Source: Clostridia bacterium (GTDB lineage Bacteria > Bacillota > DTU025). Taken from it: a stretch of DNA of 40,883 nt. The translations under genes were made by a program, and so were the position numbers. How positions within the stretch are numbered: the first letter of the stretch is position 1; each line of letters starts with the position of its first letter. The stretch is taken from contig JAYFQW010000072.1 in the NCBI GenBank assembly GCA_034926675.1, positions 1-40,883 of the forward strand, read 5' to 3'. Of this stretch, positions 1 to 40,883 are shown one piece after another. The notes beneath the pieces are model-generated. The model saw only the letters and a program-made list of their open reading frames with translations. It made no database searches and was not told the origin of the DNA.

Positions 1-404
1 GGACACTGACCCGATGGTCAATGTCCATTTGAGTCGCATTGATCGCGCGACAATGCTGGTTTGGCCGACACTGACAGCCTGCGGGACCAGAATCTTGAGA
101 ACCACGGAGCCTCATCAGCGGCTATAAACGACCTGCGAGACATTGCCTTACGCAATGCCAAGGCAATGCTCCGGGTACAGATTACCTAACGAGCTCAGGG
201 CTGCAGCGAGAACCGAGCGATTGAACGCCCAGTTGAGGGGCTCATCTCCGAATTCCAAGCTGGGAACATTTACATGCGGGACGTGAGATCGAGGTTTGCG
301 CGGGTTCAATGATGCGTACGGGAAACTCCTGGCAACGCGTGGTCTGAAATCCCCCGTAGACATGCAAAGAATTTCGACATCGCAGGATGACTCTGCCTTC
401 TGCC
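1..404. other. Gene-free left edge of the window
   Basis: I see no convincing gene here. Short open frames exist on both strands, but they lack ribosome binding sites and recognisable motifs. The first 26 bases form an imperfect inverted repeat: GGACACTGACC (1-11), a CGAT loop, and GGTCAATGTCC (16-26), with 10 of 11 positions pairing. It could be a terminator stem, a protein-binding site or the end of a mobile element cut by the window edge. The remainder lies downstream of the copZ-like gene and shows no obvious terminator. Confidence 0.5.
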
Positions 405-704
405 TCACCGAACTACCTTGTATCCCGCATCCTCAACCGCACGGATGTAGGCATCGACTTCAGCCTGACCAGGCGTGTGGTTGACAGTCGCGGTCTTGGC
501 TCCGAGGTCAACCGCCGCCGACTTCACTCCTGGAAGGCTGGAGAGGGCCTTCTCCACCGCCATTTTGCAGTGACTGCATGTCATTCCTTCAACACGGAGC
601 ACAGTCTGAGCCGAATCCGCGCCGGCAGCGACCGCCGCCCCCGCTGCGTTGGATGGGCCGGTGCTGCCAGTGGCGCCGATCTTCGTCTTTCGGAAACAAG
701 GCAT
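405..704 (-). CDS. copZ: CopZ-like copper chaperone (HMA domain protein)
   Basis: This is a small heavy-metal-associated domain protein of 99 residues that probably carries Cu(I) in the cytoplasm to the neighbouring CopA ATPase. The metal-binding loop GMTCSHC lies at residues 40-46, and the rest of the domain runs to the C-terminus, ending in a typical DAGYKVV segment. Ordinary CopZ proteins have about 68 residues. Here the HMA domain follows a 33-residue Ala/Gly-rich extension that carries an extra Cys at position 3. The ATG at 704 is supported by AAAGGAGA eight bases upstream. It starts 15 bases after the copA stop, so the two genes are surely cotranscribed from the copA promoter. The family assignment is firm, the copper specificity comes from the neighbour, and the role of the extension is unknown. 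Confidence 0.88.
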   Translation of the reverse strand: MPCFRKTKIGATGSTGPSNAAGAAVAAGADSAQTVLRVEGMTCSHCKMAVEKALSSLPGVKSAAVDLGAKTATVNHTPGQAEVDAYIRAVEDAGYKVVR

Positions 705-719
705 AGTATGAGTCTCCTT

Positions 720-3032
720 TCACTTCGCGCCGGATGCGCGAGCTCCGGCGCGTGCTCCAAAACGCTTGAGCCTCAGGGAGTTCGATACAACCGAGACTGA
801 GCTCAACGCCATCGCAGCCCCCGCATACACCGGCGATAGTCTGCCGGAAGCGGCCAGGGGTATTCCTATTGTGTTATAGATGAACGCCCAGAACAGATTC
901 TCTCGAATCACGCGGAGGGTTTGGCGCGAGAGCCTTATCGATCCCGGCAACCGGCTCAGGCCGCCGACTATCGTGATATCGGAGGCTTCCATAGCAACAT
1001 CAGTCCCGCTGCTCATGGCGATTCCAACGTCTGCCGTCGCAAGAGCCGGGGCGTCGTTTATGCCATCGCCAACCATCGCCACCGCCAGGCCCCGCGCCTT
1101 CAGTCTCTCCACCTCCCGGGCCTTGCCCTCGGGCAGCACCTCTGCCAGTACATGGTCGTGAGGTATGCCCACTCTGTCCGCTATTGCCACAGCGGTTCGT
1201 CGATTGTCCCCGGTCACCATGTACACCTGCACTCCTAGGCGTCCGAGCTCACTGATGGCCTCTGGTGATCCGGCCCTTACCTGATCGGCTATTCCGTATG
1301 CCGCGGCGGGCTTTCCATTCACAGCCTGCACAACAGCGGTCTCGCCTCGCTCCTCCATTCGAGCGAGGGAATTCTCGACCGATCCCAGCTCAACCCCTAG
1401 CTCAGTCATGAACCTGCGGGTCCCAACTGCCACCCTCAGCCCGTCCACAGTCGCCTCCACTCCACGTCCGGGCGCCGACCGAAAGCCCGACGGCATCGGG
1501 ATGTCCAATCCACACTGAGACGCTGCATTCACAATCGCCAGTCCCAGTGGATGCTCCGAGCCACGTTCGGCTGAGGCCGCAAGCCTCAGAACGTCTCTCT
1601 CCTCAAACGGAGGGAAGGCCTCATATCCCTGGAGAGATGGCTTTCCTACCGTTATGGTGCCGGTCTTGTCGAGGATGATCGCCTTCACCGAGCTGAGCCT
1701 CTCCAGATGCTCTCCCCCTCGGATCAGAATCCCGAGCTCCGCCCCTCGCCCAGTGGCAACCATGATTCCAGTTGGAGTGGCCAGGCCCAGAGCGCACGGA
1801 CACGCAATCACCAAAACAGCCGTGGCGTTCACCAGGGCTCGAGATACATCATGCTCAACAATATACCAGACGAGAAATGTAAGAACCGCAATCCCCAGCA
1901 CAACAGGGACGAAGTAGGATGAGACGACATCAGCAAGCCTCTGGATCGGCGCCTTGCTGCCCTGCGCATCCTCGACCATCTTGATGATCTGCGAAAGGGC
2001 AGTCTCGCGGCCGACCCGGGTTGCACGCATCTTGAGCATCCCGTGCTGATTCATGGTCGCTCCGGTCAGCCTGTCGCCGGATTGTTTGTCTACCGGAATG
2101 CTCTCGCCTGTGAGCATCGACTCGTCCACTGCGGAGAATCCCTCAATCACCTCGCCGTCCACAGGCACGCGCTCGCCGGGCCTGACAATCAGCATATCCC
2201 CTGCCAGAACCTGATCAACGGGAACCTGCCGCTCTCCGTCGGGAGTGATCAGCGTGGCTACCTTCGGAGAGAGCGCCATGAGCTTGCGGATGGCCTCACT
2301 CGTCCTTCCCTTCGCCGCGTATTCAAGGTTCTTGCCCAGCAGAACCAGGGTTATCACCACAGCTGACGCTTCGTAGTAGACCGGGCCAGGCGTGACGAAT
2401 GTGTGCACGACACTGAGGATGTATGCTGCTCCAGTGCCCAGGGCCACCAGTACATCCATGTTGGCGCCGGCGTGGGCCACTGTACGGACCGCGCCAATGT
2501 AGAAGCGGGAGCCAGATATGAGCACAACAGGAGTTGCCAGAATGAATCCCACCATCGGTTCCATTAGAAACATGAACCTCTCATGCAAGCCGACCAGGTC
2601 CGCGATCATCCCGACCAGCATGGGCAGGCTGAACGCGGCCCCGATGTAGAACAGAAGCCAGTCATTGACAACACGCCTACGCCGTTCCAGAGCCCGCCTG
2701 GCATCCTCGCCCGCGTCCCGAACAAGCTCACGCGCACTGTATCCCGTGTTCTCCACCACTCGCACGATATCCGAAACCTTCAGAACCGTGGGGTCATACT
2801 GCACTCTAGCAGTCTCAGCAGCCAAATTGACAGAGGCGGCCATTACCCCAAGCTCCTTCTGCAGAGCTTTCTCTATTCTAGCCGAGCACGCGGCGCACGT
2901 CATCCCGGTTATGGCCACATCGAGCTGCTTCAACTCGCGTGCAGTCCCTGTGCTGCGTCCACTATCGTCAGATTCACGGCCCTTCGGCCTCACACTGTCC
3001 ACCATGAACACCCCCAGCGGACGTCTGTCCAA
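720..3032 (-). CDS. copA: Copper-exporting P1B-type ATPase CopA
   Basis: This membrane ATPase pumps Cu(I) out of the cytoplasm. Counting from the TTG at 3032 (770 residues), one N-terminal HMA domain carries GMTCAAC (43-49). It is followed by membrane helices, the actuator motif TGES (308-311), the transmembrane metal motif CPC (411-413), the phosphorylation motif DKTGTIT (455-461), SEHPLG (492-497) and the hinge [10 protein letters not shown] (655-664). The last helices carry the YN and MxxSS signatures that mark Cu(I) rather than Zn/Cd pumps. The start is uncertain: the ATG at 3005 has GGGGGTG close upstream, and either start leaves the HMA domain intact. A sigma-A promoter and a CsoR-like operator lie just upstream, and the copZ-like gene follows. 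No regulator gene is adjacent. Confidence 0.95.
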
Positions 3033-3041
3033 CCCGCCCCT

Positions 3042-3056
3042 TACCCACGGGGGGTA
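3042..3056. promoter_or_regulatory. Candidate CsoR-type copper operator
   Basis: The inverted repeat TACCC-N5-GGGTA (TACCCACGGGGGGTA) lies between the copA promoter and the copA start. It resembles the GC-rich pseudo-palindromes bound by the Cu(I) sensor CsoR upstream of copZA in Bacillus. It sits about 10-25 bases downstream of the predicted transcription start, a position suited to repression that copper would relieve. No csoR gene is visible in the window, so the regulator is inferred. Confidence 0.6.
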
Positions 3057-3070
3057 TAGGTCCTCTTATT

Positions 3071-3099
3071 ACTGTACCCCAGGGCATGTTGTTTGTCAA
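3071..3099 (-). promoter_or_regulatory. Sigma-A promoter of copA
   Basis: Read on the minus strand, a perfect -35 box TTGACA (3099-3094) is followed after exactly 17 bases by TACAGT (3076-3071), a good -10 box. It points toward copA, and the predicted start is near 3064. The CsoR-like operator lies just downstream. Confidence 0.72.
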
Positions 3100-3107
3100 T
3101 CTCGAGA

Positions 3108-3128
3108 CGTCAATCGTCAATCGTCAAT
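3108..3128. repeat. Three tandem copies of CGTCAAT
   Basis: Three exact 7-bp copies of CGTCAAT lie head to tail just upstream of the copA -35 box and about 100 bases upstream of the divergent gene at 3230. They may be slippage-generated or a small iterated binding site. No function can be assigned. Confidence 0.6.
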
Positions 3129-3229
3129 CCCAGCGAGATGTGCCTGAGGCATGAGAACTAGCTGATGACATCCGCAATATACTGCAATTGGACATTCGAG
3201 GACCGCAGACAATGATGAGGTGATATCAC

Positions 3230-3985
3230 GTGATGCCCTCTCGCGAGTTCATTGAGATGGCCGAGATGGCCCACGCAGACGAAATACAGGCCGTGGACTT
3301 CTACCGCAGGATGGCCCAGGTCGCACCGACGGACCCCCTGAAGCGGGCGATCCTGCAGATCAGCAGGGATGAGATGAGGCATGCCTGTTTCTTCGGATCC
3401 GTGCTCTCACTCACGCGCACCCCATACGGGATGCCCTGTCCAGGTGGGACGCCCATGCCGATGCCTGTCCCTCAGCCGATGCCCGGACCCATGCTTGGAT
3501 CGATGTGTGAACCGGTCATGCCTGCTCCCATTGAGCCATACACTGGAATGCCCTGCCCTGGATGGCCAGGACAGATAGCCCCGGAACCAGTATGTCCTGC
3601 GCCAGTGTATCCCGCGCCAGTATGTCCCGCGCCAGTGTATCCCGCGCCAGTGTATCCAAGTCCGACCTGTCCAGGCCTAACCTATCCGAACCCTGTCTAC
3701 CCAGACCCAACATGCCCAGGGCCCGTGTATCCCGAGCCGGCGCCTGTAACGCCGATCTATCCATCCCCATGCTACCCGGGGCCCATGTACCCAGAGCCGG
3801 TGTATCCTCCGCTGGCGGGCCCGTGCCCGCCGTATTACCCGGAACCACAGCCAATGCCGCCCATGCAGCCGTCGCCATGTCCTGGTCCGATCCCGCCGGT
3901 GCCGGAGTTCCCTGAACCTCCTCCGCAACCGGAGCCTCCGAAAAAACCGTGCGCAGGATGCGGGCCTGGTGAAGCAGAGTCGTAG
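3230..3985 (+). CDS. Ferritin-like half-domain fused to P-x-(C/Y)-P-x pentapeptide repeats
   Basis: I do not recognise this protein as a named family. Residues 7-62 resemble two helices of a ferritin-like fold: E18 in DEIQAVDFY and an E-x-x-H pair, E48/H51, in DEMRHA. These are the kinds of residues that bind a di-iron or similar centre, but a full four-helix bundle would need a dimer. From about residue 64 to the end the chain is Pro-rich. Residues 120-194 form fifteen near-perfect pentapeptides, P-x-(C or Y)-P-x, such as PVCPA and PVYPE, and a CxxC pair (CAGC) lies near the C-terminus. There is no signal peptide or membrane segment. GTG 3230 or ATG 3233 follows AGGTGA (3218-3223). It diverges from copA. 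A metal-binding, coat-like or surface-layer role is possible but is only inference. Confidence 0.75.
   Translation: MMPSREFIEMAEMAHADEIQAVDFYRRMAQVAPTDPLKRAILQISRDEMRHACFFGSVLSLTRTPYGMPCPGGTPMPMPVPQPMPGPMLGSMCEPVMPAPIEPYTGMPCPGWPGQIAPEPVCPAPVYPAPVCPAPVYPAPVYPSPTCPGLTYPNPVYPDPTCPGPVYPEPAPVTPIYPSPCYPGPMYPEPVYPPLAGPCPPYYPEPQPMPPMQPSPCPGPIPPVPEFPEPPPQPEPPKKPCAGCGPGEAES
3587..3811 (+). repeat. 15-bp minisatellite encoding pentapeptides
   Basis: Fifteen consecutive 15-bp units encode the P-x-(C/Y)-P-x array. The first five units (for example CCAGTGTATCCCGCG) are nearly identical at DNA level and later ones have diverged. This suggests recent expansion by slippage or recombination at the 5' end of the array. 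Confidence 0.85.
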
Positions 3986-3996
3986 GAGCACAGTGA

Positions 3997-4032
3997 GGGC
4001 GACGCGTCCGAAGTGGATGCGCCGCCCTTTCG
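3997..4032 (+). terminator. Hairpin terminator after the ferritin-like gene
   Basis: GGGCGACGCGTCC (3997-4009) pairs with GGATGCGCCGCCC (4015-4027), giving a 13-bp stem with one mismatch and one G-T pair, a GAAGT loop, and then TTTCGT. It lies 12 bases past the stop at 3985 and ahead of the convergent PAP2 gene, so it may stop transcription from both sides. Confidence 0.65.
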
Positions 4033-4076
4033 TAAGCCCCTCGATCAGCCCCTGAGTCGGCTCCGGAATCAGCTCC

Positions 4077-4721
4077 TCAATTGCCGAACCCGAATATGTC
4101 CAGGTTTCCGATGGCAGCCTGGTTGCCGATGAACGACCCGATGGCCGCGCCTGCGACCACATCCGATGGCCAATGCATCTGGAGCTGAACCCGGCTCCAT
4201 CCCACTGCAGCCGCAAGTCCATAAAAGGCCGGCGCGAGCCATGGAAAACGCTCCGAAAGCACCGCTGCCATGGAAAACGCGTTCGCGGTGTGCCCGGAGG
4301 GCATTGAGTGGTAATCGTCGGACAATGTGAGGCCTGTGTACCGGCCCTGTTCCGCATGGAGGTAGGGCCGCGCACGCCCGCATACGACCTTCAGCACACC
4401 AACAACGGCAGCTGTTCCAGCAGTGGCGTTCAGGAGCGCCTCGCCTGTGGGAGGATCGATAACCAGAAAGGCTCCACTGAGAGCAATCGCCGTGCCTGCC
4501 CCACCCAGATTCGTCACGGCCTTTGCAATCCTAGTCCAGTCCTGCGCTTCCGCTGAGGCCTCTGGCGATGGGCTGCAGCTGGCCTCTCCCAGCATGGCAG
4601 TTGAAACCAGCTCACAAGAAAGAGCAGCCGTGTCGAACCCAACTGAGACTGCCTGTACTGGGATTCTGCAGACCATCCCGACCATGATCGCCGTAACTGC
4701 TACTGCCAAGGCCCTGCGCAC
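4077..4721 (-). CDS. PAP2-family membrane phosphatase
   Basis: This 214-residue protein belongs to the PAP2 (type 2 phosphatidic acid phosphatase) superfamily. The three catalytic motifs are intact: K111-x6-R118-P119, PSGH (141-144), and S176-R177-x5-H183-x3-D187. There is a hydrophobic N-terminus (1-25), a further hydrophobic segment around 73-88, and others between and after the motifs, so the active site should face the outside of the cytoplasmic membrane. Possible substrates are undecaprenyl pyrophosphate, phosphatidylglycerol phosphate or, in a diderm, a lipid A-type phosphate. The sequence cannot decide between them. The gene starts 14 bases after birA and ends the hut-fol run. The long loop at 26-65 contains several cysteines. 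Confidence 0.87.
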   Translation of the reverse strand: MRRALAVAVTAIMVGMVCRIPVQAVSVGFDTAALSCELVSTAMLGEASCSPSPEASAEAQDWTRIAKAVTNLGGAGTAIALSGAFLVIDPPTGEALLNATAGTAAVVGVLKVVCGRARPYLHAEQGRYTGLTLSDDYHSMPSGHTANAFSMAAVLSERFPWLAPAFYGLAAAVGWSRVQLQMHWPSDVVAGAAIGSFIGNQAAIGNLDIFGFGN

Positions 4722-4735
4722 CAGCTACACACTCC

Positions 4736-5509
4736 CTATCTTGGAAAACCCGATCCGAGAGAGACATCTGCTGAAGAGACTGAGACCACATTGCCGTCAT
4801 CGCGGCGAATCACAAGCCTTCCCCAATCGTCGAGAGTGAGAGCCTCTCCGCCATATCTCTCCGTGGCTGACGTGACCGTCACATGCCTGCCGAGGGTCGC
4901 CTGCATCAGCTCAGATGCCTCCTCACGGATGCGCCTTACACGCCCCTGGCAAAGAGCGTCATAGACCACGGCAAGCTGCCCGAGCACTGCCATGAGAAGC
5001 ACATCGCGATCTGGCGCTCCCGCGGGAGCGTGCTCTGCCAGAGATGTGGCAATGCCGCGCAGTTCAAGCGGGAATCCGCCTTCCGGAGGACACACGTTGA
5101 TCCCGATCCCCACTGCAGCCCAGAGAAGCTGTGAGTCAACTGATGAGCCCTCAACCAGGACACCTGCTACCTTCTCTCCACCGATGAGCACATCATTGGG
5201 CCATTTCAGAATCGCCCGCGCTGACGTGGTGTCACGAATCGCTCGCGCTGCGGCAATGCCTGCTCCAATCCCGATCATCCCTCCGCGTTCAGCCTCAAAA
5301 GGAGGCCTAAGAACAACAGACAGCCACAGCCCATAATCCCCGGCCGATTGCCATGGCCTGCCCAACCTGCCTCGGCCAGCAGTCTGCCGCGCGGCGACGA
5401 CCACAGTCCCGTCAGGCGCTCCCGCGGAAGCCATCTCCCGCGCAAGACGGTTGGTGGAATCAACCTCGTCAACACGTGTGATGTCAAAGCTCAGCATCCT
5501 CAACACCAC
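4736..5509 (-). CDS. birA: Biotin-[acetyl-CoA-carboxylase] ligase, short form
   Basis: This enzyme attaches biotin to the carrier protein of biotin-dependent carboxylases or decarboxylases through biotinyl-AMP. The biotin/ATP loop GRGRLGRPW and the catalytic KWPNDV segment are present, followed by GEKVAGVLVE and GIGINV, and a C-terminal SH3-like domain ends the chain. The DNA-binding N-terminal domain of bifunctional BirA is absent, so this is the monofunctional class and should not act as a repressor. The start is uncertain: GTG 5509 overlaps the folB end by 26 bases, and ATG 5497 overlaps by 14. Neither has a strong ribosome site, which points to translational coupling with folB. A decarboxylase beta subunit at 32724 belongs to a class of pump that normally uses a biotin carrier. 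Confidence 0.92.
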   Translation of the reverse strand: MVLRMLSFDITRVDEVDSTNRLAREMASAGAPDGTVVVAARQTAGRGRLGRPWQSAGDYGLWLSVVLRPPFEAERGGMIGIGAGIAAARAIRDTTSARAILKWPNDVLIGGEKVAGVLVEGSSVDSQLLWAAVGIGINVCPPEGGFPLELRGIATSLAEHAPAGAPDRDVLLMAVLGQLAVVYDALCQGRVRRIREEASELMQATLGRHVTVTSATERYGGEALTLDDWGRLVIRRDDGNVVSVSSADVSLGSGFPR

Positions 5510-5894
5510 CGATCTCGACTTGATCCCCTGCCGGCGCCTTTCTAGTCATCTCGCACTCAACATAGTCCATCGGTCCGCCTATTGGGGCATGGGGTTTTCT
5601 GACCCTCACCGTGACCTCGTCGAGAGCGTAACCGCTGATGACCTCGTCGGCGATGGTTCGTGCGAGCGTCTCGATTAGGCTGAACTCTCGCTCCTCAACA
5701 ATCTCCTTCACCAGGGTGTACACGTCTACGTAGCTGATCGCCATGTCGAGATCGTCAACCCGCGCGCAGGCCCCCAAATCGCGGTACATGTCGACATCGA
5801 CCTCGAATCGCTGCCCAAGTTCCTTCTCGGCAGCGAACGCCCCATGGTACGCATAGAAGACCAGATTCTTCAGAGTGATCCTGTCAGCCCCCAT
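5484..5894 (-). CDS. folB: Dihydroneopterin aldolase
   Basis: FolB converts 7,8-dihydroneopterin to 6-hydroxymethyl-7,8-dihydropterin and glycolaldehyde in folate synthesis. The 136-residue protein has the family opening KNLVFYAYHGAFAAEKELGQ, with the active-site tyrosine and glutamate region, then FEVDVDM, and a C-terminal VRVRKPHAPI segment. The family is usually about 120 residues; the extra length is a polar tail. The ATG at 5894 has GGAGG seven bases upstream and overlaps the folP stop by 11 bases, so it is tightly coupled to folP. Its usual partner folK is not adjacent but lies at 16797. Confidence 0.94.
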   Translation of the reverse strand: MGADRITLKNLVFYAYHGAFAAEKELGQRFEVDVDMYRDLGACARVDDLDMAISYVDVYTLVKEIVEEREFSLIETLARTIADEVISGYALDEVTVRVRKPHAPIGGPMDYVECEMTRKAPAGDQVEIGGVEDAEL

Positions 5895-7146
5895 TGCGGT
5901 CCTCCTCTTCGCGCCATCCCTTGACGACTGCGTCAGTCATCCGTGCCGCCATTGCCATCTCTCTCACATCGTGGACTCTCACGATGTGAGCGCCGTAAGC
6001 GACAGCAAGTGCAACCGTGGCCGCTGTGCCATAGACTCTGTCGTAGACTGGTGTTCCCAGAACCTTGCCGATGGTTCCCTTCCGAGAGGCGCCAACCAGA
6101 ATGGGCCTGCCGAGGCTGCGAAACTCGGCAAGACGCTTCATGATCTCGAGGTTGTGCTCTGGCGCCTTACCAAAGCCTATTCCCGGGTCAACAATTGTGT
6201 TACAAGCTGGGATGCCTCGCTCGCGCGCGAATGAGATTCTCTCCCTTAGGAATTCGCACACTTCATGGACAACAGATGTATACGTGGGGTTGACCTGCAT
6301 ATCCCATGGGCGCCCCTTCATGTGCATCAGCACGACTGGAGCGCCGTGCCGAGAGGCGATTGACGCCATATCGCCCTCTCCACGAAGAGCTGTTATGTCG
6401 TTGATGATGTGGGCTCCAAGATCAAGGCACCTATCCGCGACCTCGGCCTTGTAGGTGTCGATTGATATGATAGCATCAGTTTCCAGGGCGACCCTTTTCA
6501 CGACCGGCAGAACCCGCCGGAGTTCCTCCTCGAGCGGGAGAGGCTCAGAACCCGGCCTCGTGGATTCCCCCCCGATATCGATGATATCAGCGCCGGATTC
6601 CAGCATGGCCACTGCATGCGCTACGGCAGCGTTAACCCCGGAGTGAGCGCCGCCGTCTGAGAAGGAGTCGGGGGTCACATTCAGGATCCCCATAATATAG
6701 GTTCTCTCTCCCCATCGGAAAGTCCTCTCCCCTATGCGGGTGTAACCTGGAGGGGCATCGTACGCCGCAAGGGTCGCCTCGATATCCGCGGCTATCGCCG
6801 GCAGGCCGAATGGCTGGGCTTTCAATGTGCTGATGGCCTGGGAGAACTGCTGCACGGTGCCCATCAGAAGGACGTCGCAGGAATCCCCATCCAGGTTCGC
6901 GGCACGGTAGGGCAATGCAGCCTCGCCGCCCTTAGAAAGCATCTCCTGCTTGATGATGATCGCAGCCTTAAGCGGCACGTCATAGAGCCTTGCGGCGCGA
7001 AACACGCCCTTAGGGGCCATGATGTCCGCTCCCGCCCGCCCGACTCCCATCGAGCGAAGCTCGGCCGCTGCCTCCGCCTCCGACGAAAGCAGAACAACCC
7101 TCGGGCCGACGCCCAGAACCACGCTATTCACATCAGTGCCAGCCAT
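5884..7146 (-). CDS. folP: Dihydropteroate synthase
   Basis: DHPS condenses p-aminobenzoate with hydroxymethyl-dihydropterin diphosphate to make dihydropteroate. All core motifs are present: MGILNVTPDSFSDGG, GGESTRPGSEPL, IINDITAL, LMHMKG, DPGIGFGK and GASRKG. At 420 residues it is longer than the roughly 280-residue E. coli type. The extra 150 or so N-terminal residues form a domain seen in some clostridial and archaeal-type DHPS proteins. I chose the ATG at 7146 because GGGAGGA lies six bases upstream; the frame stays open to 7218, but the earlier start lacks such a site. It follows the cyclodeaminase gene by about 100 bases, and folB overlaps its end. Confidence 0.94.
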   Translation of the reverse strand: MAGTDVNSVVLGVGPRVVLLSSEAEAAAELRSMGVGRAGADIMAPKGVFRAARLYDVPLKAAIIIKQEMLSKGGEAALPYRAANLDGDSCDVLLMGTVQQFSQAISTLKAQPFGLPAIAADIEATLAAYDAPPGYTRIGERTFRWGERTYIMGILNVTPDSFSDGGAHSGVNAAVAHAVAMLESGADIIDIGGESTRPGSEPLPLEEELRRVLPVVKRVALETDAIISIDTYKAEVADRCLDLGAHIINDITALRGEGDMASIASRHGAPVVLMHMKGRPWDMQVNPTYTSVVHEVCEFLRERISFARERGIPACNTIVDPGIGFGKAPEHNLEIMKRLAEFRSLGRPILVGASRKGTIGKVLGTPVYDRVYGTAATVALAVAYGAHIVRVHDVREMAMAARMTDAVVKGWREEEDRNGG

Positions 7147-7245
7147 CAACAGTCCTCCCAACGATCTCAATCCGTCTATCTCAGCAATGGCAGGCCAGGC
7201 CCTGCGGCGCGAAACCATACTCGCCAGCCGCCGTGCTTGATCGGT

Positions 7246-7881
7246 CTAGTCGCCGCCGATCTTCCCAGCTACGGCCCTGACGGCCCTATGCCTCGACTCT
7301 TCCTTATCAGTGCTGTACCTAGCGGCAGTCGCCTGCGCATCTGCTACGAAACTGGCATCGCGTATGGCCGCCAGGTTTATCTTCATGTTGAAGACCGCGC
7401 CGCCCACGGCGGTGTCGAGCAGCAGCGCGGCCACCCCTGCATCGCTCACTGCGTTCTCGTTCCCTCGTTCAGCAAGGAAGGCGGCATAGCGCATGCCCTC
7501 CACGGCAAGCTCCGCAGTATGCTCGGGCGCTGCCACGGCTCCCTTGAGGGCGGCCTGAATGGCATCCCGGCGTGCACGCTTCTCATCATCGGTGCTCCGG
7601 CGCATCCGGTAAGCCGCCATGACCTGGTTGAAAGCCGCCGTGTCGTCATCCGCACACTTCAGCACGGCCTGCATCAGCTCTTTCGACCTCGCGCCGGCGG
7701 AAGCCACCTTGGCCGCATCCTCCGCTTCCATGCCCTCAGTGGAAGTCAGCCCGGCGACCATCGACACCAGCGCAAGGCCCATGGCCGCGGCGACGGCGGA
7801 TGCACTGCCGCCCCCTGGCGCAGGTGTGCTCGATGCAAGCGCCTCCAGAAACTCAGAGACCTTCATATCCTTGAAATCCAC
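7246..7881 (-). CDS. fchA: Formimidoyl-tetrahydrofolate cyclodeaminase
   Basis: This 211-residue protein matches the cyclodeaminase half of the FTCD enzyme. It releases ammonia from 5-formimino-tetrahydrofolate to give 5,10-methenyl-tetrahydrofolate. The hallmark STPAPGGGSASAVAAAMG segment sits near residues 18-35 in an otherwise helical protein. It is separate from the formiminotransferase, which is encoded by ftcD two genes upstream with hutI between them. GTG 7881, with GGGGGG eight bases upstream, is the likeliest start; the ATG at 7866 is the alternative. The product feeds one-carbon units directly into the folate pool served by the downstream folP and folB genes. Confidence 0.92.
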   Translation of the reverse strand: MDFKDMKVSEFLEALASSTPAPGGGSASAVAAAMGLALVSMVAGLTSTEGMEAEDAAKVASAGARSKELMQAVLKCADDDTAAFNQVMAAYRMRRSTDDEKRARRDAIQAALKGAVAAPEHTAELAVEGMRYAAFLAERGNENAVSDAGVAALLLDTAVGGAVFNMKINLAAIRDASFVADAQATAARYSTDKEESRHRAVRAVAGKIGGD

Positions 7882-7902
7882 TGCCAGAACCCCCCAGACA
7901 AA

Positions 7903-9258
7903 TCATGAGACGCGAATTCCATTGCGCACCACATGGACCCCGCCCTTGACCACATCAGTGACGGTGTTGACGCCCACGGCAAACGGCAGGGCATCGACTG
8001 ACGGAACATCGCACACCACGAAATCCCCGTTCTTCCCCGGCCAGATCGACCCGGCCACGTCGCCCCTGCCCACCGCGAAGGCAGCGTTTGCCGTAGCCGC
8101 CACAACCGCCTCGGCCGGGCTCATCTTCATCTGCAGGCATGCCAGGGTGATGACGAATTGCATCGACATCGCAGGAGACGTGCCAGGGTTGAAGTCAGTC
8201 GCAAGGGCCACGGGCGCCCCGAGCTCTATCATGGCGCGGGCATCCGCATACCTGTCGGACATCAGCGTGAACATCGTTGCCGGAAGAAGAACCGCCACAA
8301 CTCCCGCCTCAGCAAGGCTTTCCATGCCGCCCCGGGACGCAGCCGCCAGGTGATCGGCGGAGACCGCCCCCAACTCAGCCGCGAGTTCAGCGCCTCCTAT
8401 TGGATGGATCTCATCCGCATGGAGCTTTGGCTTCAGGCCATGCTCAAGCCCGACTCGGAGCAGTGTGCGGGACTGCCCCACGGAGAACACACCCTCCTCG
8501 CAGAACACATCGCAGAACTCCGCTAGCCCACGGCCAGCGATCTTCGGGATCATCTCACGCTCCACGAATCTCAGATAGCCATCGGCATTTCCCGAGTATT
8601 CCGGCGGAACCGCGTGAGCTCCCATGAACGTGCTCACTATGTCCACAGGGTGACCGGCGTCGAGAGCGCGCGCTGCCTCAATCTGCTTAAGCTCTGTTGT
8701 GGCGTCAAGCCCGTATCCGCTCTTGGCTTCCACGGTGGTAGTTCCGTGCATAAGCATGGTGTCGAGACGCTTTAGAGCGGCGGCAAGAAGCTCATCAGGG
8801 GATGCAGCTCTGGTTGCACGGACTGTGGAGAGTATCCCTCCGCCCGCCGCCAGGATATCCAGGTACTTGGCCCCTCCCAGCCGCATCACATGCTCATTGT
8901 ATCGAGCGCCAGCGTGCACCAGGTGAGTGTGGGCATCCACGAACCCTGGGAGAACGGTCTTTCCCGTGGCGTCGATCACAGTTTGACGCGTCGAACCCGC
9001 GTCGTCTCGCGGGCGAAGCTCGGAAAGCCACCCCGGCTCGTTCCTTAGCACCTCATCGGTGGTTCCAACGTCGATGATCTTGCTGCCCCTCACGGCTATG
9101 GCGCCATCGAATATGATTCCCACATCCGCCTGGGAAGCGCCTGCGCGCGGCCTGCCAGCCGTTGAAGGCGAGGCGCAGGCAGCGAGTTCCGCGGCATGTA
9201 TCAGCAATAGATCGGACGGCTCAGCTCTCAAGCTGCAGTGCGCCTCCTCTACTCCCAC
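7903..9258 (-). CDS. hutI: Imidazolonepropionase
   Basis: HutI hydrolyses imidazolone-5-propionate to N-formimino-L-glutamate in histidine breakdown. It belongs to the amidohydrolase superfamily: the metal site FVDAHTHLVHAG, the HADEIHPIGGAELA segment, SADHL and the family signature ATDFNPGTSP are all visible. Length is about 440-451 residues against roughly 410 usually. The start is uncertain: GTG 9258 overlaps the end of ftcD by 10 bases but has a poor ribosome site, whereas a TTG at 9231 lies 11 bases after GAGGAGG. Its product is the substrate of the FtcD protein encoded just upstream. hutH and hutU are not in the window. Confidence 0.94.
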   Translation of the reverse strand: MGVEEAHCSLRAEPSDLLLIHAAELAACASPSTAGRPRAGASQADVGIIFDGAIAVRGSKIIDVGTTDEVLRNEPGWLSELRPRDDAGSTRQTVIDATGKTVLPGFVDAHTHLVHAGARYNEHVMRLGGAKYLDILAAGGGILSTVRATRAASPDELLAAALKRLDTMLMHGTTTVEAKSGYGLDATTELKQIEAARALDAGHPVDIVSTFMGAHAVPPEYSGNADGYLRFVEREMIPKIAGRGLAEFCDVFCEEGVFSVGQSRTLLRVGLEHGLKPKLHADEIHPIGGAELAAELGAVSADHLAAASRGGMESLAEAGVVAVLLPATMFTLMSDRYADARAMIELGAPVALATDFNPGTSPAMSMQFVITLACLQMKMSPAEAVVAATANAAFAVGRGDVAGSIWPGKNGDFVVCDVPSVDALPFAVGVNTVTDVVKGGVHVVRNGIRVS

Positions 9259-10163
9259 ACCCGGGATTCGATGACTTGATCCCGCCGGAGAACGGGAAGC
9301 TGCAGGTAGTACGCGGCTGCATCAAGAACGGCATCCATAGGGATGAGCCCGATGAGCTCGCTCTCGACAACTGGCACTCCGAACCGCTCCGCCTCGCGCT
9401 TCACCATCTCGAACGCCCTGGCCACCGGTGTGTGCACGTAGTCCACAAGGTTCATCGTCACCTGCGCAACGCGCCGGTCCTCAAGCATCACCCCGAGCGC
9501 CTTCACATTCGCAAGCCCACCGCTGGATGCCCGCACCGCCTTAGCGATCTTCTTCGCAATTCCCAGATCACTAGTGCCCAGGTTCACGTTGAACGCGATC
9601 AGAGGCATCCTGGCGCCTATGACCACTGCGCCGGCGGTGGGATGCATGGCGGAAGGCCCAAAGTCCGGGGTGCGCTCAGGTGTCTTGATTGCCTGCTTGA
9701 GCCCCTCATACTGACCACGGCGCACATCCGCAAGGTTGCGCCGCTCAGGCCTTGTCGCAGCTTCTTCGTAGAGGTAGACGGGTATGCCCAATTCCTCGCC
9801 CACTCGTTTCCCCAACCGCCGGGCGATCTCGACGCATTCCGCCATGGCAACTCCTCGGATGGGCACGAACGGCACCACATCAGTAGCGCCCAAACGAGGA
9901 TGTTCTCCACGATGCTGCTCCATATCGATGAGGTCGCGCGCACGGGAAATTCCGGCAAACGCTGCTTCCTCGCAGCCTTCGCCCGTTCCCACCAGGGTCA
10001 CAACGCTTCGGTTGTGACTGGCGTCCGACGTACAGTCCACCACCTTGACCCCGGCAACTGCCGCCATTGCATTGACGATCTCCATTACAACATCGGGTCG
10101 TCGGCCCTCTGAGAAATTCGGGACACACTCGACAACCCGCTGCAAGCCCTCGGTGTCTGGCAT
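9249..10163 (-). CDS. ftcD: Glutamate formimidoyltransferase
   Basis: This cytoplasmic enzyme transfers the formimino group from N-formiminoglutamate to tetrahydrofolate, releasing glutamate. The 304-residue product carries the family marks VECVPNFSEGR at the N-terminus, SHNRSVVT and HPRLGATDVVPFVPI. It contains only the transferase half of the bifunctional animal enzyme. I chose the ATG at 10163 because GGGAGGT sits seven bases upstream; the frame extends to 10205 without support. It is the first gene of the run to PAP2, and its requirement for tetrahydrofolate explains the shared transcript with folP and folB. I could not identify its promoter. Confidence 0.94.
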   Translation of the reverse strand: MPDTEGLQRVVECVPNFSEGRRPDVVMEIVNAMAAVAGVKVVDCTSDASHNRSVVTLVGTGEGCEEAAFAGISRARDLIDMEQHRGEHPRLGATDVVPFVPIRGVAMAECVEIARRLGKRVGEELGIPVYLYEEAATRPERRNLADVRRGQYEGLKQAIKTPERTPDFGPSAMHPTAGAVVIGARMPLIAFNVNLGTSDLGIAKKIAKAVRASSGGLANVKALGVMLEDRRVAQVTMNLVDYVHTPVARAFEMVKREAERFGVPVVESELIGLIPMDAVLDAAAYYLQLPVLRRDQVIESRVWE

Positions 10164-10341
10164 GAGGTAGACCTCCCGGAAGATGATATTGTCTGTATCC
10201 AGCACAGACTACGCATTCTCCGCGCAGTCCGGGAATCCTCCCGTCCGGACCCACGATTGACGTGCCAGGCTGGGATCTCCCACAGGTCCAGAGGCTCGCG
10301 GCCAAGTGGCGCTTCTTCCAGGCACAGGATAGCGAACAGGA

Positions 10342-10367
10342 ACCGGCCCCCCGAGAGGGAGGCCGGT
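10342..10367 (-). terminator. Hairpin after the beta-barrel gene at 10403
   Basis: On the minus strand ACCGGCCTCCC, a TCTC loop and GGGGGGCCGGT form an 11-bp stem with one G-T pair, followed by the moderately T-rich TTCCTGTT. It lies about 36 bases past the stop at 10403 and separates this gene from ftcD. Confidence 0.55.
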
Positions 10368-10402
10368 CAGCCATGCCTGACGCAAGGCCGGAAGACGCGA
10401 AC

Positions 10403-10927
10403 CTAGAATGAGTATCCCACGCTGAATGCCACTTCAGTGCCTGCCACGCCGCCAGTCAGGCCCATTGTGGCGTCAACGCCGAGGAACAGCGGATTGGAGA
10501 GCGCCATACGGGCGCCGATGCCGGCCACTAGTCCCCCCATGGCCTTATCAAGCCTCTGGCGGAACATGAGGCTGCCGTGCAGTCCGATCCCGTTGACTCC
10601 AAGCTTCTCGGCGAACACACCGGCCCCTAATGACTGGGAGGTGTACACGTGATCGCCAGCGATGCGACCCTCAAACACTGGACCCGCCACGATGGCGTTT
10701 CTGTACAGGGCCAGCTGGTACCTGCCTGCCAAGTCGTATCCTTCAGGCAGCACAGTGTATGATCCCTCAACGGCAGTGCCCCTGCCCAAGTCGTATCTTC
10801 CTCCCAGGGTGAGGCTCATGCCTCCGTTTCGCGACACATACCCCGCGGATATGTGGGTAGCGCCAGCAGCCCCGCTGGCAAACGCCAAGATGACTACTGC
10901 AATCAGTGGCGCCGCATACTTCCTCAT
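10403..10927 (-). CDS. Small outer-membrane beta-barrel protein
   Basis: I do not recognise a named family. Residues 1-23 are a signal peptide with an AGA cleavage site. The mature part of about 150 residues is Gly-rich and shows alternating polar and hydrophobic strands (GGMSLTLGGRYDLG, DLAGRYQLALYR, GIGARMALS). It ends in VAFSVGYSF, a C-terminal aromatic residue of the kind recognised by the BAM machinery. These are the marks of an eight-strand-like outer-membrane barrel, so the cell should have an outer membrane. AGGAGA lies six bases before the ATG. It follows the exported-protein gene at 10974 by 46 bases and resembles the barrel gene at 11858 in design but not closely in sequence. Confidence 0.72.
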   Translation of the reverse strand: MRKYAAPLIAVVILAFASGAAGATHISAGYVSRNGGMSLTLGGRYDLGRGTAVEGSYTVLPEGYDLAGRYQLALYRNAIVAGPVFEGRIAGDHVYTSQSLGAGVFAEKLGVNGIGLHGSLMFRQRLDKAMGGLVAGIGARMALSNPLFLGVDATMGLTGGVAGTEVAFSVGYSF

Positions 10928-10973
10928 GTTGTATCTCCTCTCGTTGTGTGTATGCGGGAATCAGGCTCGGGCA

Positions 10974-11528
10974 TCATCCATGAGCATCATACATGAACGG
11001 CGCCGATACCAGTGGATTCGGGGACTCGTTCACTGTGAGTTCCACTCTGTACCAGCCTCCGGAGACAGGCAGGAGCGTCTGTCCGGGAGCGAGTTTGGCA
11101 GTGCCAATGTAGTTGTATACGGGCCCCCCAGTGAACCCAGGATACTCCCTCACGGCGATCACGCGCCCCTCGGGATCGTACCACCTCTCAGTGAGCTTCA
11201 CAGGGCCATCGATCACCTGGAGCCTGACGTATGCCTGAACGAACGGATCGGACGCATCGAATGTGTCATCGAAGTCCACTGGCAATCCATCTCGCAGGCC
11301 GTTGCATGTGAGTGCGTATCTCACAATCACCGAAGGCCCCGTGGCCGCCCCAGACTGGTTTACGCCGCCCGTTGCCCCAGGCACAGCGTAAGCGGTGGCC
11401 GATGAGGCCACGATGAGACATGCGGCAATGATCGCCACAGCCAGTTCGGATAATCGCCAGGTCCAGGATTCCGCAGATCCCGCCATTTCGCACAGGCGCC
11501 GATTGCCCGCGCTCACACCCGCCCCCAT
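10974..11528 (-). CDS. Exported protein of unknown function
   Basis: No family is recognised. The chain has one strong hydrophobic stretch (LAVAIIAACLIVASSATAYA) that reads as a signal peptide or anchor. About 130 residues follow that look like a beta-sandwich: FVQAYVRLQVI, LTERWYDPEGRVI and GWYRVELTVN. The WYDPEG and LPVSGGWYRVEL pieces are typical of extracellular immunoglobulin-like modules. The start is uncertain. ATG 11528 has GGGAGGTG five bases upstream, and ATG 11567 has GAGGA six bases upstream; both leave a long n-region before the hydrophobic core. It is probably cotranscribed with the barrel gene 46 bases downstream, suggesting an envelope role. Confidence 0.6.
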   Translation of the reverse strand: MGAGVSAGNRRLCEMAGSAESWTWRLSELAVAIIAACLIVASSATAYAVPGATGGVNQSGAATGPSVIVRYALTCNGLRDGLPVDFDDTFDASDPFVQAYVRLQVIDGPVKLTERWYDPEGRVIAVREYPGFTGGPVYNYIGTAKLAPGQTLLPVSGGWYRVELTVNESPNPLVSAPFMYDAHG

Positions 11529-11806
11529 CAGCGCACCTCCCCGATGATACCCTGGTAGATGATTCATCGCGAATCCTCGTTTTCCTTCGAACCAAACTCG
11601 CAAACCACAGTGCGGGAGCAGTTTCAGTAATGGTCCAGTCAGGGCCAGTGTAGTGAGATTCAGGCTGCAATGGATGCGCCCATGAGACTAGCTCTCTGAA
11701 AAACCTGATTCGTGGGGGTTTAGCTGGGTGGATGGGGGCTGCCATGTCATGGTGATTCGCGTGTGCCTATGTCGCTCGCACGCTCGGCAGGCAGCAACAA
11801 CAGCGA

Positions 11807-11835
11807 CCGGGCCGCCCCAACAGAGGGCGGCCCGG
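11807..11835 (-). terminator. Perfect GC hairpin after the barrel gene at 11858
   Basis: CCGGGCCGCCC (11807-11817) and GGGCGGCCCGG (11825-11835) are perfectly complementary across a 7-base loop. On the minus strand the stem follows the stop at 11858 by about 22 bases. The tail TCGCTGTTGTTG is only weakly T-rich, so termination is likely but may be imperfect. Confidence 0.62.
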
Positions 11836-11857
11836 CCGAGGCAGCTTGTCTATGCTA

Positions 11858-12436
11858 CTAGAACTGGTATCCAGCGCCGATCGAGAACAGAGTGTGCTTG
11901 TTCACATACTCGACCTGGCCCTTGACTGCGATGTTCTCGGTGATCTTGAACTTCAGGCCGCCAAGGCCGCCGATGCCCTTGGCCTTCAGCCAGTACATGC
12001 CCTGTGCATAGATGACGCCAGTGTCGCCGAGAGGCTGCTCAGCAAAGACGCCCGCGCCGTAGTCGAGAGCGGCATCCCCAACGATGGGGGCGAAGTTCTT
12101 GTTGTAGTTGACGCCAGCAACTGCTCCGAGCTTCAGAGCGTCGAGGTTAGCGAGAGCGTACTTGGCGTAGCCGCCAACGAGGTAGTTGATCGTAACAGGC
12201 TGTTCGCCCTCGGCCTTCTTGTACTCGACATAGCCGTTCGCCGATAGAGACAGCTTCTCGATCAGGTCGAGGTCAACGTTGGCAGTGCCAATGATGCCCC
12301 TAGTGGTCGCGGCGCCTCCGCCTTCCTCTAGCCCCACGATGCCGATGCCGACCCCAACAAACCCGCTAGCCGAGGCAAACGAGCTTAGTGCCAGTACTAG
12401 TAGGGCGGCGAGTGCAATGATGGTTCCCTTCTTCAC
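11858..12436 (-). CDS. Small outer-membrane beta-barrel protein
   Basis: This 192-residue protein has a clean signal peptide (about 1-23, ending FASA). The mature chain of alternating strands and Gly-rich turns includes GVGIGIVGLEEGGG, LSANGYVEYKKAEG, INYLVGGYAKYAL and GGLKFKITENIAVKG. It closes with LFSIGAGYQF, again a C-terminal aromatic. It is predicted to be an outer-membrane barrel like the product of 10403-10927. Its start is GTG 12436, with GAGGAGGGG five bases upstream. Its substrate, if it is a channel, cannot be read from sequence. It is divergent from the secreted nucleotidase gene at 12684. Confidence 0.74.
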   Translation of the reverse strand: MKKGTIIALAALLVLALSSFASASGFVGVGIGIVGLEEGGGAATTRGIIGTANVDLDLIEKLSLSANGYVEYKKAEGEQPVTINYLVGGYAKYALANLDALKLGAVAGVNYNKNFAPIVGDAALDYGAGVFAEQPLGDTGVIYAQGMYWLKAKGIGGLGGLKFKITENIAVKGQVEYVNKHTLFSIGAGYQF

Positions 12437-12683
12437 AGATACCCCTCCTCAATGACAAGGTCTCGTGCGACTAATTCTCTCTGTTGCAGCAAACTCCTTC
12501 GCTCACGCCCAAAGAAAGTTCGCTAAATGCGGGTGATTTCCGCAGTTGTGGTGTGGTCATCCATGATTGCCGCGGATTCTACTGCCTGTGAGCAGATGTG
12601 GATCTTGGAAGGACTTTCCCCTCCGGCACAGAATTGTTCTTGGGTAAACTAGCTAGCCACCCATACAGCGAAGGAGGATCAAC

Positions 12684-14225
12684 ATGCTAAAGAAGAGCAA
12701 GCTTAACCTCGCCGTGATGGTCATCGTACTCGTGCTGGCTACAGCAATGGCCCTTGTGGCCCCGGCTGCGGCCTCTGCGGACAAGGTTTCGATTACTATC
12801 CTGCACGTGAACGATGTTCACGGTCGAGTGGATGCCTTCAAGCCCTCCGGGGCAACTGAGGATCTAGGCGCCTTCTCGAAGATCGCCGCCTATGTCATCT
12901 CACTCCGGGCTAGGGAAAATTCAAACATACTTCTCCTTTCCGCGGGCGACATGGTTCACGGAACGAATGTGGTGAACCTCTTCGGCGGACAGCCCATAAT
13001 CGAGATCATGAATGAGATGGGCTTCGACGCCATGGCCCTGGGGAACCACGAGTTCAACTACGGGCAGGAACAGCTTCTCTTCCTCGATTCCATCGCCAAG
13101 TTCCCCTTCTTAGGCGCGAACGTCGTGTACAAGGCAGACGGGAAACCATTCGTTAAGGACTACACTATCAGGGAGATCGCAGGCGTCAAAATCGCCATAT
13201 TCGGCCTCTCTCCCATAGAGACTCCGATAGTAACCCACCCCAAGAACGTAATCGGACTCGATTTCCTCGATCCTGCGGAAACCGCTCGACGAATCGTGCC
13301 CGAACTCCGGAAGCAGGCTGACATAGTTCTCTGCCTATCACACCTGGGTTATGCCGCAGACAAGGCCCTCGCCGCCGCGGTTCCCGACATCGACATCATC
13401 GTCGGCGGCCACTCGCACACGATGCTGGCAGCGCCTGAACTCGTGGGCAACACCATAGTCGTCCAGGCCGGCGAGTACGCACTCAACCTGGGCATTCTCA
13501 ACATAGTGGTTGAGAATGGCAAGATCGCCGAGTTCAGCGGCAAGCTAATGCCGATCGTTGCAAGCATGCCCGCGTCGGCCTCGGAAAGTCCCGTTGGCGC
13601 AGCTATGGCCTCATACAACAAGTCACTCGCCGATAAGCTGGCGGTCAAGGTGGGAGAGACCCCCGTTATCCTCCAGGGCGAGCGGGCGGATGTCCGCACT
13701 CGCGGCACGAATCTGGCCAACCTCGTCACCGACGCCATGCGGGAGAGCACCGGCGCGGATGTCGCTATCGCCAATGGCGGCGGAATTCGCGCCAGCATCC
13801 AGGCTGGGCCGATCACCGTCGGCAATGTATACACCGTCCTCCCATTCGACAACACCCTCACAGTGATCGAAGTGACGGGCGATGTGCTTCTCAAGGCTCT
13901 TGAGCACGGAGTCGAGGCCTACCCGAAGCAGGCTGGATCATTCGCGCAGGTATCCGGCCTCACATTCTCATTCGATCCTGCCAAGGCCTCCGGATCCCGC
14001 ATTCTTGAGGTCAAGGTCGGCGGCGTCCCGCTTGAGCCGACGAAGCTCTACACGGTGGCGACCAATGATTTCATGGCAGCGGGCGGAGACGGCTATACCT
14101 GGTTCCAGCAGGCGCGGGTGCTCTTCGCTTCAGGCGATATGCTCAGAGATATGTTCACCAGATACCTGCAGAACATCGGGGCCCTGGCGCCATCTGATGA
14201 GCTCAGGATCACCGTTGTGAAGTAA
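12684..14225 (+). CDS. Secreted 5'-nucleotidase / 2',3'-cyclic phosphodiesterase (UshA family)
   Basis: This exported metallophosphoesterase should remove phosphate from nucleotides, and perhaps cyclic nucleotides, outside the cytoplasm. A signal peptide (about 1-32, ending AAASA) precedes the catalytic domain, which has NDVHG, LSAGDMVHG, GNHEFNYG, CLSHLGYAAD and GGHSHT as metal ligands. The C-terminal substrate domain has RGTNLANLVTDAM, IANGGGIR and AAGGDGY. At 513 residues it is the size of the E. coli UshA type without extra modules. There is no LPXTG or lipobox, so in a diderm it would be periplasmic. GAAGGAGGATCAAC gives an ideal ribosome site for the ATG. The intergenic stretch to the divergent barrel gene must hold both promoters, but I could not fix either. 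Confidence 0.93.
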   Translation: MLKKSKLNLAVMVIVLVLATAMALVAPAAASADKVSITILHVNDVHGRVDAFKPSGATEDLGAFSKIAAYVISLRARENSNILLLSAGDMVHGTNVVNLFGGQPIIEIMNEMGFDAMALGNHEFNYGQEQLLFLDSIAKFPFLGANVVYKADGKPFVKDYTIREIAGVKIAIFGLSPIETPIVTHPKNVIGLDFLDPAETARRIVPELRKQADIVLCLSHLGYAADKALAAAVPDIDIIVGGHSHTMLAAPELVGNTIVVQAGEYALNLGILNIVVENGKIAEFSGKLMPIVASMPASASESPVGAAMASYNKSLADKLAVKVGETPVILQGERADVRTRGTNLANLVTDAMRESTGADVAIANGGGIRASIQAGPITVGNVYTVLPFDNTLTVIEVTGDVLLKALEHGVEAYPKQAGSFAQVSGLTFSFDPAKASGSRILEVKVGGVPLEPTKLYTVATNDFMAAGGDGYTWFQQARVLFASGDMLRDMFTRYLQNIGALAPSDELRITVVK

Positions 14226-14276
14226 CACCGCACCTAGCTGCCTGGGTCTGGCTGACTGGGCAGAGAGGCATCGAAG

Positions 14277-14307
14277 AGGCCCGGGAGCACTGCAGTGCCC
14301 CGGGCCT
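14277..14307 (+). terminator. Strong hairpin after the nucleotidase gene
   Basis: AGGCCCGGG and CCCGGGCCT flank an inner palindrome GCACTGCAGTGC, giving a long stem with a single-base bulge. It starts about 50 bases past the stop at 14225 and lies before the convergent gene ending at 14374. The following TGCCTC is not T-rich, so it may work as a bidirectional block rather than a classic intrinsic terminator. Confidence 0.5.
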
Positions 14308-14373
14308 TGCCTCATCCACGTTTAGGTTCGTCGCACGGTGATCGGCCTGCGGCTGTCCTCCCGCCATCAGCCG

Positions 14374-16092
14374 TCAGATGTTGAGCGTGTCCAAGATCTG
14401 CCTGTATCTCTGGGACAGAGTCGAAACAGACACCTGATATTTCAGCGCCACGCTCGCCTGGGTCACCTGTTCCTTTCGGGCGACTGCCGATGCGTACTCG
14501 ACTGACGCCGCCCATGTGCTCGCGTGGACCACATTAGGCTTCGCAGCTGCTACATAGTCCGACCACATTTTGGCTGTAGCGAATATCTGATCCTCAGTGT
14601 ACCCATCCTGCCGCATCATCTCATCGAGAAGCTTGGCGACGGAGTTCTCCTTGGGGCCTAGCAAGCCGCAGGCGGCGCTGTTGGCGTCCTCTGCACCGCA
14701 TTGGGACCCGGCAGTATCCCTCGAGCTGCCGCCATCGAGAACCTGACGCCATAACCTCTCAACGTCCAGAGAGGGCATGCCTGCGCGCCTCTTGAGGCTC
14801 TCCAGATACTCAATGTCTTTGAGGAGATCCTCCACTACTTTCCGGCCCAACCCCGAAGCCACCGCGCCTCTTGGGCTCTCTCCAAGGAGCGCTGGAAGGG
14901 GCGTATCGGCCCATATTCCGTAGTGAGCTTCGAGAGCTTCGCGAATGATGCCGTCTATTGCCTCGCGCGCCATCTCCATTGCTTCCCTGGAAGGCCTCTT
15001 CTGCCTCCGCTCTGTTCCTCGAGCCCCGGCCTCGCGCGCTGCCACATTTCCGCCGAGGGACTTCCTCAGAAGGTTCCTGCACGATCCCAACGCGCTCCGG
15101 CTCTGTGCATACACAATGAACGCCTCACCATCGAACACCATCAGGGCGGCATCGTCAACTGAGTATGGCGCCGCCCCTGAGAACTCGGCAGATGATGCGG
15201 GCCTAAGCCACGCGTAGTGGGTCTCCGTGCGCCCTCCCTGCCCCGCCTGCTCACCCAAGAGCCGCACCTCATTCATGCTGCTCACCGCGGCCCTGGCCTC
15301 ATCCGGATCGCTCACAACAACACGCGACCTGTAGAGCTTCTCGGCGCCCGCCTCGCGGACCTCCGTTGGACCGTCCTCGTCAGGTCCGTCGGAATCGCCA
15401 TCCACATCCCATACACCCATCACGACCCTGACAAGCCGTCTGAGGCTGGCGCCGGACATCTTCAGGAACCCTTGCCATCCGCCAATGTATCCCTGCGCGC
15501 GGGCGGACCGAAACACATGGCCCAGTACCTTCAGGACATACCTGAGCAAAGGCCTTGGCATGGGCATGGCGGTTGCGCCCATCGCGTATCCGCCATCCAC
15601 CGAGAGAAGCCTGGTGAGCATCGGAGTCCACCTAACCATTCCGACTCCTGCCCCTTCGGCGATCACATCGTATTCGCCGCCGAGAACCACGTCACGAAGG
15701 ACGACATGGTTCTCCGACACTATGCTTTCAATCTCATACAGCGCAAGAGTTGAGCGCGTCCACTGGGAGAGTGCGCGCTTCTCCCAGTCCGGCAGGTCGC
15801 CCTCGTCGATGGAATCAAGGAACGCGCGGGCAATGGATGTGCCGATGCTGTCATCCTCGTAATCGAGCATGACCCACTCAAGGAATTCATCCTCTATCGC
15901 CCCGAAGTCGATAGCGTCCTCGTCAAGCGCCGTTTCACCCGACGCCTCCTCCACGAACCTGCGAAACCCGTTTGTCACAACGTCGCCGTATTTCGAGTCC
16001 TTGGAGAAGGTCAGGAGCAGCTCAACGAGGCGCCCGAACCTGATCTCCGTTTTCCTCTGTTCGAAATCCACGATAACGCCCTGGATGGACAT
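14374..16092 (-). CDS. Large protein with SEC-C/DUF6398-like features, function unknown
   Basis: No assured function. Three regions can be seen in 572 residues. Residues 1-190 are a helical domain like those found in SEC-C-associated proteins (FLEWVMLDYEDD, then VVLRDVVLGGEYDVIAEGAG). A middle segment near 385-425 has W-A-D-T-P-L-P-A-L-x-G-x-S-P-R-x-A and G-R-K-V-V-x-D-L-L, a motif shared with pRiA4b ORF-3-like and MbcA/Xre-type proteins. The last 90 residues end in TWAASVEYASAVARKEQVTQ and YQVSVSTLSQRYRQI, a TFIIB/cyclin-like helix-turn-helix typical of DUF6398. Between these lies a low-complexity Asp/Gly stretch. There is no signal peptide. The ATG at 16092 has GGAGGG five bases upstream, and the gene starts 15 bases after the PsbP-like gene, ending the thr/folK run. 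A nucleic-acid-binding role is only a guess. Confidence 0.7.
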   Translation of the reverse strand: MSIQGVIVDFEQRKTEIRFGRLVELLLTFSKDSKYGDVVTNGFRRFVEEASGETALDEDAIDFGAIEDEFLEWVMLDYEDDSIGTSIARAFLDSIDEGDLPDWEKRALSQWTRSTLALYEIESIVSENHVVLRDVVLGGEYDVIAEGAGVGMVRWTPMLTRLLSVDGGYAMGATAMPMPRPLLRYVLKVLGHVFRSARAQGYIGGWQGFLKMSGASLRRLVRVVMGVWDVDGDSDGPDEDGPTEVREAGAEKLYRSRVVVSDPDEARAAVSSMNEVRLLGEQAGQGGRTETHYAWLRPASSAEFSGAAPYSVDDAALMVFDGEAFIVYAQSRSALGSCRNLLRKSLGGNVAAREAGARGTERRQKRPSREAMEMAREAIDGIIREALEAHYGIWADTPLPALLGESPRGAVASGLGRKVVEDLLKDIEYLESLKRRAGMPSLDVERLWRQVLDGGSSRDTAGSQCGAEDANSAACGLLGPKENSVAKLLDEMMRQDGYTEDQIFATAKMWSDYVAAAKPNVVHASTWAASVEYASAVARKEQVTQASVALKYQVSVSTLSQRYRQILDTLNI

Positions 16093-16107
16093 TGGGACCC
16101 TCCTCAG

Positions 16108-16716
16108 TCAGATCAAACGGAAACTGGATGCTATATCCGAGCACAGCTGCGAGCGCTTGCCCCTCTCAGATTCCAAGCAGGCTGCAGTGAGCACAATCAC
16201 ATCCGCGCGCCGGACCACGGTAAGCTGGTAGAACCACACCCTATCCCCGGCATCGGCTGAGCGGCAGGAGAACCGCGCCACCCAGGAATCGGCGCCCTTA
16301 ACCGCGCCAGGCATTCCCGAGCCATCAGCCTTGTAGTCGGACAGCCCAGCGACCTGGCCGGACCCGATCTTGTCGGCCACTGCCTGTGCATAAGCCCTCG
16401 CGCTTGCTGCCGACGTGGGATCGACGATGACATTGACCCTTGGGCCGAATGCGGATGTCCGCCCATCGCCGATGGAGACCACGGATCGCGGAACACAGTA
16501 TTCATCAGCAAGCCTTCCCCATCCGTCGGGGTAACGAAAGGCGAACCCATATTCCCGGTTCACATACTCCCTCTCACCTAAGACCGCGCTTCCTGCCAGT
16601 GGCCCTGATGCCGCCTGCGCAGGGAGAGAAGGCATTAGCGCTAACACCGCTGCCGCCGCCGCAGCGGCCACGGCAAGCACTATGGCGTGGCGAAAAGCCG
16701 CCATGGAACAGGGCAT
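16108..16716 (-). CDS. Exported PsbP-like (DUF1795-type) protein
   Basis: This protein of about 202 residues has an Ala-rich signal peptide (AIVLAVAAAAAAAVLALMPS, cleavage near AQA). A soluble domain opens with YGFAFRYPDGWGRL, the characteristic start of PsbP/Mog1-fold proteins, and ends in a SSFRLI strand. Such domains are common in secreted bacterial proteins of uncertain role and may be structural or ligand-binding. I chose the ATG at 16716 because GGGGGT lies seven bases upstream; the frame is open to a TTG at 16737. Two cysteines (positions shortly after RFS and TAA) might form a disulfide outside the cytoplasm. It lies between folK and the 572-residue protein gene in one probable transcript. 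Confidence 0.72.
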   Translation of the reverse strand: MPCSMAAFRHAIVLAVAAAAAAAVLALMPSLPAQAASGPLAGSAVLGEREYVNREYGFAFRYPDGWGRLADEYCVPRSVVSIGDGRTSAFGPRVNVIVDPTSAASARAYAQAVADKIGSGQVAGLSDYKADGSGMPGAVKGADSWVARFSCRSADAGDRVWFYQLTVVRRADVIVLTAACLESERGKRSQLCSDIASSFRLI

Positions 16717-16796
16717 TTGAATTACCCCCAGGAGCAAGCTTGATCAGCCGTTCCGGGCTGTTCGCGCGTCCACGGACGGGAATCGGAAGGCCAATC

Positions 16797-17417
16797 TCAA
16801 TATGCGGTATTCTCCGTTCCTCGGAAAACTCCTTGAAGGCGCTCATCCACCGGACGCACTCCCGAAGCGTCCGGCAGGCGCCGCACGAACTCACGCAGGC
16901 GGACGCTGTCGGCAAGCCCCATGCTGGCCAGGACATTCAGGGGAACGATCATGTTCGGGGAGAGATCGGCCAGGGGAATGAGCACAAACGCCCGCTCCCA
17001 CATTCGAGGATGCGGGATAACAAGATCCGCCGTATTCACGCGCTCATCCCCGAGAAGCAGGATATCTACATCGATGCTCCTCGGCCCCCAGCGTTCTAAT
17101 CGCACTCGGCCCAAGGCGGTCTCCACGGACGCCGCGAGCGCTAGGAGTTCCGCAGGGGCGAGGCTCGTGTGGGCCATCACGACGCAGTTGAGGAAGGACG
17201 GCTGCTGAACAGGACCCCAGGGCTCGGTCTCATAGACACGAGACACCGCCGGAGACGACATCCCACTCGCAGACGAGATAATCGCTGCCGACTGCCGTAG
17301 GTTTCCGAGGCGGTCCCCGATGTTCGATCCTAGGCCAAAATAGACAGGAAGGAGGCGGACAGCGCCAACTCCCGCATCGTGCACAGCATCACGGCAACAT
17401 CCCGGCTCAGCATTCAT
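16797..17417 (-). CDS. folK: 2-amino-4-hydroxy-6-hydroxymethyldihydropteridine diphosphokinase
   Basis: FolK (HPPK) transfers pyrophosphate from ATP to hydroxymethyl-dihydropterin, making the substrate for FolP. The 206-residue product shows VYFGLGSNIGDR, VYETEPWGP, the catalytic stretch ALGRVRLERWGPRSIDVDIL and the IPHPRMWERAFVLIPL signature. About 25 residues precede the usual first strand, so a later start is possible. The ATG at 17417 has GGTGGAG twelve bases upstream, and the gene begins 3 bases after the thrB stop. It is unusual that folK sits with threonine genes, while folP and folB are 10 kb away in the hut run. Confidence 0.93.
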   Translation of the reverse strand: MNAEPGCCRDAVHDAGVGAVRLLPVYFGLGSNIGDRLGNLRQSAAIISSASGMSSPAVSRVYETEPWGPVQQPSFLNCVVMAHTSLAPAELLALAASVETALGRVRLERWGPRSIDVDILLLGDERVNTADLVIPHPRMWERAFVLIPLADLSPNMIVPLNVLASMGLADSVRLREFVRRLPDASGVRPVDERLQGVFRGTENTAY

Positions 17418-17420
17418 CAG

Positions 17421-18353
17421 CTAAGCTGTCTCCACCACAGCCCCAGTCGGCGTCATCGGAAGAACAATCGAGGAAGCCTTCACCTTCGCGGCGGACAAGG
17501 CGCTCAACATGGCAATGGAGACCGGTTCCGGGTTCGTATCAGCGCCAATGATGGCCATTATCGAAGGGCCGGCGCCGCTCATGTACGCCCCGAGCGCCCC
17601 TGCATCGCAGGCAGCATGCACGGCGTTCACAAGCCCAGGCACCAGTGAAGCTCGATACGGTTGGTGAAGCCTATCTTCCATGGCGTATCTCAGGTTCGCA
17701 TAGGCGCCGGAAGCAAGCGATGCCACGAGAAGCGCTACACGGCTAACGTTGAACACGGCATCAGAGTACTGAACCGAGCGCGGCAACACATTCCGGGCAG
17801 CCTCAGTGGACACGTGGAAATCAGGGATGGCCAGAACTGCCCACAACTCCACCGGAACAGGCGCCTTCGCCCACAGGACCCTCGACCCCACCAGCGAAGA
17901 TGCCGTGACTCCCCCTAGTATGCAGGCGGCGGTGTTGTCGGGATGCCCCTCGATCCTGGCCGCCAAGTTCAGCCTGGCCTGCAGATCGAGCACTCCACCC
18001 AGAAATGTGTCGGCTGCAATCAGACCCGCCACAATCGCCGCAGCACTGCTGCCAAGCCCGCGCGCAACTGGAATTCGGTTCACTATCCTGACCTCTACAG
18101 GAGGCGCTGCCCGGCCCACCTCGCGGAACACCGCATCGAAGGCGCGGATAGCCAGGTTGTCGCTGCCCAGCGGTATCCGGTCGTCCGCCGGCCGGCCATC
18201 CGCGGTCATCACCAATGCCCTGGATTCCCCACAGGGCATGAGCTGGAATATCGTCTCATCCCGCATCTCCAGCGCCATGCCAAGGGAATCGAAGCCGGAT
18301 CCCATGTTGGCCGAGGTGGCAGGAGCTCGCACAATTACCTTCTCAAATCCCAT
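17421..18353 (-). CDS. thrB: Homoserine kinase
   Basis: ThrB phosphorylates L-homoserine to O-phosphohomoserine, the substrate of the threonine synthase encoded just upstream. It is a GHMP kinase of about 310 residues. It opens VIVRAPATSANMGSGFDSLG, carries the ATP loop PVARGLGSSAAAIVAG, and has the C-terminal GAYMSGAGPSIMAI motif. I prefer the ATG at 18353, with GAGGGATGG ten bases upstream, over TTG 18383 or ATG 18374. It lies 65 bases after thrC, and folK follows after 3 bases. Confidence 0.94.
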   Translation of the reverse strand: MGFEKVIVRAPATSANMGSGFDSLGMALEMRDETIFQLMPCGESRALVMTADGRPADDRIPLGSDNLAIRAFDAVFREVGRAAPPVEVRIVNRIPVARGLGSSAAAIVAGLIAADTFLGGVLDLQARLNLAARIEGHPDNTAACILGGVTASSLVGSRVLWAKAPVPVELWAVLAIPDFHVSTEAARNVLPRSVQYSDAVFNVSRVALLVASLASGAYANLRYAMEDRLHQPYRASLVPGLVNAVHAACDAGALGAYMSGAGPSIMAIIGADTNPEPVSIAMLSALSAAKVKASSIVLPMTPTGAVVETA

Positions 18354-18417
18354 GCCAAACACACCATCCCTCATCCTGTTCAAGGCCGCGCTGAGCTAAT
18401 TCTGGCTGCATACGGGC

Positions 18418-19518
18418 CTAGATTCCGATTAGCCTGGCCACAGCATCCGCGCTTGCCTCCACCGATGAAACCTGCCGCATTCCGGATGCCTGTCCGATCG
18501 CGATCTGCGGATCCTTGAGGCCATGCCCTGTGAGCACCACTACCACCCGCTCCCCATCGCGCATCCTGCCTGTCCTGATCATCCTGATCACCCCTGCCAG
18601 CGGCGCGCAGGAGGCGGGCTCCGCAAAGATGCCTTCTGTCGACGCGAGCATCCCGTAGGCCTCCAGGATCTCCTCATCGGTGACCGCCTCTATGAACCCG
18701 CGGGACTCCCTAGCCGCAGCCACCGCGCTTGTCCAGCTCGCCGGGTTGCCTATTCTTATGGCTGTGGCCACGGTCTCCGGATTCGGCACGGGCTCTCCGC
18801 GGACTATCGGCGCTGCGCCCGCTGCCTGGAACCCGATCATCCTCGGGAGAGAGCCGGCCCGCCCGGCAGCCTTGTATTCCTTGAACCCCTTCCAATAGGC
18901 AGTGATGTTCCCCGCGTTGCCCACTGGGATGGCCAGGTAATCCGGAGCAGCCCCCAGCTGATCCACAACCTCGAACGCGGCCGATTTCTGCCCCTCGATG
19001 CGATATGGGTTGACCGAGTTCACAAGGGCGATGTTGTGTTCGCTGGTGAGCTTCCTCACGATCGCCAGAGCATCGTCGAAATTGCCCTTAACGGCGACCA
19101 CTGTGGCCCCGTGCATCATGGCCTGGGCGAGCTTACCCATGGCTATGGCGCCATCTGGTATCAAGACGATGCATCTGAGCCCAGCGCGAGCGGAGTACGC
19201 CGCAGCAGACGCGGATGTGTTGCCCGTGGAGGCGCACATCACGGCCGGAGCCCCGCTCTCTATAGCCTTCGAGATGGCCATTGTCATCCCGCGATCCTTG
19301 AACGAGCCTGTCGGATTCACACCTTCGTATTTCACGTACAGCTCGATCCTGGGCGCGCGCGAGCCGCCTTTCACGGCCTCATCCGCGATCTGCCCTGCAA
19401 TGCGCTCCGCCGGAATCAGCGGCGTATTCCCTTCTCTGAGAGTCGCCACCGGAGTATCTGCATCAACAGGCAGGAACTCCCGATATTCCTCGATGACCCC
19501 GCGCCACGCTCTCGCCAC
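18418..19518 (-). CDS. thrC: Threonine synthase
   Basis: This PLP enzyme converts O-phosphohomoserine to L-threonine. The lysine motif [25 protein letters not shown], the PLP phosphate loop [13 protein letters not shown] and TREGNTPL-like LREGNTPLI are present. Length is 366 residues, as in the short bacterial class. The frame stays open to 19641, but that stretch overlaps the upstream permease gene. GTG 19518 lies nine bases after GGAGGT and just past the permease stop at 19524, so it is the clear choice. It heads the threonine segment thrC-thrB within the run started by the ABC transporter genes. No hom or asd gene is present in the window. Confidence 0.95.
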
Positions 19519-19523
19519 AGCTA

Positions 19524-21302
19524 TCACACCTCCGTTGAACGGATCGCCCCAGGCGCCGCCCTCATGAGCATAGTGAACGACACTCCCGCGAGTACAGTAA
19601 AGATCCCCAGGGCGCTCCATAGCATCACCCATGTGCTCCACCCTGCCCTAGCGCCGCGGTAAACCACGAAACCCAGTCCTGCCAGAACCACCGATACAAG
19701 CAGCCAAACGATTATCCCATTCAGGTTGCTCTTCATTGCCCTCTGAGGGTTATCCCACTTGAGATATGGCCGCACCATGTCCACGTGCAAACTCACAAAG
19801 GTGATCCACAGTGTGCCCGCAAGCGCGATTGCAGATGCCATGAGAAGGCTCTTTGGGGGGAGCTTCACAATCAGCTGCAGGATCACCGCAAGCGGCACGG
19901 CGGCAAACAGGTCGAATCCCAGGGCGAAGGCGAGCTTGCCGCGGATCAGCTTTTCCGCCGATACGGGTATGGCCTTGTTGATCCAATAGTCCTTCCCGTC
20001 TCTAGAGAACGCGGTGGACGACACCATGTGCAAACCCGCAGTCCACATGATCATTGCAGCGTACACCAGAGCACGGTAGGAGGCGGTTTGCGGAGACGTG
20101 AGCATGTTCATGAGCGCAACGAGCTGAGGATCACGATTGGCGTCTCCTCCTATTACAAACCACACCAGCAGGAGCCCTGGGAAGATCAGAGCGTTGACGA
20201 ACCCGTTCATGGCGTAGGCCGGAGTCCTCAGGAAGATTCGGAGGTCCCGGTGGGCAATCGCGGCCACTGCCGATCTCGACGCCCACAGTGACTCGCTCGG
20301 CCGCTCCTCGCCTCCGAATGCGCCTCGGGCGCCCTCGCCTGCGCCCTTCGCCCTTGCTTCAGCGCCACGCCTCGAGCGATCTCGACCCCTCCTGTTGCCG
20401 CCCGCGGCCACCTCGGCGCCTGCCAATAGCCCGGAGTAGAACATCCTGCTCCCAACGACGAGCACTGCCGCAACCCCCGCGGCGGACACGGCCGCGAACA
20501 GGAGCAGACTTCCGATTCCTTGAACCGTGCCAGGGCGCGACAACGCAACCGACGCCCAGAGGCTTGGCGGAAACCGCACGGCGATAGTGCGAGAGAGCGA
20601 ATCCTGCACCGTCATGAGATAGTTCATCATCTCAGCTGCTGACCTGGGCTGCATATGCATCATGGCATACTGGAACCAAAAGTAAGCGCCAAAGAAGATC
20701 ACAGACCCGATCACCATGAAGAGGGTCTGGCTCTTGCGCACATTGACGAACTTCATGATCACCATGGCTGCTATAGAGGATATGGCGAGCGGGATCACCG
20801 GCGCCAACAGGAATACGGCCAGAGCTGTTATCCAGTACAAGAGCCCGGCGCCTGACCTCGCCGCGTACACAGCAAAGGCCGGGATGAGCAACAGCGCGAG
20901 GGTGATGTACTCGTTCACCATAAGGACCGCGAACTTGGCCAACACCACGGTTCCAGGGAGGATCGGGAGAGGGACCAGAGTGGGCGTTTCGCGCGAGAAG
21001 TAGAACGCGCCTATCACCCAGAACAGGCCCAGGATCAGAACTGTAATCTGCCCCGCCACAATCACGAGAGTCAGTATCATGTTCCCCTGTCCGAGGGTCT
21101 GGCCGTTTACATAGATCGCGTTCAGAAGCGCGATGTAACCCGCCATCATCGTCACGCCGGAGGAGGCCAATGCCACTGCAATCATTATCGGCTCCCATAG
21201 CCGTTTTTTCTGGACAATGTATGTGTACCGGCCATATGAGAATCCGAAGTTGAGATTCAGCAGGGTCCGGAATAGAGCCCAGAACTGCTTCACACTACTC
21301 AT
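19524..21302 (-). CDS. ABC transporter permease (ABC-2-like exporter)
   Basis: This is an integral membrane protein of 592 residues with two hydrophobic halves, each having about six helices. A charged Arg/Gly/Ala-rich cytoplasmic linker near the centre ([20 protein letters not shown]) separates them. It pairs with the ATPase encoded immediately upstream, forming an exporter of unknown substrate. I chose the ATG at 21302 because GGAGGG is five bases upstream and the gene overlaps the ATPase end by 8 bases; upstream codons in the same frame lie inside the ATPase gene. It resembles putative ABC exporters of Bacillota with fused permease halves. The substrate could be a peptide, lipid or drug; there is no direct clue. 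Confidence 0.85.
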
Positions 21303-22068
21303 GGCTTCCCTCCGTGAGCTGCAGGAACAGCTCCTCAAGCGACTCCTCTCCGGGCACGCCGATTTCCCCCGAGGTTCCTGACGCCGTGCCGCGAGCGCCC
21401 TTCCGCAACTCATCTAGAGTGCCTAGGGCTATGAGCTTCCCATGGCTGATGATGCCCACGCGATGGCACAGCCTCTCGGCGACCTCAAGCACATGAGTAG
21501 AGAAGAACACCGTGCCGCCATCTTCACAGTGCTTGTTGATCAGGTCCTTGAACAGGTGAGCGCTCTTCGGATCCAGACCCACCATGGGTTCATCCAATAC
21601 GAGAAGCTTCGGCCGAGACAGCAAAGCCCCCGATAGGGCGAGTTTCTGCCGCATTCCATGGGAGTAGCTTGCGATTATGTCGCGCACGGCCCCCTCAAGC
21701 TCGAACATCCGTAGGAGTTCCGCTGCCCGCTCCTTCCGGATAGCCGAAGGGACCCCGTATACATCGGCCATGAAGTTCAGGTACTCAACACCTGTGAGTT
21801 TCTCAAAGAGATCCGGGTTGTCGGGAACAAAGCCCATGCGGGACTTTGCCGCAACGGGATCCTGGGAGACACTCTTCCCGTCCACTGTGATGCTGCCGGA
21901 ATCCGGCGACAAGAGCCCCACAATCATCTTGATCGTCGTGGTCTTGCCTGCGCCGTTCGGGCCGAGAAAACCGAATATCTCTCCGGCGGACACGTCAAGG
22001 TTAAGGCAGTCGACCGCCCGCACTGAGCCTTTCTTGTAGCTTTTCGACAGGTTCTCGATCCTTAGCAT
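21295..22068 (-). CDS. ABC transporter ATP-binding protein
   Basis: This is the nucleotide-binding subunit of the exporter encoded with the permease gene. Its 257 residues contain Walker A GPNGAGKTT, the Q-loop region, the signature SYSHGMRQKLALSGALL, Walker B LLVLDEPMVGLDP and the switch histidine FSTHVLEVAERL. It has the pattern of CcmA/NatA-type ATPases that work with ABC-2 permeases. ATG 22068 is chosen, with GGGGGGAG seven bases upstream; ATG 22074 is too close to that site. It is the first gene of the run that continues through thrC, thrB and folK. Confidence 0.93.
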   Translation of the reverse strand: MLRIENLSKSYKKGSVRAVDCLNLDVSAGEIFGFLGPNGAGKTTTIKMIVGLLSPDSGSITVDGKSVSQDPVAAKSRMGFVPDNPDLFEKLTGVEYLNFMADVYGVPSAIRKERAAELLRMFELEGAVRDIIASYSHGMRQKLALSGALLSRPKLLVLDEPMVGLDPKSAHLFKDLINKHCEDGGTVFFSTHVLEVAERLCHRVGIISHGKLIALGTLDELRKGARGTASGTSGEIGVPGEESLEELFLQLTEGSHE

Positions 22069-22370
22069 GGACATGCTCCCCCCGCGCGGCATTCCGGCCC
22101 GCGCTGTTAATGCGTTAGGTTATCCGAATTGTACTCCGCCCCATCAGAGGGTGTCAACCAACCGTCTCGCCATCCTTATCGATCGCCGCGCCCTGCTGCC
22201 GGTTTTCCGATGTGGATACCAGTCATAATACTGGGCGCGAGTTCAACAAATCCTGTATGTGTTGCAGGTTTTATGGACAGTTGCAGCGAATATATGCAAG
22301 GCCAAATATGGCAAGCCGCGTGGATCACGGGCGGCCTTGCCGCATTCCCATCACAAAGGAGGCGTCTTGT
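22069..22370. other. Divergent regulatory region between ABC exporter and TAXI-TRAP operons
   Basis: No gene is seen. An inverted repeat CCAGT-N6-ACTGG (22219-22234) encloses CATAAT, a possible -10 box for the TRAP operon, and could be an operator. A hairpin (22310-22341), GGCAAG with CTTGCC plus an inner CCGC/GCGG, lies just before the ribosome site AAAGGAGG. It could modulate translation of the binding-protein gene. No -35 box is convincing on either strand. Confidence 0.45.
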
Positions 22371-23321
22371 TTGAAGAGGATCCTTCTCATCGCGATGGCC
22401 GTGCTCACTGTCCTCGTTCTGTCTTTCGGCGCCTACTCAGCAACTCAGCTGATCTTGGCCACAGGCGGCACCGCGGGCACCTATTACCCGTTTGGAGGCG
22501 CTATCGCCAACATCGTCAACAAGAGGGCGCCCTCGCTCAGCATGAGTGCACAGTCAACAGGCGCGTCCGTGGAAAACATGAGGTTAATCAGCAAGGGCGA
22601 AGCAGATCTGGCAATCGTCCAGAATGACACAGTCCACTACGCGTTCAACGGAATCGAGGCCTTCGATGGCAAGCCCCTCAAGAACTACGGCGTCGTCGCA
22701 TCTCTGTACCCAGAGGTCATCCAGTTCGTGGTGAAGGCTGATGGACCGATTAAGAACTGGACAGACATCAAGGGACGCCGGATCTCCGTTGGCGCCCCCG
22801 GGAGCGGCACCGAAGCCAATGCTCGTCAGGTGCTGAGCGCGTACGGAATCACCTACAATGATTTCGAGGAGCAGTACCTGTCGTTCGCAGAGAGCGCCAA
22901 CCAGTTCAAGGATGGGCACATCGACGGCTTCTTTGTGACGTCGGGAATACCCAACTCCGGCATCCAGGATGTGTCCACCCAGCATAAGATCAGGATCCTC
23001 TCTATCCCCGCCGATAAGATGAAGGCAATCCAGGCGAGCTACCCCTTCCTCGCAGCGACGAAGATCCCTGCAAAAACCTACCTGAATCAGAGCGAAGAGG
23101 CCAACACCGTAGCGGTCATGGCGATCATAATCGCAGGCAACGGCCTCAAGGAGCAGGACGTCTACAACATAACCAAGGTCTTGTTCGAAAATGGCGGAGA
23201 ACTTGCAGCCGCCCACTCCAAGGGCGCTCTGGTCCTTCTGGAAACCGCTCTCGACGGGATATCCACCCCCCTGCATCCGGGCGCCCAGAAGTACTACAAG
23301 GAGAAGGGCATAGTCAAATAG
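22371..23321 (+). CDS. TAXI-family TRAP transporter substrate-binding protein
   Basis: This is a periplasmic or extracytoplasmic receptor that delivers a small, usually organic-acid or amino-acid-like, solute to the TRAP membrane subunit. A signal peptide (about 1-24, ending AYSA) is followed by the TAXI hallmark ILATGGTAGTYYPFGGAIA, then SVENMRLISKGEADLAIVQND and VGAPGSGTEANARQVL. Length is 316 residues, normal for the family. The start is TTG 22371, with AAAGGAGG eight bases upstream; the frame runs back to 22212 without a site. It is the first gene of a three-gene operon with the DUF1850 protein and the fused membrane subunit. Confidence 0.94.
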   Translation: MKRILLIAMAVLTVLVLSFGAYSATQLILATGGTAGTYYPFGGAIANIVNKRAPSLSMSAQSTGASVENMRLISKGEADLAIVQNDTVHYAFNGIEAFDGKPLKNYGVVASLYPEVIQFVVKADGPIKNWTDIKGRRISVGAPGSGTEANARQVLSAYGITYNDFEEQYLSFAESANQFKDGHIDGFFVTSGIPNSGIQDVSTQHKIRILSIPADKMKAIQASYPFLAATKIPAKTYLNQSEEANTVAVMAIIIAGNGLKEQDVYNITKVLFENGGELAAAHSKGALVLLETALDGISTPLHPGAQKYYKEKGIVK

Positions 23322-23426
23322 CGGCCGGGCAGGGTCTATGAGGCCTTCTCCGGCACAAGTGTATGGAGGGTCGGCCGGGCGCGCTGTCCGTCTTCAGTGC
23401 GGACCGAACGTCCGGCCCACGCTATT

Positions 23427-23930
23427 ATGAGGAGCAGAAATCTGCTGTTCACAGCGGGGGTCCTCGCCGCAGCAGCGCTCTTGGCTCTCGCGATGGCCCC
23501 GCGCTCATATCGCTTGGTTCTGCTAGCCGGAGGCGGACGAATCCTGTACAGCTCCGCGGTTGAGCCGGGCGATACCTTTCAAATGGAGTTCACCCATTCA
23601 GTAGCGAGAACGCCAGTCATCGAGAAGTTCATACTGACCGAGAACGGCAAGATCAAGCTCTATGAGACGGCGTACCATGACTTCGGCGCCGGGCTGCCCA
23701 CTGAGCCAGGCGAGGGAGAAAGGATGATCCTCGAACCTGACGCCATACGCATAGTGGGAATGAGCCGCGAGTTCGATAGAATCGCCTTCAGAGTGGGCGG
23801 AATCGCAAGGCACAGGTTCTCATGCAAGGGCCAGGTCATCGACTTGGCGAGCGTGGTAGAGCCGGGATCCGAGGTCGATCTGGGAGTGGAGGCGGCCCGA
23901 CGGCTGCCGCTCTTCATAAGGGGGTACTGA
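23427..23930 (+). CDS. DUF1850 protein of TAXI-TRAP operons
   Basis: This small membrane-anchored protein of about 167 residues has an N-terminal hydrophobic segment followed by a beta-rich domain. The domain contains TFQMEFTHSVARTPVIEKF and a YETAYHDFGAGLPTEPGEG segment, which are diagnostic of DUF1850. Genes of this type very often lie between TAXI binding proteins and fused TRAP permeases; their role in transport is unknown. The start is uncertain: ATG 23427 or GTG 23397, neither with a clear ribosome site. The stop at 23930 nearly touches the start of the permease gene, so translation is probably coupled. Confidence 0.88.
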   Translation: MRSRNLLFTAGVLAAAALLALAMAPRSYRLVLLAGGGRILYSSAVEPGDTFQMEFTHSVARTPVIEKFILTENGKIKLYETAYHDFGAGLPTEPGEGERMILEPDAIRIVGMSREFDRIAFRVGGIARHRFSCKGQVIDLASVVEPGSEVDLGVEAARRLPLFIRGY

Positions 23931-23935
23931 GGGCT

Positions 23936-26332
23936 TTGGCGAAATCCAAGAAAGGCACAGACAAGCTGCGCAAGGCCGCAGCAGTTCCGAGCGCCGCTGG
24001 CGGAGCGCCCCGCGCGGTCGATTCTGATGCGGTGAACATCGAGGAGATACTGGCCAAGTACGACCGGGAGTCGGCCACCAGGCACATGGCCAGATGGCTC
24101 TCGATCATCGTCACGGTTGTCGCGATTGCGTTCGCTCTGTTCCAGCTGTACACCGCGATCACCGGCGAGAAGGCCCCTCAGATTCAACGCATCACGCACC
24201 TGGGGTTCGTCCTCGTCCTCACGTTTCTGCTGTATCCGCCCACTGTCAAGGGGCGCGATAAGTTCGCATGGTTCGACCTGGCGCTAGTGGCCGGTGGAGC
24301 GGCTGTGGCAGGCTATTACCTCCTCAACTACCGCGGCCTCATGCTCCGGGCAGGCGACTACACTAGCCTCGACATGGTCATCGGGTGTGTGGGAATCCTC
24401 TTGGTGATTGAGGCGGCCCGGCGCGTGGTCGGGCTTCCGATCACTATCTTGGTGTCAGTTTGCCTGCTGTACGCTTACTTCGGAAAGTACATGCCAGGCT
24501 TTCTGCAGCACCGTGGTGCGTCTTTCAGCAGGTTGGTCACCCACATGTTCTTCACCACCGAAGGTATACTCGGAATTCCACTCGGCGTCTCATCCACCTT
24601 CATATTCCTCTTCATCATGTTCGGCGCCTTTCTCGAAAAGACAGGCATCGGCCAGTTCTTCATCGATCTTGGCAACGCCGTCGCAGGTGGACAGAGAGGC
24701 GGACCGGCGAAGGTGGCTGTGTTCACATCGGCCCTTGAGGGAACCGTATCCGGAAGCTCTGTCGCCAACACCGTAGGCAGCGGAAGCTTCACAATACCGA
24801 TGATGAAGAGCCTCGGCTACCGGCCGGAATTCGCCGGCGCAGTTGAGGCGGCAGCCTCCACAGGCGGACAGATCATGCCCCCGATCATGGGCGCCGCCGC
24901 CTTCCTGATGGCGGAGTTCCTCGGGATCCCATATGTGCAGATCGCCAAGGCCGCCATCATCCCCGCTCTTCTCTACTTCATGGGAATATGGATCGGGGTG
25001 GACTTAGAAGCGGCCAAGAGCGGCCTCGTGGCCATGCCGAAGGACAAGATCCCCAGGCTCGGCAGGATACTGGCTGAGAAGGGTCAGCTTATCCTCCCCA
25101 TCGTCGGGATGGTGTTCTTCCTATCCACAGGCAGGACGCCCACAAAGGCGGCCATCTATGGGATCATCCTGGCGATTCTGGCAGGGGTGCTCAAACGCGA
25201 GACCGCTGCCCCAACGGCAGCCTGGGCAAAGCCCATGATGCCCAACTTTGACCTAGTGTCAGGCATTGTCATTGCCTTCACCGCAGGCGCGTTCGCGATT
25301 CGTGAGTTCATGTCGGTTCCGCTCTGGAACGCAGTTCTGCTGGGAACTCTGCCTCCAGTGGTCTATTTCGCACTGCTCCGTCTTCTCACGATGGGCTCTG
25401 GAAATGGCAAGAACGCCGGCGCCGGGCTGCTCACATTCCTCGTGAAGCATGGAGATATCGTCCTCACTCTGGGCGGACTCGCATACATGCATTTCAACGG
25501 CCAGTCCGCCACTGCGTGCGTAGTCTACGGGGTTGCGATGTTCTTCCTGAGTCGTGCGCTCGTGGGCGCCCCACAGGTGAGCCTGAAGCAGTTCTTCGCA
25601 GCTCTCGAACAGGGCGCCAGAACCTCAGTCGGCGTGGCCGTGGCGTGCGCATCGGCAGGCATCATCGTGGGCACAGTCACCCTCACAGGGCTCGGGCTCA
25701 AGCTCGCTACCGGGCTTGTCGACCTATCAGGCGGACATCTGCTGCTCACGCTGTTCTTCACGATGCTCACATCGCTCATACTCGGAATGGGCGCTCCCAC
25801 AACCGCCAACTACGTAATCACGTCTACGATAGCTGCGCCCGCGCTGATGAGGCTAGGCGTGCCGCCGCTCGCAGCCCACATGTTCACATTCTACTTCGGC
25901 ATTGTGGCAGACGTTACACCGCCTGTGGCGCTCGCGGCATTCGCAGGCGCAGGAATCGCCAAGGCGGATCCGTTCAAGACTGGAGTCAACGCCACCAAAC
26001 TCGCCATTGCAGCGTTCCTGATTCCGTATTTCTTCGTGTACAGTCCCGACCTGCTGCTGATCAACGCGTCGTGGCTGCACACTCCCAGGATGATCCTGGG
26101 ATCCCTTGTGGGGATGGTCGCTATCGGCGCCGCAGTCGCAGGATGGCTTCGCACACACTCTCCATGGTGGGAGCGGATCTTGCTGTTCGCTGCTGGCCTG
26201 CTTCTGATCGATCCAGGCCTCGTAACGGACGTGATAGGCCTCATCCTATTGGCTCTCTGCTTTGCGACCCAGACTGCCAGACTACGCCGCACTGGAGGCC
26301 CTAGAGGGCCAGTCGTGCGCAGGTTCGCGTAA
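23936..26332 (+). CDS. TRAP transporter fused 4TM/12TM membrane subunit
   Basis: This is the ion-driven permease of a TAXI-type TRAP system, with the small (4TM) and large (12TM) subunits fused, about 798 residues. The N-terminal 55 residues are charged (AKSKKGTDKLRK and EEILAKYDRESATR). Many hydrophobic helices follow, with TRAP large-subunit motifs SALEGTVSGSSVANTVGSG, AAASTGGQIMPPIMGAAAF and GMGAPTTANYV. The likely start is TTG 23936 (or CTG 23927), just after the DUF1850 stop; the longer frame to 23822 would lie inside the DUF1850 gene. The last 100 residues add extra helices, ending in a basic tail. A strong terminator follows at 26409. Confidence 0.93.
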   Translation: MAKSKKGTDKLRKAAAVPSAAGGAPRAVDSDAVNIEEILAKYDRESATRHMARWLSIIVTVVAIAFALFQLYTAITGEKAPQIQRITHLGFVLVLTFLLYPPTVKGRDKFAWFDLALVAGGAAVAGYYLLNYRGLMLRAGDYTSLDMVIGCVGILLVIEAARRVVGLPITILVSVCLLYAYFGKYMPGFLQHRGASFSRLVTHMFFTTEGILGIPLGVSSTFIFLFIMFGAFLEKTGIGQFFIDLGNAVAGGQRGGPAKVAVFTSALEGTVSGSSVANTVGSGSFTIPMMKSLGYRPEFAGAVEAAASTGGQIMPPIMGAAAFLMAEFLGIPYVQIAKAAIIPALLYFMGIWIGVDLEAAKSGLVAMPKDKIPRLGRILAEKGQLILPIVGMVFFLSTGRTPTKAAIYGIILAILAGVLKRETAAPTAAWAKPMMPNFDLVSGIVIAFTAGAFAIREFMSVPLWNAVLLGTLPPVVYFALLRLLTMGSGNGKNAGAGLLTFLVKHGDIVLTLGGLAYMHFNGQSATACVVYGVAMFFLSRALVGAPQVSLKQFFAALEQGARTSVGVAVACASAGIIVGTVTLTGLGLKLATGLVDLSGGHLLLTLFFTMLTSLILGMGAPTTANYVITSTIAAPALMRLGVPPLAAHMFTFYFGIVADVTPPVALAAFAGAGIAKADPFKTGVNATKLAIAAFLIPYFFVYSPDLLLINASWLHTPRMILGSLVGMVAIGAAVAGWLRTHSPWWERILLFAAGLLLIDPGLVTDVIGLILLALCFATQTARLRRTGGPRGPVVRRFA

Positions 26333-26408
26333 GCCTGGCAGGCCTGGCAGAGGCCCCTGGCAGCCCGGCTCGCCTCTCCTGGCTCAACCCCGCCACGGCA
26401 CTGCAAAT

Positions 26409-26457
26409 GAAAGGCCCCCCGCGTCTCCCTGCTGGGAGCAGCATGCGGGGGCCTTTC
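26409..26457. terminator. Bidirectional terminator between TRAP operon and galT
   Basis: GAAAGGCCCCC pairs with GGGGGCCTTTC, followed inside by GC/GC and a small CTCCC-TGCT-GGGAG hairpin. The plus-strand tail CTTTCTTCTCTGTTT is T-rich, and the minus-strand side begins TTTCATTT. It lies between the convergent ends at 26332 and 26519, so it can serve both. Confidence 0.75.
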
Positions 26458-26518
26458 TTCTCTGTTTCTGCTGGCGCAGCCCAAGCCCAGGCGGCTGCCG
26501 AAGCGGCCCGCGGCCTGG

Positions 26519-27574
26519 CTACAACTTCTCCGCAGGACATGTTGCCCCGTCGAGCTCAGCGATTTTGTCGCGGAGCGCGGCGGCGCAATCCTCTGGAGTG
26601 GCCACGTTGATGTAGAACCCGGAACCCCACTCGAACCCTGCCACCTTGGTCAGCCTGGGCACGATCTCGAAGTGCCAGTGGTTGTACCTCTCGTCTCCTG
26701 CAGAGGCAGGAGGGGTGGAATGGAGAACGCAGTTGAACGGCGGGTCTCCGAGTACTTCCGACAGGCTCCAGAACACCTTCTTGAACAGCCTGGCCAGCTC
26801 CATCATTTGCGTCTTCTCCATCCGTTCGAAGAACGGGGAATGCGCCTTGGGTGTGATCAGAATCTGGAATGGCAGGTACGACGCGTAAGGCGCATGCGCG
26901 ATGAATTCGTTGTTCTCGTAGATGATGCGCTTATTGTCCGCCCTCTCCTGCCTGATCACGTCGCACATGATGCAGCGCTCTTTCAGCCGGAAGTACTCGG
27001 CCGAACTCTCCTGCTCTTCCGCTACACGCTTGGGAACCACGGGAAGCCCTATGAGCTGTGAATGCCCATGCGCCTGAGAGGCGCCTGCCTCCGGGCCGTA
27101 GTTCTTGAATATGAGCACGTATCTGAGGGCAGGATTATGCATCAAGCCAATGAGCCTGTCCCGATACGACCATAGCATCTCCTCGAACTCGTGCTCGGTG
27201 CTTGTAGCCCAGGTATGGTTGTGTCTTGGCGACTCGACTATCACCTCATGTGCGCCGAACCCGGTGGCCATATCGTACATCCCCTGACCAATCCGCTCCA
27301 GGGGGATGCCAGGATCGACAGCGGAGTACTTGTTTGGGATCACCCTGATCCACCAGCCAGGAGTATCCCTCTGGGTGCCCGCATTCCGGTAAGCCGCGAC
27401 CTCCGGCGGGGTCATCATCTCGTTGCCTTCGCAGAATGGGCACTTGGGATCCCGCTCCGGCATATCCGGAGAGGTGACTGGGGCAGGCGAATGCAGTTGG
27501 CTGGGCCTCTTGGCGCGTTCAGTAGCAATGATCACCCATCTTCGAGTGACTGGGTCTTTTCGCAGCTCTGACAT
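26519..27574 (-). CDS. galT: GalT-family hexose-1-phosphate uridylyltransferase
   Basis: This HIT-superfamily enzyme transfers UMP between UDP-glucose and a hexose 1-phosphate through a uridylylated histidine. The 351-residue protein shows CPFCEGNE (zinc site), ESPRHNHTW, SQAHGHSQLIGLP and the nucleophile motif NHWHFEIVPRL. These residues are intact. It follows glgA by about 50 bases and probably shares its transcript, and no galK or galE is present. In that setting it may supply or recycle nucleotide sugar for glycogen rather than serve galactose use; some relatives act on other sugar phosphates. The ATG at 27574 has AGAGGTGA upstream. Confidence 0.9.
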   Translation of the reverse strand: MSELRKDPVTRRWVIIATERAKRPSQLHSPAPVTSPDMPERDPKCPFCEGNEMMTPPEVAAYRNAGTQRDTPGWWIRVIPNKYSAVDPGIPLERIGQGMYDMATGFGAHEVIVESPRHNHTWATSTEHEFEEMLWSYRDRLIGLMHNPALRYVLIFKNYGPEAGASQAHGHSQLIGLPVVPKRVAEEQESSAEYFRLKERCIMCDVIRQERADNKRIIYENNEFIAHAPYASYLPFQILITPKAHSPFFERMEKTQMMELARLFKKVFWSLSEVLGDPPFNCVLHSTPPASAGDERYNHWHFEIVPRLTKVAGFEWGSGFYINVATPEDCAAALRDKIAELDGATCPAEKL

Positions 27575-27622
27575 GTGGTCACCTCTGATTCTCAGATTCC
27601 TTCAACATCAGGCGGGGCAGGT

Positions 27623-29029
27623 TCAGCCTTGTGCCCGCGCCGACGACAGGTCCCGGTACAAAGAGATGTAGTCATTCACCGATCTGTTCCACGAGTAGTC
27701 CGCTGTCATACAACGCACCCTTGTGGCAAGGCAAGCCTCTGGATCGCGGTACAATGCAAGAGCCCTGCTCATCGCCTTGTGCAGTTCCTCCCAGGAGTAG
27801 TTCCAGAACACCACGCCAGTCTCAGGCTCCGTCACAGAATCCCGAAGGCCCCCAACGGCTCGGACGATGGGTATCGATCCGTACCTCATGGCTATCATCT
27901 GCCCGAGCCCGCACGGCTCGAACTTGGATGGCATCAGGAAGAAGTCGGCCCCCGCGTATATCTCGTGCGCCAGGTAGTTGCTGAAAGCGAGCTTGACTCC
28001 TACCTTGCCTGGGTAGGCATGGGCCAAACCCCGAAGAGACTCCTCGTACTCAGCCGATCCTGTTCCCAGCACCACGAACTGCACGTCCTCAGATGCAAAC
28101 CTGCGGACGGCCTCGATCAGAATGTCGACTCCCTTCTGCTCGAAGAGACGTCCAACAAAGCCGAAGACCGGCGCATCGGGTCTGTATTCAAGGCCGAACT
28201 TGGCCAGCAGCGATCTCTTGTTGTGCTCACGAGCGCCAATGGATTCCACATCGTACTGGGACGCAACCAGCGTGTCTGTGGCCGGGTTCCATTCGGCGTA
28301 AGAAAGCCCGTTTAGTATCCCCCGAATCGAATCGCGCCTTGCGGCAAGCACTGCCTCGAGCCCCATTCCGAATTCGGGTGTCTGGATCTCGGAAGCGTAT
28401 GTCGGCGATACCGTGGTTACCTTATCTGAGTAAGTTATCGCGGCTTTCAGAATGTTGAACTTGCCACCGTACTCCGCGCCATTCGGCTTGAACTGCTCCC
28501 ATGGCAGCGATGAGTAGAGGAAATCGCTCCAATCGCCCTGCCCCTGAAATGCAAGGTTGTGGATTGTCGTTACAGTGCCGGGGTCTCCCGGACACCCGTA
28601 CACCCTGCAGTACACTGGGAGCATACCGGTATGCCAGTCGTTCGCGTGAACCACATCAGGCTTGATTATGCGCGCAAGCTCATACGCCGCCTTGGAGAAG
28701 AACATGAAACGGCGCATGTCATCTGGAAAATCGTATGGCCTCTCTCTGGCGAAGTAGGCCCCGTTCCGTATGGCGTAGAGCGTGAGATTGGGGGCTATGG
28801 AGGCAGTGTGCACCTGCCCTTCCTCGCGGCCGTAGCCCATGGGCGGGTAGACAGATCCCCATTCCTCCAGCGACAGTCCGTTCCATTTGGCAGTCTCGTA
28901 CTTCGGCATGACGAGGTGAACACTGCAACCTGACTCAGCAAGGAATCCTGGAAGGCTCCCAGCAACGTCGGCAAGCCCGCCCACTTTCATGAACGGGTTG
29001 ACCTCCGAGGCGGCAAAGAGGATCTTCAC
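27623..29029 (-). CDS. glgA: Glycogen synthase
   Basis: This GT5 glycosyltransferase extends alpha-1,4-glucan from ADP- or UDP-glucose. At 468 residues it has the usual bacterial length. The N-terminal sugar-nucleotide motif KVGGLADVAGSLP, HANDWHTG, the linker FVGRLFEQKGVDIL and the C-terminal catalytic EPCGLGQMIAMRYGSIPIVRAVGGL are all visible. The start is GTG 29029, with GGAGG ten bases upstream. It follows the GH57 branching-enzyme gene by 35 bases, a natural pair for making branched glycogen. glgC is not in the window. Confidence 0.95.
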   Translation of the reverse strand: MKILFAASEVNPFMKVGGLADVAGSLPGFLAESGCSVHLVMPKYETAKWNGLSLEEWGSVYPPMGYGREEGQVHTASIAPNLTLYAIRNGAYFARERPYDFPDDMRRFMFFSKAAYELARIIKPDVVHANDWHTGMLPVYCRVYGCPGDPGTVTTIHNLAFQGQGDWSDFLYSSLPWEQFKPNGAEYGGKFNILKAAITYSDKVTTVSPTYASEIQTPEFGMGLEAVLAARRDSIRGILNGLSYAEWNPATDTLVASQYDVESIGAREHNKRSLLAKFGLEYRPDAPVFGFVGRLFEQKGVDILIEAVRRFASEDVQFVVLGTGSAEYEESLRGLAHAYPGKVGVKLAFSNYLAHEIYAGADFFLMPSKFEPCGLGQMIAMRYGSIPIVRAVGGLRDSVTEPETGVVFWNYSWEELHKAMSRALALYRDPEACLATRVRCMTADYSWNRSVNDYISLYRDLSSARAQG

Positions 29030-29064
29030 TCGCAGCGAACCTCCTTCTCCGTTTGGCTCGGGGG

Positions 29065-30603
29065 CTAGTACGAGTACTCCGACAGGTTATGGTCATGGAG
29101 TTCTTCACGTAGGCGGCTGTATGCTTCCGCGAAACTGCGCCTGTGCCCCTCGAAGCGCCTTTGCGGGTAGTCTCCCGCGGTATCAGTATACATCAGGAAC
29201 TCCCAGTCGGAAGCCATCATTAGGAGGAACTCGCGGAGCACCCTGTCCACATCTCCCTGAAGGTTCCAGAAGTCCCCCGGCCAAGGCCCGAAAGGGGTGA
29301 GGACCCAGCTCTGGTCAACCACATCCTCAACCTCCCAAATCTTCTCCCACATGGGCCTGGTGTTTTCATTCATCCAGACTGAATGGTCACAGTTCACGCC
29401 CCACGACGATTCAACAGGCTCCACCCTGGCGATCCGCGCGTGGTCAACTGCATCAACCACCCTGGACGGTGTGGTGAAGTCAACCGCGGATGCCTTCGCA
29501 AACAGGCGAGATACTTCCTCAAGGAAGATGGGACCCTCGAACCACCAGTGCCCGTATAGCTCTGTATCGAACGCCGTGGTAAGAACCGGCGTCTCCGACT
29601 CCGCGCGGTCAGCTGCCGCCTCCACTTGCGCCACGAAATGCGCCGCATGCTCCTTTGCGCGAGCCACAGCGGCCTCAGGGTCGTATGGCTTCTTCGTGGA
29701 GAGGTCGCCCACGGAATCCGTCACCCGATGGTAGCGCATCCCTGAGCGTGGGTTCTGCCTGTGGAACTCCCTGTAGGTGAAGTCGCCAGGGTATCCTGTC
29801 CACTTCGACCAGACCTGGGCGCACAGCTGGGGATGACGCGGGAATACCATCAGGTCTGAGCTGCCGCACAGATAGACAGTGTCAACAGGTTTCCCCGTGT
29901 CAGGCGTGACCCGAGTGCTCTGCCCGTAGTGGCTCACCGCCTTGCCGCCCTTCACCGCCATGGCATCGAGCACCGTGTACCGGTACCCCTCACTATCCAC
30001 AAAAGACTCAAGCCCAGGCTTGTATGCGCATTCTGGGAACCAGAACCCCTTGGGCTCAATGCCCATCACGTCTGTGAACATCACCTTGCCCATGCGGATC
30101 TGGAGCTTCCTGGACTTGTCGCACTTCAGCAGCGGGAGATACGCATGAGTTGCGGCGGATGTGGCAAGTTCAATCATCCCGTCTCTGGCCAGAGCCGCGA
30201 AGGCCCCTGGCAAATCCCGGCGCATTCCGTCGTACTCCTGCATCGCCTGGGAAAGCTGATCCTCCATCCAGAAAGCGAGTTTAGCAAGATCAGTCCTCCC
30301 AGACTGCAGAAACTCCGCGCGATCCTCCTTCACCCGGAGGCGGCGGTCTTCGAGATACGACGCAAAACCCTGCTTGAATCCATCAGTCGCCAGCTGCTGG
30401 GCAAGCACTGGAGTAATGCTCACGGTGAGGTTCGACGGAACACCGTCTCTTGCCAGGTTCCTTATCGACCTGATGAGCGGGAGATAGCAGTCCCAGGCTA
30501 TCTCGTATATCCACTCCTCGCCAAAAGGCCACTTGCCGCAGCCCATGACCCATGGCAAATGGCTGTGCAACACCATGATGAACTTGGCTCGGTCCTTGCT
30601 CAT
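29065..30603 (-). CDS. GH57 alpha-1,4-glucan branching enzyme
   Basis: This is a glycoside hydrolase family 57 protein of the type often annotated as DUF1957 or GH57 branching enzyme; it forms alpha-1,6 branches in glycogen. The 512-residue protein has the opening HSHLPWV (13-19), the nucleophile region GFWFPECAYKPG with E191, and the acid/base region FDTELYGHWWFEGP with D346, followed by the helical C-terminal region SWGVNCDHSVWMNENTRPMW. Both catalytic acids match the Thermococcus-type enzyme. GGAGGTGG lies seven bases before the ATG. It is paired with glgA just downstream. A GH13-type GlgB is not seen, so this should be the main branching enzyme of the locus. Confidence 0.9.
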   Translation of the reverse strand: MSKDRAKFIMVLHSHLPWVMGCGKWPFGEEWIYEIAWDCYLPLIRSIRNLARDGVPSNLTVSITPVLAQQLATDGFKQGFASYLEDRRLRVKEDRAEFLQSGRTDLAKLAFWMEDQLSQAMQEYDGMRRDLPGAFAALARDGMIELATSAATHAYLPLLKCDKSRKLQIRMGKVMFTDVMGIEPKGFWFPECAYKPGLESFVDSEGYRYTVLDAMAVKGGKAVSHYGQSTRVTPDTGKPVDTVYLCGSSDLMVFPRHPQLCAQVWSKWTGYPGDFTYREFHRQNPRSGMRYHRVTDSVGDLSTKKPYDPEAAVARAKEHAAHFVAQVEAAADRAESETPVLTTAFDTELYGHWWFEGPIFLEEVSRLFAKASAVDFTTPSRVVDAVDHARIARVEPVESSWGVNCDHSVWMNENTRPMWEKIWEVEDVVDQSWVLTPFGPWPGDFWNLQGDVDRVLREFLLMMASDWEFLMYTDTAGDYPQRRFEGHRRSFAEAYSRLREELHDHNLSEYSY

Positions 30604-30731
30604 TGACGTTCCACCTCCTGCGTGACTGCTGACTGTTCCGTAAGGTTACGGCATGACAGTTGTCAGTTCACGCCACATCATGGGTACTTCTCCAGGCTAG
30701 AGCGCGTCTCCTCTACTCGCCGGCGCCGCCC

Positions 30732-31913
30732 CTATCTATCTTTCAAGCGGCTGATGGCGCCCTCGATTCGGGTGAGCCCCTCGCAGAGAACTGACCGAGG
30801 GCACGCGATGTTGATCCTCTGGAATCCGGCGCCGCCAGGGCCAAACATGGGCCCATCGCTGAGCCCGACCCGAGCCTTGTCGACCAACAACCGTCGGAGC
30901 TCCGATGGAGCAAGCCCAAGCTCCCGGAAATCCAGCCATATGACATATGTGCCCTCTGGAGGCATCACGCGCACCTCTGGCGCCCGGGCCGCGAAGAACT
31001 CAGTCATGTACTTGAGATTCCCCTCAAGGTACGCCATGGCCTGATCCAACCAATCATCGCCGTAGGTGTAAGCAGCCTCAAGCCCGGTCACGCCAAACAG
31101 GTTCCCATCGCCGAGCCCGAGCCCCCGCAGCACCTTCTCGAACCGCGAACGCAGCGCAGGATCGGGGATGATGGCCACGGACGCCGCAAGCCCTGCGATG
31201 TTGAATGTCTTGCTCGGCGCGATGAATGTTACGGAGTTGCTTGCGACCTGATCATTCAGGGAACTGAAAGGAACATGCTTTGCCCAGGGGTACACGATAT
31301 CCGAGTGGATCTCATCAGATATGACGGTGACGCCGTGCGACATGCACATCTCGGCGACACGGCACAGCTCAGATCGGGTCCATACCCTTCCCACAGGATT
31401 CGCAGGGCTGCAGAGGAGCAGAAGCTTCGGGCCGCGGTTGAGTTTGGCCTCGAGGTCCCCCCAGTCGAACGTGTACCTGTCGCCGTCGAGGGAATATTGG
31501 TTCACCATGAGCACCCGACCGTTGGATTCCACGACTCGGAAGAACGGCGGATAGACAGGGGACTGGACGACCACGCCATCGCCCGGCTGAGCAAACGCGA
31601 GAACGGAGATGGCCAAACCGGGGACAACTCCAGGGGTCGAGAGGATCCACGAGGGGTCAATCCGCCAACCGTGCCGCCTCTCCACCCAGCCCACCACGGA
31701 ATCGTAGTACGACTTCCCGACGCCAGTGTAGCCATAGACGCCATGTTCCGCGCGTCTGGCTATTGCCTCCATGACAGGCAATGGCGCAGCGAAATCCATG
31801 TCTGCAACCCACATCGGAAGGATATCCGCCCTCCCGAACACCCTGTCGTTGAAATCCCACTTCTCGGAGTTGGTGCCTCGCCTGTCCAACACACTGTCAA
31901 AGTCGTAGCGCAC
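30732..31913 (-). CDS. MalY/PatB-type pyridoxal-phosphate aminotransferase / C-S lyase
   Basis: This fold-type I PLP enzyme resembles PatB and MalY, which cleave cystathionine to homocysteine, pyruvate and ammonia and can also transaminate. It opens with the typical FDSVLDRRGTNSEKWDF and MWVADMDF. It has LCSPANPVGRVWT and SDEIHSD (the Asp binding the pyridine ring), and the PLP lysine lies in IAPSKTFNIAGLAAS. GTG 31913, six bases after AGAGGTG, is preferred over GTG 31922 (393 or 396 residues). It lies about 130 bases upstream of the GH57 gene, so a common transcript with the glycogen genes is possible but not certain. Confidence 0.9.
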   Translation of the reverse strand: MRYDFDSVLDRRGTNSEKWDFNDRVFGRADILPMWVADMDFAAPLPVMEAIARRAEHGVYGYTGVGKSYYDSVVGWVERRHGWRIDPSWILSTPGVVPGLAISVLAFAQPGDGVVVQSPVYPPFFRVVESNGRVLMVNQYSLDGDRYTFDWGDLEAKLNRGPKLLLLCSPANPVGRVWTRSELCRVAEMCMSHGVTVISDEIHSDIVYPWAKHVPFSSLNDQVASNSVTFIAPSKTFNIAGLAASVAIIPDPALRSRFEKVLRGLGLGDGNLFGVTGLEAAYTYGDDWLDQAMAYLEGNLKYMTEFFAARAPEVRVMPPEGTYVIWLDFRELGLAPSELRRLLVDKARVGLSDGPMFGPGGAGFQRINIACPRSVLCEGLTRIEGAISRLKDR

Positions 31914-31985
31914 CCAACGCACCTCTCATCAAGGTTAGTTCCGGAGCACTCGCAGAAGCGTGACACTGGGAGTTCCTGGTTTGCC

Positions 31986-31999
31986 CCGGTATGTACCGG
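31986..31999. promoter_or_regulatory. Inverted repeat CCGGTA-TG-TACCGG
   Basis: This perfect 6+2+6 inverted repeat lies in the divergent region between the MalY/PatB gene and the YmaF-type gene. It could be an operator for either. No known regulator matches with confidence. Confidence 0.35.
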
Positions 32000-32028
32000 T
32001 ACTTCGCGCCCAGTGCGTTTTGTCCTGT

Positions 32029-32045
32029 TTGTGCCCAGGGCACAA
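32029..32045. promoter_or_regulatory. Perfect 17-bp palindrome TTGTGCCC-A-GGGCACAA
   Basis: This perfect 8+1+8 inverted repeat lies 46 bases upstream of the YmaF-type TTG start. TATAAG at 32066-32071 could serve as a -10 box for that gene, which would place the palindrome near -35 to -55, suitable for a dimeric regulator. The regulator is unknown. Confidence 0.5.
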
Positions 32046-32091
32046 CACCTGTGATTCTGGAGGGGTATAAGATGTGCTGAGGTGATCCGAC

Positions 32092-32487
32092 TTGCTGGAG
32101 AGGCTTTTTGATCGTCTGGAGCAGAAGAGTTTCGGAGTTCGCGACTTCCGGAAGCATGTTCACAGAATAGACGGAACCACCGTGAATGAGGCAGGCCACT
32201 CCCACAGGGTGGGGTTTGTGACCGGGCCGCCGTGGCCCTCGCCCAGAGGCCACGTCCACCGCGTCGTAGGCGCAACTGCGTCAGGGAAGACTTCCCACTC
32301 TCACGAGGTGAGCGGATGGACATCGCCATCCACATCCACAGATGCCAACCACACTCACACGGTTTCACTGCGGACCAAAAACGCGGAATCCCACGTTCAC
32401 AGGATCAACGGGGTCACCGCGTCTTTCATTCCCAGCCGGACAGCTGCCTATCGCACAGAGGCGCAGGATGGAGTGTTCCCGGAGTAG
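32092..32487 (+). CDS. YmaF-like histidine-rich repeat protein
   Basis: This 131-residue protein has six H-x-H motifs, at residues 22-24, 36-38, 54-56, 69-71, 87-89 and 101-103. Their offsets run 14, 18, 15, 18, 14, a symmetric pattern. Repeats such as HVHRIDGTT and GHSHRV match the Bacillus YmaF family, whose function is unknown. The many histidines suggest divalent-metal binding. There is no signal peptide or membrane helix. The start is TTG 32092, six bases after AGGTGA. It precedes the decarboxylase beta-subunit gene by 236 bases on the same strand. Confidence 0.8.
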   Translation: MLERLFDRLEQKSFGVRDFRKHVHRIDGTTVNEAGHSHRVGFVTGPPWPSPRGHVHRVVGATASGKTSHSHEVSGWTSPSTSTDANHTHTVSLRTKNAESHVHRINGVTASFIPSRTAAYRTEAQDGVFPE

Positions 32488-32604
32488 GCCCGGCAGCCTC
32501 TGAGCTTGCCTAGCACTTGCGGAGCAGAGGCGCCGCAAGCAGGCGGACGGCACACGGAGACCACGGACCGAATACACAGACGCCTAGGCCTATACTGCTG
32601 GATG

Positions 32605-32639
32605 ACCTTCGGCCCACTTTCCGTGGATGAGTCGAAGGT
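32605..32639 (+). promoter_or_regulatory. Hairpin with T-run in the leader of the decarboxylase beta gene
   Basis: ACCTTCG (32605-32611) pairs with CGAAGGT (32633-32639), enclosing an inner CCAC/GTGG pair, and the sequence soon runs into CCGTTTTTCG. It could terminate the YmaF-type transcript or act as an attenuator before the gene at 32724. No riboswitch class was recognised. The rest of 32488-32723 shows nothing else clear. Confidence 0.4.
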
Positions 32640-32723
32640 TATCCGTTTTTCGTGGCGAATTCTATGAAAAGGTGCGCCCACGCGCACAACACTGCCGGAT
32701 TGCGCTAAAGGAGGATCCCGCAA

Positions 32724-33911
32724 TTGGTGGAGGCATTAGGTGATTTCGTCCTGAGCACCGGTTTTGCAGCCCTCACGTGGAAGCATGTGATCATGCTCGT
32801 CGTATCGTGCGTCATGATGTACCTGGCCATAGTGAAGAAGTACGAACCGATGCTGCTTCTCCCGATATCCTTCGGCATGCTCCTTGCTAACCTGCCGATG
32901 ACAGGGCTGTCGGCCCCTCCGATCGGCAGCACGCCCGGAGGACTCCTGTACTACCTCAACCTCGGCACCAAGCTAGGAATCTATCCTATGCTTGTGTTCT
33001 TCGGAATCGGGGCAATGACCGACTTCGGCCCCCTCATTGCCAACCCGAAGACGATCCTCCTTGGCGCTGCGGCGCAGGCAGGGATCTTCATCACCTTTAT
33101 TGCCGCTTTGCTCGTCGGATTTCGGCCTCTCGAAGCCGCCTCAATCGGCGTCATCGGTGCAGCAGACGGCCCTACGGCGATCTATGTCACATCCCGATTC
33201 GCCCCGCACATGCTGGCTCAGGTCGCGGTCGCAGCCTACTCCTACATGTCCCTCGTTCCTATCATAATGCCGCCTGTGATGCGAGCGCTCACAACCAAGC
33301 GGGAACGGGTCATCAAGATGAAACAGCTGAGGCCGGTGTCGAAAACGGAGAAGATCATATTCCCCATCATCGTCACCGTTCTCATGGGCCTCATACTGCC
33401 GTCTGGCGCAGGCCTCATAGGATCGCTGATGATCGGGAACCTGATCAAGGAGTCCGGCGTGGTGGATAGGCTCAGCAAGACTGTCCAGAATGAGCTTGCG
33501 AGCATTGTCACGATATTCCTAGGCCTCACGGTTGGAGCTTCAGCCACCGCAGAGGCGTTCCTGAACGTGCAGACCCTGGGCATACTGGCTCTCGGGCTTC
33601 TGGCCTTCTCCGGCGGAATAGGCGTGGGTGTGTTGGTGGGCAAACTCATGTGCTGGCTCTCTGGAGGAAAGGTAAACCCGCTGATCGGCGCGGCGGGCAT
33701 CTCAGCCGTGCCTATGGCAGCCCGCGTGGTCCAGGTCGTGGGCCAGGAAGAGGACCCAAACAACTACCTACTCATGCACGCCATGGGCGCAAACGTGGGC
33801 GGGCAGATCGCATCCACGATTGCAGCTGGTGTAATACTTACCCTGTTCAGCAAGCCCGACATGGCGTCCAAGCTCACGCTGATGATCAGCGCGGCGTTCA
33901 GGGCATTGTAG
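32724..33911 (+). CDS. Sodium-translocating decarboxylase beta subunit (OadB/GcdB family)
   Basis: This integral membrane protein of 395 residues belongs to the beta subunits of oxaloacetate, glutaconyl-CoA and methylmalonyl-CoA decarboxylases. These couple decarboxylation of carboxybiotin to Na+ export. The family landmarks are PMLLLPISFGMLLANLP near residues 42-58, IGAADGPTAIYVTSR with the key Asp at 148, and NVGGQIAST in HAMGANVGGQIAST near the C-terminus, a Na+-binding region. The start is TTG 32724, eight bases after GGAGGA. No alpha (carboxyltransferase), gamma or biotin-carrier gene is adjacent, so its partners must lie elsewhere and the substrate cannot be named. Its 3' end overlaps the convergent ATPase gene by 14 bases. 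Confidence 0.93.
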   Translation: MVEALGDFVLSTGFAALTWKHVIMLVVSCVMMYLAIVKKYEPMLLLPISFGMLLANLPMTGLSAPPIGSTPGGLLYYLNLGTKLGIYPMLVFFGIGAMTDFGPLIANPKTILLGAAAQAGIFITFIAALLVGFRPLEAASIGVIGAADGPTAIYVTSRFAPHMLAQVAVAAYSYMSLVPIIMPPVMRALTTKRERVIKMKQLRPVSKTEKIIFPIIVTVLMGLILPSGAGLIGSLMIGNLIKESGVVDRLSKTVQNELASIVTIFLGLTVGASATAEAFLNVQTLGILALGLLAFSGGIGVGVLVGKLMCWLSGGKVNPLIGAAGISAVPMAARVVQVVGQEEDPNNYLLMHAMGANVGGQIASTIAAGVILTLFSKPDMASKLTLMISAAFRAL

Positions 33912-36471
33912 CTGCGCCGCCCTGGCGCGTCATCGAGCGGGTGGTGAGGATGGTCCCGCCCTCAAGACTGTACTCCCTCGTCACCCGCCCCGTGGCTCTG
34001 AACTGCTGTACCACATGGGGATGACAGGTGAACACCAGCACCTGGCACACATCCGACAGCTGCGAAAGGACTTGAGCAGCTGCGGAGGCCCGTTCGGGAT
34101 CGAAGTTCACTAGGATATCGTCTATCGCCACAGGCATGGGCTCCGCGTGAGCGCAATACTCGCGCACAAGCCCGCACCTCACTGATAGGTAAAGCTGCTG
34201 TTCAGCACTTTGGCTCATCCGATCTGAAGGCAGCCTACGCCCGTCATCCATCACCGCTTCCAGGGTGGCAAGGCCACCCATGGGAGCAATGACCGACTCC
34301 CATCTTCCCCCCGTCATTGTAGAGAACGCGGTTGAGGCGTGCCGCATCACGGCCGGCTGCCTTTCCCGCTCGTACCTGTCGCACGCTTCAGTGAGGATTC
34401 CTTGGCATATCCTGTATGAGGCCCACTCCAGCAGACGCTTGCGCAGCCTCGCGTCGAGTGCAGCGCGGCGAGCCTCAGCCGACGCGAGCTCATCCGAGGC
34501 TTCCAGAGTGCGCCTTTCCTGTTCCAGGCCGCCCAGGGCAGTTGCGGAGTCAGTTGCATCCTTCTCTCTCGCCACCCGATCACGCATCGCGCTATCCGCC
34601 CGAGCTTCCAGCTCTTCGCGGGTTGATGCAGCATGCTCCCGGCGGGCGGCCGCTCGCTGGTCCTCTGGAAACGCGGAGTCGAACTGGGCAACAAGCCCCT
34701 GGCGTCTCTCCTCGGCACGTGCGGCCGCCTCCTGAACAGCTATCGCCGCATCAAGCTCGCCCGCGAGCCGAGATATCGCCTCTCCGGCTTCGCAGCGGCC
34801 CACAGGATCCAGACCCAGTCCTGCTAGGACTGCGCTTACTGATGAGGCGTACGAATCAGCCTGTTGCACGCCCATGGATTCCGCTTCCGCCGCAAGCCGG
34901 ATTTCCTCCCGCACACCGCGCGCCTTACGCGCTCCGTCCATCGCCACCAGCGCTGCATCGTGGCCATACGACGGATCCAGCCCCTTCTCTGCAAGCCAAT
35001 GGGACCACCTGTCTTGCGCAGCCTGAACGGCTCGCCTGGCCTTTTCCGCCTCCTCGTGATGACGCTCCCACGCTTTGCGCGCCTCTAATGCATCGGCCGC
35101 CAGGCTCGCGAGCTCGGCGCCGATCTCCGCACGCCGATCCGCCTCATCGCGGGCCACAGCACGCCGCGTCGACCAGAGGATCACTGCGGCTGCGGCGGCT
35201 CCTACAGTGACCGCCACGATCATCACAGTGGGAGATCTTCCCCACGCCACTGCAAGACCTGCAGCGGCCGCTGCCAAAGCTCCAAGGGCGCCAGTGGTTT
35301 GGAGCCTGCGTGCAGCGGCGCCTGCATCAGATGCCCGGCCCCGGCCGCTCTCCTGCTCGCCCGCCCTGCGCCTCGCGTCGTTGTAGCGTTTCTCCGCATC
35401 CTTCACGGCCTCTCCCACGCTCCGCTCTCGCTCCTCTGCAGATGCCAGAATCCGCGCCGCGTCCTCGGCACTCCCACGGTGCCTGCGGACCTCCTCCACC
35501 GCAGCTGCAGACGTGTCAAGGCGATCCAGCCGGTCTTCATCCCACGAAGGGCCCAAATCCTTGAGCCTATCCGCAAACGTCGCCCTCCGCTCCGCCAGCG
35601 CAGCTTCGAGCGCTGGCAGACTACGCATGAGCCTGGCGTGGGCCGTGGATTCCCGCTCCAGCTCTCGGATTCCAGCTGCGACGGATGCCAGCGACGCCCG
35701 GCGCGCCTCATCTCCCCGGCTTGCGTCACGAAGCTGCTCAATGCTCCGAGAAGCCGAAAGCATCGCCTCCCAGGTGTCCCGGGTCCTCAGAAGGCTGGTA
35801 AGCCACAGCTCCAACCGCCTCGCCGCGTCTGCCGCAACAGTCGCGGCTCTCGCTTCCTCCTGCGCAAGCTTGATCCTTTCGATCAACTCGTTATACTCCT
35901 TTGGCGCCTTCAGGAGGGCAGAGATCTCGTGTTCAGCCGATTGCATAGAGGCGATGATGCGATTGATCTCGGGTGTCGAACCTGATGGTTTGTACAGAGC
36001 GTCGATAGCGCGCCCGAGATCCGCACGGGCTCTCGGCAGAGAGGCAGCTCCAAGCCCTGCTCCCGCGCTGTAGATCCGCGCGCTGACCTCTTCCGAGCCG
36101 AGCGAGCTTATGGAGGCGAGTTCTGAGAGACCAAACGCGAACACGTTTGAGTAGAAGGCCTTCGAAATGCCTACAGGCACATCAGGCGAACTCGCTCTCG
36201 GAGCCCCAACATACCTTTCGATTCGGCGCTCGCTGCCATCGCTCATTGCCACAGTCAGCGCGCCCCCGTGGCGACCGCCTGCAAGAGGCGGATAGTGGAA
36301 CCGGGAAGCCTTGTTCTCGTAGCCGAATAGAACGCCCCGGATGAACGACATCAGCGTCGTCTTCCCCGCCTCATTTGGGCCGGAGAACACCACAACTCCG
36401 GGGCCGATATCCTTCACTCGTTGCCCGGCGAACACCCCAAACCCGTCGATCAAGATCTCCTGAATCCTCAT
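33898..36471 (-). CDS. YhaN/SbcC-like AAA ATPase
   Basis: This is an 857-residue ABC-type ATPase of the SMC/Rad50 style. Walker A is GPNEAGKT (31-38) after MRIQEILIDGFGVF. Long Ala/Arg/Glu-rich coiled-coil segments occupy the middle and the C-terminal lobe has PVAIDDILVNFDPER (Walker B) and VLVFTCHPHV. A hydrophobic stretch near the centre (LQTTGALGALAAAAAGLAVAW, then TVMIVAVTVGAAAAAVILW) could place it at the membrane, as in Bacillus YhaN relatives. There is no zinc-hook CxxC of true SbcC. It overlaps the nuclease gene by ATGA and should form a nuclease-ATPase complex with it, probably for processing DNA ends; the biological role is inferred. Confidence 0.88.
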   Translation of the reverse strand: MRIQEILIDGFGVFAGQRVKDIGPGVVVFSGPNEAGKTTLMSFIRGVLFGYENKASRFHYPPLAGGRHGGALTVAMSDGSERRIERYVGAPRASSPDVPVGISKAFYSNVFAFGLSELASISSLGSEEVSARIYSAGAGLGAASLPRARADLGRAIDALYKPSGSTPEINRIIASMQSAEHEISALLKAPKEYNELIERIKLAQEEARAATVAADAARRLELWLTSLLRTRDTWEAMLSASRSIEQLRDASRGDEARRASLASVAAGIRELERESTAHARLMRSLPALEAALAERRATFADRLKDLGPSWDEDRLDRLDTSAAAVEEVRRHRGSAEDAARILASAEERERSVGEAVKDAEKRYNDARRRAGEQESGRGRASDAGAAARRLQTTGALGALAAAAAGLAVAWGRSPTVMIVAVTVGAAAAAVILWSTRRAVARDEADRRAEIGAELASLAADALEARKAWERHHEEAEKARRAVQAAQDRWSHWLAEKGLDPSYGHDAALVAMDGARKARGVREEIRLAAEAESMGVQQADSYASSVSAVLAGLGLDPVGRCEAGEAISRLAGELDAAIAVQEAAARAEERRQGLVAQFDSAFPEDQRAAARREHAASTREELEARADSAMRDRVAREKDATDSATALGGLEQERRTLEASDELASAEARRAALDARLRKRLLEWASYRICQGILTEACDRYERERQPAVMRHASTAFSTMTGGRWESVIAPMGGLATLEAVMDDGRRLPSDRMSQSAEQQLYLSVRCGLVREYCAHAEPMPVAIDDILVNFDPERASAAAQVLSQLSDVCQVLVFTCHPHVVQQFRATGRVTREYSLEGGTILTTRSMTRQGGAATMP

Positions 36472-37769
36472 ACCCCCGCCTCCTCTCCAAGGAGAAGATC
36501 GAGTCCGATAGATTCAGCCCTGTTCAGAAGGGAGAGAATCTCCTCATCGGTCATGTTGCTCACCATGGTGAAGGCCTGTTTGTGCCTCTTCAAATCGGAG
36601 GCAAGGGCGGTCCGAATGGAGGCCAGCAGCCCCTGATCACCGCCTGCCCTCGCTTCATCCACTAGGTTCAGGAAATCCGAGACCAAAGTGCCCTCGCCCA
36701 CGAGGGCGCCGCGGTCAACCTCTGGAGCAGTGTCATCGACGACTGATTCCACCCAGATGAACCTATCCGCATCTGACCAGGAAAGCCCACCATCCAGCCC
36801 GCGTGCCTCCCTCACTGCAGCCAAGAGATCAGCCGAACTCACTCCACGGGAGATCTCACTGTGCAGCGGGCCGCGCCCGGCAAGCCGAACCCTGGCGACG
36901 CAGGATCGGCCATCCGACCCTCGTTGGGCTGCCAATAGCCCTGAATCCAAGGCTGCCAGCAGTTCATCGATGGACGACATCCCGTCTATCGATAGCTCCA
37001 TGGTATGCCATCTTATTCGATCAGTGGGAGTAAACTCAACCACCGCATCTCCGCACGAGTCTACATGAACCAGGCAGCAGCCGTGTTCGCCCGACTCCCG
37101 CGGGTTTCTCCCCTGAGCGCAACCCGGGTATGCGATAACCGGACGCTCCGCCCGAAGAACCACGTGAGTGTGGACGTGCCCCAGAGCCCAGTAGTCAATG
37201 CCAGTCGCTATCAGGTCGTCAATGGTGCATGGCGCGTAGTTCTCGTGCCCTGGAAGGCCTCCCACGTTGGCATGAAGTACGCCAATCGCAAACGGGCTGC
37301 CCGGGCGCTTCGCGAAGCATTTCGCCAGGTTATCCGTTACTACAGGCCTCGAATAGCTGATTCCCTGCACCTCGGCGAGTTCGCGCCCTCTCGCCACCAC
37401 CGGGTACGACTGCACCTCGTCGGAGAAGAAATGCGCCTCGCGAGGCCAATCAAGCCTTGCGCAAACCGTAGATAGTGGGTCATGGTTCCCATGGGCGATG
37501 TAGGTGTGAATGCCGTGCCCGGCAAGCCGGCGCACACAGGAGTGGAGCTCAAGCTGAGCCCTGAGGCCGGGCTGTGCTCCATCGAACACATCACCCGCAA
37601 GGACGAGAAAGGCAGCATTGCTGTTCACACACAGATCGCATATGGAGCGAAGAGACTGCCTTGTGGAACCCATGAACGCCGCGGCCAGTTCCGGGGAGTC
37701 GGAACCCACTCCAGCAAAGGGAGAATCGAGATGGATGTCGGCAGCGTGGACGAAACAGAACTCCTCCAT
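36468..37769 (-). CDS. YhaO/SbcD-like metallophosphoesterase (DNA exonuclease)
   Basis: This 433-residue protein begins FCFVHAADIHLDSPFAGV and carries LVLAGDVFDG, AHGNHDP and GHVHTHVV, the metal-binding motifs of the calcineurin-like SbcD/Mre11 nucleases. The C-terminal third is a less conserved domain likely to contact the ATPase. ATG 37769 lies eight bases after GGAGG; the open frame to 37871 has no support. It is the first gene of the pair and overlaps the ATPase gene by 4 bases, which fits a fixed stoichiometry. Bacillus YhaO is the nearest named type; the substrate has not been shown by sequence. Confidence 0.9.
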   Translation of the reverse strand: MEEFCFVHAADIHLDSPFAGVGSDSPELAAAFMGSTRQSLRSICDLCVNSNAAFLVLAGDVFDGAQPGLRAQLELHSCVRRLAGHGIHTYIAHGNHDPLSTVCARLDWPREAHFFSDEVQSYPVVARGRELAEVQGISYSRPVVTDNLAKCFAKRPGSPFAIGVLHANVGGLPGHENYAPCTIDDLIATGIDYWALGHVHTHVVLRAERPVIAYPGCAQGRNPRESGEHGCCLVHVDSCGDAVVEFTPTDRIRWHTMELSIDGMSSIDELLAALDSGLLAAQRGSDGRSCVARVRLAGRGPLHSEISRGVSSADLLAAVREARGLDGGLSWSDADRFIWVESVVDDTAPEVDRGALVGEGTLVSDFLNLVDEARAGGDQGLLASIRTALASDLKRHKQAFTMVSNMTDEEILSLLNRAESIGLDLLLGEEAGV

Positions 37770-37902
37770 AAGACGAACCTCCGTTCGAGCGAACGCCCAA
37801 GATGAGTATTCGCGTGTGAACAGGGGTTGACCTTCATGTTTTCCTCCAGAGCATCGTAATTCACTGGCCAAGCCGTCATGGCAGCGCAGACCCGACGAGG
37901 CC

Positions 37903-38199
37903 CTACTTGCCAGTGCTCTGGGCCATTTTCAGCAGCAGTTTTGGGTCCACATCTCCAACCAGGACGAATCTCATCCCGTTCCGTTCCCACTCAATCGCGG
38001 GTCCAGCCTGCGGCGCAGACGCCCGCCTCGCCCACCACGGCACAGCTCGCTCATAGAGGGATATCACGCCGAGCCCGTCGTAGAACGCCAATGGACAACC
38101 ACTCCTTCGTGTTCTCATCATCTGGGGCAGCGATTGTGCGTCCGCCCCATCTTCTATCACTACTGATGCGGAATGGCGCGGAAAGCTCGAAGGCGATGG
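37903..38199 (-). pseudogene. C-terminal fragment of an RseB/DUF4367-like protein
   Basis: The reading frame from 38199 (after a TGA at 38200-38202) to 37903 has no good ribosome site. It reads like only the end of a larger protein: FYDGLGVISLYER, then IEWERNGMRFVLVGDVDPKLLLKMAQS. That layout, a user-visible ...GL..ISLYE strand followed by lvGdvdpk.Ll.mA.S, is typical of the C-terminus of MucB/RseB-like or DUF4367 lipoprotein-sorting-type domains. The N-terminal domain and signal peptide that such proteins need are absent, because the dehydrogenase gene ends only 30 bases upstream. It is probably a decayed remnant; an 85-residue gene starting at GTG 38160 cannot be ruled out. Confidence 0.5.
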
Positions 38200-38228
38200 T
38201 CATCTGAGCACATTTCCATGTGCCATGG

Positions 38229-39218
38229 TCACACAGGCCTGTTGCGCAGGAACTCAGGATTCACGATATTCTCAGTATGCCTGCCTTTAAGCATCGCTAG
38301 GAGATTCCCAGCTGCCATGGTGGCCATATTGGCTCTCGTCTCCACACTCGCGCTGGCTATGTGGGGGAGCAGCACCGCGTTGGGGCATTCCGCAAGGCCC
38401 TCGGCGAGTTCGGGCTCATTCTCGTACACGTCAAGCCCAGCCGCGCCTATGACCCCATTGCGAAGCGCCTGCACCAGAGCGCGCTCATCCACGACTGGGC
38501 CCCTTGCGGTATTAACGAGCACTGCCGTTGGCTTCATCATCTTGAACTGCTTTTCTCCTATGAGATGACGCGTGCATGGCGTTAGGGGGACATGGAGAGA
38601 GATGAAATCCGACTCGCGGAGAAGCGTTTCCATGGATGCGAACGATGCGCCGAGGCTGTTCTCCTCCTCGGCCGAAAGCCGCGGGTCACTGTAGTAGACT
38701 ACGCTCATATCGAATCCCCGAGCTCTGCGGGCCACTGCCTGGCCGATCCTGCCGAGGCCGATGATGCCGAGAGTCTTTCCGTACACGTCGGCGCCGAGCA
38801 TGAGCATCGGGTCCCACGATTCGAAGCGGCCCTCTCGGGTGAACCGATCTGCCTCCACCACGCGGCGGGCAGCGGACATCAAGAGCGCCCAGGCGAGATC
38901 AGCCGTTGTCTCGGTCAGCACACCCGGTGTGTTGGCCACCGAAATGCCTCGCCGAGTGGCCTCTGGAATGTCGATATTGTTGAACCCCACTGCATAGTTG
39001 GAAATGGCCCTAAGCCTCGGGGCTCTCGACATGATCTCTGCGTCGACAACATCGGTGAGAAGGCAGAGAAGGCCCTCGACGTTCCCGATTCTCTTGATGA
39101 GATCGGACCTAGACAAGGCCCCATCATCGGAGTTCAGATCCATCTCAACATATGGTGCGAGTAGATCCAGGCCAGGCTGGGGTATTCTCCTGGTGACCAG
39201 GACACGTGGCTTTGACAT
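38229..39218 (-). CDS. D-isomer-specific 2-hydroxyacid dehydrogenase (glyoxylate/hydroxypyruvate reductase type)
   Basis: This NAD(P)-dependent enzyme of 329 residues reduces 2-oxoacids such as glyoxylate or hydroxypyruvate. The nucleotide-binding loop GLGRIGQAVARRA, the substrate arginine in NTARGPVVDE, the catalytic Glu in LDVYENEPE and the His in LPHIASASVETR are all present. It is closest in style to GyaR-type glyoxylate reductases. ATG 39218 is chosen as the usual opening (SKPRVLVTRRIP), with GGAGG about eleven bases upstream; ATG 39236 is also in frame. It stands alone between the RseB-like fragment and the divergent rhomboid gene. Confidence 0.9.
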   Translation of the reverse strand: MSKPRVLVTRRIPQPGLDLLAPYVEMDLNSDDGALSRSDLIKRIGNVEGLLCLLTDVVDAEIMSRAPRLRAISNYAVGFNNIDIPEATRRGISVANTPGVLTETTADLAWALLMSAARRVVEADRFTREGRFESWDPMLMLGADVYGKTLGIIGLGRIGQAVARRARGFDMSVVYYSDPRLSAEEENSLGASFASMETLLRESDFISLHVPLTPCTRHLIGEKQFKMMKPTAVLVNTARGPVVDERALVQALRNGVIGAAGLDVYENEPELAEGLAECPNAVLLPHIASASVETRANMATMAAGNLLAMLKGRHTENIVNPEFLRNRPV

Positions 39219-39407
39219 CTGCTGCAACGCCTCCATTTCCCAATTCCGGACGGGACGGGCATCAACGGTCCAACTCACCGGCTGGCCCTGTCATGCCCTA
39301 GTATGAAGAATGGTTGGGACCTACGTCTATTTCGCACATACCTGCAGCTTCCCTTCTTCCCGCAGGCCCCATGCGTTCCCGCCGCGAACGCGATTGGCGA
39401 TCCCGGA

Positions 39408-39453
39408 TTCCCAGAGCGTGTTCCCAGAACACATTCCCAGAACACATTCCCAG
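39408..39453. repeat. 13-bp tandem repeat TTCCCAGAACACA
   Basis: About 3.5 units lie head to tail: one diverged copy TTCCCAGAGCGTG, two exact TTCCCAGAACACA copies and a partial TTCCCAG. It sits about 100 bases upstream of the rhomboid start, just before its predicted promoter. It could be slippage DNA or iterated regulator sites. Confidence 0.8.
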
Positions 39454-39478
39454 GGTGGAGCATGCGTGGCGATGGCAC

Positions 39479-39508
39479 TTGCTGCACCAGCCCAGTATCA
39501 TGTAGTAT
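39479..39508 (+). promoter_or_regulatory. Possible promoter of the rhomboid gene
   Basis: TTGCTG (39479-39484) and TAGTAT (39503-39508) are separated by 18 bases. Each matches the sigma-A consensus at four of six positions. They lie 46 bases upstream of the ATG at 39555. Confidence 0.35.
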
Positions 39509-39554
39509 TGCGATGGAATCAAGAGCCAGCCGTGGTCACGGAGGAAAGCCGCCT

Positions 39555-40247
39555 ATGAGCTACATTGAACGCCCTCTTCGTATTCAGCGCACAGCGCCAG
39601 CCACCTATGTCATCCTCGGCATCAATCTCGCGGTGTTCATAATGCTTGAAGTCTCCGGAGGATCACGCAATCCGTGGGTGCTGGTCAACATGGGCGCGAA
39701 ATACGCCCCGGCAATCCGAGCGGGTGAGTGGTGGCGCCTCATCACATCGATCTTCCTGCACTCGGGCTTGTTTCACCTTGCTGCGAACTCCTACTCCCTG
39801 TACAATCTCGGCAGCGTAACCGAGAGGCTGTTCGGCACGCCCCGGTTCATAATTGCGTACCTTGCCGCGGGGCTGTGGGGATCGATCTTCAGCACCATCT
39901 TCGCAGACCCCAGGATGATCGGCGTGGGTGCATCCGGCGCAATATTCGGCCTGGCCGGATGCCTTTTCTACTTCGGGCTGCGCTACCCGCGCCAATTCCG
40001 AGCAATTGCAGGCGCCCGGTTCATAGTGCTTGTGATCCTGAATCTTGGCATAGGGTTCGCGACCGCAGTCATCGACAATTACGCCCATATCGGCGGCTTA
40101 CTTGGAGGATTCGCCGCGGCGTATCTCCTTGGGCTGCGGGGCGAACCGAGCACCCGCTCGCGCGTTGTTCTGAGAGCATTGCTGGCAATCGCCACACTGC
40201 TTGGGGCAGCGATAGCCGCGTGGCCCAGCGCAGTGGCGGTTCGCTAG
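39555..40247 (+). CDS. Rhomboid-family intramembrane serine protease
   Basis: This 230-residue membrane protein has six or seven hydrophobic segments. The catalytic serine is S127 in GASG and the histidine is H178 in AHIGGLLGG. The supporting motif is HSGLFHLAANSYSLYNLG, with H69, H74 and N78, and GEWWRLITSIFLH precedes it. It should cleave transmembrane substrates within the cytoplasmic membrane; the targets are unknown. ATG 39555 lies seven bases after GGAGGAAA, so the long upstream extension of the frame to 39303 is not used. It has a short C-terminal helix after the histidine, and no extra domain. A GC hairpin follows at 40286. Confidence 0.93.
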   Translation: MSYIERPLRIQRTAPATYVILGINLAVFIMLEVSGGSRNPWVLVNMGAKYAPAIRAGEWWRLITSIFLHSGLFHLAANSYSLYNLGSVTERLFGTPRFIIAYLAAGLWGSIFSTIFADPRMIGVGASGAIFGLAGCLFYFGLRYPRQFRAIAGARFIVLVILNLGIGFATAVIDNYAHIGGLLGGFAAAYLLGLRGEPSTRSRVVLRALLAIATLLGAAIAAWPSAVAVR

Positions 40248-40285
40248 TAGGCAATAGTAGACAATCCCAACCAACCCCGCAATCA

Positions 40286-40317
40286 CCCAACGGAGAGGCC
40301 CTTCGCGTCCCGTTGGG
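40286..40317 (+). terminator. Hairpin after the rhomboid gene
   Basis: CCCAACGG (40286-40293) pairs with CCGTTGGG (40310-40317), an 8-bp perfect stem about 40 bases past the stop. The sequence after it is not T-rich, so it may need a helper factor. Confidence 0.4.
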
Positions 40318-40402
40318 GATGCTGTAGCCCAGTAGCCCAACCTAGGGATCGCCAGGCATGCCGCCACGGATCACTCCCTGCCTGGCGCTGCGATCCTCGG
40401 CG

Positions 40403-40441
40403 CGTGCCCGTGAGCCGTGCCCGTGAGCCGTGCCCGTGAGG
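40403..40441. repeat. 13-bp tandem repeat CGTGCCCGTGAGC
   Basis: Three head-to-tail 13-bp units, two exact and one ending GAGG, lead into the first 147-bp repeat. The second copy at 40658-40683 has only two units, the last one diverged. Copy number therefore differs between the two repeats. Confidence 0.75.
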
Positions 40442-40562
40442 CTTTCGCTCCAGGCGTTCGGCGCCGGCGAAATCGACGAGTTTCTCAATAATGAGCGTAG
40501 ACCCGCCTCGAACACCTCAGTTTTGAGCAATTGATGGCGGTGCGATGCTCATAAATGAGAAT
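40416..40562. repeat. 147-bp direct repeat, copy A
   Basis: This copy matches 40658-40804 at an offset of exactly 242 bases, with about seven mismatches. It contains three CTCA-N4-TGAG sites at 40484-40495, 40516-40527 and 40548-40559, spaced exactly 32 bases. The outer two, with an inner CCGCC/GGCGG pair, are symmetric about the middle one. The whole is thus a large imperfect palindrome (about 40481-40562) centred near 40521.5. The left part also has a TTTCGC/GCGAAA pair. No transposase or gene is attached in the window. It could be a MITE-like element, an element end or a repeated binding site. Confidence 0.85.
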
Positions 40563-40657
40563 CTGCGGCCGTGACGCCAGAATCAACGCTCCAGCGACTG
40601 GCCGCGCCAGGTAGCGACTTGCTTCCACTCCTGCTACGGGCGTTGTGAACTCCGGGG

Positions 40658-40804
40658 CGTGCCCGTGAGCCGTGCCCGCAAGGCTCTCGCTCCAGGCGCC
40701 CGGCGCCGGCGAAATCGACGAGTTTCTCAATAATGAGCGTGAACCCGCCTCGAACACCTCAGTTTTGAGCAATTGATGGCGGTGCGATGCTCATAAATGA
40801 GAAT
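40658..40804. repeat. 147-bp direct repeat, copy B
   Basis: This is the second copy of the palindromic repeat, with its CTCA-N4-TGAG sites at 40726-40737, 40758-40769 and 40790-40801, again 32 bases apart. The 95 bases between the copies (40563-40657) are unique and show no gene. The last 79 bases of the window (40805-40883) show nothing recognisable. Confidence 0.85.
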
Positions 40805-40883
40805 TCGATATTGCCTCGCGAATCCGCTGTGGCCGGTGTCTGCCCTATGTGTCGGAACTTGCCCACGCTGTAGATGTCGAAGT

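Follow-up and report, generated by a model that had tools for sequence, protein, structure and literature searches.

What kind of protein joins half of a ferritin-like bundle to a long proline-rich tail, and what should be made of its position beside copper efflux genes? The gene that raises these questions lies at 3230–3985 on the plus strand of the 40,883-nucleotide stretch of Clostridia bacterium DNA analysed here (the window), and its translation is 251 amino acids long. The start codon is a GTG, preceded by the ribosome site GAGGTGAT, and an ATG directly after it at 3233 is a possible alternative start; the gene is present in a single copy in its own genome. A chance open reading frame is ruled out by the existence of orthologues, by the conservation of the start and ribosome site, and by dN values well below dS over the half-ferritin domain in every orthologue pair with a computable dS. 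The first helix starts at residue 5 and leaves no room for a signal peptide, so synthesis of the product is cytoplasmic. An Rfam scan of the whole window found no riboswitch or known RNA upstream of the gene.

A search of 101 genomes yielded full-length orthologues in G001–G005 and G008; the full-length protein as query gave no match against the contigs, and matches were obtained with an alignment of the half-ferritin domain. Counting its own genome, the orthologous set has seven members, drawn from six genera within a single small class of Bacillota and corresponding to 7 of the 12 genomes sampled from that class, and the half-ferritin domains of the others are 45–70% identical to that of the window protein. 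No half-ferritin-tail gene was found in G006 or G007, and this absence may reflect an assembly gap, because copA too is missing from both of these fragmented assemblies, and folP is on a separate contig in G006. Since most of the genomes compared were assembled from metagenomes, little weight can be placed on any single absence. An initial sequence-only reading knew of no family with this design and proposed a search for the same domain pair in other genomes. All seven orthologues carry a half-ferritin together with a proline-rich tail, a combination ending in a CxxC motif that is absent from the family libraries searched, and our literature searches found nothing on ferritin-like, spore-coat and proline-rich combinations. 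The fusion is real and conserved, but its half-ferritin part is of a known kind, EncFtn.

The half-ferritin domain and its candidate metal ligands

The domain comprises residues 1–62 (3230–3415, plus strand), for which AlphaFold (AF2) predicts, as a single chain, a two-helix hairpin with helices at residues 5–30 and 35–62 (pLDDT 93.7). With the isolated domain as query, PF02915 (Rubrerythrin) is the only Pfam model above its cut-off (E = 3.1e-5, 24.8 against 22.8 bits), with only half of the bundle covered. The EncFtn-like model PF22277 (E = 3.5e-4, 20.8 against 27 bits) and the NCBIfam model TIGR04535 for encapsulin-associated ferritin (a weak match, 21.8 against 125 bits) both fall below theirs. 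When a profile of all seven domains was compared with the PDB, the first matches were the Pyrococcus furiosus EncFtn (5n5e, E = 3.5e-5) and the P. furiosus encapsulin fusion (2e0z). Foldseek with the predicted domain also ranks 5n5e first (TMq 0.84) and places EncFtn ahead of rubrerythrin, the eight best rows all being EncFtn-family chains. A 62-residue hairpin holds little information, which accounts for the weak Foldseek E-values (best 0.014), and the call is carried by the probability and the TM-scores.

In Rhodospirillum rubrum EncFtn the di-iron site is built from Glu32, Tyr39, Glu62 and His65 contributed by two chains (PMC5012862). The candidate metal ligands of the window protein, E18, Y25, E48 and H51, have identical spacing (7, 23 and 3) and are invariant in all seven orthologues, and E18, Y25 and H51 are still invariant across a wider set of 14 half-ferritins of the phylum. 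The sequence-only reading had described a ferritin-like two-helix N-terminus with E and E-x-x-H residues, and E18 and E48-x-x-H51 are indeed present, in agreement with Pfam, the ligand alignment and AF2. The EncFtn ligands, the PDB profile match and Foldseek strongly support its proposal that this piece suits a metal centre at a dimer interface. We are confident in assigning the domain as an EncFtn-type half-ferritin with its metal site, and we regard the predicted ferroxidase-type chemistry at a dimer interface as probable.

EncFtn, a ferroxidase, is unable to mineralise iron alone and has been studied as the cargo of a shell (PMC5012862). A role as encapsulin cargo is ruled out here, as no shell gene (PF04454) is present in any of the ten genomes tested, including its own, with positive controls. 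There is also no C-terminal encapsulin targeting peptide, and the protein ends in CAGCGPGEAES with no motif resembling SLGIGSLK.

The proline-rich tail

The tail (3425–3952, plus strand) is 38% proline and rich in Cys, Tyr and Met, and is modelled by AF2 with neither helix nor strand and with pLDDT mostly 38–79. The tails of the seven orthologues are 134–186 residues long with 29–43% proline, and all are predicted to be disordered. Methionine makes up 6–12% and cysteine up to 8% of these tails, although cysteine accounts for only 1–3% in G003, G004 and G008; the x-P-x-P runs of the relatives are richer in Met in G001, G002 and G005, and richer in Ala, Thr and Gly in G003 and G004.

Within the window tail is a [CY]-P-x-P-x pentapeptide array (3593–3817, plus strand), earlier counted as 15 regular units with alternating Cys and Tyr. 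The regular period of five is real, with [CY]P dipeptides in exact period for a run of 10, a length that never exceeded 4 when this tail was shuffled 20,000 times, but the array consists of 12 matching units with one interruption (nine contiguous units, the interruption, then three, plus partials), and in the order C Y C Y Y C Y Y C Y - Y Y Y strict alternation is limited to the first four. At the DNA level the first units are almost the same, with a tandem repeat at 3587–3657 (~71 bp, 15/30-bp periodicity, with a 97% match for the 30-bp unit), so that the first part of the array arose by tandem expansion in recent times; in later units the Y/C-P-x-P residues are retained with different codons. 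Two further short tandem arrays, with perfect 13-bp units, are located elsewhere in the window at 39421–39453 and 40403–40440. In the six other orthologues the longest period-5 [CY]P run is 1–2, and the Cys/Tyr array is confined to the window's species, so the function of the family cannot rest on it. Homologues lacking both the E/ExxH residues and the repeats had been named as evidence against the proposed design; the ligands are kept in all seven, but the Cys/Tyr repeats are missing from six.

Two conserved features were missed in that first reading, the promoter described below and a C-terminal CxxC with its lead-in. The CxxC, within KKPCAGCGP (3944–3967, plus strand), is inside six of the orthologous ORFs and just beyond an in-frame TAG in the seventh (G004). 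Its variants in the alignment are PCAGC, PCLGC, PCFGC and SCPSC, and the orthologues share a P-E-x-P-E-P lead-in (P-E-P motif, consensus PVPEFPEPPP). The G004 stop codon (L045, around 534, the minus strand being the coding strand) directly precedes NCPTCGG, and may be genuine or the product of misassembly.

With one CxxC in each chain, a dimer would have four thiolates, and the Rubrerythrin model is the sole one above cut-off; on this basis a vegetative defence against iron and peroxide could be envisaged, in which the half-ferritin dimer is a peroxidase centre and two CxxC motifs form one rubredoxin-like Cys4 electron-transfer site. We consider this unlikely: Pfam finds no rubredoxin domain, an isolated CxxC at the chain terminus has no rubredoxin fold, the long proline-rich spacer is unlike rubrerythrin, and the fold matches favour EncFtn. 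Alternatively, the protein could be mainly structural, with the half-ferritin serving as an oligomerisation tag and the tail as the working part, a cross-linked polymer of the spore coat or of an intracellular gel. The rapid change of tail sequence with retention of composition fits such a role, as do the unrelated low-complexity segments (GGYPA, PGYxxx, DDKKxxWWDE, proline linkers) borne by other Bacillota half-ferritins; however, a plain tag would have no need of four metal ligands that are invariant across the class, and this explanation too seems improbable.

Gene neighbourhood, promoter and sporulation

The gene was noted at the outset to diverge from a copper efflux operon, and the opposite strand does carry Pfam-assigned genes for a CopA-type copper P-type ATPase (720–3032, minus strand; E1-E2 ATPase and HMA domains) and a CopZ-type HMA copper chaperone (405–704, minus strand). 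Downstream is a convergent PAP2 phosphatase gene (4077–4721, minus strand), which like copA is syntenic in relatives. The order of divergent copZ/copA, the half-ferritin gene and convergent PAP2-birA-folB-folP-FTCD-hutI is kept in G001, G002, G003, G005 and G008, and in part in G004, where the gene is divergent from copZ alone. In G008 an insertion of IS-like ORFs (L041:5612-7198), resembling an IS200/IS605 element of the TnpA/TnpB type, separates copA from the half-ferritin gene and leaves the gene's own promoter intact. The adjacency to copA says little about function because it is part of this longer syntenic block; it is weak evidence for a copper role, and we have down-weighted membership of a copper operon.

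CsoR operators are G-tract pseudo-palindromes (PMC3902906), and a TACCC-N5-GGGTA pseudo-palindrome resembling them, unique in the window, adjoins copA at 3042–3056. It was not found in the upstream regions of the relatives, and it belongs to copA rather than to the half-ferritin gene; no copper-repressor operator was found at the gene's own promoter, from which this site is about 100 nt away. These observations bear on a role in copper handling, in which the protein would be a cytoplasmic Cu(I) buffer, co-regulated with the divergent copA, whose Cys/Met-rich tail and CxxC exchange copper with CopZ and CopA. The divergent arrangement in the assembled carriers, the Met and Cys content of the tails and the conserved CxxC are compatible with it. 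However, the shared order extends well past the copper genes, the G008 insertion parts copA from the gene, the CsoR-like site is distant and not conserved, a sister family (f3; G009 and G010) has copA without the half-ferritin-tail gene, cysteine is scarce in three of the tails, and EncFtn-type ligands are mostly oxygen and poor for Cu(I). We therefore regard copper handling as quite improbable; of the earlier copper link, the divergent position is real and the functional connection weak.

Alignment of the upstream regions reveals a promoter-like element, AAC-N16-CAATATACTG, at 3155–3184 (plus strand), 45 nt before the start codon, and CAATATACTG is identical, 16 nt after AAC, in all seven orthologues. 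The full element has only this one full match in its own genome. With two mismatches allowed there are 11 sites in the genome compared with 4 in a reversed control, none of them convincing besides the gene's own, and a wider promoter regulon was rejected. A 13-bp palindrome before the -35 seemed conserved by eye, but only 3–5 of its 6 pairs are retained and we make no claim for it. In the same genomes, most regions upstream of dpaA contain AC-N16/17-CATAnnnT, a sigma-K-like arrangement, which the AAC-N17-AATAnnnT of the half-ferritin gene resembles. As a test for a sigma-E/K promoter, AAC-N17-AATATACT comes near this pattern but does not match it, the first base of the -10 being A in all seven rather than the C of the sigma-K class.

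SpoIVA, SASP and a strong DpaA match are present in all seven carriers, and sigma-K is above cut-off in six of them, whereas the two sister-family genomes have no SpoIVA, no SASP and no half-ferritin-tail gene. In that clade copA and folP are on different contigs, so the local block may not have been kept there. The link to spores rests on this one clade without spore genes, and no spore gene adjoins the half-ferritin gene. The distribution of the gene thus fits the earlier idea of a coat protein, to the extent that all carriers have spore genes and one non-carrier clade does not, while location in the spore would follow only by inference; a spore role is possible, and we put it forward tentatively.

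Proposed mechanism and relation to known systems

The fold class, the conservation of four ligands, the conserved tail composition with its CxxC, the lack of an encapsulin and the co-occurrence with spore genes lead us to favour, at somewhat less than even confidence, a cage-less relative of EncFtn in sporulating cells, assembled by metal and bearing Cys/Met/Tyr tails for tethering, cross-linking or metal binding. Two or more chains would join on binding Fe(II) or a similar metal at E18, Y25, E48 and H51 of both, giving a full four-helix bundle that contains a di-metal centre of the ferroxidase type. The long disordered tails would project as bristles, replacing the encapsulin-targeting tail of EncFtn, and may tether or cross-link particles through disulphides and possibly Tyr, a step that we judge about as plausible as the scheme as a whole; the CxxC pairs may hold additional soft metal. 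From the distribution of the gene, we propose that sporulating cells would produce the protein and deposit it in or around the spore, where it would be a metal- or redox-active structural component. A more speculative extension, which we consider rather doubtful, is a cage-free iron-handling particle in which the protein's own proline brush of Cys, Met and Tyr, ending in CxxC, replaces the shell to give a condensate or spore layer that depends on metal and is cross-linked by redox chemistry.

In a wider scan, several Bacillota families proved to contain half-ferritins with low-complexity appendages of various kinds, and the neighbours of these tail-bearing genes have no shared spore context. 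At the C-terminus of a tandem half-ferritin from another family (L128 / L142:3421-4167) is a hexapeptide array, PGYxxx, that contains Tyr and some Cys and seems to parallel the window tail; another tandem half-ferritin (L018 / L143:3711-4304) has a GGYPA repeat at its N-terminus. In four genomes of family f51 a proline-rich linker joins two half-ferritins (L123, L124, L127 and L129), and elsewhere a charged Trp-rich repeat region (DDKKxxWWDE) is found ahead of the half-ferritin (L116 / L146:3817-4512). Proteins of ~255 residues (L038:5995-6753 and L039:5974-6747) begin with the same half-ferritin and continue with more ExxH-bearing segments.

These stand-alone and tandem half-ferritins share the E...Y...E-x-x-H core with the window protein but are single domains of 64–76 residues, tandem halves, or carriers of other low-complexity segments, and no tail of the window type is present among the matches read from 398 sampled genomes. 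Rubrerythrin (PF02915) shares with the window protein the ferritin-like ExxH metal motif, the Pfam domain, which the window protein matches above cut-off, and C-terminal CxxC motifs, but the window protein is one half bundle whose single CxxC terminates a disordered tail and is not in a rubredoxin domain with two. The short EncFtn-like protein (s-FLP) of Nitrosomonas europaea (NE0167, PDB 3k6c) is the third-ranked Foldseek match, and s-FLPs are likewise half-ferritins with no recognised targeting peptide, although they have ~10 disordered C-terminal residues compared with ~185 in the window protein (PMC11202242). EncFtn itself (R. rubrum Rru_A0973, and the fusion form P. furiosus PFC_05175) is the best PDB match by sequence and fold and has the same two-helix architecture and ligand spacing; it differs from the window protein in its shell and targeting peptide, in lacking the long proline-rich tail with terminal CxxC, and in that the window domain scores below the EncFtn-like and TIGR04535 cut-offs. 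We suggest that the core works like EncFtn and, because neither shell nor targeting peptide was found, we do not file the protein as an EncFtn member. If it is deposited in spores, metal oxidation would be linked to the assembly of a spore layer. A class-wide, shell-less lineage that has kept the ferroxidase site and exchanged the targeting peptide for a conserved proline-rich CxxC tail provides a natural test of an uncaged half-ferritin.
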